Of a DNA stretch of 43,576 bases, positions 1 through 43,576 are shown piece by piece. Within the stretch, counting starts at the first letter, position 1. The number at the start of each line of letters is the position of its first letter. Origin of the DNA: an uncultured delta proteobacterium (GTDB lineage Bacteria; RBG-13-61-14; DRUE01). The notes under the pieces are model-generated. The model was not told the origin of the DNA, made no database searches, and worked only from the letters and a program-made list of their open reading frames with translations. The stretch is taken from contig CAIYYW010000310.1 of NCBI GenBank assembly GCA_903930515.1, positions 1 to 43,576 of the forward strand. Reading direction: 5' to 3'. Made by a program: the position numbers and the translations under genes.

Positions 1-66
1 CATCTTGCGAATTTTTTGCGGGTCCGCCTTTCCCTGGAGAATCAATTCACCGCAAATTCCGCACAT
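1..66 (-). CDS. asnB: Asparagine-synthase-type glutamine amidotransferase, N-terminal fragment
   Basis: Only the first 22 codons are inside the window. They begin Met-Cys-Gly-Ile-Cys-Gly-Glu-Leu, the N-terminus of class II glutamine amidotransferases such as asparagine synthase B, where Cys2 becomes the N-terminal nucleophile that releases ammonia from glutamine. The start is supported by an AAGGAG about 9 nt upstream and by a TGATG junction sharing one base with the stop of the preceding glycosyltransferase. AsnB-like enzymes are common in exopolysaccharide clusters, where they may amidate sugar acids or an export component. That role here is inference; the rest of the gene lies beyond the left edge. 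Confidence 0.75.
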   Translation of the reverse strand, partial: MCGICGELILQGKADPQKIRKM

Positions 67-1193
67 CAGGATCGCTCCTTGGTCAACTCTTGGTAAAGCG
101 CAAGATACGATTCAAGCATTTGCTCCAGGCCGAATTCGCGTCCGGCCCTTTCCTTCGCCTTCGCTCCCAATGCCATTGCCAGAGCCGGCTCTCGGAGCAG
201 ACGGCTGATCGCGCGGCTCAGCGCCGATTCATCCTCGGCCGGAACCAGCAGCCCCTCTTTCCCGTCTTCCATCAGCTCCGGCACCCCGCCGACTTTTGCC
301 GCGACAATTGCCTTCCCCGCGGCCATCGCCTGCATCAACGCCACGGGCATTGCTTCAATCCGGCTGGGAAGCGCGAACAAATTGAATAAGGAAAGATATT
401 GTTCCGGCTCGGGCAGGAATCCCGCGAACCTGACCCGGTTGGAAATGCCGAGATTTTTAGACATCTGTTCCAGCTTGCTTTTTTCCGGGCCGTCCCCGAT
501 GATCACCAAGTCCAAGTCCGGGAATTCCCCGGCCAGGGAATGGAACGCCCGGACCAAAAGGTCTATCCCTTTTTCCCGGTGCAGCCGGGCAATGGCCCCG
601 ATATTTCTCGCGCCGGGCTTAATCCCCAATTTTTCCCGCAAATTACTTTGCGCCGGGACATTATCCGGCAAGGGAATCCCGTTTTTGATCACCGATATTT
701 TATCCGCGGGGATGGAATAATTTTTCACGCAAAATATTTTCAACGCCCCCGAAACCACAATATATTTCCGGGCCAGGGACGAGGTGAGCATTTCCGCGAC
801 GGCTTTTAACCGGGCCCGGTCAAAGGTGTGGATGGCGCAAAGGATGGTTTTGCTCCCGGAGATTTTTCCGGTCAGCTTGGCCATCAGGTTGCCCTGGAAT
901 AATATTCCCTGAACCAGGTCGGGCTTGCATTTGCGGAGGTCGGAGCTGATGCTGAGAAATACCGGCAGCAGGCGTAAAACATATGCCGGATTGATTTTCT
1001 GGCCAAGCCCGTAGCTCTTCACCGGCACTCCCAGTTCTTCAATCAGCTTTGCAAAATGGCCTTTCCGTTTCAGCGTCAGGACCTGGATCTGGAATTTGGG
1101 AGCGAGCCCCCGGCACAACTCATACAAGACCTGCTCGGCGCCGCCGAAGTCCAGGTCGGTGATGAGGAAGGTTATTTTTGCCCGCTCATCCAT
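66..1193 (-). CDS. GT4-family glycosyltransferase
   Basis: A 375-residue GT-B fold retaining glycosyltransferase. It would transfer a sugar from a nucleotide donor to a growing surface glycan on the cytoplasmic face of the membrane. The N-terminal part has the family opening LITDLDFGGAEQVLYEL (glycine-rich loop). The C-terminal donor domain carries IARLHREKGIDLLVRAF near residue 205, a GDGPE turn, and a sugar-nucleotide segment around residues 280-310 ending in GGVPELMEDGKEGLL. The usual EX7E pair appears as E-x7-Q (E in RIEAMP, Q in LMQAMAAG). The start overlaps the end of the upstream GT2 gene by 22 nt. The family is clear; donor and acceptor are not readable. Confidence 0.9.
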   Translation of the reverse strand: MDERAKITFLITDLDFGGAEQVLYELCRGLAPKFQIQVLTLKRKGHFAKLIEELGVPVKSYGLGQKINPAYVLRLLPVFLSISSDLRKCKPDLVQGILFQGNLMAKLTGKISGSKTILCAIHTFDRARLKAVAEMLTSSLARKYIVVSGALKIFCVKNYSIPADKISVIKNGIPLPDNVPAQSNLREKLGIKPGARNIGAIARLHREKGIDLLVRAFHSLAGEFPDLDLVIIGDGPEKSKLEQMSKNLGISNRVRFAGFLPEPEQYLSLFNLFALPSRIEAMPVALMQAMAAGKAIVAAKVGGVPELMEDGKEGLLVPAEDESALSRAISRLLREPALAMALGAKAKERAGREFGLEQMLESYLALYQELTKERS

Positions 1194-2095
1194 TTCTTTA
1201 CCATTCTCCTAAACTTGATCAAGCTATTCAGCCCCGCCGGAGGGACCAGGCTTAAAAGCCATCCCATCCCAATGCGAAGGTTGAGGGGGAAGCCGCTCAT
1301 AGCTGCGCGAAACCTCTGCCTCGCTTCGGGAGCATGTCCCGCAGCCAGAAACCTGATTCCGCTGTCGCAGTAAAGGTTGGAAAGCGCCCGGCTCTTGAGC
1401 CGATCCAATTCCGGGTTGCGGGCAAGGGCATCATTTAAAATTTGAATTGTAATCTCCTCGGCTTGAGCGGTCTTGCTCTGGAGCGCGCTCTCCGGGTGCT
1501 TGCGGTATTCCAGTCCAACCCAAGGATAGCGGACCAGCGATCCGTATCGGGTCGCGCGCATCCACAAATCCCAGTCGGCGAAATGTTTCCAGGGATGATA
1601 CCATTCTCCCTGCTCGAACAATTTCATTCGGATGATGGTTCCCGAATTGATCAGGAAATTGCCCATCAGCAAATTTTCCAGGTTTGCCCGGGGCCGGGTT
1701 TTCTGGAGATAGAGCCTTTTCCCTCGGGGGTCAATGATCCAGGCATCCCCGTAAAAAAGGATGGCCTCGGGATGCGCTTTTTCAAATTCGGCGATTTGCC
1801 GGAGATGTCCCGGCAGATACCGATCATCCCCATCCAGCAACGCGATTAATTCCCCCCGGGCGCTTCTAATTCCGGTGTTCCGAGCTTCTCCTTCCCCTTT
1901 ATTCTCCTGGCGCAACACGGTAATCCGGCCGGCGTAAGCCTGCAAAATCTCCGCGCTCCGGTCAGTGGATCCGTCGTTCACCACCACCACCTCAAAGGCA
2001 ACCCCCTTCTGCGCCAAAACGCTTTCCAACGCCTCGGCGATATACTTCTCCTGGTTATAAACCGGAATCACCACACTGATTAACGGCTGGCTCAT
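1172..2095 (-). CDS. GT2-family glycosyltransferase
   Basis: A 307-residue GT-A fold inverting glycosyltransferase. It begins ISVVIPVYNQEKYIAEALES, the nucleotide-binding beta strand of family 2, followed by VNDGSTDRS and the metal-binding LLDGDD around residue 88. An acceptor-side segment DWDLWMRATRYG follows in the middle. There is no transmembrane segment, so it is a cytosolic or membrane-associated enzyme. It overlaps the upstream flippase by 4 nt and the downstream GT4 by 22 nt, which implies translational coupling in a glycan-assembly module. It probably adds one residue of the repeat unit built on a lipid carrier; specificity is unknown. Confidence 0.9.
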   Translation of the reverse strand: MSQPLISVVIPVYNQEKYIAEALESVLAQKGVAFEVVVVNDGSTDRSAEILQAYAGRITVLRQENKGEGEARNTGIRSARGELIALLDGDDRYLPGHLRQIAEFEKAHPEAILFYGDAWIIDPRGKRLYLQKTRPRANLENLLMGNFLINSGTIIRMKLFEQGEWYHPWKHFADWDLWMRATRYGSLVRYPWVGLEYRKHPESALQSKTAQAEEITIQILNDALARNPELDRLKSRALSNLYCDSGIRFLAAGHAPEARQRFRAAMSGFPLNLRIGMGWLLSLVPPAGLNSLIKFRRMVKKWMSGQK

Positions 2096-3522
2096 TTCGT
2101 TTTCAGTCCCACCGCCTGATAAAATAATTTTAGATCGCCCTGATTGATGGTCCGGGTGAGCAGGAGCAAAACCAAATAAGCCGCAAGCATCACCGGTCCA
2201 AAGATCAACAGTTTCAGCTCCAGCGTCCGCGAGACTGCCACCAGGGCCGCGGCCAGGACCACCGGCCAGGCCGAGGCTTTGAGCATCAGGAGGAAGTCCG
2301 GGCGAAAGGCCGGGAGCGCGCCGGCTAATAGGACCTGGGTGATAAAGGCGGCAAAGGTGGCGAAGCCGGCTCCGGCGATTCCGTAGATGGGGATCAAGAT
2401 CAGGTTGAGCGCGACATTTACCGCGGCGCCGGCGCCGTTGACCCAGAGCCAGGCTTTTTCTTTTCCACGCGAGAGCGCGGCGTTGAACAGGCCGTAGTAG
2501 AGAAAGATGAAGACCACTGCCGTGCTCAGCCAGAAGAGCGCGGTGTCGGCTTCCATAAAATCGGGTCCGAAGAGGAGGGAGAGGATTTGGCGGCTGAACC
2601 CGCCGAAGATGATCCAGGCGATAACCACGATGATGGTGTTATATTTATAACTGTAATGGTTGGCCTTCTCGAATGAGCGGCCGGACTCGCCCAGGTATTT
2701 GACCAGCAGGGGAAAAACCGTGAGGTACCAGGAAACGGGGATCAGCACCAGGTAATCGGTGAGATTGGCGCAGCTGCCGTAAAGCCCGACCTGGCGGGCG
2801 CCCAGGAACTGGTAGATGATCAGTTGGTCTATCCGGCTGATCACCATAATGAAGACATTGTTGAGCAGGAGGATCCAACTGGCGCGGAAGATTCCCCGGA
2901 CTTCGTGAACGGAAAAATTAAAATCCGGCCGGTATTCTTTCTTTTCCAGGCTGAGCAATGAAAAGAATAATAACTGGACCAGCCGGTATCCGAGATAAAT
3001 CCAGAAGAAAGGGAACAGGCCGAGCCGGATCAGGATGGCGATGGCGCGGCCGGATTGATAGAGGATGGCGCTTAAGCCGTCGGCCACGCTCGGCCGGAGC
3101 AGGCGCAACTCGATCTGGTGGGGCACCTGCAGGATGAAGGAGGCGTTTCCGAGCAGGCCGAGCAGGACGATGGACAGGAAGAAAACCGTCCGGGGCGGAT
3201 ATCCGAGCAGGACCGCGGCGGTGATTCCGGAAACCCATCCCAGCAGGGCCAGCCCGATCTTGATCGCCAGGCCGGCGCCGAGATATTTCCGGGTCAGCGC
3301 CGGGAATAACACCGCTTCCCGCGCCACCACCAGCTCGATCATCGGAGGGGTGAAGACATTGAGGAAAGTGAACCAGGCGAATACCAGGCTGTACACCCCG
3401 AAATTTTCCGTGCCCAAATATCGGATCAGCCAGATGGTGACCAGGAACCCGAGCAGGGAGGCGGACAGCCGCTCGAAGAGGATGATGGAATTATTGAGCG
3501 CGACTTTCCGGACCAGGCTCAT
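2092..3522 (-). CDS. Polysaccharide flippase (Wzx/MOP superfamily)
   Basis: A 476-residue integral membrane protein with about 12-14 hydrophobic helices. The N-terminal pattern SIILFERLSASLLGFLVTIWLIRYLG is typical of oligosaccharide flippases, and SRIDQLIIYQFLGARQVGLYG near residue 230 is the conserved mid-protein motif of the Wzx group. It should move lipid-linked oligosaccharide units from the inner to the outer leaflet of the cytoplasmic membrane. It sits between an O-antigen-ligase-type protein and two glycosyltransferases with 4-nt overlaps on both sides, the expected neighbours for a Wzx/Wzy-type pathway. The substrate cannot be read from the sequence. Confidence 0.88.
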   Translation of the reverse strand: MSLVRKVALNNSIILFERLSASLLGFLVTIWLIRYLGTENFGVYSLVFAWFTFLNVFTPPMIELVVAREAVLFPALTRKYLGAGLAIKIGLALLGWVSGITAAVLLGYPPRTVFFLSIVLLGLLGNASFILQVPHQIELRLLRPSVADGLSAILYQSGRAIAILIRLGLFPFFWIYLGYRLVQLLFFSLLSLEKKEYRPDFNFSVHEVRGIFRASWILLLNNVFIMVISRIDQLIIYQFLGARQVGLYGSCANLTDYLVLIPVSWYLTVFPLLVKYLGESGRSFEKANHYSYKYNTIIVVIAWIIFGGFSRQILSLLFGPDFMEADTALFWLSTAVVFIFLYYGLFNAALSRGKEKAWLWVNGAGAAVNVALNLILIPIYGIAGAGFATFAAFITQVLLAGALPAFRPDFLLMLKASAWPVVLAAALVAVSRTLELKLLIFGPVMLAAYLVLLLLTRTINQGDLKLFYQAVGLKTK

Positions 3523-5423
3523 TTCTCTGATTCCTTTGAATATTTTTCCAGGAGTTTGCCCGCATCCAAGTCCCGATATTTTTCCGAAAGCTCCTTCAGG
3601 ATCTCCAACATCTCCCTCTGCTGCCCCCGGGACAGCTTAATCCGGGCCAGTTCCCATAAGGCGGCCTGGTGATCTCCCGAGACCGCAAGGGCCTTCCGGG
3701 CAAAAGTTTCCGCCTGGACCGGGTCTCCGTTCAGGCGGTGGATCCGGGCCATCCGGACCAGCATTTCCAGGTTGTTGGGATATAATTCCAAGCCGCGTTG
3801 ATATTCCATTTCCGCGGACCGGATCCGGCCCTGCTTGAAATAATAATCAGCCAGACGCTTATGCCAGAACGCAAAACGGGGATTAAGGCCGATCGCCTTC
3901 TGAAAATATTCCTCCACCAGCGATTCCTTCTCTCCTTTTTGGGTCGCGCTGAAAGCCAGGAGTGCGTAAGCGTAATCATCGCCCGGAATTATTGACAGGG
4001 CCTTTTGGGCATAAGAGCGGCCCTGGTTGAGATCGCGCGCGTTGAAAAAAGATTGAGCCTTCAGGATCGCCCTTTGCTCGGCGAACACCCATCCGGCCCC
4101 CAGGCCGAGGACGGCGATCAGGAGCGCGAGGCCGGCCCGGGAGAGCCGGGATACTTTTTGGGATGAGGCGGGGAAGAGTTGGATCGTGATCGCGGCGAGC
4201 AGGGCGAAAGAGAGCGAAGCCAGCTCCGGGGCGTAGAGATCGAAATCCCAAAGCCAGTGAGACCAGAGGACCAACAGAGCGGCAAAGATGCTGTTCAGGA
4301 GAGGGTCTTTCCGGGCAAGAATTTTTCGGAACGCGAGCAAGGGAGATAAAATCAGCGCCAGCAATCCGGCTAACGCGGCCGGGCCGGCCTCGGCCAGGAC
4401 CTGGATGAAATTGTTGTGCGCGTACCTGACTTCGTTGGACCGGGCCTGTCGGTATTTGGGATAGGCGATCCAGAAATTGCCCAGCCCGACTCCGAGCCAG
4501 GGCTTTTCGCGAAAGACCTGAAGGCCGGCCTGGAAATTATAAAGTCTTAGGATAACCGGGTTGGATTCGCCCTGAAAGATATTCGCCCTCCGGCGATAAG
4601 CGAAGATGGATAGGACCGAGGCCGCGGTCAAAAAGATCAGGATCAAGGAGACGATATTTTTTTTGGAAAAGAGGGAACTGGAAAACCGGAGCGCGACCAG
4701 GACGGCGATCCCGATCAGGAAGGAAAGGAATCCGCCGATGGATTTGGACAGGAGCATCGGGATCAAAAGCAAAAGCGCGATCAGGGAGGCCGCACTTAGA
4801 TAAAGGCTTTGTTGCTTTCGGCCGGACCGGACATTTTTTTCAACCAGTCCGATCCAGAGGATCAGGGCTGCGGCGAGGAATACGGAGAAGAAATCCGGGG
4901 AAAAGGTCAGTCCGAAAATTCTTTTCATTCCAACCTGTTCCAAACCGGCCAGGTTGGCGTTCCCGCTGATTTGCACCATGCTCTCCAGGCCTCCGAAGTA
5001 TTGCCGAAGCCCGGCCAGGGATTGGATGATGGCGGCGAGGATAATGATGGAAAGCAATTGATCCGGTTCCTGATGGTTCAGTATTTCCAGGCCGGAGAGC
5101 AGGATAAACAAATAACCCAGGAAGATCACCAGTTCTCGGCCGCTGGAAAGGGGCTGGATGCCGAAGGGCATAGACAGGATCAAGGAGGCGAAGAACAATC
5201 CCAAGCCGATCTTGAGCAGGCGGGGGATGGGGAAAGCGGATTTGGAAAAAAGCAGCGCCAGGAGATATGCGAGGGAGAACCAGGCCAGGAAGATATAATT
5301 GGACCAGTAATAAATCCGGCCGGAGATCAGGCATCGCAGGAGCAGGCCGGACAAGAAAAATATTTCCAGGAATTTGGGCGCGGAATTTTCATCCAATTTT
5401 TTTCCCGCCAAAGGCTCAGGCAA
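3519..5423 (-). CDS. O-antigen ligase/polymerase-type membrane protein with C-terminal TPR
   Basis: A 634-residue protein. The first ~430 residues form 10 or more transmembrane helices with the Wzy_C signature: a PWLGVGLGNFWIAYPKYR loop near residue 305 followed by YAHNNFIQVLAEAGPAAL, which holds the periplasmic histidine typical of O-antigen ligases and polymerases. The last ~190 residues are soluble and contain TPR-like repeats (ALSIIPGDDYAYALLAFSA, AIGLNPRFAFWHKRLADYY, GLELYPNNLEMLVRMARIH). Such TPR-tailed Wzy_C proteins occur in bacterial exopolysaccharide clusters. It either polymerises repeat units or attaches glycans to an acceptor outside the cytoplasmic membrane. It overlaps the flippase by 4 nt and the ABC permease by 8 nt. 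Confidence 0.85.
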   Translation of the reverse strand: MPEPLAGKKLDENSAPKFLEIFFLSGLLLRCLISGRIYYWSNYIFLAWFSLAYLLALLFSKSAFPIPRLLKIGLGLFFASLILSMPFGIQPLSSGRELVIFLGYLFILLSGLEILNHQEPDQLLSIIILAAIIQSLAGLRQYFGGLESMVQISGNANLAGLEQVGMKRIFGLTFSPDFFSVFLAAALILWIGLVEKNVRSGRKQQSLYLSAASLIALLLLIPMLLSKSIGGFLSFLIGIAVLVALRFSSSLFSKKNIVSLILIFLTAASVLSIFAYRRRANIFQGESNPVILRLYNFQAGLQVFREKPWLGVGLGNFWIAYPKYRQARSNEVRYAHNNFIQVLAEAGPAALAGLLALILSPLLAFRKILARKDPLLNSIFAALLVLWSHWLWDFDLYAPELASLSFALLAAITIQLFPASSQKVSRLSRAGLALLIAVLGLGAGWVFAEQRAILKAQSFFNARDLNQGRSYAQKALSIIPGDDYAYALLAFSATQKGEKESLVEEYFQKAIGLNPRFAFWHKRLADYYFKQGRIRSAEMEYQRGLELYPNNLEMLVRMARIHRLNGDPVQAETFARKALAVSGDHQAALWELARIKLSRGQQREMLEILKELSEKYRDLDAGKLLEKYSKESEK

Positions 5424-6183
5424 AATCCCTCCGATCCAGGATCAGGCCGGCCAGGACCAGGATCAAGGCCGCGGTGAGAATCCCGAGCAGGATAGCGAGG
5501 GCGAAAGCGCGCGCCGGCATAATGTCCCCGTAAGTGGCGTTCTCTAGCCAGCTATAGTTGGACAGGTTGGGGAGGGCGTAATAAAGGGCCTGGCTGAAAT
5601 ATCTCAGAGCGGGTTTTCCCGCGTGCTCTCCGAAGGACTTGATGTCTGCGGTGAGATGTCCGATCACGAACAGGGAAAGGGTGAAGATGGCGGAAAGGGT
5701 GGGGGTGGTGAAGGTTGAGAAGAACAGCGCGATCGCCACCACGATCAGGAGCTTGACCAGGATCAGGATCAGGGCTTGGGCCTGGGACCAGGTGAAATGC
5801 CCGCCCAGGTAATACAGCACGACTAAATAAACCGCAACCATAATCGCCAGGTTGACCAGGATGGTCACAACCAGGCCGAGATATTTTCCCAGCATAAACG
5901 CCGACCGGGACACCGGCTTGGAGAGCAGGGCGTAAATGGTTCGGCGCTCGATCTCCTTGCTCACCAGGGAGATTCCGAGGAAGATGGCGATCAAACTTCC
6001 GAAGATGGAAATGCCGTTCAGTCCCACATCAATGGCGATCCGGTCCCATTCTCCGGTGGAAAGCTGCACCAGGGCGATGGACATCAGGATCATAATCAGG
6101 GCGAAGACGAGCAGGTTATACAGGATTCGGTCCCGGATATTTTCCCGGAAGGTGTTGAGGGCGATCACCCAGATTTTTTTCAT
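5416..6183 (-). CDS. ABC-2-type transporter permease
   Basis: A 255-residue membrane protein with about six helices. A conserved cytoplasmic loop LVSKEIERRTIYALLSKPVS around residues 77-96 is characteristic of NosY-like ABC-2 permeases. It pairs with the ATPase encoded just upstream (4-nt overlap). The family exports or remodels lipids, polysaccharides or proteins, and several members are orphans. Its place directly before the O-antigen-ligase gene suggests a cell-envelope role, but the substrate is unknown. The downstream overlap of 8 nt indicates the operon continues into the glycan genes. Confidence 0.88.
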   Translation of the reverse strand: MKKIWVIALNTFRENIRDRILYNLLVFALIMILMSIALVQLSTGEWDRIAIDVGLNGISIFGSLIAIFLGISLVSKEIERRTIYALLSKPVSRSAFMLGKYLGLVVTILVNLAIMVAVYLVVLYYLGGHFTWSQAQALILILVKLLIVVAIALFFSTFTTPTLSAIFTLSLFVIGHLTADIKSFGEHAGKPALRYFSQALYYALPNLSNYSWLENATYGDIMPARAFALAILLGILTAALILVLAGLILDRRDFA

Positions 6184-7118
6184 TCCTGCTTGCTCGCCTC
6201 CACGATTTTCCAGAAATAATCCTCCAGGCTTTGCCGATGCGCGAAATATTCCTGGAGCGATCCTCCCCGGTCCAGGATGGTTTTTACCAGCGTCATGGAT
6301 TTTTCTTCGTCGGTCATCCGGATCAGGGCCTGATCCGCCTGCCAGGACAGGGTCAGCTCCCCGGCCCGGGCTTTCCCTTCCAGGTCTTGCTTCAGGTCCG
6401 GCGATTTAATCCGGGCCTGGATTTCCCAGCTCTGGATGGTCGCGGAAGAGAGCTCCCGCACCGGCCCCACCTTGAGCAGCTTTCCCTGGTGGATGATCCC
6501 GACCCGGTTGCAGATCACTTCCACATCGCTCAAGATATGGGTGTTGAAAAAGACCGTCTTGCCCTCCTGGCCCAGACGCGCGATCAAGTCCCGGATTTCC
6601 TTCCGGCCGATCGGGTCCAGCCCGCTCATCGGCTCGTCCAGGATCACCAGCTCCGGATCGTTGATCAGTGCCTGGGCCAGCCCGATCCTCTGGAGCATGC
6701 CCTTGGAATATTTACGCAGCGCCAGATCCCTCGCCCGGTTCAGCCCGACCTGGTCCAGCAGGCGATTGACGCGCGATCGGCGCTCCCGATGACTGAGCGG
6801 GAAGAAGCGGGCGCATAAATTCAGGAATTCCTCGCCGGAAAGATACTGGTAAAAATCCGGCTGTTCGGGCAGGAACCCGATCCGGTTTTTGCTCTCCACC
6901 GTTCCCGCGGGCTTGCCCATCAGAAAGGCCTTGCCGGAGCCGGGCTTGAGCAGTCCGGCCAGGATTTTGATGGTGGTGCTTTTACCCGCGCCGTTGGGTC
7001 CGAGGAACCCGAAGATTTCTCCCTTTCCAACCTCCAGGCTCAATCCCTGCAGGGCCTTCACCTGCTTCCGGAAAAAGCCGGAGTAAAAAGTCTTATGCAA
7101 GTTTTCGATTCTGATCAT
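6180..7118 (-). CDS. ABC transporter ATP-binding protein
   Basis: A 312-residue ATPase. It has a Walker A motif GPNGAGKST near residue 40, a Q-loop in FLPEQPDFYQYLSGEEFL, the signature YSKGMLQRIGLAQAL (a KG variant of LSGGQ, usual in ABC-2 exporters), Walker B LVILDEPMSGLDP and switch histidine in FFNTHILSDVE. About 80 extra residues at the C-terminus match the accessory region of CcmA/NatA-like exporter ATPases. It energises the permease encoded immediately downstream. It overlaps both neighbours by 4 nt. Confidence 0.93.
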   Translation of the reverse strand: MIRIENLHKTFYSGFFRKQVKALQGLSLEVGKGEIFGFLGPNGAGKSTTIKILAGLLKPGSGKAFLMGKPAGTVESKNRIGFLPEQPDFYQYLSGEEFLNLCARFFPLSHRERRSRVNRLLDQVGLNRARDLALRKYSKGMLQRIGLAQALINDPELVILDEPMSGLDPIGRKEIRDLIARLGQEGKTVFFNTHILSDVEVICNRVGIIHQGKLLKVGPVRELSSATIQSWEIQARIKSPDLKQDLEGKARAGELTLSWQADQALIRMTDEEKSMTLVKTILDRGGSLQEYFAHRQSLEDYFWKIVEASKQE

Positions 7119-7987
7119 TTTTCAAATGCCTTGGGACGATATACCCCCAGGTAATATTCTTTGGTGCTCCGCGCCTGATGGGTTCCCGCGTCTATATAAT
7201 ATTGTCCGCCAAACGGGTCCGAAGGCAATTGCGACGGAGCGATCAAGCCGGAATCCGTCAGGTCCTGAATCCGGTTTGGGTATTTCTGATAGGTTTGATT
7301 ATACTCCGCGATTTTTTGATTGAGGAAATCCAATTGCTTCCTTTGCTGGATCCCGTTCGTCATATCCTGGATGGAATTGCTCCAGGCTTGGTTCCGGCTG
7401 CCCTTGGACAGTTCGTCCAGGATGGATTGACTCAGTTCCAGGTTTCCCTTCTCGGCCAAAATCCGCGTGGCCAAAAGCCCGTACGGCCGGTAGCCGGAAA
7501 GCTGGTAGGCTTTCCGGAAAGATTCCGCGGCCCTCTGGGTGTCGCCGATAAAATAGTAATTGACGATCCCGAGCAGGAACGCGATATCCTTGCTGGCGGG
7601 GAGGTTCTTTTCCCCTTTTTCCAGGAGTGCCAGGTTTTTCGCCGGGTTGATCTGATTGACGATCATAATCACTGACGGATAATAATAGGCTTCCAGGAAC
7701 CGGGGAGAGAGGTCGGTCACGAAATCCGCGTAACGGCAGATCTCGACCGGCGGGTTTTTTTGAGCGAGGTTGGCTCCCAGGTACTGGATGGTTTTGAGCC
7801 AGTAAAAATCAGCGACCAAATTGATGTGTCCCAGGCTCAACGGCCGGACCAGGAAGGGCTTGGGAAAAATCAGCAGGGTCTGCTCCCGCGCCGTCTCGGT
7901 CTGGCCGCTCAGGTCCCTCCGGTTCTGGAGGAAGGCCATACTGGCGAATAGCAGGACGGCCAGAAGGGACATCGCCAACCGGTTCAT
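7115..7987 (-). CDS. Exported TPR-like protein with pseudopilin-like C-terminus
   Basis: A 290-residue protein with no recognised name. The start was placed at the ATG that shares one base with the TAA of the upstream gene (TAATG). The N-terminus MNRLAMSLLAVLLFASMAFL is a signal peptide or membrane anchor. Residues ~70-210 are helical and TPR-like (IVNYYFIGDTQRAAESFRKA, LLATRILAEKGNLELSQSIL). The last ~60 residues (IAEYNQTYQKYPNRIQDLTD, then LPSDPFGGQYYID) resemble the C-terminal beta region of GspG-type pseudopilins, with the YP...DL...LP.DPxG pattern. Its gene overlaps the ABC ATPase, so it may be a periplasmic partner of that exporter. This is inference. Confidence 0.7.
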   Translation of the reverse strand: MNRLAMSLLAVLLFASMAFLQNRRDLSGQTETAREQTLLIFPKPFLVRPLSLGHINLVADFYWLKTIQYLGANLAQKNPPVEICRYADFVTDLSPRFLEAYYYPSVIMIVNQINPAKNLALLEKGEKNLPASKDIAFLLGIVNYYFIGDTQRAAESFRKAYQLSGYRPYGLLATRILAEKGNLELSQSILDELSKGSRNQAWSNSIQDMTNGIQQRKQLDFLNQKIAEYNQTYQKYPNRIQDLTDSGLIAPSQLPSDPFGGQYYIDAGTHQARSTKEYYLGVYRPKAFEK

Positions 7988-8538
7988 TATTTTTCCTCGA
8001 AGAACTCGGGCAGGAAATGGATTCCGAGCTCCACCGGTTTTTCCGGGCGGAGATGCGCGACCCATCTGCCCAGTTCCTGGGCCAGCAGTTCGGCGAGCTC
8101 AAACCCGGCATACAATTTTACCCGGTCCAGGGGCTGATCCACCAAGGCCCGGAGAACGGCCTCGGAAAATTCCTTGATCGTGAAATTCCCGCGGTAGAGG
8201 TCGCTGATCGCCAATCCGCAATTGCGGGCGCCGGCCCGGGCGAGCTTGCGGCAGGCCTGGTCCAGCCATCCCGCGACCTGATCGAGGCTCAGGTTCCGGC
8301 TTTGCTTGAGCGCGATCAGGAAAATCTGGGGGGCCAGTTGCCGGTTGAAATCAATCAGGAGCCAGTCTCCATTCCCTTCAAACAACTCCTGGAGCGCGAG
8401 CCCGCTGATCAATCCCTTGAGCCGGAAGTCCATCCGGCCGGTCTCTCCCCGCGGGGGCATCTGATCCAAAAAAACCGGCAGGGCGATGGTTTCCCGCAAC
8501 GACCAGTCCGGAGGGTAGGCGCAGGCGACGACCCTCAT
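7987..8538 (-). CDS. Stand-alone M17-aminopeptidase N-terminal-like domain protein
   Basis: A 183-residue soluble protein. The pattern LPVFLDQMPPRGETGRMDFR, then GLISGLALQELFEG and an alternating strand/helix region with APQIFLIALKQS and GARNCGLAISDL, resembles the macro-like N-terminal domain of leucyl aminopeptidases (peptidase M17). The metallopeptidase domain itself is absent and no zinc ligands are visible, so it is not a peptidase. Its function is unknown. It overlaps nusB by 4 nt upstream and shares a TAATG junction downstream. The family match is by eye and moderate. Confidence 0.6.
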   Translation of the reverse strand: MRVVACAYPPDWSLRETIALPVFLDQMPPRGETGRMDFRLKGLISGLALQELFEGNGDWLLIDFNRQLAPQIFLIALKQSRNLSLDQVAGWLDQACRKLARAGARNCGLAISDLYRGNFTIKEFSEAVLRALVDQPLDRVKLYAGFELAELLAQELGRWVAHLRPEKPVELGIHFLPEFFEEK

Positions 8539-8972
8539 TGCCTTTCCACCTTGCGGATTTTGCCGGACTTGACCAGGCTTTTTAAAACCTGGTCCAGGAT
8601 CCCGTTGATGAAGGCGCCGGATTCGCTTGAGCCGAATTTTTTGCCCAGCTCGATCGCCTCGTCAATGGTCACCTTGCAGGGGATATCTTCCATTTCCAGC
8701 AATTCAAATATGGCCACGCGCAAAATATTACGGTCAATCCGGCTCATCCGGGACAGTTTCCAATGCTCGGAATGTTTTTCAATCAATTGATTTATTTCTT
8801 CCTGCCGGCGCCCCGTCCCCTCCACCAGTTTTTGGGAGAATTCCCGGGTTTCCTCGCCCACCTTCTGCTCCTCCCAGAACATCTCCAAGCCAGGCGCGTC
8901 CACGCCTGCGTGAAAATCCACCTGGTATAATGCCTGGAGCGCCAGCTCCCGGGCTTTGCGTCTTTTGCCCAT
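8535..8972 (-). CDS. nusB: Transcription antitermination factor NusB
   Basis: A 145-residue all-helical RNA-binding protein. It starts MGKRRKARELALQALYQVDF, the arginine-rich NusB N-terminus, and has the C-terminal block RNILRVAIFELLEMEDIPCK followed by VTIDEAIELGKKFGSSESGAFINGILD, diagnostic for the family. With NusE (S10) it binds boxA RNA and supports antitermination of rRNA transcription. It lies 36 nt downstream of ribH. The ribH-nusB pair is a widespread bacterial arrangement. Confidence 0.97.
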   Translation of the reverse strand: MGKRRKARELALQALYQVDFHAGVDAPGLEMFWEEQKVGEETREFSQKLVEGTGRRQEEINQLIEKHSEHWKLSRMSRIDRNILRVAIFELLEMEDIPCKVTIDEAIELGKKFGSSESGAFINGILDQVLKSLVKSGKIRKVERQ

Positions 8973-9008
8973 TTTAGTTGGTTTTCAAGGAACTTAGACC
9001 ACGACTTT

Positions 9009-9470
9009 TCAAATTTGTTTGAAGATTTGGGCCAGCTCCACTGCAGACATCGCCGCGGCAAATCCTTTATTCCCGTTTTTGGTTCCCGCCCGCTCAATCG
9101 CCTGCTCGAGCGTATCCGCGGTGATCACCCCGAAAGTCACCGCCACTCCGGTTTCCATCCCGGTCTGGGCGATCCCCTTGGTCACTTCCGCGGCCAAATA
9201 TTCAAAATGAGGGGTCTGCCCCCGGATCAACGCTCCCAGGCAGATCACCGCGTCATATTTTCCGCTCTTGGCCAGCTTGTACCCGGCCTGGGGAATTTCA
9301 AACGAGCCCGGCACCCGCACCACCACGATCTCGTTCTTGTTGGCGCCCAGTCGCTCCAGCCCGTCCAGGCATCCCTCCAGGAGCCGGCTGGTGATCAGTT
9401 CATTGAACCGGCTGACCACCACTCCGAATTTCAGTCCCTTCGCCTCCAGCTTGCCAATTATCTCTTTCAA
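9009..9470 (-). CDS. ribH: 6,7-dimethyl-8-ribityllumazine synthase
   Basis: A 153-residue enzyme that condenses 5-amino-6-ribitylaminouracil with 3,4-dihydroxybutanone 4-phosphate, the penultimate step of riboflavin synthesis. Visible family motifs are [54 protein letters not shown] with the catalytic histidine, and [20 protein letters not shown]. Length is standard for the icosahedral or pentameric enzyme. It begins 2 nt after ribBA and is followed by nusB. No FMN riboswitch is visible in front of this cluster. Confidence 0.98.
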
Positions 9471-9472
9471 GT

Positions 9473-10726
9473 TTACCTCCTCTCCTTCTCCCTCGGATTT
9501 AGATTGAGCAGATGCCCCAGCTTTTCCTTTTTGGTCGTAAGGTAGCTCAGGTTCCGCTCATTTGGACTGACCTCTATCGGAACCCGCTCCGTGATCTCCA
9601 TCTCGAAGCCCTCCAAGGCCACAATTTTTTTCGGGTTATTGGTCAGCTCCCGCATCCGGCGCACGCCCAAGTCAATCAGGATTTGCGCGCCGATCCCGTA
9701 ATCGCGCAGGTCGGCCGCGAACCCGAGCGCCAAATTGGCCTCCACCGTGTCCATCCCCTGGTCCTGGAGCATATAGGCCTTGAGCTTGTTCAAAAGGCCG
9801 ATGCCCCGTCCTTCCTGGCGAAGGTAAACCAGGACCCCCTTGCCCTCCTTCGCGATCATCGCCATCGCCCGATGCAGTTGGTCTCCGCAATCGCAGCGGA
9901 GCGATCCGAAAATATCCCCGGTCAAACATTCGGAATGGACCCGGGCCAAAATATTATCTTCCGGAAGAATCTCTCCCTTGACCAGGGCCAGATGAATATC
10001 CGGGCTGACATCGCTCTGGTAAGCGACCACTTTCCATTCCCCCCATTCCTGGGTGGGAAGGAAGGTCTCGGCCGCGCGATGGACCAGACGCTCGGTTTTC
10101 ATCCGATACTTGATCAGGTCCGCGATAGTGACGATCCGGAGATCGTGTTCTTCCGCGAACTTGAGCAAATCCGGCATCCGAGCCATGGTGCCGTCATCCT
10201 TCATAATCTCGCAGATCACGCCCGCGGGCTTGAGTCCGGCCAGCCGGCACAAATCCACCGACCCTTCGGTTTGACCGGTGCGGACCAAAACCCCGCCCTC
10301 GCGCGCCCGGATCGGGAAGATATGCCCGGGCCGGACCAGGTCCTCGGCGCGGGCGTTGTCCGCGATCGCGGCCTGGATGGTCCGGCTGCGGTCATAGGCG
10401 CTGATCCCGGTGGTGACTCCCTCGCGGGCCTCGATGGAAACGGTGAAGGCGGTTCCGAACCGGCTCTGGTTCTCGTTCACCATCAGCGGCAATCGAAGCT
10501 GCTCCACCTTATCCCCGGTCATCGTCAGGCAGATCAATCCCCGCCCGAACCGGGCCATAAAGCTGATCGCTTCCGGGCTTACCTTCTCCGCGGCGACCAT
10601 CAGGTCTCCCTCGTTCTCCCGGTTCTCGTCATCCACCAGGATGATCATCTTCCCATGACGTATCAACTCGATCGCCTGCTCAATCGAGGCCAGCCGGGGG
10701 GTTTCTTCCGAATGACCTTTGCTCAT
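9473..10726 (-). CDS. ribBA: Bifunctional DHBP synthase / GTP cyclohydrolase II
   Basis: A 417-residue fusion covering the two entry reactions of riboflavin synthesis. The N-terminal half makes 3,4-dihydroxy-2-butanone 4-phosphate from ribulose 5-phosphate: acidic loop [16 protein letters not shown], then [14 protein letters not shown] and a RPGHIFPI segment. The C-terminal half opens GTP: zinc-site cysteines in [17 protein letters not shown] and the nucleotide loop [16 protein letters not shown]. Both active sites look intact. It lies 3 nt downstream of a radical SAM gene that interrupts the usual order and 2 nt upstream of ribH. Confidence 0.98.
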
Positions 10727-10729
10727 CTT

Positions 10730-12175
10730 TTATTTTTTTGGCTCCCTTGCTTTTCTGCTCAAATATGTGGTCCGGATATGAAGCATATTATACCGGACAA
10801 TTTCCCGCCATTTCAGACGGTGGACCCTACCGTAATCCACCGCGAAACTGAACAGAAATATTATATCAAACAACGGGTTTTTCGGCAACTTGACCAGCCA
10901 GGGAATCAATTTTTCCCAAAGCCCTGAATGGAACCCGAGCAGGAATAGTTTATGAAGGTTTTCCAGGCGATCCGTGTCCGGCTGGCGGAATGGGCTGAAA
11001 GCGAAGTAGCTCAAGTCCTTTCCACTCGGATGCCCCGGCTTTTTCAAGCGGCCCTCTTGTTCCATCTGCTCGGTCAGGCGGGCGCCGGGAAAGGGCTGGA
11101 ACAGAGACCCGACCGCGAACTCGTTTTTAAGCTTCCGGTTATAGCTCAAAGTCTTCAGGCCCTTCGCCAGCGTGTCCCCCGGATAGTTGAGCATATTGTA
11201 GCTCTGGAGCTGGATCCCGGCCTGATGCAAAACCTCAACTCCCCGCTCAATCTGAGCGTCACTCATTTTCCGGTTAAGAATTTTTTCCCGGTCAAAAGCG
11301 TCCGCGCTCTCCAGTCCGTAGAACAAAACATAGCAGCCGCCCTCTTTCAACAGGCGCGCTTTTTCCTCCGTGATCTGGTCAATCCGGCCGGTGCAGAAAA
11401 AGGGAATCCCGATTTCCCGGCGGTAGCGCGGCAGGAATTTTTCCAGCCATTCCTGGTCATAGCTGAACAGGTCGTCGTTGAATCCGATGGTGCGGCCTGG
11501 AGCTCGCGAGATCACCCCTTTGATCTCCTCCAGCAAATAATCCGCGGATTTGAATCGCAGATAGCAATCCCGGTTCGGGTAAATCTTCCGCAGACCCAGG
11601 TTCGCGCAATAGCTGCACGCGAACGGACAGCCCCGGCTGGCCATAAAAAATTTGATCGGGTAGTCCCGGAAATATGGGTACCGCGAAAAATATAGCTCCT
11701 TGTCCGGAACCGCCAAACGATCCAGGTTTTCAACCAACGGCCCCACCGGGTTTTCAAAAATCCTTACGCCCTGGCGCGCCCACAAATTTTCTATGCCCGT
11801 GTAATCCTCTTTCCGGCTCAAGGCCTCGGCCAGCCGAACCATCGCCTGTTCCCCTTCCCCGCGCAAAACCAGGTCCACCGATTGGTTGTGGATGATTTCC
11901 GGGAAAAAGGTCGGGTCAACCCCGCCGAAAATGGTCAGGGTCTGGAGCCTCCCCTTGACCGCCTTGGCCCAGGCCAGGGCCGGTTCACGCTCAACCGATA
12001 CGACCGGGAAGCCGACCAGGTCGGGCTGGAACTTTGCTATTTTCGCGAGCGGGCTTTTTTCAAAAAAAGGTATGATCAGCCGGGTCTGATGACCGGCCCG
12101 CTTAAGCTCTCCGGCCAAAGCCTCCAGGCCGTGAAGCTCGTATTCGTTAAGTTGGATGAAAACTATCTTTGACAT
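10730..12175 (-). CDS. B12-binding-type radical SAM protein inside the riboflavin cluster
   Basis: A 481-residue protein. Residues ~1-130 form a Rossmann-like B12-binding-type domain (IVFIQLNEYELHGLEALAGE; FQPDLVGFPVVS; IFGGVDPTFFPE), without the base-off DxHxxG motif. A radical SAM barrel follows with the cluster ligands in ASRGCPFACSYCAN (CxxxCxxC, near residue 180), GFNDDLFSYDQEW, and CYVLFYGLESAD in the SAM-binding region. The overall layout matches the BchE/HpnJ-like B12 radical SAM group, whose members modify lipids, tetrapyrroles or natural products. It sits 13 nt after ribE and 3 nt before ribBA, so it is almost certainly co-transcribed with riboflavin genes. Substrate unknown. Confidence 0.88.
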   Translation of the reverse strand: MSKIVFIQLNEYELHGLEALAGELKRAGHQTRLIIPFFEKSPLAKIAKFQPDLVGFPVVSVEREPALAWAKAVKGRLQTLTIFGGVDPTFFPEIIHNQSVDLVLRGEGEQAMVRLAEALSRKEDYTGIENLWARQGVRIFENPVGPLVENLDRLAVPDKELYFSRYPYFRDYPIKFFMASRGCPFACSYCANLGLRKIYPNRDCYLRFKSADYLLEEIKGVISRAPGRTIGFNDDLFSYDQEWLEKFLPRYRREIGIPFFCTGRIDQITEEKARLLKEGGCYVLFYGLESADAFDREKILNRKMSDAQIERGVEVLHQAGIQLQSYNMLNYPGDTLAKGLKTLSYNRKLKNEFAVGSLFQPFPGARLTEQMEQEGRLKKPGHPSGKDLSYFAFSPFRQPDTDRLENLHKLFLLGFHSGLWEKLIPWLVKLPKNPLFDIIFLFSFAVDYGRVHRLKWREIVRYNMLHIRTTYLSRKAREPKK

Positions 12176-12188
12176 CTATTATAAAAGA

Positions 12189-12818
12189 TCAAAAGCCTTC
12201 TTCTTTCAAACGCTCCAGGCTTAAAGCCCCGCGGCCTTTGCCCAGGAACTTCTCCACATATTTCCCCAGCAGGTCCGCCTCCAGGTTGACCGGGTCCCCG
12301 ACTTTCTTCCCGCCCAGCGCAGTCCGCTTCAAGGTTTCCGGGATCAGCATCACCGAGAACACCCGGCCGGAAACCCGGTTGATGGTCAGGCTGATCCCGT
12401 CAATCGCGATCGCCCCTTTTTCCACCAGGTATCTCTTCAAATCCTCCGGAGCCTCCAGTTCCCATTCCTGGAACTCCCCGGCCCGGCTCAGCTTTTTTAT
12501 TTTGCCCACTCCGTCAATATGCCCGAGCACGAAATGCCCGCCCAGCCGGTCCGACAGTTTCAGCGCGCGCTCCAGGTTCACCCTCTCTCCGACCTTTCTG
12601 GACTGGAAAGTGGTCCGGGATAAACTCTCCTTGCTCAATCCCACCCAGAAAGAATTCCCGGATTTTGACGCCACCGTGAAGCAGGCGCCGTCCACCGCCA
12701 CCGAATCGCCCAAAGCCGTTTGGAAATCTTTTCCCGGCTCGACCAGGATTTTTTTCCCGCTCGAGAGCGGCTGGATCCGGGAGATGGTTCCGACTCGTTC
12801 AATCAATCCCGTGAACAT
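12189..12818 (-). CDS. ribE: Riboflavin synthase alpha subunit
   Basis: A 209-residue enzyme that dismutates two lumazine molecules into riboflavin and the ribityl-pyrimidine. It opens MFTGLIERVGTI, the near-universal N-terminus. The two homologous beta-barrel lobes are each recognisable: DSVAVDGACFTV with GHFVLGHIDGVG in lobe one, and GAIAIDGISLTINRV in lobe two. The C-terminal helix holds the trimer-forming segment. It starts 1 nt after the ribD stop. Length is typical. The symbol ribC is also used for this gene in some genera. Confidence 0.97.
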   Translation of the reverse strand: MFTGLIERVGTISRIQPLSSGKKILVEPGKDFQTALGDSVAVDGACFTVASKSGNSFWVGLSKESLSRTTFQSRKVGERVNLERALKLSDRLGGHFVLGHIDGVGKIKKLSRAGEFQEWELEAPEDLKRYLVEKGAIAIDGISLTINRVSGRVFSVMLIPETLKRTALGGKKVGDPVNLEADLLGKYVEKFLGKGRGALSLERLKEEGF

Positions 12819-12819
12819 C

Positions 12820-13908
12820 TCACACCTCGTGGAGGAACGCGGTTAAGAGGAAATCGTTTCCGATCCGCCGGAGTTCCGGCTGATACAGAGGCAAAGCCTG
12901 ATCCAGCCGGCGCGGAATTTTGCCCGCGATCATCGCTCTTGATTCTTCGTCCGCCAATATTTTCGGCGCGTAAAAAAACGCGATCTCGTCCACCAGCCCC
13001 TGGTCCAAAAGCGACCCCGCCAGTTCCGCCCCGCCCTCGCATAAGACGCTCGCGATCCGGATCTTTCCCAGCCGGGTCATCAATTCCTTTAAATTCACCC
13101 GCCCATTTTGATCGCTCCTGGTTTCAATAATCCGCACCCCCAGCCGGGCGAGTTCAATTTTTTTTCTCGCCCCGGCCTTGCTCGAGCAGGCGATCAGGGC
13201 CGGAGATTGAAAGGCCCGGGCAACAACCGGAGTCCGCAGAAAGCCGTCCACGATCAACGGCATCGGTTGATGAGCCTTGCCCTGGAGACGGGCCGTGAGC
13301 GATGGGTCGTCCTTGAGCGAGGTGCCCGCTCCCACCATCACCACTTGGACCTTGCTCCGGAGCCGGTGAACATATTTCCGCGCCGGCTCCCCGGTGATCC
13401 ATTTGGAAGTCCCGCTCCGGTCCGCGATCCTTCCGTCCGCGGTCGCGGCCAGCTTCAGGATCAGCCAGGGTTTTCCGGTGGTAATGTATTTCACAAAATG
13501 CCGGTTGAGCACGCGACATTCCGGTTCCAGGATTCCGCTCACCACCTCGATCCCGGATGCCTTCAGTTTCCGGAATCCCCTCCCGGAAACCAGCGGGTTT
13601 GGGTCCCTCATCCCGGCCACTACTTTTTTCACCCCGGAACGGATCACCAATTCCGCGCAAGGCGGGGTTCGGCCCCAGTGGGAACAAGGCTCCAGGTTCA
13701 GCACCAGGGTGGAGCCGCGGGAACGGCTCCCGGCTTTTTGGAGCGCCTTCACTTCCGCGTGCGGCTCTCCCGGTTTTTCAAAGTATCCCTCGGAAACGAT
13801 CCGGCCGGATTTCACCACCAGCGCCCCCACCATCGGGTAATGCTCGGTCCCTCCCTCGGCCTTTCGCGCCAGGTAAAGCGCCCGCTTCATCAATGGCTCA
13901 TAATCCAT
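12820..13908 (-). CDS. ribD: Bifunctional riboflavin deaminase/reductase
   Basis: A 362-residue two-domain enzyme for steps two and three of riboflavin synthesis. The N-terminal ~145 residues are a zinc cytidine-deaminase-fold domain: HAEVKAL supplies the zinc histidine and general-base glutamate, and EPCSHWGRTPPCAELVI the two zinc cysteines. The rest is an NADPH-dependent reductase of the DHFR-like fold, with LKLAATADGRIADRSGTSKW and, near the C-terminus, SVLCEGGAELAGSLLDQGLV. It lies 5 nt after nrdR and 1 nt before ribE. Confidence 0.97.
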   Translation of the reverse strand: MDYEPLMKRALYLARKAEGGTEHYPMVGALVVKSGRIVSEGYFEKPGEPHAEVKALQKAGSRSRGSTLVLNLEPCSHWGRTPPCAELVIRSGVKKVVAGMRDPNPLVSGRGFRKLKASGIEVVSGILEPECRVLNRHFVKYITTGKPWLILKLAATADGRIADRSGTSKWITGEPARKYVHRLRSKVQVVMVGAGTSLKDDPSLTARLQGKAHQPMPLIVDGFLRTPVVARAFQSPALIACSSKAGARKKIELARLGVRIIETRSDQNGRVNLKELMTRLGKIRIASVLCEGGAELAGSLLDQGLVDEIAFFYAPKILADEESRAMIAGKIPRRLDQALPLYQPELRRIGNDFLLTAFLHEV

Positions 13909-13913
13909 TTCCG

Positions 13914-14396
13914 TTATTTCCCGGATTTGGCCTTCTCCTGCTTCTGCCGGTCCAGCAATTCCTTCAACTCGTCCATAAACTGGTTGATGTCCTTGAACGA
14001 CCGATACACGCTGGCAAACCGCACATAGGCCACATGGTCCAGGTGATACAGCTCCCGCATCACTTCCTCGCCCACCACGGTGGACGCGATTTCCTTCTCC
14101 CCGCTCTCCAGCAGCTTATGCTCAATCTTGTCCACCACCTTCTCCAAAGTGGTGATGCTGATCGGCCGCTTCTCGCAGGCCTTTTTCAGCCCGAGCAAAA
14201 TCTTCATCCGGTCAAACGGCTCCCTCCGTCCGTCCTTCTTGATCACCAGCGGCATCACCTCTTCCACTCGCTCGTAGGTGGTAAAGCGCCGGCTGCATTC
14301 CATGCACTCACGGCGCCTTCGGATCACGGCGCCATCCTTGCTTAGCCTGGAATCAATCACGCGGTTGTCCAGGTCTCCGCAAAACGGGCACTTCAT
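13914..14396 (-). CDS. nrdR: Transcriptional repressor NrdR
   Basis: A 160-residue regulator of ribonucleotide reductase genes. Residues 1-40 form a zinc ribbon ([17 protein letters not shown] with a second pair in [12 protein letters not shown]), followed by an ATP-cone ([20 protein letters not shown]) that senses ATP/dATP. The C-terminal tail is lysine-rich. No ribonucleotide reductase gene is in the window. The gene overlaps the dCMP-deaminase-like gene by 4 nt. NrdR next to ribD is a common bacterial arrangement. Confidence 0.97.
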
Positions 14397-14866
14397 CTTT
14401 TTCCCTCCTCAAACTTGATTATTTGGATCCCGGCCTCCTTGATCAAAGCCCGCGCCAGCCGGTCCGGGTAGCCTTCTCCATAAATAATTTTCTTGATCCC
14501 CGCGTTGATCAGCATCTTCACGCAGATACTGCAGGGAAGGTTGGTGGCATAGAGGCTGGAGCCTTTGATCGGAACCCCGTGATACGCCGCCTGGATGATC
14601 GCGTTCTGCTCCGCATGCAAGCCCCGGCAAAGCTCCGCCCGCTCCCCCGATGGAATCTCCCGCTCCTCCCGCAAACACCCAACCTCGTAACAATGCTTCA
14701 ACCCGCTCGGCGCCCCGTTATATCCGGTGGACAGTATCCGCTTTTCCTTAACCAGGATCGCCCCCACCGACCTCCGCATACAGGTGCTCCGCCGGCTTAC
14801 CAGCTTCGCCAGCTCCAGGAAATATTGATCCCAGCCCGGCCGCACCAGAGTTTTCCTCTTCATCAT
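14393..14866 (-). CDS. comEB: dCMP deaminase / ComE operon protein 2 family
   Basis: A 157-residue zinc deaminase. It shows [20 protein letters not shown], the zinc and catalytic residues in [13 protein letters not shown] (HAE), and [19 protein letters not shown] with the PCxxC zinc cysteines. These identify the dCMP deaminase/ComEB group, which makes dUMP for dTMP synthesis. It heads the long minus-strand gene chain. The start is one of two consecutive ATGs and has only a weak ribosome site. Upstream sequence holds repeat hairpins and a terminator rather than a clear promoter. Confidence 0.92.
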
Positions 14867-14930
14867 CTTTAATTTATCATCATTATCCGGTTATTTCCAA
14901 TTCCAGAGTCTGCCGGGCAAATCTCTTTTT

Positions 14931-14957
14931 GGGGCGCGGGCATCTTGCCTGCGCGCC
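14931..14957. repeat. Small dispersed hairpin, GCGCGGGCA-type
   Basis: An inverted repeat with arms GCGCGGGCA and TGCCTGCGCG around a TCT centre. It resembles other hairpins in this window built as variable arm, short fixed centre, complementary arm. It lies in the non-coding stretch upstream of the dCMP-deaminase-like gene. Confidence 0.6.
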
Positions 14958-14964
14958 AATCAGC

Positions 14965-14981
14965 GGGCGGGAATCCCGCCC
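14965..14981. repeat. Small hairpin GGGCGGGAATCCCGCCC
   Basis: A 17-nt near-perfect palindrome immediately beside the hairpin at 14931-14957. It appears to be a second module of the same kind of dispersed element. Confidence 0.55.
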
Positions 14982-15011
14982 CACAATTTTTCTCGCTGGC
15001 TTAAGAAAGAA

Positions 15012-15041
15012 AAAGGGCGCTTGAAAGATCAAGCGCCCTTT
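15012..15041. terminator. Bidirectional intrinsic terminator
   Basis: Arms AAAGGGCGCTTG and CAAGCGCCCTTT make a 12-bp stem with an AAAGAT loop, flanked by A and T tracts, so it works on either strand. It separates the small lysine-rich gene upstream (minus strand) from the dCMP-deaminase-to-amidotransferase gene chain. Confidence 0.88.
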
Positions 15042-15086
15042 TTCCGAACCCAACGGCTCCTAATTAAGCGCTCCGCTCACCTCTGC

Positions 15087-15117
15087 AAAAAGGCCTGCTC
15101 CAATTTCTTGGACCAGG
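15087..15117 (-). terminator. Terminator of the 23-residue lysine-rich ORF
   Basis: On the minus strand CCTGGTCCAA-GAAA-TTGGAGCAGG forms a 10-bp stem with one G.G mismatch and a GAAA tetraloop, followed by CC and five T. It begins about 15 nt past the stop codon of the small ORF at 15132-15203, which supports that ORF as a separate expressed unit. Confidence 0.7.
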
Positions 15118-15131
15118 GTTAGGTGTTTGGC

Positions 15132-15203
15132 TTACTTTCTCTTTTTGGTTTTCTTGACGGCTTTTTTCTTCGCTACTTTTTTGTGCGCTTTTCCACAGAC
15201 CAT
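15132..15203 (-). CDS. 23-residue lysine-rich micropeptide
   Basis: A 23-codon ORF starting Met-Val-Cys-Gly-Lys-Ala-His and continuing as KKVAKKK / AVKKTKKRK: 11 of 23 residues are lysine, plus one arginine, one histidine and one cysteine. It is supported by a strong AAGGAG about 8 nt before the ATG, its own terminator about 15 nt after the stop, and a promoter and leader upstream. A 62-codon frame extends further upstream but would read through the leader terminator and lacks a comparable ribosome site, so the short form is preferred. The composition suggests binding to nucleic acid or ribosomes; no family is recognised. Confidence 0.6.
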   Translation of the reverse strand: MVCGKAHKKVAKKKAVKKTKKRK

Positions 15204-15288
15204 TGTGTTTCTCCTTTCTTTAAGATTGGTTTTAGACTTGGTACCCCAAAATTCCCGCGATGAGTGGAGCTCTTTTTCGCGCGTGTAT

Positions 15289-15328
15289 AAAAAAACCGGA
15301 GAGGAAGGCATGGCCTTCATTTCTCCGG
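15289..15328 (-). terminator. Leader terminator / attenuator hairpin
   Basis: On the minus strand CCGGAGA..GAAGGC-CAT-GCCTTC..TCTCCGG forms a two-part stem (outer 7 bp, inner 6 bp) followed directly by seven T. It lies about 80 nt downstream of the predicted transcription start and about 85 nt upstream of the 23-residue ORF. It could end a short non-coding RNA or attenuate the ORF. Confidence 0.8.
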
Positions 15329-15402
15329 CAATCGGTTCGTCCTGTCTCTATCTCGCTCAATCCGGGCTCTCTCTTTCTCCACCACCACCCGGGACTCATC
15401 CT
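15289..15402 (-). ncRNA. Putative structured leader RNA
   Basis: A ~114-nt minus-strand transcript is inferred between the promoter at 15409-15437 and the terminator at 15289-15328. It contains a CCGGG...CCCGG pairing and a longer-range GTCC...GGAC pairing before the terminator stem. I could not match it to a known riboswitch, 6S, SRP, tmRNA or RNase P pattern. It may be an sRNA or a cis-acting leader of the 23-residue ORF. Confidence 0.45.
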
Positions 15403-15408
15403 TTTCTT

Positions 15409-15437
15409 AGTATGCCATATTTTTCAAAGCTTGTAAA
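15409..15437 (-). promoter_or_regulatory. Sigma70-type promoter for leader RNA and micropeptide
   Basis: On the minus strand TTTACA (15437-15432), a 17-nt spacer and CATACT (15414-15409) match a -35/-10 pair (5/6 and 4/6). Predicted start is near 15402. Confidence 0.55.
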
Positions 15438-15488
15438 GGAAAAAATGCATTCCCCCTCATTTTTTTTCAAACCCCGAAAAACGCCTCT

Positions 15489-15524
15489 GCCGGGAAATTT
15501 GGGCCCTAAAACGCTCCCGGCAAA
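15489..15524. other. Inverted repeat in non-coding stretch
   Basis: Arms TGCCGGGA and TCCCGGCA (8 bp) enclose about 18 nt. On the minus strand five T follow a few bases later, so it may end the lysS transcript that runs toward it, but the loop is long. The rest of 15440-15640 shows no gene. Confidence 0.35.
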
Positions 15525-15582
15525 ATTGGCAACGGCAAAAGCGCCGGAATTGACGACTTAAAACTTAAGGCCCGGTCCTAAA

Positions 15583-15598
15583 TGTAATCTATATTACA
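15583..15598. promoter_or_regulatory. Operator-like dyad TGTAAT-N4-ATTACA
   Basis: TGTAATCTATATTACA is a perfect 6+6 dyad with a 4-nt centre in otherwise GC-rich non-coding DNA, about 50 nt upstream of the tRNA promoter. The form suits a dimeric repressor site; no regulator is identified. Confidence 0.35.
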
Positions 15599-15649
15599 AA
15601 TGCCCAAGGCCGGCGCGGCCAGGCTCGGTCGGCGTCGGCCGGGGCGGCC

Positions 15650-15677
15650 TTGACAGTCGCGGGAAAGGTTTTAAAAT
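15650..15677 (+). promoter_or_regulatory. tRNA-Arg promoter
   Basis: TTGACA (15650-15655, perfect), a 16-nt spacer and TAAAAT (15672-15677). The predicted start falls 2-4 nt before the mature tRNA 5' end at 15687. Confidence 0.75.
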
Positions 15678-15686
15678 AAGGAGCAA

Positions 15687-15762
15687 GGGCGATTAGCTCA
15701 GTGGATAGAGCACCGGCCTCCGGAGTCGGTTGTCGCGGGTTCAAATCCCACATCGCCCTCCA
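15687..15762 (+). tRNA. tRNA-Arg (anticodon CCG)
   Basis: A 76-nt cloverleaf with acceptor GGGCGAT/ATCGCCC, D-arm GCTC-AGTGGATA-GAGC with A20, anticodon stem CCGGC/GTCGG with loop CTCCGGA (anticodon CCG, reads CGG), and T-arm GCGGG-TTCAAAT-CCCAC with one C.A mismatch. CCA is encoded (15760-15762). The discriminator base is T, unusual for tRNA-Arg. It lies on the strand opposite to lysS, 72 nt from the lysS stop. Confidence 0.93.
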
Positions 15763-15834
15763 GAAAAAGATCCCCGCAAGTTCGTGTCCTGCCTTGATGC
15801 AAAGGGTTAGTCCGAGTCGTCCTATTTTCCGCCG

Positions 15835-17316
15835 CTATTCCGGCCGGAGGAGCGGGAAGGGGATGACTTCTCGGATGCTGGGGGAATCGGTCAGGAACAT
15901 TGTAAGGCGGTCAATCCCGATACCTTCTCCGGCGCAGGGGGGCATTCCGATTTCCAGGGCCTGGATGAAGTCTTCGTCAATGGGATGGGCTTCCTCGTCG
16001 CCTTTGGCTTTGGCCCGGGCCTGCTCTTCAAAGCGTTTCCTTTGATCAGCCGGGTCGTTGAGTTCGCTGAAGGCATTGGCGACTTCTTTCCCGGCGATGA
16101 TCAATTCAAACCGGTCGGTGACTTCGGGGTCTTGTTCATTGCGCCGGCTGAGCGGAGAGACTTCCACCGGGAACTGGGTGATGAAGGTGGGGTTGAGGAT
16201 TTCGTGCTCCACGGCTTGTTCAAAAACCGCGGTCAGGGCTTTTCCCCAGCCGTCGCCTTCCAGGAGTTTGAGGCCTTTTTGCTTGAGCCAGTTTTTGGTG
16301 GCCAGTCCTTGCCGGATTTCTTCTTTGCTCAGGCCGAGCTTTTTGGCGACCGCGTCTTCCATTGTGATCCGGGCAAAGGGGGGCGTGAAGTCCAGCTCTT
16401 TTTCCTGAAAGGAGATTTTGAGTTGGCCTCGGATTTGTTGAAGCAGGCTGACCAGCATTTCCTCGCTCAGCTTGATCAGGTCTTCATAATCCGCGTATGC
16501 CAGGTAGAACTCCAGCATGGTGTATTCCGGGTTATGCCAGGTGCTGATGCCCTCGTTTCTAAAGCAGCGTCCGATTTCATAGACGCGCTCAAAGCCTCCC
16601 ACCACCAGCCGTTTGAGATGAAGCTCGGTGGCGATGCGGAGGTATAAATCAATGTCCAGGGCGTTGTGGTGAGTGACAAAGGGCCTGGCCAGGGCGCCCC
16701 CGGGGATGGATTGCAGGATCGGGGTTTCCATTTCAATGAAGCCGCGGTCTTCCAAAAATTTCCGGATCTGGCTGATAATCGCGGCGCGGGTTTGGAAAAT
16801 TTCCCGGACCTTCGGAGTCGCGACCAAATCCACATAGCGCTGCCGGTATCGGGCTTCCACATCCTTGAGCCCATGCCATTTTTCCGGGAGCGGCCGGATG
16901 GATTTGGTGACCAGGATCAGGTCTTTGGAGTAAATGGTGAGCTCGTTGGTCCTGGTGCGGAAGGCCTTTCCGGAAACGCCGATGAAGTCGCCGACATCCA
17001 GTTGCTTGAGCAGCCATTGCTTTTCCTCGCTCAGGTCGGTTCGATTGAGGTAGATTTGGATTTCGCCGGTGCGGTCTCGGAGCCCGAGAAAATTGACCTT
17101 GCCCATAAAGTTTAGCCGGACAATCCTTCCGGCCACCGAGAACTCTTCTTCAATCTTCTCAATTTCTTCCTTGCCCAATGAATCCAGCCTGGCCCTGATT
17201 TCGCCGATCTGGTTCTTCGGCTTGAACCGGTTGAAATAGGGATTGACGCCGCGCTCGCGGATTTTTTCTATCTTCTGGTAGCGCTGGGAGATTATTTCCG
17301 GCTTATCCTCGTTCAC
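15835..17316 (-). CDS. lysS: Lysyl-tRNA synthetase, class II
   Basis: A 493-residue class II synthetase. The N-terminal OB-fold anticodon domain (SVAGRIVRLNFMGKVNFLGL) leads to the catalytic core: motif 1 near FLEDRGFIEMETPIL, the signature GGALARPFVTHHNALDIDLY, motif 2 in YEIGRCFRNEGISTWHNPEY, and motif 3 in GIGIDRLTMFLTDSPSIREV. It charges tRNA-Lys. Its start overlaps the prfB stop by 4 nt. The prfB-lysS pairing also occurs in Escherichia coli. The motifs are complete and length is standard. Confidence 0.97.
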   Translation of the reverse strand: MNEDKPEIISQRYQKIEKIRERGVNPYFNRFKPKNQIGEIRARLDSLGKEEIEKIEEEFSVAGRIVRLNFMGKVNFLGLRDRTGEIQIYLNRTDLSEEKQWLLKQLDVGDFIGVSGKAFRTRTNELTIYSKDLILVTKSIRPLPEKWHGLKDVEARYRQRYVDLVATPKVREIFQTRAAIISQIRKFLEDRGFIEMETPILQSIPGGALARPFVTHHNALDIDLYLRIATELHLKRLVVGGFERVYEIGRCFRNEGISTWHNPEYTMLEFYLAYADYEDLIKLSEEMLVSLLQQIRGQLKISFQEKELDFTPPFARITMEDAVAKKLGLSKEEIRQGLATKNWLKQKGLKLLEGDGWGKALTAVFEQAVEHEILNPTFITQFPVEVSPLSRRNEQDPEVTDRFELIIAGKEVANAFSELNDPADQRKRFEEQARAKAKGDEEAHPIDEDFIQALEIGMPPCAGEGIGIDRLTMFLTDSPSIREVIPFPLLRPE

Positions 17317-18426
17317 TTCCTCTCACTCGCCTCCTTCTTGAGATACGCAAACACGAACGGCTCCAACTTTCCATCCAGCACGGCCTGGACATTCCCGGAC
17401 TCGTAACCGGTCCGGTTGTCCTTGATCAACTGGTAAGGCTGGAGCACATAGGATCGGATCTGGGACCCCCACTCGATGTCCTTTTTATCGGCGTGAAATT
17501 CTTTCTCAAATTTTTCCTTGCGCTCGCTCTGCTCTTTTTCATAGAGCCGCGCCTTTAAAATTCTCATGGCGGTGGCCTTGTTCTGGTGCTGGCTTCTCTC
17601 GTTCTGGCACTGGACCACGATATTGGTGGGCAGGTGGGTGATGCGCACCGCGGAATCCGTGGTGTTCACGCCCTGCCCGCCCTTTCCCTGGCTGCGATAA
17701 ACATCTATGCGCAGGTCTTTGTCCTCCACTTTGAGATCAACCTCCTCCTCAATGTCCGGCATGGCATAGACCGCGGCGAAGCTGGTGTGGCGCCGCTTGT
17801 TGGCGTCATAGGGGCTGATCCGGACTAATCGGTGCACGCCGGTTTCGGACCGGAGCCAGCCGAAGGCATATTTCCCCGTGACCATCAGGATCGCGTTTTT
17901 GATTCCGGCTTCCTCGCCGGCCTGGAGGTCAACCACCTGGCCGTCGAACCCCATCTGCTGACAATACCTGAGATACATCCGGAGCAGGATGCTGGCCCAG
18001 TCCATGGCCTCGGTCCCGCCGGCGCCGGAGTTGATGGAAAGGAATGCGTCCTTGGCGTCGTTCTGACCGGTGAACAGTTGCTCGGTCTGCCAGCGTTCGA
18101 TTTCCTTTTCAGTTTGCTCCAGGGTTTGCTTGATCTCCGGTTCCAGGCTGTTGTTTTTATCTTCTCCGGCCAGCTCAATCAGCACCTGCAGGTCCTCCAC
18201 ATCTTTCCCCATCTTTTCAAAACTCTGAAGGCGGTCCTTGACCTGGGCGAATTCCTTATTGACTTTTTTGGCCTGATCGGCGTTCTGCCAGAGGTTGGTA
18301 TCCTTCAGTTTTTCTTCCAGCTCCGAGACGCGTTTCCTCCAACCGTCCAGGTCAAAGAAACCCCCGCATTTCCTTGATTTGACCCGACAGCTTCACGGCG
18401 CGTTCCTGATATTCTTCCAACATCAT
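17313..18426 (-). CDS. prfB: Peptide chain release factor 2, programmed +1 frameshift
   Basis: RF2 ends translation at UGA and UAA. The gene starts at an ATG overlapping the lnt stop (ATGA) and reads 24 codons to an in-frame TGA at 18354-18352. The site CGGGGGTTTCTTTGAC matches the classical slip site: an internal Shine-Dalgarno-like G run, 3 nt, CTT, then TGA-C. A +1 shift on CTT joins the main frame, giving ~370 residues, the normal RF2 length. The second part has the coiled-coil domain, the GGQ peptidyl-hydrolysis motif ([18 protein letters not shown]), and the anticodon-like tripeptide as SPY ([15 protein letters not shown]) instead of SPF. RF2 levels are expected to be self-regulated by the shift. 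Confidence 0.95.
18351..18366 (-). promoter_or_regulatory. prfB recoding site
   Basis: Minus-strand CGGGGGTTTCTTTGAC: in-frame stop TGA (18354-18352) preceded by CTT and, 3 nt further, by a G run that can pair with the anti-Shine-Dalgarno. Spacing is the same as in the E. coli prfB site. Confidence 0.93.
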
Positions 18427-20009
18427 TTTCCGGTTCTCCTCATTTTCTCTTTCCGCTTTTTAAGAAGGATACCGATTAGGGACAGGCTCGTCAAGGCCAG
18501 GGACAGGATCGGGAACCAATCCCCATATTGAGTGTAGGGGGTATGGAGCGGAGAGGGCTTGACGATTCCTTCCAGGGCGGCGATCTCAAAAATGCCGGTC
18601 TGCTTGAGAATCCTTCCGGCCGGGTCGCAGATGCAACTGACCCCGGTGTTGGCGGCGCGCAGGAAATAGACTCGGTTTTCCACCGCCCGGAGGGCGATGT
18701 TGGAGTTGTGCTGATAGGGGGCGCTGGTGGGTCCGAACCATGCGTCGTTGGTGATGGTGCTCATAATTTGGGCGCCGGCCCTGGGGAATTTCCGGACCAG
18801 GTTGGGAAAGATCAACTCGTAGCAGATCACGCAGGCGATCTTGAATTTGCCGGTTTCAAAGACCGTGACCTTTTTTCCCGGCGTGGTATTCCCGGTGTTG
18901 CCTCCGGCGATGGCGTCCACCCAGAACAATAATTTCTGGATCGGCACATATTCCCCGAACGGGACCAGGTGCATTTTGTCATATCTTCCGGCAATTTTTT
19001 CCGCGAAAGGCGAAAGCAGATAGGCGCTGTTGAAGTTTAATCTTTGGTCGCCCTCAAATTCGCGGCTGATGCTCCCGACCAGGAAGTAGGAATCAAAGAC
19101 GCTGATCTGTTTGATCATCTCGCTCTCGGAGCGGTTCTCCCAGCTGAGGTTGAAATAATCCGTAATCGAGGCCTCGGGCCAGACCAGCAGGTCTTGCTTA
19201 TCCTTGAGCAGGGATTGGCTTAAGGCGATGTGGCGGGAGAGGGTGTTCCAGAAAAAAAACGGGTTCCATTTTACTCCCTGGTCAATATTGCCCTGGACGA
19301 TCGCGACCTTGATTTCCGGCTGATGGGCAAAGGCGCGGTCAACCGATCGGATCCGGAGGCCGCCGTAGCCGAGGTTGGCGAGGAACAGGAATAGGGCGAC
19401 GCCGAATTCCAGCACGGCCTTTTTCGGGATCGGCCATTTCTGGAACAGGGAGGCGCTCCCGAAGTTTACCAGGGCGACCAGCCAGGAGACGATCCATACC
19501 CCGGCCAGTTCGGAGATTTGGATCGCGCCCAGGAATTTATATTGAGAAGACCCGAGCATTGCCCATGCGAACCCGCCGAGCGGGAAATAGTTTCGGATAT
19601 ATTCCAGGCTGACCCAGATCAGGGGGCCGATCAGGAGAAGGCTGAGCTTGAAGTTGAGCTGAACCGCCCGGACCAGGGCGCAAAAAACCGCGAGATAGCC
19701 GGAGAGCATCAGGGCCAGCAGAAGCAGGACCGGGTAAGCAAGCCCCTTGCTCATCCCGGCATAATTGATCATACAATAAGGGATCCAGTAATAGGTCCCC
19801 AAATTTCCGATCATCCCCGCGATCAAGCCGAGCCAGAAAGATCGTCCGGCGGAGGCGCTCCGGATCGAGATCAGGAGCGGGACCAGACAGAACCAGGCGA
19901 GCGGGGTCAGGGTGATGCCGCGGGCAAGGGGAAAGCTGAGCCAGATCAAAACGCCGGAAAGGGCGGCGAGCGAGATTTGGATCAGGGTATGGCGGCTGAT
20001 TTTTTTCAT
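18423..20009 (-). CDS. lnt: Apolipoprotein N-acyltransferase
   Basis: A 528-residue membrane enzyme. About eight helices at the N-terminus (ISLAALSGVLIWLSFPLARG onward) are followed by a periplasmic carbon-nitrogen hydrolase domain. The nitrilase-type triad is visible as E in DLLVWPEASITDY, K in GRYDKMHLVPFGEY and C in IACVICYELIFP. It adds the third acyl chain to lipoproteins in the cytoplasmic membrane of diderms. A longer frame reaches 20264 but its first 85 residues run out of frame through ybeY. The start at 20009 gives MKKISRHTLIQ directly before the first helix, 1 nt after the ybeY stop. It overlaps prfB by 4 nt. Confidence 0.95.
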   Translation of the reverse strand: MKKISRHTLIQISLAALSGVLIWLSFPLARGITLTPLAWFCLVPLLISIRSASAGRSFWLGLIAGMIGNLGTYYWIPYCMINYAGMSKGLAYPVLLLLALMLSGYLAVFCALVRAVQLNFKLSLLLIGPLIWVSLEYIRNYFPLGGFAWAMLGSSQYKFLGAIQISELAGVWIVSWLVALVNFGSASLFQKWPIPKKAVLEFGVALFLFLANLGYGGLRIRSVDRAFAHQPEIKVAIVQGNIDQGVKWNPFFFWNTLSRHIALSQSLLKDKQDLLVWPEASITDYFNLSWENRSESEMIKQISVFDSYFLVGSISREFEGDQRLNFNSAYLLSPFAEKIAGRYDKMHLVPFGEYVPIQKLLFWVDAIAGGNTGNTTPGKKVTVFETGKFKIACVICYELIFPNLVRKFPRAGAQIMSTITNDAWFGPTSAPYQHNSNIALRAVENRVYFLRAANTGVSCICDPAGRILKQTGIFEIAALEGIVKPSPLHTPYTQYGDWFPILSLALTSLSLIGILLKKRKEKMRRTGK

Positions 20010-20010
20010 T

Positions 20011-20484
20011 TCATTTTTTGAGTCTGTCCAACAGTTCTTGTTCCTTCTTCCGCATCCGGGCCGCCTCTTTGGGGTTTCGCTCGTGATCATATCCGAGCAG
20101 GTGGAGGATTCCGTGGGCGAGGAGGAGTTCCAATTCGGCTTCCAGCGAATGATGATGCTGTTTGGCCTGAGCCTCCGCGGTTTCCAACGAGATGACAATA
20201 TCTCCCAAAACCGGGTCGTTTGGATCGGCCTCCGGGCCTTCGCGCTGGGGAAAGGCGAGCACATCGGTTGGCCGGTTTTTATTTCTCCAGGTCCGGTTCA
20301 ATTCCCGGATGGCTTGATCATCCGCCAACAGGATGCTGAGCTCGACGGGATCAACTTCCAAGTCGTTTAAGAACTTCCTTGCTTTTGCCGTTATCTGTTT
20401 CTTTATGTTCTTTCGGCTCCGCGGGTTCCGAGCCGAAATCCGGATTGCTGTCTTTTTTCCGCGCACCCTGAACTCCTTTTTCAA
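20011..20484 (-). CDS. ybeY: Endoribonuclease YbeY
   Basis: A 157-residue zinc-dependent protein that acts in 16S rRNA 3'-end maturation and ribosome quality control. The zinc motif HGILHLLGYDH with a third histidine is intact, and ELSILLADDQAIRELNRTWR plus KNRPTDVLAFP are family blocks. The start at 20484 makes the gene overlap the upstream HD-phosphohydrolase gene by 134 nt in another frame. The conserved N-terminal pattern (TAIRISARN...) lies within this overlap, so the overlap appears real. It is 1 nt upstream of lnt. Confidence 0.94.
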   Translation of the reverse strand: MKKEFRVRGKKTAIRISARNPRSRKNIKKQITAKARKFLNDLEVDPVELSILLADDQAIRELNRTWRNKNRPTDVLAFPQREGPEADPNDPVLGDIVISLETAEAQAKQHHHSLEAELELLLAHGILHLLGYDHERNPKEAARMRKKEQELLDRLKK

Positions 20485-22774
20485 CCGGCTCCGGGTAGTC
20501 CGGCCGGGTATGATACATTGCCCCGAGGATCTTGGTAAAGGCCTTGGCGATTTCGTGGAGGTTTTTGAGGGTCAGTTCGCAATCTTCTAGTTGCCCGTCC
20601 ACGAACACCCGGTTGATCAGGTTCTGGACCATCCCCTGGATCTTGGCCGGGTTGGGCTCGCGGATGCTCCGGGCCGCGCTTTCCACGATGTCGGCCAAAA
20701 GCAGGATTCCGGCCTCGCGGGTTTGGGGCCGGGGTCCGGGATACCGGAAGTCCAGTTCGTCAATGGTGTCAATCTCCGGGTCTTCCAGCTCCTTGGCTTT
20801 TTCATAAAAAAACTTGATCAGGCCGGTGCCGTGATGTTGCTGGACTGCGTCCACCACATCCTTGGGCAGGTTGTATTTTTCCGCCAGCTCCATCCCTTCC
20901 TTGACATGCTTGATCAGGATCAGCGCGCTCATGGTGGGCCGGATTTTGGAATGGGGATTTTTTTCTTCCCACTGGTTTTCCGCGAAATACTGGGGCATTT
21001 CCATCTTGCCGATGTCGTGATACATCGCCATCACCCGGGCCAACAGCGGGTTGGCGCCGATCGCCTCGGCCGCGGCCTCGGCCAGGTTGGCGGTGAGCAG
21101 GGAATGTTGATGGGTGCCGCTGGCCTTGAGGCTCAGTTCCTTGAGCAGGGGGTGCTCCTGGTTGAGCAACTCCAGCAGTTTGATGTTGGTGGCGTATCCG
21201 AACACCGATTCCACGATCGGGGTGACCCCGGTGACCACGATCGCGGCGAAGATCCCGCCGAACAGCGCGAACATCAAGTTATAGATCAGCAGTTCCTGAT
21301 CCCGGACGGTGTTCTGGATCATCGCGAAGCTCGCCGCCACAATGAAACTGACCAGGCCCAGATAGATTCCGGCCCGGAAAATTTTTCCCCGCTGCTCGCA
21401 GGTGCCGACCTCGCTCGCGGCCACCACGCTTCCGAGCAGGAAATAGACCACGGGATAGAAGTCAAACCCGGTGACCATGCCGCTGAAGCCGCTGAGCAGG
21501 AACGAATAAATCATCGCGGTCTCGCTGTTCATCACCATCCGGACCAGCATCGCGCTCCCGGCGATCCCGGCCAGGTAATAGAAATTGATCCCGTCGGGCA
21601 GGCTCAGGCTTTCTTTGAGGTTTGCCCCCAGGGATTCGGCCAGTTTCAATGCCGCCAGGCTCAGGATCAGGAGCAGGCTCAGGAACAACAGGTCCCGCAC
21701 GGTGAGCCGGAATTTCTTGATGTTGTGCTCGGCGAAATGGAAGACGAAATACTGGCTGAGCCAGATTAAAATCAGCATCCCCAGGATCAAGAGCCAGCTT
21801 TCAAACGGGGTCCGGATATTCTGGATCGCCTCGATCTTCTTCCACTGATCCTCGTTGATCCGGTCTCCCTTGCGGACGATCACTTCTCCTTTTTTCAACT
21901 TGAAATACACCGGCTTGACCCCGGACACCGCCCGGGTTTTGGATTCCTCGGTCTCGAGCTGGTTTAAGGCCAGGTCGGGCTGAAGGGATTCCGAGACGAT
22001 CTTCCCGATCAGTTTTTGCAGCTCAAAGGGGTAACCGGGGAATTCCTGCTTGACCATCAGGTCAAGTTCCTTCCTGACCTCGGAGAGGTCGCGCACCTGG
22101 CTGAAATCCGAGAGCGGGCTGCGCTGGTCGGTCTTGAGGTTCCGGATCACGATGCCGTTGGCGCCGCTTTTTTGAAACAGGCTCCGGCTGCTGACCAGGG
22201 GCCGGCCGAAAATTTCATTGACCAGGGTCTGTCCGCGGTTGAGGATTTCCTGCGAAAAGCGGAACTTGCGGAGCAGGTCTATCTCGGACTGGCTCAGCTC
22301 CACTCCCAGTTCGCTGATCAGCTCGTCCTCGCGATCCTTCTGGAAGGCGGAGGGGACGGAGATGGTTTCCCCGCGGTTCCCGGGCGAGAGCCGGTATAAT
22401 TCGCGCATCCCGGAGAAGAATCCCTCCAGTTTCTGGTTGAGGCTGGCAGGGAGGTCGGGGGAGAAATCATAAACTTCCGGGGTTTGCTCCGAGGCGCTCT
22501 TCTGGTATTGGGCGATGGTGACCAGATCCTGGACTTCCAGATCCTGAAGCACCCGGATGGTTTTATCGGCGATCTCTCCCGCCTGATACTTCCGGGCGGT
22601 GATATACTGGCGGGGGTAAAAGATGATCGCGATCAGGATCAGGCTCACCGCCAGATAGATCAACCCCTTGACCAGTTGCGGACGGGAGCGGTAGTAGAGT
22701 TGGAGTTGTTTGTCCCAGTTCTGTTTTCTTTCCAGTCCGGATAGTTTGGTATTTTTTGCTGAATGGTTCATCAA
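20351..22774 (-). CDS. pgpH: 7TM HD-domain phosphohydrolase, PgpH-like
   Basis: An 807-residue membrane protein. One helix near residues 37-55 leads to an extracytoplasmic domain (~60-320), then seven helices (~325-540) and a cytoplasmic HD domain (~550-720) with HQHSLL and MYHDIGKMEMP, the metal-binding H...HD set, and VDAVQQHHGTGLIKFFY. This is the 7TMR-HDED plus 7TM-HD plan of PgpH, which hydrolyses cyclic di-AMP in Firmicutes and related groups. The charged C-terminal tail (~750-807) overlaps ybeY by 134 nt. The order phoH-pgpH-ybeY is conserved in many bacteria. No cyclic di-AMP synthase is in the window. Confidence 0.9.
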   Translation of the reverse strand: MMNHSAKNTKLSGLERKQNWDKQLQLYYRSRPQLVKGLIYLAVSLILIAIIFYPRQYITARKYQAGEIADKTIRVLQDLEVQDLVTIAQYQKSASEQTPEVYDFSPDLPASLNQKLEGFFSGMRELYRLSPGNRGETISVPSAFQKDREDELISELGVELSQSEIDLLRKFRFSQEILNRGQTLVNEIFGRPLVSSRSLFQKSGANGIVIRNLKTDQRSPLSDFSQVRDLSEVRKELDLMVKQEFPGYPFELQKLIGKIVSESLQPDLALNQLETEESKTRAVSGVKPVYFKLKKGEVIVRKGDRINEDQWKKIEAIQNIRTPFESWLLILGMLILIWLSQYFVFHFAEHNIKKFRLTVRDLLFLSLLLILSLAALKLAESLGANLKESLSLPDGINFYYLAGIAGSAMLVRMVMNSETAMIYSFLLSGFSGMVTGFDFYPVVYFLLGSVVAASEVGTCEQRGKIFRAGIYLGLVSFIVAASFAMIQNTVRDQELLIYNLMFALFGGIFAAIVVTGVTPIVESVFGYATNIKLLELLNQEHPLLKELSLKASGTHQHSLLTANLAEAAAEAIGANPLLARVMAMYHDIGKMEMPQYFAENQWEEKNPHSKIRPTMSALILIKHVKEGMELAEKYNLPKDVVDAVQQHHGTGLIKFFYEKAKELEDPEIDTIDELDFRYPGPRPQTREAGILLLADIVESAARSIREPNPAKIQGMVQNLINRVFVDGQLEDCELTLKNLHEIAKAFTKILGAMYHTRPDYPEPVEKGVQGARKKDSNPDFGSEPAEPKEHKETDNGKSKEVLKRLGS

Positions 22775-22792
22775 AATCCGCTCCCGTCGGGA

Positions 22793-23776
22793 TCAGTGGT
22801 TCCGAATTCTCTTCCGCTCGTCCTCGTCGTAGGCCTTGATGATTTTCTGGACCAGCGGGTGGCGGACCACATCCTGCTCGGTAAAGTAGCTGAAATGAAT
22901 CCCGGGAATATCCTGGAGGATTTTGCCGACATGAATCAAGCCGCTCTGGTCGGGCGAGGCCAGGTCAACTTGGGTGATGTCTCCGGTGATCACGGCTTGG
23001 GAATCGAACCCGAGCCGGGTTAAGAACATTTTCATCTGGAGGATGGTGGTGTTCTGGGCCTCGTCCAGGATCACGAAGCTGTTGTGCAGGGTCCGGCCGC
23101 GCATAAAGGCGAGCGGGGCCACTTCAATGATCCCCCGATCAATCAGGCGGGAGGCCCGTTCCAGATCCATCATATCGTGGAGCGCGTCATAGAGCGGCCG
23201 GAGATAGGGGTTGACCTTTTCAATCAAATCCCCGGGCAAAAACCCCAGCTTCTCTCCCGCTTCCACCGCGGGCCGGGTCAAAATTATCCGGCTCACCTCG
23301 CCTTGGGTCAAGGCCTGCACCGCCATTGCCATCGCCAGATAGGTCTTTCCGGTTCCGGCCGGGCCGATGGAAAAGACAATATCGTTATTCCGGATTGCCT
23401 CCAGGTATTCGCGCTGGGCGATGCTTTTGGGAAGGATCGGCTTCCGTCTCCCGGCAAAGGTCATTCCCTCCTGGTAAAGTCTTTCCAAATGCAATTCCGG
23501 GTTCTGGCTGATCATCTTCACCGCCGGCCCCAGATCGTTTTCTGTGACTGTGAACCCTTTCTTGAGCAGATGATAAAGCTCGTTCACCACCCGTTTGGCC
23601 ACCTGCACCTCCGCCTCTGAGCCGAGTATGCGGATGGTATTGCCCCGGGCATGGATTTCCACTTCAGTGAGCTCTTCCAGGCGTTTCAGGTTCCGGTGAT
23701 GTTCTCCGAACAGGACTCGGGCCAGATTAGTGTCTTCCAGCACCAGGTCTATAGAGCTATCTACTCTTCTGTTCAT
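22793..23776 (-). CDS. phoH: PhoH-family ATPase
   Basis: A 327-residue P-loop NTPase. Walker A reads GPAGTGKTYLAMAMAVQAL near residue 140 and Walker B is FVILDEAQNTTILQMKMFLT. An N-terminal KH-like region (HHRNLKRLEELTEVEIHARG) suggests RNA contact. The family is an RNA-associated ATPase often linked to YbeY and rRNA maturation. It is 18 nt before the PgpH gene and followed by ybeY, the usual neighbours. Confidence 0.95.
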   Translation of the reverse strand: MNRRVDSSIDLVLEDTNLARVLFGEHHRNLKRLEELTEVEIHARGNTIRILGSEAEVQVAKRVVNELYHLLKKGFTVTENDLGPAVKMISQNPELHLERLYQEGMTFAGRRKPILPKSIAQREYLEAIRNNDIVFSIGPAGTGKTYLAMAMAVQALTQGEVSRIILTRPAVEAGEKLGFLPGDLIEKVNPYLRPLYDALHDMMDLERASRLIDRGIIEVAPLAFMRGRTLHNSFVILDEAQNTTILQMKMFLTRLGFDSQAVITGDITQVDLASPDQSGLIHVGKILQDIPGIHFSYFTEQDVVRHPLVQKIIKAYDEDERKRIRNH

Positions 23777-23796
23777 AAATTTACAGCCCTGACCGA

Positions 23797-24846
23797 TTAG
23801 GGCCTCGGGCCGCTGATTTGGTAACCCCCTTCTTCATAATAGTATTGCCGTTTTTGACCGAATTTCAAGTCCGATTCCGGCAAAATGCCCTTCCGGCTCA
23901 ATTCCGAAAGCGTCTGGGGATATGATCCCTGCTCCAGCCGGTAAATCTCCAACCCCTGTCTTATCCGTTCTTCCTGCCAAGTCCGGGCTGGACCGGTGAT
24001 CGAGGCCTTTTCCGGTCCGGAAAGATAAATCCGGATCCCATTCGCGGACAATCCCAGCAGGAGCGCGATCAAGACCCAGAAGGCCGATTGATAAACCAAT
24101 CCGGAAATGGATTTCCCGGCCGCCCCCTTTTCCTCGACCACCATCTCCGGCTCGATCCTGCCGATCCGCTTCAGGTCCGCCAGTATTTTCATCGCCTCAA
24201 ACCTGGTGAGCATCGTTAGAGACGCGATCTCGGCAATGGTTTTTCTGCCGTCAACCCACTGGTAAATCCGGGCTTGGTCATCCTTAAGCCGGTCCTCGGT
24301 TCCAAATTCCCCCCCCCTTTTCCGGAAAACGCCCTCCATCGGGCCGATCTCCTTAAGCAGCCTGGCCCACTCGTCCTTGATCCGATACCCGTCCATCAGC
24401 ACCTGCTCGGTGTCTATCTCCACCACATAAGACGGGTGATAGTTGACCGGCTCCGCCTCAAATTCGTATTCGCCCTCCTTAAGCAGGAACAGTTGATTGA
24501 TCAGGTCCATATTCCGGGTAAAAATGTAGGTCTTCAGGTCCAGCGCCGAGATCAATTCCAGCCCGGCCAGAACCGCCTCCAAAGGTTTGAGCTCGGATTT
24601 GGACTTCTGCTCCGCTAACCTGGCCTGGTTCAAAGGCACCGCCCCGGCCCGGACCAGGTAATCGGAAAGAGATTCGCCCCGGGCCGCGGGTTTTTTTTCA
24701 ATCTGGACGATCTTGCCCTCGCTGATCAGGATATGGTATTCGCCCTGGTCGCTCTTGACCTCCAGTCGGCCGGTGCGGCGCTGTCCGCTGATCAGTTGCA
24801 GGATTGCCGAAATGCCGAAATCCCGGAGTGAACCATTGAGTCCCAT
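23797..24846 (-). CDS. DUF4388-like protein with TM segment and pseudopilin-like tail
   Basis: A 349-residue protein. Residues 1-~150 match the DUF4388/PATAN-like pattern (LNGSLRDFGISAILQLISGQ, RTGRLEVKSDQGEYHILISE, GKIVQIE), a domain found in gliding, two-component and secretion regulators. A winged-helix-like part near 190-235 (TIAEIASLTMLTRFEAMKIL) follows, then one transmembrane helix around 255-275 and an outer domain of ~70 residues (LEIYRLEQGSYPQTLSELSR ... QYYYEEGGYQISG) resembling the C-terminus of GspG-type pseudopilins. The topology would place the DUF4388 part in the cytoplasm and the tail outside. It directly follows the TPR/zinc-ribbon gene (stop and start adjacent). Function unknown. 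Confidence 0.75.
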   Translation of the reverse strand: MGLNGSLRDFGISAILQLISGQRRTGRLEVKSDQGEYHILISEGKIVQIEKKPAARGESLSDYLVRAGAVPLNQARLAEQKSKSELKPLEAVLAGLELISALDLKTYIFTRNMDLINQLFLLKEGEYEFEAEPVNYHPSYVVEIDTEQVLMDGYRIKDEWARLLKEIGPMEGVFRKRGGEFGTEDRLKDDQARIYQWVDGRKTIAEIASLTMLTRFEAMKILADLKRIGRIEPEMVVEEKGAAGKSISGLVYQSAFWVLIALLLGLSANGIRIYLSGPEKASITGPARTWQEERIRQGLEIYRLEQGSYPQTLSELSRKGILPESDLKFGQKRQYYYEEGGYQISGPRP

Positions 24847-26670
24847 TTAGACCTCCACCGAAGTCAGCTTGAGGTAGAGCAGGATGGAGACCAGGCTGAA
24901 CAGCAAATAGATTCCGGCCCCAACCAGAACCCAGGTTTGCCATAAGCCGGCCCCGGGAACCAGCATCGCCGGAAGCTCCCAGCTCAAGTAGATGCCGGAT
25001 AAAAACAGGACCGGCCAGATCATCAGGGTCAAACCGGTAACAGCTTTTTCCTCTAAAAACAGGCCGGAGCCGGGAACCGCCAGGTTGAGGCCGATCCCGA
25101 TCCAGCCGATCAGGCGATGATAGTTATGCGCCAGGGCTTTCTGCTCCATCTTCAGCTTGGGGTCAACCGCCTTTCCGGAAAAATAGATCTGGTGGCAGGG
25201 TCCGCAAACCCCGATCTCCCGGCTCTCCGGCAGACATTTCGGGCAGATGATCCGGCCGCAATACCGGCAGGTCCGGACCTGGTTCCGCAGACCAATCGCC
25301 AGCAGAAGGATAAACCCCAGGATGAACAGAAAGATCCCGCCGCGGCCAGATTTTAACACCATAGACCAGGCCCGGACCGGGACCAATTCCTTTTCCAGCA
25401 ATTGCGCCGGCAAGCTCATCCGGACCGGAACCACATTTGCCTTGAGCAGGCTTTTCTCCAAATCCACCCGGGCCACCATCTGTTCGTCCAGTTCCCGCGC
25501 CTTTTGATAGGCCTGATCGGATTGGTCATACTTCTGACCCAGGCCGTAAGCCTGGCTCAGGTTGTAATAAATCTCCGCGGAACCCGGATCCAAGCCCTGT
25601 GCGCTCTCCAAAGTCTGGATCGCCTGATCCACTTGGTTGAATTCCAGGTGGAGCGCCCCCAGTTGATTATACGCAAACGCGGAAACCCCGTTGGTATGGG
25701 CCAGGCTGAGCAGGAGCGCGGAACTGTCATCGTATTTTCCCGCTCTCCGCTCCGCCTCGGCCAAAGCCAGGGTCAAAGTCGTGGAACCGTCGGTCTTGGG
25801 CTCGCTCCGGAGCAGGGCCAGGTCATTTTCGTCAATAATTCCCAGGTCCAGGTTTAGTTGGCTTAAAACCGCGCCTTTGTCCAATGGGATGATCAGGTCT
25901 TTTGCCTTTTGCTCGAAAAATCCCGGCAAGACCGAGAGTAGCAGGACCAGCATATAAATACCCTTGATCCGGTCCGTGGCAAAGCCCAGGCACAAAACCG
26001 CCGGCCAGGCCAAGACCATCCAGAAAGGGGCTCCCACGAAAAAAGGGATCAATAAGATCAGCAGGAGCGCCGGAAGGGATAGTTTGCGCGCAGGCTTCGG
26101 CCAGAGATGAGAGAACCAATGAAGGAACGGCCGGGAATAACGGCCGACCACCAGCAGGGAGAGGATGACCAGGAAGATCTTGATCAGACCGGCCGCTCCC
26201 ATCCAGGCCATTGCCTGGATCCTCAGCCGGGCCAAAAGGTCATAGTCCAAGAGCTTTAATCCCCGCTGGAACGCCGCGTAGGATTCTGACGGAGAAAACG
26301 CGCCCGGACTCAGGAACAGTTGGGCCTCGCCAAAAGCGGCTTCCGCGGAATGAGGCGCGAAATAATGGCTGTATTTCAGGAGACGGTCCCGCGTCGGAGC
26401 CGGCAAATGGGCCTGCTGGCAAAGGCGGATCAATTCCATCGAGTAGGCCGGCAAATCCTGGATCTGATAACCCCAGAGCGCGGCCAGGGCCTGGTCCAGA
26501 CTCTGGAATCCGGCCTGAGATTGTCCGGCCCGGAGAGACTTAATCCCCTCCTGAAAATTGCCGACCAAATCCTCCGGCAGCAACTGGTAATTCGGAACCT
26601 GCGCTCGAACCGTGCTCAACGCCAGCAAAGCCGCCCCCAGAGCAAAGCCAACTGTTAATCTTTTAGACAT
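24847..26670 (-). CDS. TPR and zinc-ribbon membrane protein
   Basis: A 607-residue protein that I cannot name. It starts with a signal peptide (MSKRLTVGFALGAALLALST), has helices near 155-175 and 195-265, then TPR-like repeats at ~280-400 (FAYNQLGALHLEFNQVDQAI, AEIYYNLSQAYGLGQKYDQS). Another helix follows near 450, a double CxxC zinc ribbon (RTCRYCGRIICPKCLPESRE then CGPC) near residue 477, and a helical hairpin at the C-terminus. The zinc ribbon should face the cytoplasm. It is first in a minus-strand series leading to phoH and ends at the start of the DUF4388-like gene, so the two probably act together. Confidence 0.7.
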   Translation of the reverse strand: MSKRLTVGFALGAALLALSTVRAQVPNYQLLPEDLVGNFQEGIKSLRAGQSQAGFQSLDQALAALWGYQIQDLPAYSMELIRLCQQAHLPAPTRDRLLKYSHYFAPHSAEAAFGEAQLFLSPGAFSPSESYAAFQRGLKLLDYDLLARLRIQAMAWMGAAGLIKIFLVILSLLVVGRYSRPFLHWFSHLWPKPARKLSLPALLLILLIPFFVGAPFWMVLAWPAVLCLGFATDRIKGIYMLVLLLSVLPGFFEQKAKDLIIPLDKGAVLSQLNLDLGIIDENDLALLRSEPKTDGSTTLTLALAEAERRAGKYDDSSALLLSLAHTNGVSAFAYNQLGALHLEFNQVDQAIQTLESAQGLDPGSAEIYYNLSQAYGLGQKYDQSDQAYQKARELDEQMVARVDLEKSLLKANVVPVRMSLPAQLLEKELVPVRAWSMVLKSGRGGIFLFILGFILLLAIGLRNQVRTCRYCGRIICPKCLPESREIGVCGPCHQIYFSGKAVDPKLKMEQKALAHNYHRLIGWIGIGLNLAVPGSGLFLEEKAVTGLTLMIWPVLFLSGIYLSWELPAMLVPGAGLWQTWVLVGAGIYLLFSLVSILLYLKLTSVEV

Positions 26671-26689
26671 CTCTTGGATACTTTTATAC

Positions 26690-26719
26690 AGAATATCACA
26701 ATCCCGGAAAAATTGACAA
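26690..26719 (-). promoter_or_regulatory. Promoter of the TPR/zinc-ribbon to lysS series
   Basis: On the minus strand TTGTCA (26719-26714), an 18-nt spacer and TATTCT (26695-26690), ending about 20 nt before the ATG at 26670. Confidence 0.5.
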
Positions 26720-26810
26720 TTTCAGGGGAGCCGGGATTTCTTGCTTGCCCGAAGAAGGTCAAAAGAGCGGAGGCTGGTCAGATGATTGCCAACTGGGCAA
26801 CCGGCGGAAT

Positions 26811-26895
26811 GGTTGATCTGTTGATAAGTTAATAGGTTGATAAGGAAGAAAAGATGGTCTCCGCGACCCTTGATCAATTTATTAACCGATCAACC
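26811..26895. repeat. GTTGATAAG-type repeat cluster with inverted copy
   Basis: At 26811-26845 the words GGTTGATC, GTTGATAAG, TTAATAG and GTTGATAAGG follow one another. At 26869-26895 the complement recurs (TTGATCAATTTATTAACC, GATCAACC). The stretch 26671-26956 holds no gene; it contains this AT-rich cluster and the divergent promoters. Confidence 0.55.
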
Positions 26896-26956
26896 AATTA
26901 TCCCGTCGGCATCGGTTGCTAATAATTCCGGGCCGGGTAAAATTGAGGGGATGCCG

Positions 26957-27688
26957 ATGGACTTGCGCAAATGGGGGGAAACCGGTAGCTTCGGGCCTCG
27001 GCAATGGCTCCGGCACCGCCTGCTCCTGAAAGAGCTTAAGGCCGGCTTGCCGGAAGGCGCGGTCTTGGACGCCGGGTGCGGGGAAGGGAGGCTGGCGCTG
27101 CTGATCGCCAATCGCGGATACCAGGTCAGCGGGTTTGATCCGAGCGGGGAAAGCCTGAAACAGGCACGCGAACGAAACCCCGGCCTGACCTTCTGGAGCG
27201 GGAAAATGGATTCCATCCCGGTTCCGGATCAAAGCTTTGACGCGGTTATCTCCGGAGAGGTGCTTGAACACCTGGAGGATGACCGGGCCGCGGTCAGGGA
27301 AATTTACCGAGTCCTCAAACCCGGCGGACTCGCGATCGTTTCCGTCCCGGCCGACCCCCTAAAATGGAGCATTGACGATGAATGGAGCGGGCATAAACGC
27401 AGATATACCGAGCCGGGCCTGGAAAAAATCTTCCAAGACGCCGGGTTTCAAAAAGAAAAAATCCGCCGCTGGGGTTGGCCGGTGATCTGGTCCTACGCCT
27501 ATTTCTATTATATCCCCCGCCTGAGAAGAAAAACGCAAGCCGGACCCCAAGCCGCTTTGCCGGCTGGACTCAAGGATTCCCGTCTGATTCGGGCCCTGTT
27601 TTGGATCGCCCTGACCCCTGACCGGATTTTCTCCAAAGCCCCCTTTGGGATCGGATTGATCGGAAGCTTCCGCAAACCCGCCCGATAA
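26957..27688 (+). CDS. SAM-dependent class I methyltransferase (type 11)
   Basis: A 243-residue enzyme. Motif I VLDAGCGEGRLALLIA, the acidic end of strand 2 in VSGFDPSGES, and FDAVISGEVLEHLEDDRAAV with VLKPGGLAIVSVP mark the UbiE/type 11 fold. The ATG at 26957 is chosen because GAGGGG lies 6 nt upstream; longer frames reach 26837 but pass through an AT-rich repeat. No substrate-specific motif is visible. It is divergent from the TPR gene. Confidence 0.88.
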   Translation: MDLRKWGETGSFGPRQWLRHRLLLKELKAGLPEGAVLDAGCGEGRLALLIANRGYQVSGFDPSGESLKQARERNPGLTFWSGKMDSIPVPDQSFDAVISGEVLEHLEDDRAAVREIYRVLKPGGLAIVSVPADPLKWSIDDEWSGHKRRYTEPGLEKIFQDAGFQKEKIRRWGWPVIWSYAYFYYIPRLRRKTQAGPQAALPAGLKDSRLIRALFWIALTPDRIFSKAPFGIGLIGSFRKPAR

Positions 27689-27783
27689 ATCCCCGGGTTT
27701 TCCTGGGGATGGGCAAAATACAGTCTAAATAAAGTGTAGTCTATGCTTAAGCCGGGACGAGCCGTCCGGTCCGGGGATAACCC

Positions 27784-27812
27784 TTGATCGATATTTATAT
27801 AGGCTATATAAA
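27784..27812 (+). promoter_or_regulatory. rnhB promoter
   Basis: TTGATC (27784-27789), a 17-nt spacer and TATAAA (27807-27812) in an AT-rich patch within GC-rich surroundings. The leader to rnhB would be about 125 nt. A weak hairpin at 27689-27709 precedes it. Confidence 0.5.
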
Positions 27813-27944
27813 ATATATTATATTTAGACGGCCGGTGGGGCCGGCGGGATCCGGGATCTAGTTCGTGGGGTTGCCGGCGCCGCGGTTGGGGAGGGGTTGG
27901 GCGGGCCGCTTGCACTTCCGGGCCGGTTTATTAGAATAGGGTCA

Positions 27945-28661
27945 ATGTTGAAGCGGGGCGCCAGGCTGTTTGCGATGGGGGAGCGGGTTCCGGACCTTTT
28001 GCAGGAGAAGCGGATCCGGAGGCTGGGATATGGAATCATCGCGGGGGTTGACGAGGCGGGGCGAGGCCCTTTGGCCGGGCCGGTGGTTGCGGGGGCGGTG
28101 GTCCTTCCGGACTGGATCCGGAAGGGGTCTAAGCTATGGATGGTTCGGGATTCAAAGAAGCTGAAGGCGGAGGCCCGGGAGGAGTTGTTCGAGTTGATCC
28201 TGAAAGAGGCGGTTGCGGTCGGGGTGGGGGAGGCGGACGAGCGGGAGATAGATCGGCATAATATCCTCCAGGCCTCGCTGATGGCGATGGAGCGGGCGGT
28301 GGAGGCCCTGTCGGTGGCTCCGGACTTTTGTTTGGTGGACGGGATTCATTCCCTGAAGGGCATCCCTTCCCAGGCGATCACCAAGGGGGATGTGATCTGC
28401 CTGAGCATCGCCTCGGCCAGCATCGTGGCCAAGGTCACCCGGGACCGGAAGATGCTGGAATATCATCGGCTTTATCCGCAATATCAGTTTGAGAAGAATA
28501 AAGGATACGGCACCAAAGCGCACCAGGAGGCGCTGTTGAATTATGGCCCGTGCGAAATTCACCGGAGGAGCTTTGGGCCGGTGAGATTGTGCGCAGCCAG
28601 GAGTGTCTGCGCCCCAGGAATCGGGACTAAAGTCCCTCGCGCAATGATGAAAAGAGATTAA
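27945..28661 (+). CDS. rnhB: Ribonuclease HII with repeat-encoded C-terminal tail
   Basis: A 238-residue enzyme that nicks RNA:DNA hybrids and removes misincorporated ribonucleotides. The core is clear: GVDEAGRGPLAGPVVAGAVV (first two acidic residues), DSKKLKAEAREEL, FCLVDGIHS, and AKVTRDRKMLEYHRLYPQYQ. The catalytic domain ends at HRRSFGPV. The final ~24 residues (CAARSVCAPGIGTKVPRAMM and a basic end) are read from two adjacent dispersed hairpin repeats and are not part of the normal family. The ATG at 27945 follows a weak AGGG; a later ATG at 27975 is possible. Confidence 0.94.
   Translation: MLKRGARLFAMGERVPDLLQEKRIRRLGYGIIAGVDEAGRGPLAGPVVAGAVVLPDWIRKGSKLWMVRDSKKLKAEAREELFELILKEAVAVGVGEADEREIDRHNILQASLMAMERAVEALSVAPDFCLVDGIHSLKGIPSQAITKGDVICLSIASASIVAKVTRDRKMLEYHRLYPQYQFEKNKGYGTKAHQEALLNYGPCEIHRRSFGPVRLCAARSVCAPGIGTKVPRAMMKRD
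28591..28612. repeat. Hairpin repeat type A inside rnhB 3' end
   Basis: Arms GCGCAG and CTGCGC around CCAGGAGTGT. The reverse strand reads GCGCAGACACTCCTGG, a close match to the GCGCAGACACTCTTGT copies at the right end of the window. Confidence 0.7.
28618..28643. repeat. Hairpin repeat type B, copy 1
   Basis: GAATC, stem GGGACT-AA-AGTCCC, then TCGCGCA. Flanks are identical to the copy at 30865-30890, while the stem arms differ in a compensatory way. It overlaps the rnhB stop region. Confidence 0.75.
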
Positions 28662-28681
28662 AAGCAGATGAGGTATAAGAA

Positions 28682-30079
28682 ATGGAAGTTAGAGTAAGGT
28701 TTGCGCCCAGCCCGACCGGTCATTTGCATATCGGGTCGGCCCGGACCGCGGTTTTCAACTGGCTGTATGCGCGTCACACCGGGGGGAAGTTCCTGCTCCG
28801 GATCGAGGACACCGACCCGGAGCGGAGTAAGCAGGAATACACGGAGGCGATCCTGGATGGGCTGAAATGGCTGGGCCTGGATTGGGACGAGGCGTTGGTA
28901 TATCAGAGCCGGCGGCTGGCTGTTTACAAGGAGACCGCGGAGAAGATGGTTTCCGAGGGCAAGGCCTATTATTGCGGTTGCACGGCCGCGGAGCTGGACG
29001 ATATGCGGGAAAAGGCCCTGAAAACCGGGGGCAAGCCCAGGTATGACGGCAGGTGCCGGAACCGCAAAGATCATCCCGCGGACCGGCCCAGGGTGATCCG
29101 GTTCCAGAGCCAAAGCGCGGGCGCCACCGTGGTTGAAGACCTGATCCAGGGCCGGGTCAGCTTTGATAATGCCGAGCTGGACGACCTGATCATTCTCCGC
29201 TCGGATGGCACGCCCACCTATAATTTCAGCGCGGTGATTGACGACCACGCGATGAAGATCACCCACATCATCAGAGGGAACGACCACCTCAATAACACCC
29301 CGCGCCAGATCCAGATCTATCAGGCGCTCGGTTATGATCTGCCGGCGTTCGCGCATCATCCATTGATCCTGGGCGAGGACCGGAGCAAGCTGAGCAAGCG
29401 CCACGGCGCCACCGGCCTGACCCAGTATCGGGAGGAAGGGTATCTGCCGGAGGCGATGGTCAATTTCCTGGTCCGGATCGGCTGGAGCCACGGCGACCAG
29501 GAGGTTTTCAAGACCAAGGAGATGATTGAATATTTCGACCTCAAAGACCTGACCCCGTCTCCAGGGGTATGGAACCAGGAGAAGCTGGTTTGGATCAACG
29601 GCGACTACATCCGCAACACCCCGATTGATCGGCTTGCGGACCTGGCCTTGCCCTTCTTTCAGAAGAAGGGATATCCCGCGCAGAAGGACGATTATTTGCT
29701 GGCCATCATCAAGGACTATCAGGTGCGGGCGAAGACGATTGCGGATTTCGCGGAAATGGCTGGTTTCTATTATGTTGAGGAGGTTCAGTATGACCCGGAG
29801 GCCAAGTCCAAATTCCTCGGTCCGGACCAGCTCAAAATCCTGGAGATTTTAAGAGACAGGCTGGGCGGGCTTAACCAATTTGAAAAGACCGCTCTGGAAG
29901 GTATCTTCCAGCAAGTGATCGCCGAGACCGGGCTCAAGATGAAACACATCGCACAGCCGCTCCGGGTGGCTATTGCCGGGGTGACGGTTACCGCGGGGAT
30001 CACCGAGGTGATGACCGTGCTCGGACCGCAAAGGACGCTCAGCCGGCTGAACCGGGCGATCAGGAGCATCAATCTTTGA
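28682..30079 (+). CDS. gltX: Glutamyl-tRNA synthetase
   Basis: A 465-residue class I synthetase. The HIGH motif is in APSPTGHLHIGSARTAVFNW, a zinc-type cysteine group is in YYCGCTAAELDD with a later RYDGRCR, and the KMSKS-type loop is SKLSKRHGATG. The C-terminal anticodon-binding helical domain is present. A separate glnS lies 0.8 kb downstream, so this enzyme is probably discriminating for tRNA-Glu, though no gatCAB is visible to test this. It starts 20 nt after rnhB. Confidence 0.97.
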   Translation: MEVRVRFAPSPTGHLHIGSARTAVFNWLYARHTGGKFLLRIEDTDPERSKQEYTEAILDGLKWLGLDWDEALVYQSRRLAVYKETAEKMVSEGKAYYCGCTAAELDDMREKALKTGGKPRYDGRCRNRKDHPADRPRVIRFQSQSAGATVVEDLIQGRVSFDNAELDDLIILRSDGTPTYNFSAVIDDHAMKITHIIRGNDHLNNTPRQIQIYQALGYDLPAFAHHPLILGEDRSKLSKRHGATGLTQYREEGYLPEAMVNFLVRIGWSHGDQEVFKTKEMIEYFDLKDLTPSPGVWNQEKLVWINGDYIRNTPIDRLADLALPFFQKKGYPAQKDDYLLAIIKDYQVRAKTIADFAEMAGFYYVEEVQYDPEAKSKFLGPDQLKILEILRDRLGGLNQFEKTALEGIFQQVIAETGLKMKHIAQPLRVAIAGVTVTAGITEVMTVLGPQRTLSRLNRAIRSINL

Positions 30080-30105
30080 CTTTTAATTCCCTTTAGGCAT
30101 AAAAT
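30076..30105 (+). promoter_or_regulatory. Promoter in front of the HNH/hicBA segment
   Basis: TTGACT (30076-30081), an 18-nt spacer and TAAAAT (30100-30105). The predicted start is near 30112, only about 5 nt before the ATG at 30117, so the transcript may be nearly leaderless. Confidence 0.5.
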
Positions 30106-30116
30106 TATTATTGAAC

Positions 30117-30381
30117 ATGAAATTAGAACTCAAGCCATATTATCGCGATGTTTACGATCAAGAATTGATTTCAGATCTGAAGAGACAGGTTGCGCTTTCG
30201 CGTACTGCGGCGGGACAATTTCAAATGCACAAGCTGCGACAGATCCCCAGCCATTACTCCCGGGGTTCAGCTTCATGTTGACCATATAAAACCTTGGGCA
30301 AATGGCGGGGAGACGGTCCTGGAGAATTTGCAAACCCTGTGCTCGAAATGCAATATTGGAAAAAGCGATCTAGAATATTAG
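30117..30381 (+). pseudogene. HNH endonuclease, frameshifted
   Basis: Codons 30117-30188 give MKLELKPYYRDVYDQELISD followed by LKRQ. The continuation lies one base later, in the frame from 30190, as LRFRVLRRDNFKCTSCDRSP, then LHVDHIKPWANGGETVLENL and LCSKCNIGKSDLEY. Joined they form an HNH nuclease of ~87 residues with CxxC...HVDH...N...CxxC zinc and catalytic groups. The extra base at 30189 breaks the reading frame. The second part could start at TTG 30190 but has no good ribosome site. It is either a decayed gene or a sequencing error. The nuclease core itself is intact. Confidence 0.7.
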
Positions 30382-30400
30382 GAGAAATCAGGAGGCTTCA

Positions 30401-30622
30401 ATGTCCAAGAAATTCACCGCGGTGATTACGAAGGAAGAAGATTGGTATGTGTCGCATTGCGTGGAGCTGGGCGTGGTCAGCCAGGGCAAGACCATTGAAC
30501 AAGCCCAGGCGAACCTGAAGGAAGCGGTTGAGCTTTACCTGGAAAGTTTTGGGAGCGACGATCTTCCGGAAAGCACCGGGGAGGTGGTTTTGTATCCGCT
30601 CGTGGTCGCGGTGAATGACTAA
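30401..30622 (+). CDS. hicB: HicB-family antitoxin
   Basis: A 73-residue protein of the degraded-RNase-H HicB fold: FTAVITKEEDWYVSHCVELG followed by VVSQGKTIEQAQANLKEAVE. No C-terminal DNA-binding domain is present, as in short HicB proteins. It would neutralise the HicA toxin encoded next, which its stop overlaps by 8 nt. AGGAGG lies 6 nt before the ATG. The antitoxin-first order differs from the hicAB order of E. coli but occurs widely. Confidence 0.88.
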   Translation: MSKKFTAVITKEEDWYVSHCVELGVVSQGKTIEQAQANLKEAVELYLESFGSDDLPESTGEVVLYPLVVAVND

Positions 30623-30839
30623 GCTCCCGGTCTTGTCCGGAGAAAAGCTGATCAAACTTCTTAAGAAAGCGGGATTTGAGGTTGTCCGTCAAAAAGGCGG
30701 TCATATCAGCTTGAGAAAAGGGGAAGCCAAGACCGTGGTTCCGCTCCACAACGACCTGGCCAAAGGAACTCTTCTAGGCATTCTCAAACAGTGCGGATTA
30801 AGCAAAGAAGACTTGCAAAGATTGATTGAAGAAGGATAA
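30615..30839 (+). CDS. hicA: HicA-family mRNA interferase toxin
   Basis: A 74-residue dsRNA-binding-fold toxin: [31 protein letters not shown] with the catalytic histidine, and [20 protein letters not shown]. It cleaves mRNA and tmRNA when free of HicB. The catalytic histidine and the two lysine-rich faces are intact. It is followed by a dispersed hairpin repeat and glnS, whose normal start is 73 nt downstream. Confidence 0.9.
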
Positions 30840-30864
30840 TTTCGTAATCCGCGCATGCGAAAAC

Positions 30865-30890
30865 GAATCGCGCCTGAAGGCGCTCGCGCA
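30865..30890. repeat. Hairpin repeat type B, copy 2
   Basis: GAATC, stem GCGCCT-GA-AGGCGC, then TCGCGCA. Compared with 28618-28643, four arm positions change as two or more complementary pairs and the flanks are identical. It lies in the leader of glnS. Confidence 0.75.
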
Positions 30891-30912
30891 TTTGGAGCAG
30901 AGGAGAAGAAAG

Positions 30913-32604
30913 ATGACTAATGAGCGAAAGGCTCCGCTGGATTTCATCCGGACGATCATCGCGGAAGACCTGAAGAGCAACAAGTATCAAGGCCGGGTGG
31001 TGACGCGGTTCCCGCCCGAGCCGAACGGGTATCTTCACATCGGTCATGCCAAGAGCATCTGCCTCAATTTCGGGGTCGCGAAGGAAAACCAGGGCGGGGT
31101 CTGCCATCTCCGTTTTGACGACACCAACCCGATCAAGGAGGAGGAGGAATTTTTTGAGTCAATTAAGGAGGATGTTCATTGGCTGGGATTTGACTGGGGC
31201 AAGAACCTTTTTCACGCCTCTGATTATTTTGAGCAACTGTATCAGTGGGCAATCCAATTGATCAATTCCGGCAAGGCCTATGTCTGCGATTTAAGCGCGG
31301 ACCAGATGCGGGAATACCGCGGCACCCCGACCCAGCCGGGCAGAAACAGCCCGTATCGGGACCGGTCGGTGGAGGAGAACCTGGACCTGTTTCAGCGGAT
31401 GCGGGCCGGGGAATTTGAGGAAGGCTCGCGGGTGCTCCGGGCCAAGATTGATATGGCCGCTCCCAACATCAACCTGCGCGATCCGGCGATGTATCGCATC
31501 CTGAAAGTCGCCCACCAGCGCACCGGGGATCAGTGGCGCATCTATCCGACTTATGACTGGGCGCACGGCCAGTCGGACTCGATTGAAAAAATCACCCAGA
31601 GCATCTGCACCTTGGAGTTTGAAATCCATCGGCCGCTCTATGACTGGTTCATTGAACAGATCGGCATCTATCATCCGCGGCAGATTGAATTTGCCCGTCT
31701 CAACCTGACCTATACCGTGCTCAGCAAGCGGATGCTGAAGCAGTTGGTGGAAAGCAAATTGGTCTCGGGTTGGGACGATCCCCGGATGCCCACCATCTCG
31801 GGACTCCGGAAACGCGGCTATACCCCGGAGGCGATCCGGGACTTCTGCGACCGGATCGGAGTGGCCAAGGCCGATTCCCGGGTGGACATCGCCCTGCTCG
31901 AGCACTGTTTGCGGGAAGACCTGAACAAAAGGGCTAATCGGGTGATGGCGGTATTGAGGCCGCTCAAGGTGGTGATTGAGAACTATCCCGAGGGGCAGGC
32001 GGAAGATTTGGAAGCGGTGAATAATCCCGAGGACCCGGCGAGCGGAACCCGCAAGGTTTCTTTCTCGCGCGTGATCTATATCGAGCGGGAGGATTTTATG
32101 GAAAACCCTCCCAAGGGATTTTTTCGGCTGGCTCCGGGAAGGGAAGTGAGATTGAGATACGGCTATTACATCACTTGCAAGGATGTGGTCAAGGATCCCA
32201 AGACCGGAGAAATCACCGAGCTTCATTGCGTCTATGACCCGGAGACCCGGGGCGGAGGCTCCCCGGACGGGCGCAAGGTCAAGGCCACCCTCCATTGGGT
32301 CTCCGCGGAACATTCCCTCCCGGCTGAAGTGAGACTCTATGGTCATCTTTTCACCAAGCCCAACCCGGACGAGATTGAGGAAGGCAAGGATTGGAAGGAC
32401 AGCCTTAATCCCGAATCATTGGAAACCCTGACCGGATGCCGGGTGGAGCCGAGCCTGAAAAACGCCCAACCCGGAGACCGGTTCCAGTTTGAACGCTTGG
32501 GATACTTCTGCGTCGACAAGGATTCCAAGGCCGGCGCGCCGGTGTTCAACCGCGCGGTCTCGCTCCGCGACGAATGGTCCCGAATCCAGAAGTCGCGGAA
32601 ATAG
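30913..32604 (+). CDS. glnS: Glutaminyl-tRNA synthetase
   Basis: A 563-residue class I synthetase that charges tRNA-Gln with glutamine. It has [20 protein letters not shown] (HIGH), [32 protein letters not shown] and the KMSKS-like [11 protein letters not shown]. Two C-terminal beta-barrels with [14 protein letters not shown] and [20 protein letters not shown] follow, typical of the family. A longer frame begins at 30826 but runs through a hairpin repeat; AGAGGAGA lies about 6 nt before the ATG at 30913. Bacteria with GlnRS usually do not need the GatCAB transamidation route for Gln. Confidence 0.97.
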
Positions 32605-32632
32605 CCGACCCTCCCCCGCTGAACTGATTTGC

Positions 32633-32663
32633 CCGGCTGGAAGGCCGCGGCCGGTGGTTTTTT
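32633..32663 (+). terminator. glnS terminator
   Basis: CCGGC pairs with GCCGG (32650-32654), with an internal GGCCGCGGCC element, followed by TGG and six T. About 30 nt after the glnS stop. Confidence 0.45.
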
Positions 32664-32751
32664 CGGCCCGCTGATTTAAGGGAAACTTTGCAACAGGCCG
32701 GAGCATCAATATCTCTGCCGATTAAATTCCAAAATACCAAGGAGGTGTCCG

Positions 32752-32940
32752 ATGGCGGGGAAGAAGAAGGCGGAAAAAACCGTGAAGAAGGGCGCGCGCA
32801 ATCCGCAGAAGGGTGTGAGGAAAGGCGCCCGACTGATGTGCGAGGACTGCGGATTGGTGCTGGTGGTGGGTCAGGCCTGCGGGTGCGATGATTACAGTTG
32901 CAATGTGGCCTGCTGCGGGGAGCAGATGTCTATTATTTAA
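32752..32940 (+). CDS. 62-residue lysine-tailed desulforedoxin-like protein
   Basis: Residues 1-28 are strongly basic (MAGKKKAEKTVKKGARNPQK then GVRKGAR). Residues 29-62 are cysteine-rich: MCEDCGLVLVVGQ, ACGCDDYSCN, VACCGEQM. CxxCG....V..G...CCGE.M is the pattern of desulforedoxin and of the N-terminal iron site of desulfoferrodoxin (C30, C33, C54, C55), here with a CGC..C insert (C43, C45, C50). Iron or zinc binding by four cysteines is likely. AAGGAGGTG lies just upstream of the ATG and a strong terminator follows at 33001. The tail suggests binding to nucleic acid; the combination is not one I recognise. Confidence 0.7.
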   Translation: MAGKKKAEKTVKKGARNPQKGVRKGARLMCEDCGLVLVVGQACGCDDYSCNVACCGEQMSII

Positions 32941-32995
32941 GGTCTGTTCCCGCCCAACTGATTTTACGCCGGTAAGGCCGGGTCCGATTGAGCAT

Positions 32996-33024
32996 AAAAA
33001 GGCCGGGGGTATTCCCCGGCCTTT
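32996..33024. terminator. Bidirectional intrinsic terminator
   Basis: Arms GGCCGGGG and CCCCGGCC with a 5-nt loop, preceded by five A and followed by TTT. It separates the converging desulforedoxin-like gene and lipoprotein gene. Confidence 0.88.
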
Positions 33025-33046
33025 GATCTTCAATGGTTGCGGGATT

Positions 33047-33562
33047 TTACTTGATCGCGCCTTTCAGGTTCGACTCGATCTTGTTGCCCTTGGCGCCGGT
33101 AAAGACCGCGGTCAGGACCGTGGCAGTGGCGGCCTTGAGGGCCTTGACCTTGGTCGCCTTGCAGTTCCCCGCGACCGGGGTCAATTTCATAATCTCGGAA
33201 TCGGCTTTCCAGGAGGCAACGCAGGCGCCGATGTCCCGGCCGTCCTTATCCAGTCCCTGAACCGAGATGGTGATTTCCTCGCCCACCTTCAACTCCAGCA
33301 TCTGGGTATCCTTGCCCGAGGTGGGAGTAGCCGCCTTATAAAAAACGGTAATCACCACATCGCCGGTAGCTTGCGAAGTCGCCGCGGCCTGCCCGGTGGT
33401 TCCACCGGCCGGTTCCGCGACCGGGGCCGGCTTGCTGGTCTTGGCCGCCGGGGTCTTTTCTTTGGCCGGCTGCTCCGCCGGTTTCTTGCATGCAGTCCCG
33501 ATCAAAATCATTGCCAGGATCGCCGCCCCCAGAATTCCCAGTCCCGATTTCTTGCCGTTCAT
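33047..33562 (-). CDS. Lipoprotein with bacterial Ig-like (Big_2-like) domain
   Basis: A 171-residue protein. A signal sequence (ILGAAILAMILIGTAC) ends in a cysteine suitable for lipidation, although glycine at -3 is a weak lipobox. A low-complexity Pro/Ala/Lys/Thr linker spans ~25-65. The last ~100 residues (LELKVGEEITISVQGLDKDG, then ASWKADSEIMKLTPVAG and KALKAATATVLTAVF) follow the Big_2-like pattern: G-E-x-I-x-I, W-x-x-D, ending in a T-A-V strand. It should be an envelope lipoprotein, matching the presence of lnt. AAGGAGG precedes the ATG by 7 nt. Function unknown. Confidence 0.75.
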   Translation of the reverse strand: MNGKKSGLGILGAAILAMILIGTACKKPAEQPAKEKTPAAKTSKPAPVAEPAGGTTGQAAATSQATGDVVITVFYKAATPTSGKDTQMLELKVGEEITISVQGLDKDGRDIGACVASWKADSEIMKLTPVAGNCKATKVKALKAATATVLTAVFTGAKGNKIESNLKGAIK

Positions 33563-33999
33563 TTCTTTTCCTCCTTCTTCTCTCAGCTTTAATTTTATTT
33601 TGACAATCGCTTCGGCCTTTGGTGCCCGATTTGATTCATCCGCCTTTTATAAGGTTATTATATTATAGCCGGGAAAAATTTAAAAGCTAATCCCATCCGC
33701 AGTTTCGGGAGCAGGGGCTGTTTGTTGGCTCGGGCGTGGTTGAGGCGGGATGCAAGAGCGGGATCGGCCAGCGGATGAAGCGATCGGGAAGGGAATGGTC
33801 GGTCCCCGGCGTAAATGTCATCATCGGCCTCCGATGCCTTTTGCTTTCTTTCAGGCCGATTTGAGGAATATTGGGGGTTGCGTTGTGCCTGAAGACCCAC
33901 TTTTATGATGTACTTTTTTTTTGACGCAGACCCCCATGCGCGCGGCCCAGGCCCGGATTCCAAATCACGACGATGCAGGTATTAACCTTTCCATCTATC
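33563..33999. other. Gene-free intergenic stretch
   Basis: No supported gene. On the minus strand a TATAAT-like AT-rich box near 33657-33672 probably serves the lipoprotein gene. The remainder (33680-33950) has only short non-coding frames without ribosome sites; it may contain decayed coding sequence, but I recognise none. Confidence 0.4.
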
Positions 34000-34027
34000 T
34001 TGTCAAATCCCGGCCCGGTGTTATCTT
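34000..34027 (+). promoter_or_regulatory. Promoter of the HAD phosphatase gene
   Basis: TTGTCA (34000-34005), a 16-nt spacer and TATCTT (34022-34027). The predicted start is at or next to the ATG at 34035, and no ribosome site is visible between them, so translation could be leaderless. Confidence 0.4.
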
Positions 34028-34034
34028 TAAGCCG

Positions 34035-34646
34035 ATGATCAAGGGGATGATATTTGATATGGACGGAACCCTGACCCGGCCCTGCATTGATCTGGGGGAG
34101 GTCCGGGAAAAGATCCGCGGACTCAACCCGGGTCTGCCCATCTATGAGCAGGCGCTCCAATGGCCGGAGCCGGAAAAGGAGCGGGCCTTGGCGATCCTTT
34201 GCGAGGCGGAGATGAATTCAGCCGCCAAAGCCGAACCGGGTCCGGGGGTTTATGACCTGATCCGAATCTTGGACCAGAGGGGCATCCGAAAGGCGATTTT
34301 CACCCGCAACAACCGGTCGGCGCTGGACCTGACTTTGTCCCGGCTCGGGTTGAGCGGCGCCTTTGATCCAATGGTCACTCGGGACCTGGGGCTTAAGCTC
34401 AAGCCCGATCCCGATCCGGTTTTTTATATTTTAAAACAGTGGCGGTTGGCCCCGGAACAGGCGCTGGTGGTCGGGGATTTCCATTTTGATCTGATGGCCG
34501 GGAAGGCCGCGGGATGCCCGACGGTTTTTTTGTCTCAACTAGAGAATTGCCCCCGGCCGGAGAAGGCCGACTATCTGATCCGGCGCCTGGATCAGGTGAT
34601 CGGGATAATGGAGGAGTTGGATGAAGCCGGACCCGATCAAGGCTGA
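34035..34646 (+). CDS. HAD-superfamily phosphatase
   Basis: A 203-residue HAD IA-type hydrolase. Motif I IFDMDGTLT holds the nucleophile and acid aspartates, motif II is IFTRNN (threonine in place), motif III the lysine in LKLKPDPDPVFYIL, and motif IV VVGDFHFDLMAGKAAG. The small helical cap lies between motifs I and II. It most resembles phosphoglycolate/nucleotide phosphatases but the substrate is not readable. The start at 34035 gives MIKGMIFDMDG; the frame extends to 33921 without support. It overlaps the next gene by 26 nt. Confidence 0.88.
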   Translation: MIKGMIFDMDGTLTRPCIDLGEVREKIRGLNPGLPIYEQALQWPEPEKERALAILCEAEMNSAAKAEPGPGVYDLIRILDQRGIRKAIFTRNNRSALDLTLSRLGLSGAFDPMVTRDLGLKLKPDPDPVFYILKQWRLAPEQALVVGDFHFDLMAGKAAGCPTVFLSQLENCPRPEKADYLIRRLDQVIGIMEELDEAGPDQG

Positions 34647-35361
34647 ACTCAAGTCAACCTTCCATCGAATCCGAGACGGATTCCTCCTCGCCGGGATCGG
34701 GTTGATCCTCGCCTCCCCCCATATTTACGACCAGGCATATTCCCTGGCGCCCCGGATGTTCACCCGGCCGGCCACGCCGGAAACAATGAAACTGTTCCTG
34801 CTCGGGCTGTTGATTCTCTATTTCTTCTCCCTGTTCCTGTTCATCCTGATCGGGATGCTGGCAAATAAACGGGCCGGCCTGGCCCCGTTCTCCTACCCGG
34901 GCTGGGGAAAAATTCTTCTCTCGCTGGCCCTGGGAATATTATTGATCCCGGTGAGTTACCTCCTTTATGACCACCTGGCCCTGGCCTTGATCCCCGAAGT
35001 CTATCCCCGGAAATTGTTTGTCGCCCTGATCTATCCCATCTCCGCATCCTTTCCCCAGGAACTCGCCACCCGTTTCGCCCTGCTCAGTCTGGCGGTCTGG
35101 ATTCTGGGAAAGAGTAAGCGGAAAAAAATCCTGGCCAACTTCCTGACCTCCCTGCTCCTGGCCGCTTTTGCCTGGGTGGATTTCTATCGCCTGGCGGGGG
35201 TCAGCCTGACCGGGATGGAAATCATCCTGTTCTGGACCGGGGTGGTGGTACTGAATATGGTCGCGGGAGCGCTTTATCTCAAAAACGGTTTTTGGTCCAG
35301 CCTGGCCTTTAAATTCGGGTTGATGCTCAAATTCCCCCTGTTCTTTTTACTCTTCTTTTAA
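34621..35361 (+). CDS. CPBP/CAAX-protease-like membrane protein, catalytic motifs eroded
   Basis: A 246-residue protein with about seven helices. The segment SASFPQELATRFALLSLAVW lies where CPBP proteases have EExxxR, here QELATR. The end (VLNMVAGALYLKNGFWSSLA then FKFGLML) matches the G.LY.+.G.....I..H...N helix of that family but has no histidine. With the first glutamate and the histidine ligands missing it is unlikely to be an active metalloprotease. Its start lies inside the HAD gene (26-nt overlap). The assignment is by pattern only. Confidence 0.6.
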   Translation: MKPDPIKAELKSTFHRIRDGFLLAGIGLILASPHIYDQAYSLAPRMFTRPATPETMKLFLLGLLILYFFSLFLFILIGMLANKRAGLAPFSYPGWGKILLSLALGILLIPVSYLLYDHLALALIPEVYPRKLFVALIYPISASFPQELATRFALLSLAVWILGKSKRKKILANFLTSLLLAAFAWVDFYRLAGVSLTGMEIILFWTGVVVLNMVAGALYLKNGFWSSLAFKFGLMLKFPLFFLLFF

Positions 35362-35391
35362 TCCGGGGTTTGAGAGGCGGATAGGCTGATC

Positions 35392-35417
35392 GCCGGAAGA
35401 CAACAGTGTCTGCCGGC
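35392..35417. repeat. Hairpin repeat type A between converging genes
   Basis: Reverse strand reads GCCGG-C-AGACA-CTGT-TGTCT-T-CCGGC: arms of 5+5 bp with one mismatch. It lies in the 89-nt gap where the CPBP-like gene and proS converge, so it may also end transcription. Confidence 0.65.
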
Positions 35418-35450
35418 CAAGGTCGCGGCCCACCGACCGGCAGGTTGAGA

Positions 35451-37208
35451 TCAGAGCTTGGAAGCCTGGGTTGCGATCCGGTCGGTTTTTTGGGAAATGG
35501 CCTCGAGCTGAGCCAGGATCAGTTCCTTGGCGGCCATAGCCGCTTTTGAGATCAAGACCAATTCTTTTTTATCCTGGTTGCGGAGTTTGAATTCCACCGA
35601 ATCCTTGGCCAGGGTTTTATCTCCGACCAAAATCCGGAGCGGGATCCCGATCAAATCCGCATCCTTGAATTTCACCCCCGGGCTTTCCTCCCGGTCGTCC
35701 AAAAGCACTTCCAATCCCAGCTTTTCCAGCTCCGCGGCCAGATCGTCCGTGACCTTTCTCAATCGTTCGTCCTTATAATTGATAGGCAACAGATAGATCT
35801 GGAACGGGGCGATGCTTAAGGGCCAGATGATCCCGCTCGGGTCGTGGTTCTGCTCAATGGAGGCGGCCACGGTCCGGCTGGTGCCGATCCCGTAACAGCC
35901 CATTATGAAGAATTGTTCCTTGCCGTTCTGGTCCAGGAAGGTCGCGTTCATCGGTTTGGAATATTTCAGCCCGAGCTTGAAGATGTGTCCGACTTCAATG
36001 CCTTTATGGAAATGATACTCGGACCCGCAGCGGTTGCAAAAATCTCCCGGGACCACGACTCGGAGGTCGGCGATTTTGGCGGCCTGGAAATCGCGGGTTA
36101 AGTTGGTATTGAGCAAATGATAGTCCGGCTCGTTCGCGCCGGTGATGAAATTTTTCAAGAGCGCCACTTCCTGGTCCAGATAGATCGGGATTTTCAGCCC
36201 GACCGGTCCGGAGAAGCCGAGCGGGCCTTTGGTCAATTCCTGGATCCGTTCGGGAGTGGCCATTTCCAGCCGGTCGGCGTTGATCAGTCCCTGGAGCTTG
36301 TTGGGGTTGAGTTCGCGGTCTCCGCGCACCATCGCCGCGACCGGTCCTTTATCGCTCTCAAAGATCAGGGTCTTGACCAGGTTCGCCGGAGCCAGTTTCA
36401 AAAAGGCGCAGACTTCCTCTACCGTTCTCCGCCCGGGGGTATGAACTTTTTCCAAAACCTGTTCCGGGTCGGTCTCCGGTTTCGCCGCGGTTTTCACTTC
36501 CGCTTTTTCCAGGTTGGCCGCGTAACCGCATTTGGGACAGACCGCCAGCGTGTCCTCGCCGGTGTCGGCCAGGACCATAAACTCGTGGCTGAATTTACCT
36601 CCGATCGGGCCGGTCACGGCCTCCACCGCCCGGAACTCGAGACCGCACCTGGCAAAGATGCGCGAATACGCCGCATACATCCCCTGGTAACTCTTCTCCG
36701 CGCCGGGCTCGTCCGCGTCAAAGCTGTACGCATCCTTCATCCCGAACTCCCGGCCGCGCATCAGCCCGAACCGGGGCCGGATCTCGTCGCGGAACTTGTC
36801 CTGGATTTGGTAGAGGTTGACCGGAAGCTGACGCCAGCTCCGGAGCTGGCCCCGCACCAAATCCACGATCACTTCCTCGTGGGTCGGGCCCAGGCAGCTT
36901 TCGTGCTCGTGCCGGTCCTGGAACCGGAGCAATTCTTTCCCATACGCCTCCCAGCGGCCGGATTCTTTCCACAACTCGGACGGTTGAACCATCGGCAAAA
37001 AAACTTCCTGGGCGCCGGCCCGGTTCATCTCCTCCCGGATGATCTCCTCCACCTTGCGGAGCGCGCGCAACCCGAACGGGAGCCAGTTGTAAATGCCGGC
37101 CGCGAGCTTCTTGACCATTCCGGCCCGGAGCATCAGTTGGTGCGAGATCACCTCGGCTTCCGCCGGGCTTTCCCGGTAAGTGGGCAAATAATACCTGCTT
37201 AATTTCAT
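35451..37208 (-). CDS. proS: Prolyl-tRNA synthetase, bacterial type
   Basis: A 585-residue class II synthetase. The N-terminal catalytic part has LMLRAGMVKKLAAGIYNWLP and CLGPTHEEVIVDLVRGQLRS (motif 2 region). A YbaK-type editing insertion lies at ~225-400 (TVEEVCAFLKLAPANLVKTL ... FITGANEPDYHLLN). The C-terminal anticodon domain has SIAPFQIYLLPINYKDERLR. This is the long bacterial form, with the insertion that removes misactivated alanine. It is the last gene in a minus-strand series from 43330. Confidence 0.97.
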   Translation of the reverse strand: MKLSRYYLPTYRESPAEAEVISHQLMLRAGMVKKLAAGIYNWLPFGLRALRKVEEIIREEMNRAGAQEVFLPMVQPSELWKESGRWEAYGKELLRFQDRHEHESCLGPTHEEVIVDLVRGQLRSWRQLPVNLYQIQDKFRDEIRPRFGLMRGREFGMKDAYSFDADEPGAEKSYQGMYAAYSRIFARCGLEFRAVEAVTGPIGGKFSHEFMVLADTGEDTLAVCPKCGYAANLEKAEVKTAAKPETDPEQVLEKVHTPGRRTVEEVCAFLKLAPANLVKTLIFESDKGPVAAMVRGDRELNPNKLQGLINADRLEMATPERIQELTKGPLGFSGPVGLKIPIYLDQEVALLKNFITGANEPDYHLLNTNLTRDFQAAKIADLRVVVPGDFCNRCGSEYHFHKGIEVGHIFKLGLKYSKPMNATFLDQNGKEQFFIMGCYGIGTSRTVAASIEQNHDPSGIIWPLSIAPFQIYLLPINYKDERLRKVTDDLAAELEKLGLEVLLDDREESPGVKFKDADLIGIPLRILVGDKTLAKDSVEFKLRNQDKKELVLISKAAMAAKELILAQLEAISQKTDRIATQASKL

Positions 37209-37282
37209 TTTTAAACCTTTCCCGACTTTTGCCGGATTTTAAATAAAAGCGGACCGGCGGTCAAATCATCAGCGGAACCAAA

Positions 37283-37879
37283 TCAGCCCGGCAGTTTTTT
37301 TCGCATCAGCATCCGGTAACCGGAGAAGCCCTGTTTTTGCCAGAATTCAACCCCGGCCCGGTTCTCGCTCAGGACCTGGAGATAAACCAGCTCAATCTGA
37401 TTTTCCCCGAACCAGTTCAGCGCCTGCCGGACCAGTTCCGAGCCTGCGCCCGCCTTCCGGTTTTGCTCTTCCACGAACAGGTCCGCGATGTATCCCGTCC
37501 GCTGAGGCTTGAAAATGGACGGGGGTGCCAAAGGCGGCTCCAATCGGGCCAGGAGGGAACCGAGTATTTTCCGCGCCACCCGGCGAGGACCGAGCCGTTC
37601 AAGCAGGGTATTCCTGGAGGGGGATTGCAGCCGCTTGATCCCGGTTCCGGAATAAATGTTCAGCCGGATGAACCCGATGGCCGACTCGCCGCGCAGGGCG
37701 AGCAGGATTTTATTGTTGCCCGCGGAAAGGAAACCCCTGACCAGTTTTTCAAAATCGGCCTCGGGAAAAATTTCCGCGAGCCGGTCGTAAGCCATCTGGC
37801 CGCGCATCAGCAGCTCGAACAATCCGGACAGGGCCGGGAGGTCGTCCAGGGTTGCCGGCCGGATTTTGGTTTCGGGCAT
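37283..37879 (-). CDS. GNAT-family N-acetyltransferase
   Basis: A 198-residue acetyltransferase fold: IRPATLDDLPALSGLFELLM at the N-terminus, IGFIRLNIYSG (strand 4), YIADLFVEEQNRKAGAGSEL (acetyl-CoA loop, R/Q-x-x-G-x-G/A in the form RKAGAGSE), and ENRAGVEFWQKQGFSGY at the end. The substrate is unknown. It starts 2 nt before proS-side spacing rules apply to its upstream neighbour (stop at 37882) and precedes proS by 74 nt. Confidence 0.85.
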   Translation of the reverse strand: MPETKIRPATLDDLPALSGLFELLMRGQMAYDRLAEIFPEADFEKLVRGFLSAGNNKILLALRGESAIGFIRLNIYSGTGIKRLQSPSRNTLLERLGPRRVARKILGSLLARLEPPLAPPSIFKPQRTGYIADLFVEEQNRKAGAGSELVRQALNWFGENQIELVYLQVLSENRAGVEFWQKQGFSGYRMLMRKKLPG

Positions 37880-37881
37880 TT

Positions 37882-39186
37882 TTATTTTCCGGAGGCTTTA
37901 GGTTTTTTTTCGATTTCCTTTTTGAGCGCGTTGATCCCGACCAGGGCCTGGCATCCGAGCAGGGCGTGCTCTAGGGTGGGCTCGGTCTTGACCGCGTAAC
38001 TCAGGATCCAGCCCATTTTTCTGAGATCCGCGGTTGACCCGTTGAAGAACAGGGTCTTGCCGTCACTGGCAATCAGCCTGGAAAATCCCTGGGCCGGTTG
38101 GGCGCCTTCCTGGAAGGTTTCGCAGGTGACATAATCCGGTTTTTTCAGGATACATTCAGTGTCATACTTGAAACTGTAATCAAAGATCGCCAGGTCCATG
38201 CCGATTTCCCAATGGTATTTCGGGCCTTTCGCGCCCATCCCCAGGGAATCCACCTTTTGCGCCCCGGGCATGAATTCCGGGTACTTGAGGTAGTCCGTGA
38301 TCACCGACCAGACCCGGTCGCGGGCCGCGGAAGTAATGGCGCCGGCCGTGACATAAACCGTGGGGCCGTCTTCCAGCACCAGGATTTTTCCGCGCTCCAG
38401 GAATTTCTGCATGCTGTCCGGGTCCTGCGACAGTATCTCAAAAACCGGCTTGCCCTTTTTGGGCGCGACCAGTTTTCCGCCCGATGCTTTGTATCTCTTT
38501 TCGGCCTCGAATTTGGTGGCGCGGGTGACCATTACCGCGGTGCTGACATTGGTCATCATTTCCACCAGCGGGGCGCGGGTAAAAATCATCTTCAAAAACT
38601 TGCTCCTCGGCTCGGAATAGACCGAGTAGAAAGCCATGGTCCGGCCGTCCTCGGTCGGGATCAATTCCCAGAAGCCCACATTGATATTGAACTCTCCCCA
38701 CGAGTGCGCCCAGTCGGTCCGGTAGGGAGGCCGATCGTAATGGTACACGCCGTAATCCATAGTGTATTTGATGAAGGCCATCTTGACATTGATGTGGAAG
38801 GTCACATCGTGAAGGTTTTCGCCGACCTTTTTGGACTCGGCGCCGCCGGTCATGGGCACGAACTGGTTGTAATGCTCAAAATCGGAAAGGGTGGCGAAGA
38901 CCACCTCGGCCGGAGCGTTGACCATAATCCCGGCCGCGCTCATCCAAGGGACCACCGGCGGTTTGTCATAAAAAACAATCACCTGCCCCCGGTCCAGAAG
39001 GTTTTCCAGCAATCCCTTGTTGGCGCCCTCGGGCAAAATATGCTGGTTGTAGGTGATCCTCATCATCCGTTTGATTTCATCTTCGTTCTTCGGGACCGGC
39101 ACCCGGCCTTCCTGCGCTTGCAGCCGAAGGCTGAGGAAAAAAACGCCCAAAATCAAAAACCATTTGTTTCTGAAAAGGCTGCTCAT
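37882..39186 (-). CDS. Exported double START/SRPBCC-domain protein, copy 2
   Basis: A 434-residue protein with a signal peptide (FLILGVFFLSLRLQAQ). It carries two START-like/SRPBCC segments: one at ~65-225 (GIMVNAPAEVVFATLSDFEH ... QFVPMTGG) and a second at ~280-420 (VTAGAITSAARDRVWSVITD ... EFMPGAQKV). These folds bind lipids or other hydrophobic ligands. It is a clear paralogue of the gene upstream at 39218-40534 (shared GQVI.FYD, NVSTA.M, EPTLE.A). AGGAGA lies about 6 nt before the ATG. Likely periplasmic; ligand unknown. Confidence 0.78.
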   Translation of the reverse strand: MSSLFRNKWFLILGVFFLSLRLQAQEGRVPVPKNEDEIKRMMRITYNQHILPEGANKGLLENLLDRGQVIVFYDKPPVVPWMSAAGIMVNAPAEVVFATLSDFEHYNQFVPMTGGAESKKVGENLHDVTFHINVKMAFIKYTMDYGVYHYDRPPYRTDWAHSWGEFNINVGFWELIPTEDGRTMAFYSVYSEPRSKFLKMIFTRAPLVEMMTNVSTAVMVTRATKFEAEKRYKASGGKLVAPKKGKPVFEILSQDPDSMQKFLERGKILVLEDGPTVYVTAGAITSAARDRVWSVITDYLKYPEFMPGAQKVDSLGMGAKGPKYHWEIGMDLAIFDYSFKYDTECILKKPDYVTCETFQEGAQPAQGFSRLIASDGKTLFFNGSTADLRKMGWILSYAVKTEPTLEHALLGCQALVGINALKKEIEKKPKASGK

Positions 39187-39217
39187 AATTTCTCCTGTTT
39201 TTTCCGGTTAGTATCGC

Positions 39218-40534
39218 TCACTTTTTCTCAATTTTATCCTTGATGGAATTTAACACCAAAACGCCTTGGCTGGCAAGGCTGGCGTATTCCAGGGTCGGCT
39301 CCACCGAAAGCGCGTATTTGGGGATGCGGCCGATTGAGCGGAGGTCCGTGGTGGTTCCGTTGAAGACGATGGTTTTATTCTCAAGCGGGATCAGCTTCCA
39401 GAACCCCGGCGCCGGGCCGCAACAGGGCCGGTCAATCTGCCAGCTTACCAGGCCGGGCGGCGAGAACCGGTATTGCCATTGCGGGCTTTGCGAGAACTTG
39501 AACCCGGCCAAATCAAATTCCAGGTCCCACCGATAGGTCTCCCCGTTTTTTCCCGCGCCCAAATATTTCACACCTTTCACCCCCGGCATAAACTGCGGGT
39601 AATTTTTAAAATCCGTGATTTTACGAAAGGCGTCCTGGATTCCGGAATTGAGCAGGGTCCCGGCCACCAGGTAAACCGTGGGACCGGGAACCAGGAGCAA
39701 GAGCTTGCCGCGCTCCAAAAAAAGCGCCAGCGTTTTTGGGTCGCTGGTGAGAACTTTTTCCATCCCCGGCCAGTCCAGGGGTTTCGCCGGAACCGGCTTC
39801 AATCCCTGTCGCTTCTCGGCCTCCGCTTTCATCGCCTGCACGATCATCGTGGCCGTGCTGACATTGGTCATCATCTCCAGCGTGGGCTCGCGGGAATAGA
39901 TCATTTTCAAAAACCGGCTGCTCGGTTCGGAATAAATGGAATAAAAGGCCATCGTGCTTTTCTGGTCCGCGCTCGGGATCAGCTCCCAGAAGCCCACGCA
40001 CCGGTCAAACTCCCCCCAGGCCAAAGTCCAGTCCAGCCGATGCGGCGGCTGGCGATATGAATACAACCCGTAATCCATCCGGTAGTTAATGAACGCCAGC
40101 TTGACCTTGAGATGCAAGTCCTCCTGATAGACATTCTCAAATAATTTGTGGTCGTCAATCCCATCGGTCATCGGCACATATTCCGGATAGCGGGGATGGT
40201 CCATAATCACTTGATAAACCTTTTCCATCGGAGCCCGGATCAAAATCCCGGCCACACTCATCCAGGGAATTTCCTTCGGATGATCGTAAAACATAATCAC
40301 CTGGCCCATCAGAAGCATCTTCTCCAGCAAAACCGGGTCCGCGCCTTCCGGAAGCGCGCGCTCGGACAGGGTCACCCGCATCATCTTCTCCGCTTCCGCA
40401 AGATTCCCGGGCCGCGGGATTTGATTGAGGGAGATGGCGATTCCCGGGCCGAGCAATCCGATCAGCCCGGAAAATAAAATAAAGATGAAGGCTCTGACTC
40501 TACTCCAGTCCCATATCTTTAATCGCTTTGACAA
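39218..40534 (-). CDS. Exported double START/SRPBCC-domain protein, copy 1
   Basis: A 438-residue protein with a hydrophobic signal segment (FIFILFSGLIGLLGPGIAIS). Domain one (~75-235) has AGILIRAPMEKVYQVIMDHP and YVPMTDGI; domain two (~285-420) has VAGTLLNSGIQDAFRKITDF and QFMPGVKGV. Each start of a domain follows the same GQVIMFYD or GKLLLLVPG lead-in strand. It overlaps the upstream PIG-L gene by 35 nt and is followed 31 nt later by its paralogue. A pair of such proteins next to each other suggests exported carriers of related lipophilic ligands; this is inference. Confidence 0.78.
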   Translation of the reverse strand: MSKRLKIWDWSRVRAFIFILFSGLIGLLGPGIAISLNQIPRPGNLAEAEKMMRVTLSERALPEGADPVLLEKMLLMGQVIMFYDHPKEIPWMSVAGILIRAPMEKVYQVIMDHPRYPEYVPMTDGIDDHKLFENVYQEDLHLKVKLAFINYRMDYGLYSYRQPPHRLDWTLAWGEFDRCVGFWELIPSADQKSTMAFYSIYSEPSSRFLKMIYSREPTLEMMTNVSTATMIVQAMKAEAEKRQGLKPVPAKPLDWPGMEKVLTSDPKTLALFLERGKLLLLVPGPTVYLVAGTLLNSGIQDAFRKITDFKNYPQFMPGVKGVKYLGAGKNGETYRWDLEFDLAGFKFSQSPQWQYRFSPPGLVSWQIDRPCCGPAPGFWKLIPLENKTIVFNGTTTDLRSIGRIPKYALSVEPTLEYASLASQGVLVLNSIKDKIEKK

Positions 40535-41357
40535 TTTCTCCGCCGGCCAGCTCGTATCTAAAGGCCTCCGCGAATTGGTATCCGGCCTTCTTGCCGATCT
40601 CTCCGCAATACATTTTCACCATCAGGTCAATCACTCCCCGGTAATTGTTCCGGTCCAGGCTGGCGGTGGTTTTGGGGGCCACCTTATTGGCCTGGAGGGC
40701 CAGCTTCATTTCGTCAATGGTCAGCTTCATCTGGCTGTCGTGGGCGCAGAGCGCCTCAATTTTTTGGTCAATGAAATTGCTGATGTCAATAATGGTGTCG
40801 GCGTGGACATTGGCCTTGGCGAAATAATATACCTCCGCAACCAGGTGCGGCTTCAATCCCTTTTTGAAATGCTCGGGATAAAATTTCGGGTTCTGGGAAA
40901 AGCCGATTGCCTCAACTGCGGCCTGAGCCACCATCTGATGGTCCGGGTGCGGCTCGAACGGGGCCCAGGGATCAAAGGTGAAAACGATCCGGGGCTTGTA
41001 GGTCCGGATCAGCTTGATAAATTTCTCCCGCAGATGGTTGAGCCGGTAGTCGCGGAGCATCCCGTCCGGGTATCGCAAAAAAATCACATCCTTCTTGCCC
41101 AGAATTTTCCCCGCCGCCAAAGCCTCGGCCTCGCTGTCCTTGATCAGTTGTTTGGCGGGAAGGTCAAAGCTGCCCCGCTGATTATCCGTGGCGATCACCT
41201 CAAAAATCTCCCAGCCCTCGCCGGCGAATTTGGCCACCGTGCCCCCGGCCAGAAATTCGGTGTCGTCCGCATGCGCGACCAGGAGCAGAATTACTTTATC
41301 AGTGGCCGGCATATATTTTTTCGGCTCGGCTTTTTTCCGGCTTTTTCTTCCCGCCAT
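40500..41357 (-). CDS. PIG-L/LmbE-family deacetylase
   Basis: A 285-residue zinc-dependent N-deacetylase. The zinc motif is AHADDTEFLAGGTVAKF, with A in place of the usual P in AHPDD, and the third ligand sits in FEPHPDHQMVAQAAVEA. IVFTFDPWAP is the central strand. The N-terminal 20 residues are lysine/arginine-rich. Members cleave N-acetyl groups from GlcNAc-linked lipids or bacillithiol/mycothiol precursors. It is followed by START-domain genes and preceded by a TIM-barrel isomerase, which fits a sugar or glycolipid pathway. The substrate is not determined. Confidence 0.9.
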   Translation of the reverse strand: MAGRKSRKKAEPKKYMPATDKVILLLVAHADDTEFLAGGTVAKFAGEGWEIFEVIATDNQRGSFDLPAKQLIKDSEAEALAAGKILGKKDVIFLRYPDGMLRDYRLNHLREKFIKLIRTYKPRIVFTFDPWAPFEPHPDHQMVAQAAVEAIGFSQNPKFYPEHFKKGLKPHLVAEVYYFAKANVHADTIIDISNFIDQKIEALCAHDSQMKLTIDEMKLALQANKVAPKTTASLDRNNYRGVIDLMVKMYCGEIGKKAGYQFAEAFRYELAGGEIVKAIKDMGLE

Positions 41358-41379
41358 TTTTCCCTTCTTCTTCGTGGCG

Positions 41380-41415
41380 CGTCCCGCGTATTCCGCGGGA
41401 TTGTCTGCGTCCGCA
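41380..41415. repeat. Degenerate hairpin repeat
   Basis: TTCGTGGCGC is shared with the copy at 43461, followed by TCCCGCG-TATTC-CGCGGGA and a separate CTGCGTCCGCAG palindrome. It occupies most of the 61-nt gap between two minus-strand genes. Confidence 0.5.
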
Positions 41416-41418
41416 GTT

Positions 41419-42231
41419 TTAGGACATCAAGGTTTTTTCCGCCAGGAATTTCGCCGCCATCGGGGCTTCCAGCTTCGGGTTTTTGCCTTCGTATTCAATG
41501 GACAGGTATCCGTCATACCGGGCCTGGTCCAGGATTTTGAAAATCTTGTCCCAGTCCTGCTTCTTGTCCCTGCCGGTCTCGTCAACTTGGTAAAATTTCG
41601 CGTGCACCATCATCGTGTAAATCATCGCCTTTTCCAGGGCCGCGTATCCGTTCACCTCCGCGGTGTCCACCAGGTAGTCGCCGGTGTCCAGGCAGATCCG
41701 GAGCCAGTCCGAGCCGACCTCGTCAAGGATCCGGAACAGGTCGTCCACGGTTTTGGTGAAGCCCAGATGGTTATGGTTCTCCAGCACCAGCATCACGCCG
41801 GCGTCTTCCGCCTTTTTGGACAGGCGCTGCAAACACTGGATCATCTCCGGCCAGAGCCGCTGCTTCTCCGCTTCATATTTGGCCGGATCGTGTTGTCCGG
41901 GCCAGCCCGCCAATACCCGGAGCATCTTCGCCCCGAACCAGTTCGCGATCGGGATCCATTTCTCCACCAGCTTCTCGCTCTCCATCCGCGCCCCCGGGTC
42001 CGCTTTTCCGAAATCGCTGCTTACCGAGCAGATCGGGATTTCCAGGCCCAGGTCCGCGATCAATTTTTTCAAGCTGGTGACATATTCCCGGTTCAGGCTG
42101 GGGAAATGAATATCCAATAACTCCACACCGTCCAGCCCCAGCTCCTTGCAATGCTTCACCCAGCTCAACTGATCCATCTCCTTGGACTGGAACAGCGGAT
42201 GATACGACCAGCTACTCATGCCAATTTTCAT
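41419..42231 (-). CDS. Sugar phosphate isomerase/epimerase (TIM barrel)
   Basis: A 270-residue xylose-isomerase-like TIM barrel. It begins MKIGMSSWSYHPLF and has LGLDGVELLDIHFPS at strand 2. Likely metal ligands are E in VMLVLENHNHLGF, D in RICLDTGDYLVD, H in YTMMVHAKFYQVD and E in GYLSIEYEGKNP, the usual E-D-H-E set. It is a single-domain protein of typical length. AGGAGGG precedes the ATG by 7 nt. The substrate could be a sugar, inosose or hydroxypyruvate; no decisive feature is visible. Confidence 0.9.
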   Translation of the reverse strand: MKIGMSSWSYHPLFQSKEMDQLSWVKHCKELGLDGVELLDIHFPSLNREYVTSLKKLIADLGLEIPICSVSSDFGKADPGARMESEKLVEKWIPIANWFGAKMLRVLAGWPGQHDPAKYEAEKQRLWPEMIQCLQRLSKKAEDAGVMLVLENHNHLGFTKTVDDLFRILDEVGSDWLRICLDTGDYLVDTAEVNGYAALEKAMIYTMMVHAKFYQVDETGRDKKQDWDKIFKILDQARYDGYLSIEYEGKNPKLEAPMAAKFLAEKTLMS

Positions 42232-42291
42232 CCATCTCCCTCCTGACTAATTCCAACTTAGCCGAAACTTGCTAAAAATCAAAATGGAAAG

Positions 42292-42327
42292 TCCGGGTTT
42301 ACGGGTTTCCGAGGTCTTAAACCCGGA
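42292..42327. other. Inverted repeat after the WG-repeat gene
   Basis: Arms TCCGGGTTT and AAACCCGGA, 9 bp, around 18 nt. It directly follows the WG-repeat stop on the minus strand and may be a weak terminator; no T run follows immediately. Confidence 0.4.
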
Positions 42328-42331
42328 ACAG

Positions 42332-43330
42332 TTATCTGGTCGGCTGCCAGACAAAAGTTCCGGTCTTGTCAATATATCCGAGCTTGTCCTTGAACTCCAC
42401 CCGGGCCAGGCCCAGAATGAATTTATCCGCGGCGTCAAACTTGGGCTCAACCGCCAGCTTGCCGCTCTTATTGAGGTAGCACCATTTCTCAAGCATCTTC
42501 GCCGGGGCGAGTCCGTCGGAAAAATATCCGGCATCGTCATACTCCGGGTTGATCGCGAATTTGCCGTTCTTCCCGAGGTATCCCCATTTCTGGCCGATTC
42601 TTACCGCGGCCAAGCCGTCGGAAAAATCGCGTGCCTGGTCAAACTGGGGGTTGATGATGATCTTGCCGAAGTTGTTGATGTATCCGAACTTGGTCCCGAT
42701 CCTGACGCCGGCCAATCCCTCGGAAAAATCAGAGGCTTCTTCAAACTGGGGGTTGATGGTAATCTTCCCGAACCGGTCAACATATCCCCATTTCTCCCCG
42801 ATCAGCGCCTTGGCCAATCCGTCGTAAAAATCGCCGCATTCCGCGAACTGCGGGTTGATCGCGATCTTTCCGAAAGTGTCCACATATCCCCATTTATCTC
42901 CGACCTTCACCCTGGCCCGGCCTCCGGAAAAATTACCGGCTTCCTCAAATTGCGGGTTAATCGCGAACACGCCGTTCTTGTCAATGAATCCGAATTTGTT
43001 TCCCAGCTCCTCGGCGTTCACCAGCGCCAGCCCCTCGGAAAAATCAGCCGCGTCGTAAAACTGCGGGTTGATCGCGAGCTTGCCGGTCCGGTTCACATAC
43101 GCCCATTTGCCCTCCACCGCGCCTCCGACCTTGACCCGGGCCAGCCCCTGCGAGAACCCGTAGGCCTCGTCAAACTGAGCCTTGATCGCCATCTCCCCGC
43201 TCTTCTTGATGTATCCCCATTTGCCGAATTGCCGGACCGGATAGAGACCGATCAAATCCTGAGGGCGCGCCGAATAAACCGCGAAACCCAGCAGAATCAC
43301 CCCGGCAAAACCGGCCATAATCTTCTTCAT
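42332..43330 (-). CDS. Exported WG-repeat protein
   Basis: A 332-residue protein made of a signal peptide (MKKIMAGFAGVILLGFAVYS) and nine WG/KWG beta-repeats, each starting like KWGYVDRFGK and ending near INPQFEEASDFSEGLA. Repeats 3 and 6 read KFG, repeat 8 KWC and repeat 9 KLG. Such repeats form propeller or beta-solenoid surfaces and usually bind partners rather than catalyse. Cap sequences at both ends are short. CAGGAGG precedes the ATG and a good promoter lies 34-62 nt upstream, so it may be transcribed alone. Location periplasmic or outside. Confidence 0.9.
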   Translation of the reverse strand: MKKIMAGFAGVILLGFAVYSARPQDLIGLYPVRQFGKWGYIKKSGEMAIKAQFDEAYGFSQGLARVKVGGAVEGKWAYVNRTGKLAINPQFYDAADFSEGLALVNAEELGNKFGFIDKNGVFAINPQFEEAGNFSGGRARVKVGDKWGYVDTFGKIAINPQFAECGDFYDGLAKALIGEKWGYVDRFGKITINPQFEEASDFSEGLAGVRIGTKFGYINNFGKIIINPQFDQARDFSDGLAAVRIGQKWGYLGKNGKFAINPEYDDAGYFSDGLAPAKMLEKWCYLNKSGKLAVEPKFDAADKFILGLARVEFKDKLGYIDKTGTFVWQPTR

Positions 43331-43363
43331 CGCCCAAACCTCCTGAAATTACTCTCTCCGTGT

Positions 43364-43392
43364 ATTTTACTTGTAGTTAGGACTTGAATCAA
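43364..43392 (-). promoter_or_regulatory. Promoter of the WG-repeat gene
   Basis: On the minus strand TTGATT (43392-43387), a 17-nt spacer and TAAAAT (43369-43364). Predicted start near 43357, leader about 27 nt. Confidence 0.7.
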
Positions 43393-43435
43393 GGCCAACA
43401 TTAGTAGCGCGATCCATTGCAAATCAGCTTAAGTC

Positions 43436-43463
43436 TGCGAGCGCCTTTAGTCGTAATAGATTC
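43436..43463. repeat. Hairpin repeat type B, degenerate copy 3
   Basis: TGCGAGCGCCTTTAGTCG followed by TAATAGATTC resembles the reverse strand of the type B copies (GCGCGAGCGCCTTCAGGCGC and GATTC), with an imperfect stem. Confidence 0.5.
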
Positions 43464-43568
43464 GTGGCGCAGACACTCTTGTCTGCGATTCTGCTTTGAA
43501 TACTCCTCTGGGGCGCAGACACTCTTGTAGGGGGCGGGACACTCTTGTCCCGCGTTTGAATACTCCTT
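43464..43568. repeat. Tandem type A hairpin repeats
   Basis: Three copies: GCAGACACTCTTGTCTGC (43469-43486), a half copy GCGCAGACACTCTTGTA (43513-43529) and GCGGGACACTCTTGTCCCGC (43534-43553). The word TTTGAATACTCCT recurs 60 nt apart (43495 and 43555). The last ~8 bases of the window contain no further feature. Confidence 0.8.
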
Positions 43569-43576
43569 CCCCGTCA

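Follow-up and report, generated by a model that had tools for sequence, protein, structure and literature searches.

On the minus strand of a contig from an uncultured delta proteobacterium, a small gene couples a lysine-rich open reading frame (ORF) to a structured RNA and, judged by sequence comparison, is real, conserved and restricted to its genus. The contig (CAIYYW010000310.1, assembly GCA_903930515.1) was analysed over its full 43,576 nt and is termed the window. Located between lysS/tRNA-Arg and the dCMP-deaminase gene, the unit consists of a promoter-like pair, a leader, a terminator, a Shine-Dalgarno sequence, the ORF, a structured RNA (termed RNA-2) and a terminator, all on the minus strand, and it is present as a single copy per genome. 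The preferred reading, given a probability of about 55%, is one transcription unit that is partly terminated in its leader and yields a basic, probably nucleic-acid-binding micropeptide together with a structured 3ʹ RNA.

Conservation of the unit and its lysine-rich ORF

In the set of genomes searched, the phylum is represented by three: that of the window (G000), that of a sister species in the same genus (G001; GTDB contig CAIUDS010000257.1, an 'uncultured delta proteobacterium' from lake sediment) and a third from the same order (G002). The whole unit is collinear in G001, ahead of dCMP deaminase and nrdR. Conservation in relatives had been set beforehand as the test of a preliminary description of this DNA, which had proposed a micropeptide gene with an upstream terminator. 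That proposal is supported by G001, which has the promoter region, the leader hairpin, a terminator, the ribosome-binding site (RBS) and an ORF of 24 aa in which no lysine is lost.

The background for this comparison was taken from the fourfold degenerate sites of dCMP deaminase and nrdR, of which 56% (63/113) are identical between the window and G001. Identity reaches 90% in the RBS block, 80% in RNA-2, 76% in the ORF and 72% in the promoter region, followed by the second terminator (71%), the leader (68%), the spacer (56%) and the leader terminator (44%). Relative to background, conservation is significant for RNA-2 (Fisher p 2e-4), the ORF (p 0.003) and the RBS, and weakly so for the promoter region (p 0.02). 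RNA-2 is kept more strictly than the nucleotide sequence of the peptide ORF.

The ORF (15203-15132; MVCGKAHKKVAKKKAVKKTKKRK) encodes 23 residues, among them 11 Lys, 1 Arg and a Cys-Gly near the start. As the preliminary description had it, an AAGGAG precedes this short basic frame (15216-15211), here found to lie inside the 90%-identical block 15224-15204. Among the 47 small ORFs of the window that are preceded by a Shine-Dalgarno sequence, it alone contains at least 40% Lys plus Arg. Its G001 counterpart, MKCGKMQKKVAKKKPSKKKAKKGK, retains 11 of 11 lysines; three of the lysine codons differ, each by a synonymous A/G exchange at the third position. Differences across the ORF fall 6/3/9 by codon position, the single indel is 3 nt long and removes or adds one codon in frame, and the stop is kept as TAA/TAG. 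Residues other than lysine drift (V2K, A6M, A15P, V16S, R22G), and Met-x-Cys-Gly-Lys is retained. At the level of sequence, this pattern is what selection on the lysines of a translated peptide would leave, and translation is supported by the codon pattern together with the conserved RBS. The peptide most likely binds RNA or DNA by charge. Longer ORFs that cross the site (62 aa on the minus strand and 144 aa on the plus strand) were rejected, as they are not open in G001.

Searches for further copies returned the same two carriers. A back-translated peptide pattern recovered only the two known copies in 116 genomes, and the peptide had no match in Pfam, NCBIfam or PDB; in the Pfam and NCBIfam searches, the window copy was queried from codon 2 and the G001 copy complete, and 23 residues make a weak query. 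A pattern for RNA-2 that allowed two mismatches found it in both carriers and in none of the other 288 of 290 genomes. An RNA-2 covariance model run on 145 genomes gave two matches beyond the carriers, with E values of 0.02-0.04 per genome that are at chance level over 143 genomes. RNA-2 was not found in viral contigs and phages, and in plasmids there was one weak match, limited to the 3ʹ hairpin/terminator part. When GTDB contigs were searched with dCMP deaminase, the next-ranking relative inspected was L115, where the gene upstream is glyA-like and no lysine-rich ORF is present.

The preliminary description had not recognised the leader as a known family, and Rfam covariance models agree. 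No element of the unit reaches a gathering threshold; only the tRNA does, and the sub-threshold matches, none of them near the cut-off, fall mostly on the terminator hairpin. Two specific candidates were rejected. ARAGORN yields tRNA-Arg alone in the window and in L021, and the bona fide tmRNA of G001 is elsewhere (C704). For 6S RNA (RF00013), there is no match in G000 or G001. As a separate observation, 6S RNA is present in G002 (C81:64965-65143) and was not found in either genome of the genus, an absence that is uncertain because these drafts are 93% and 87% complete.

Leader, leader terminator and the structured RNA after the ORF

The -35/-10 pair reported in the preliminary description was found as TTTACA-17-CATACT at 15437-15409. 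This sigma-70-like site, with TGG ahead of the -10, is one of two in the 1.5 kb scanned, where 0.6 would be expected, and it would place the transcription start near 15402. In G001, the -35 and the TGG are kept; the -10 (CAACAT) is weak, and no site was called there. Adjoining the -35 is AATGCATTTTT (15451-15441), identical in G001 and possibly an operator or UP-like element; it has a palindromic core, AATGCATT, and may be the site of a regulator.

Of the leader and its two internal pairings as first described, the leader itself stands, and only the hairpin at 15396-15359 is common to G001. This hairpin, of the AGTCCCGG/CCGGGATT type with a purine-rich loop (GTGGTGG...AGAGAGCC), can pair in both species, within a region that is 68% identical. 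The strong terminator with seven T is likewise present (15329-15289), its hairpin alone having a predicted energy of -21.6 kcal/mol. At the corresponding place in G001, 14 bp form a hairpin of -21.1 kcal/mol that is followed by six T, although sequence identity is only at background level. The function of the leader terminator has probably been kept, since the sequence has turned over, yet both hairpins are near -21 kcal/mol and carry a T run. Leader and terminator together fold no better than shuffled sequences (z -0.7 and -1.1).

The most strongly folded part of the unit lies after the ORF. The hairpin at 15117-15087, described earlier as the terminator of the ORF, proves to be a GAAA-capped hairpin within a longer conserved RNA; the tract that follows it is CCTTTTTG in the window and CCTTTTCG in G001, and the actual terminator (15045-15005) comes some 40 nt later. 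Most of the segment 15128-15005 falls beyond the coordinates originally flagged (15087-15437). This segment, comprising RNA-2 and the terminator, folds with z scores of -5.2 and -5.4 in the two species and is the strongest feature of the unit. The two-sequence consensus fold outperforms column shuffles by a wide margin, with a z that is owed largely to the terminator.

RNA-2 itself (15128-15046) is predicted to form four helices: P1 (15125-15121/15082-15078), the P2 hairpin (15117-15094) with a GNRA loop, P3 (15077-15067) and P4 (15059-15046). Two strands, AAACACCTAACCCTG and GGTGAGCGGAGCGCTTAATTA, are nearly invariant, and a 22-nt block contains one variable base. In the variable hairpin, pairing survives changes from U-A to G-C, A-U to C-G and C-G to U-G, and the GNRA loop is kept (GAAA, GCAA). 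Two pairs of the consensus are changed on both sides, and 47 of 48 cells are paired (97.9%), a proportion that falls to at most 49% when the helices are slid. Because the carriers are two species only, this covariation is thin: the observed score was reached in 124 of 500 shuffles, which is not significant, and the compensatory changes are suggestive. The alignment contains two further compensated pairs in the terminator, whose stem is about 17 bp long. RNA-2 may act as a 3ʹ UTR that regulates or stabilises, or it may be an RNA product in its own right.

Proposed transcription of the unit and rival explanations

In the preferred reading, transcription would start at the TTTACA/CATACT promoter and the unit would extend from about 15402 to 15005. 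Part of transcription would stop at the leader terminator (15289), giving an RNA of about 114 nt, and the remainder would read through, probably with the assistance of a factor, as the leader has no strong antiterminator of its own. The read-through RNA would be translated from AAGGAG/ATG into the 23-aa basic peptide, and its 3ʹ part (15128-15046) would fold into the conserved four-helix element and end at the strong terminator. In the stretch that separates the leader terminator from the ORF (15288 to 15204), the scan called no promoter-like site in either the window or G001; the conserved RBS and ORF therefore appear to need read-through from upstream, which makes a single unit with partial leader termination the simplest reading. 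Counting against one unit is the poor -10 in G001. In addition, the leader terminator could be strong enough for a full stop, with the ORF then using a promoter that the scan missed.

Such an arrangement would amount to two genes, a 114-nt sRNA (15402-15289) followed by an independent peptide gene with its 3ʹ RNA. The preliminary description had also offered an sRNA with a small gene behind it, and the first half of that proposal, a leader-derived sRNA of 114 nt, is possible. The terminator is strong in both species without a competing fold, and the spacer behind it is unconserved (56%), as expected between genes. Two genes are nevertheless unlikely, as the second would lack a visible promoter in both species and the conserved block ahead of the ORF is essentially the RBS. 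The riboswitch that had been suggested for the leader found no support. When both sequences were refolded with the terminator pairs penalised, no mutually exclusive antiterminator emerged, the best fold without the terminator being worse by 12.4 kcal/mol in the window and 10.9 kcal/mol in G001; without a competitive alternative fold, a switch would depend on a protein or some other factor. Moreover, the element is single copy and matches nothing in Rfam, and no aptamer recurring before related genes was seen, the element being absent from G002 and the other genomes searched.

A different role for the 3ʹ end would make RNA-2 and its terminator the riboswitch or attenuator of the downstream operon, with the ORF as a leader peptide. 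This operon, dCMP deaminase-nrdR-ribD-ribE, is compact in the window (12189-14866, minus strand). In both species, the unit stays beside dCMP deaminase and nrdR while everything upstream differs, and a terminator behind a structured RNA is the classical arrangement. The idea is improbable nonetheless: nothing in the predicted folds competes with the closed terminator hairpin, no Rfam class matches, the operon of G002 lacks the unit, and a conserved TGATAARTTAAAG directly before the operon ATG suggests a start of its own. The operon probably has a separate promoter (14905-14864, minus strand), as TGATAAATTAAAG in the window and TGATAAGTTAAAG in G001 stand immediately before the ATG, with no Shine-Dalgarno sequence. 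Given this probable start, RNA-2 makes more sense as the 3ʹ portion of the transcript that would encode the peptide. An untranslated ORF, kept as an A-rich stretch of RNA, is a little less plausible still; its nucleotide identity is near that of RNA-2, but the codon-position pattern, the synonymous-only changes in lysine codons, the in-frame indel, the kept stop and the conserved RBS all argue against it. Hardly credible is a classical leader peptide that attenuates lysS through its lysine codons. Eleven such codons are present and lysS adjoins in the window, but gene order contradicts the proposal, as lysS is upstream of the element rather than downstream, the downstream genes (dCMP deaminase, nrdR, ribD, ribE) are not lysine-related, and the place upstream is taken in G001 by a tRNA-Arg together with an oxidoreductase-like fragment. 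In that genome lysS is not linked to the unit, and since the upstream neighbourhood differs in this way, the link to lysS is incidental.

The surroundings of the unit have features of their own. The dCMP deaminase seems to start right after the conserved element, with no Shine-Dalgarno sequence, pointing to a leaderless transcript whose start codon would be the second ATG (14863). The gene order shared by the window and G002 couples deoxynucleotide control with riboflavin synthesis. Both carriers have a tRNA-Arg(CCG) next to the unit (15687-15762, plus strand, and L021:206-281); the copies are 88% identical and in opposite relative orientation, and their outer neighbours differ, as though the intervening segment had been inverted or the unit had moved.

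Comparison with known systems

In the order of its parts, the unit is like terminator-attenuated leaders and riboswitches, with a promoter, a leader of about 114 nt and an intrinsic terminator followed by an RBS and an ORF. Unlike these systems, it has no conserved competing antiterminator that could be found, its leader conservation is modest, and all that it would control is one peptide of 23 aa.

Histone H1-like and HU-like nucleoid proteins carry lysine-rich tails. The KKVAKKK...KK-type composition of the peptide resembles these tails and suggests nucleic-acid binding, whereas the peptide is free-standing at 23-24 aa, without a folded domain and with a conserved Cys-Gly. A bolder proposal, for which the odds are long, is a self-contained ribonucleoprotein gene in a lineage without a known counterpart, in which one short transcript supplies the lysine-rich peptide as well as its ligand, the structured RNA, and the leader terminator sets the output. 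If it is true that the peptide binds its own RNA, the result would be an unusually small natural ribonucleoprotein. In the literature searched, no lysine-rich micropeptide coupled to a structured RNA matched the unit, which represents a compact, testable peptide-plus-RNA gene of the sort missed by annotation pipelines.

About ten sRNAs are known to act both as riboregulators and as mRNAs, among them Spot 42 with its 15-aa protein (PMC10339803). Unlike such dual-function sRNAs, the unit carries one terminator more, placed between its promoter and the ORF, and has a peptide that is almost pure lysine and an RNA without an Rfam relative. It is nevertheless to a dual-function RNA that the unit is most alike, by layout rather than by assigned membership: it shares with them a short free-standing transcript, here a predicted one, a tiny conserved ORF, a conserved structured RNA and a terminal intrinsic terminator.
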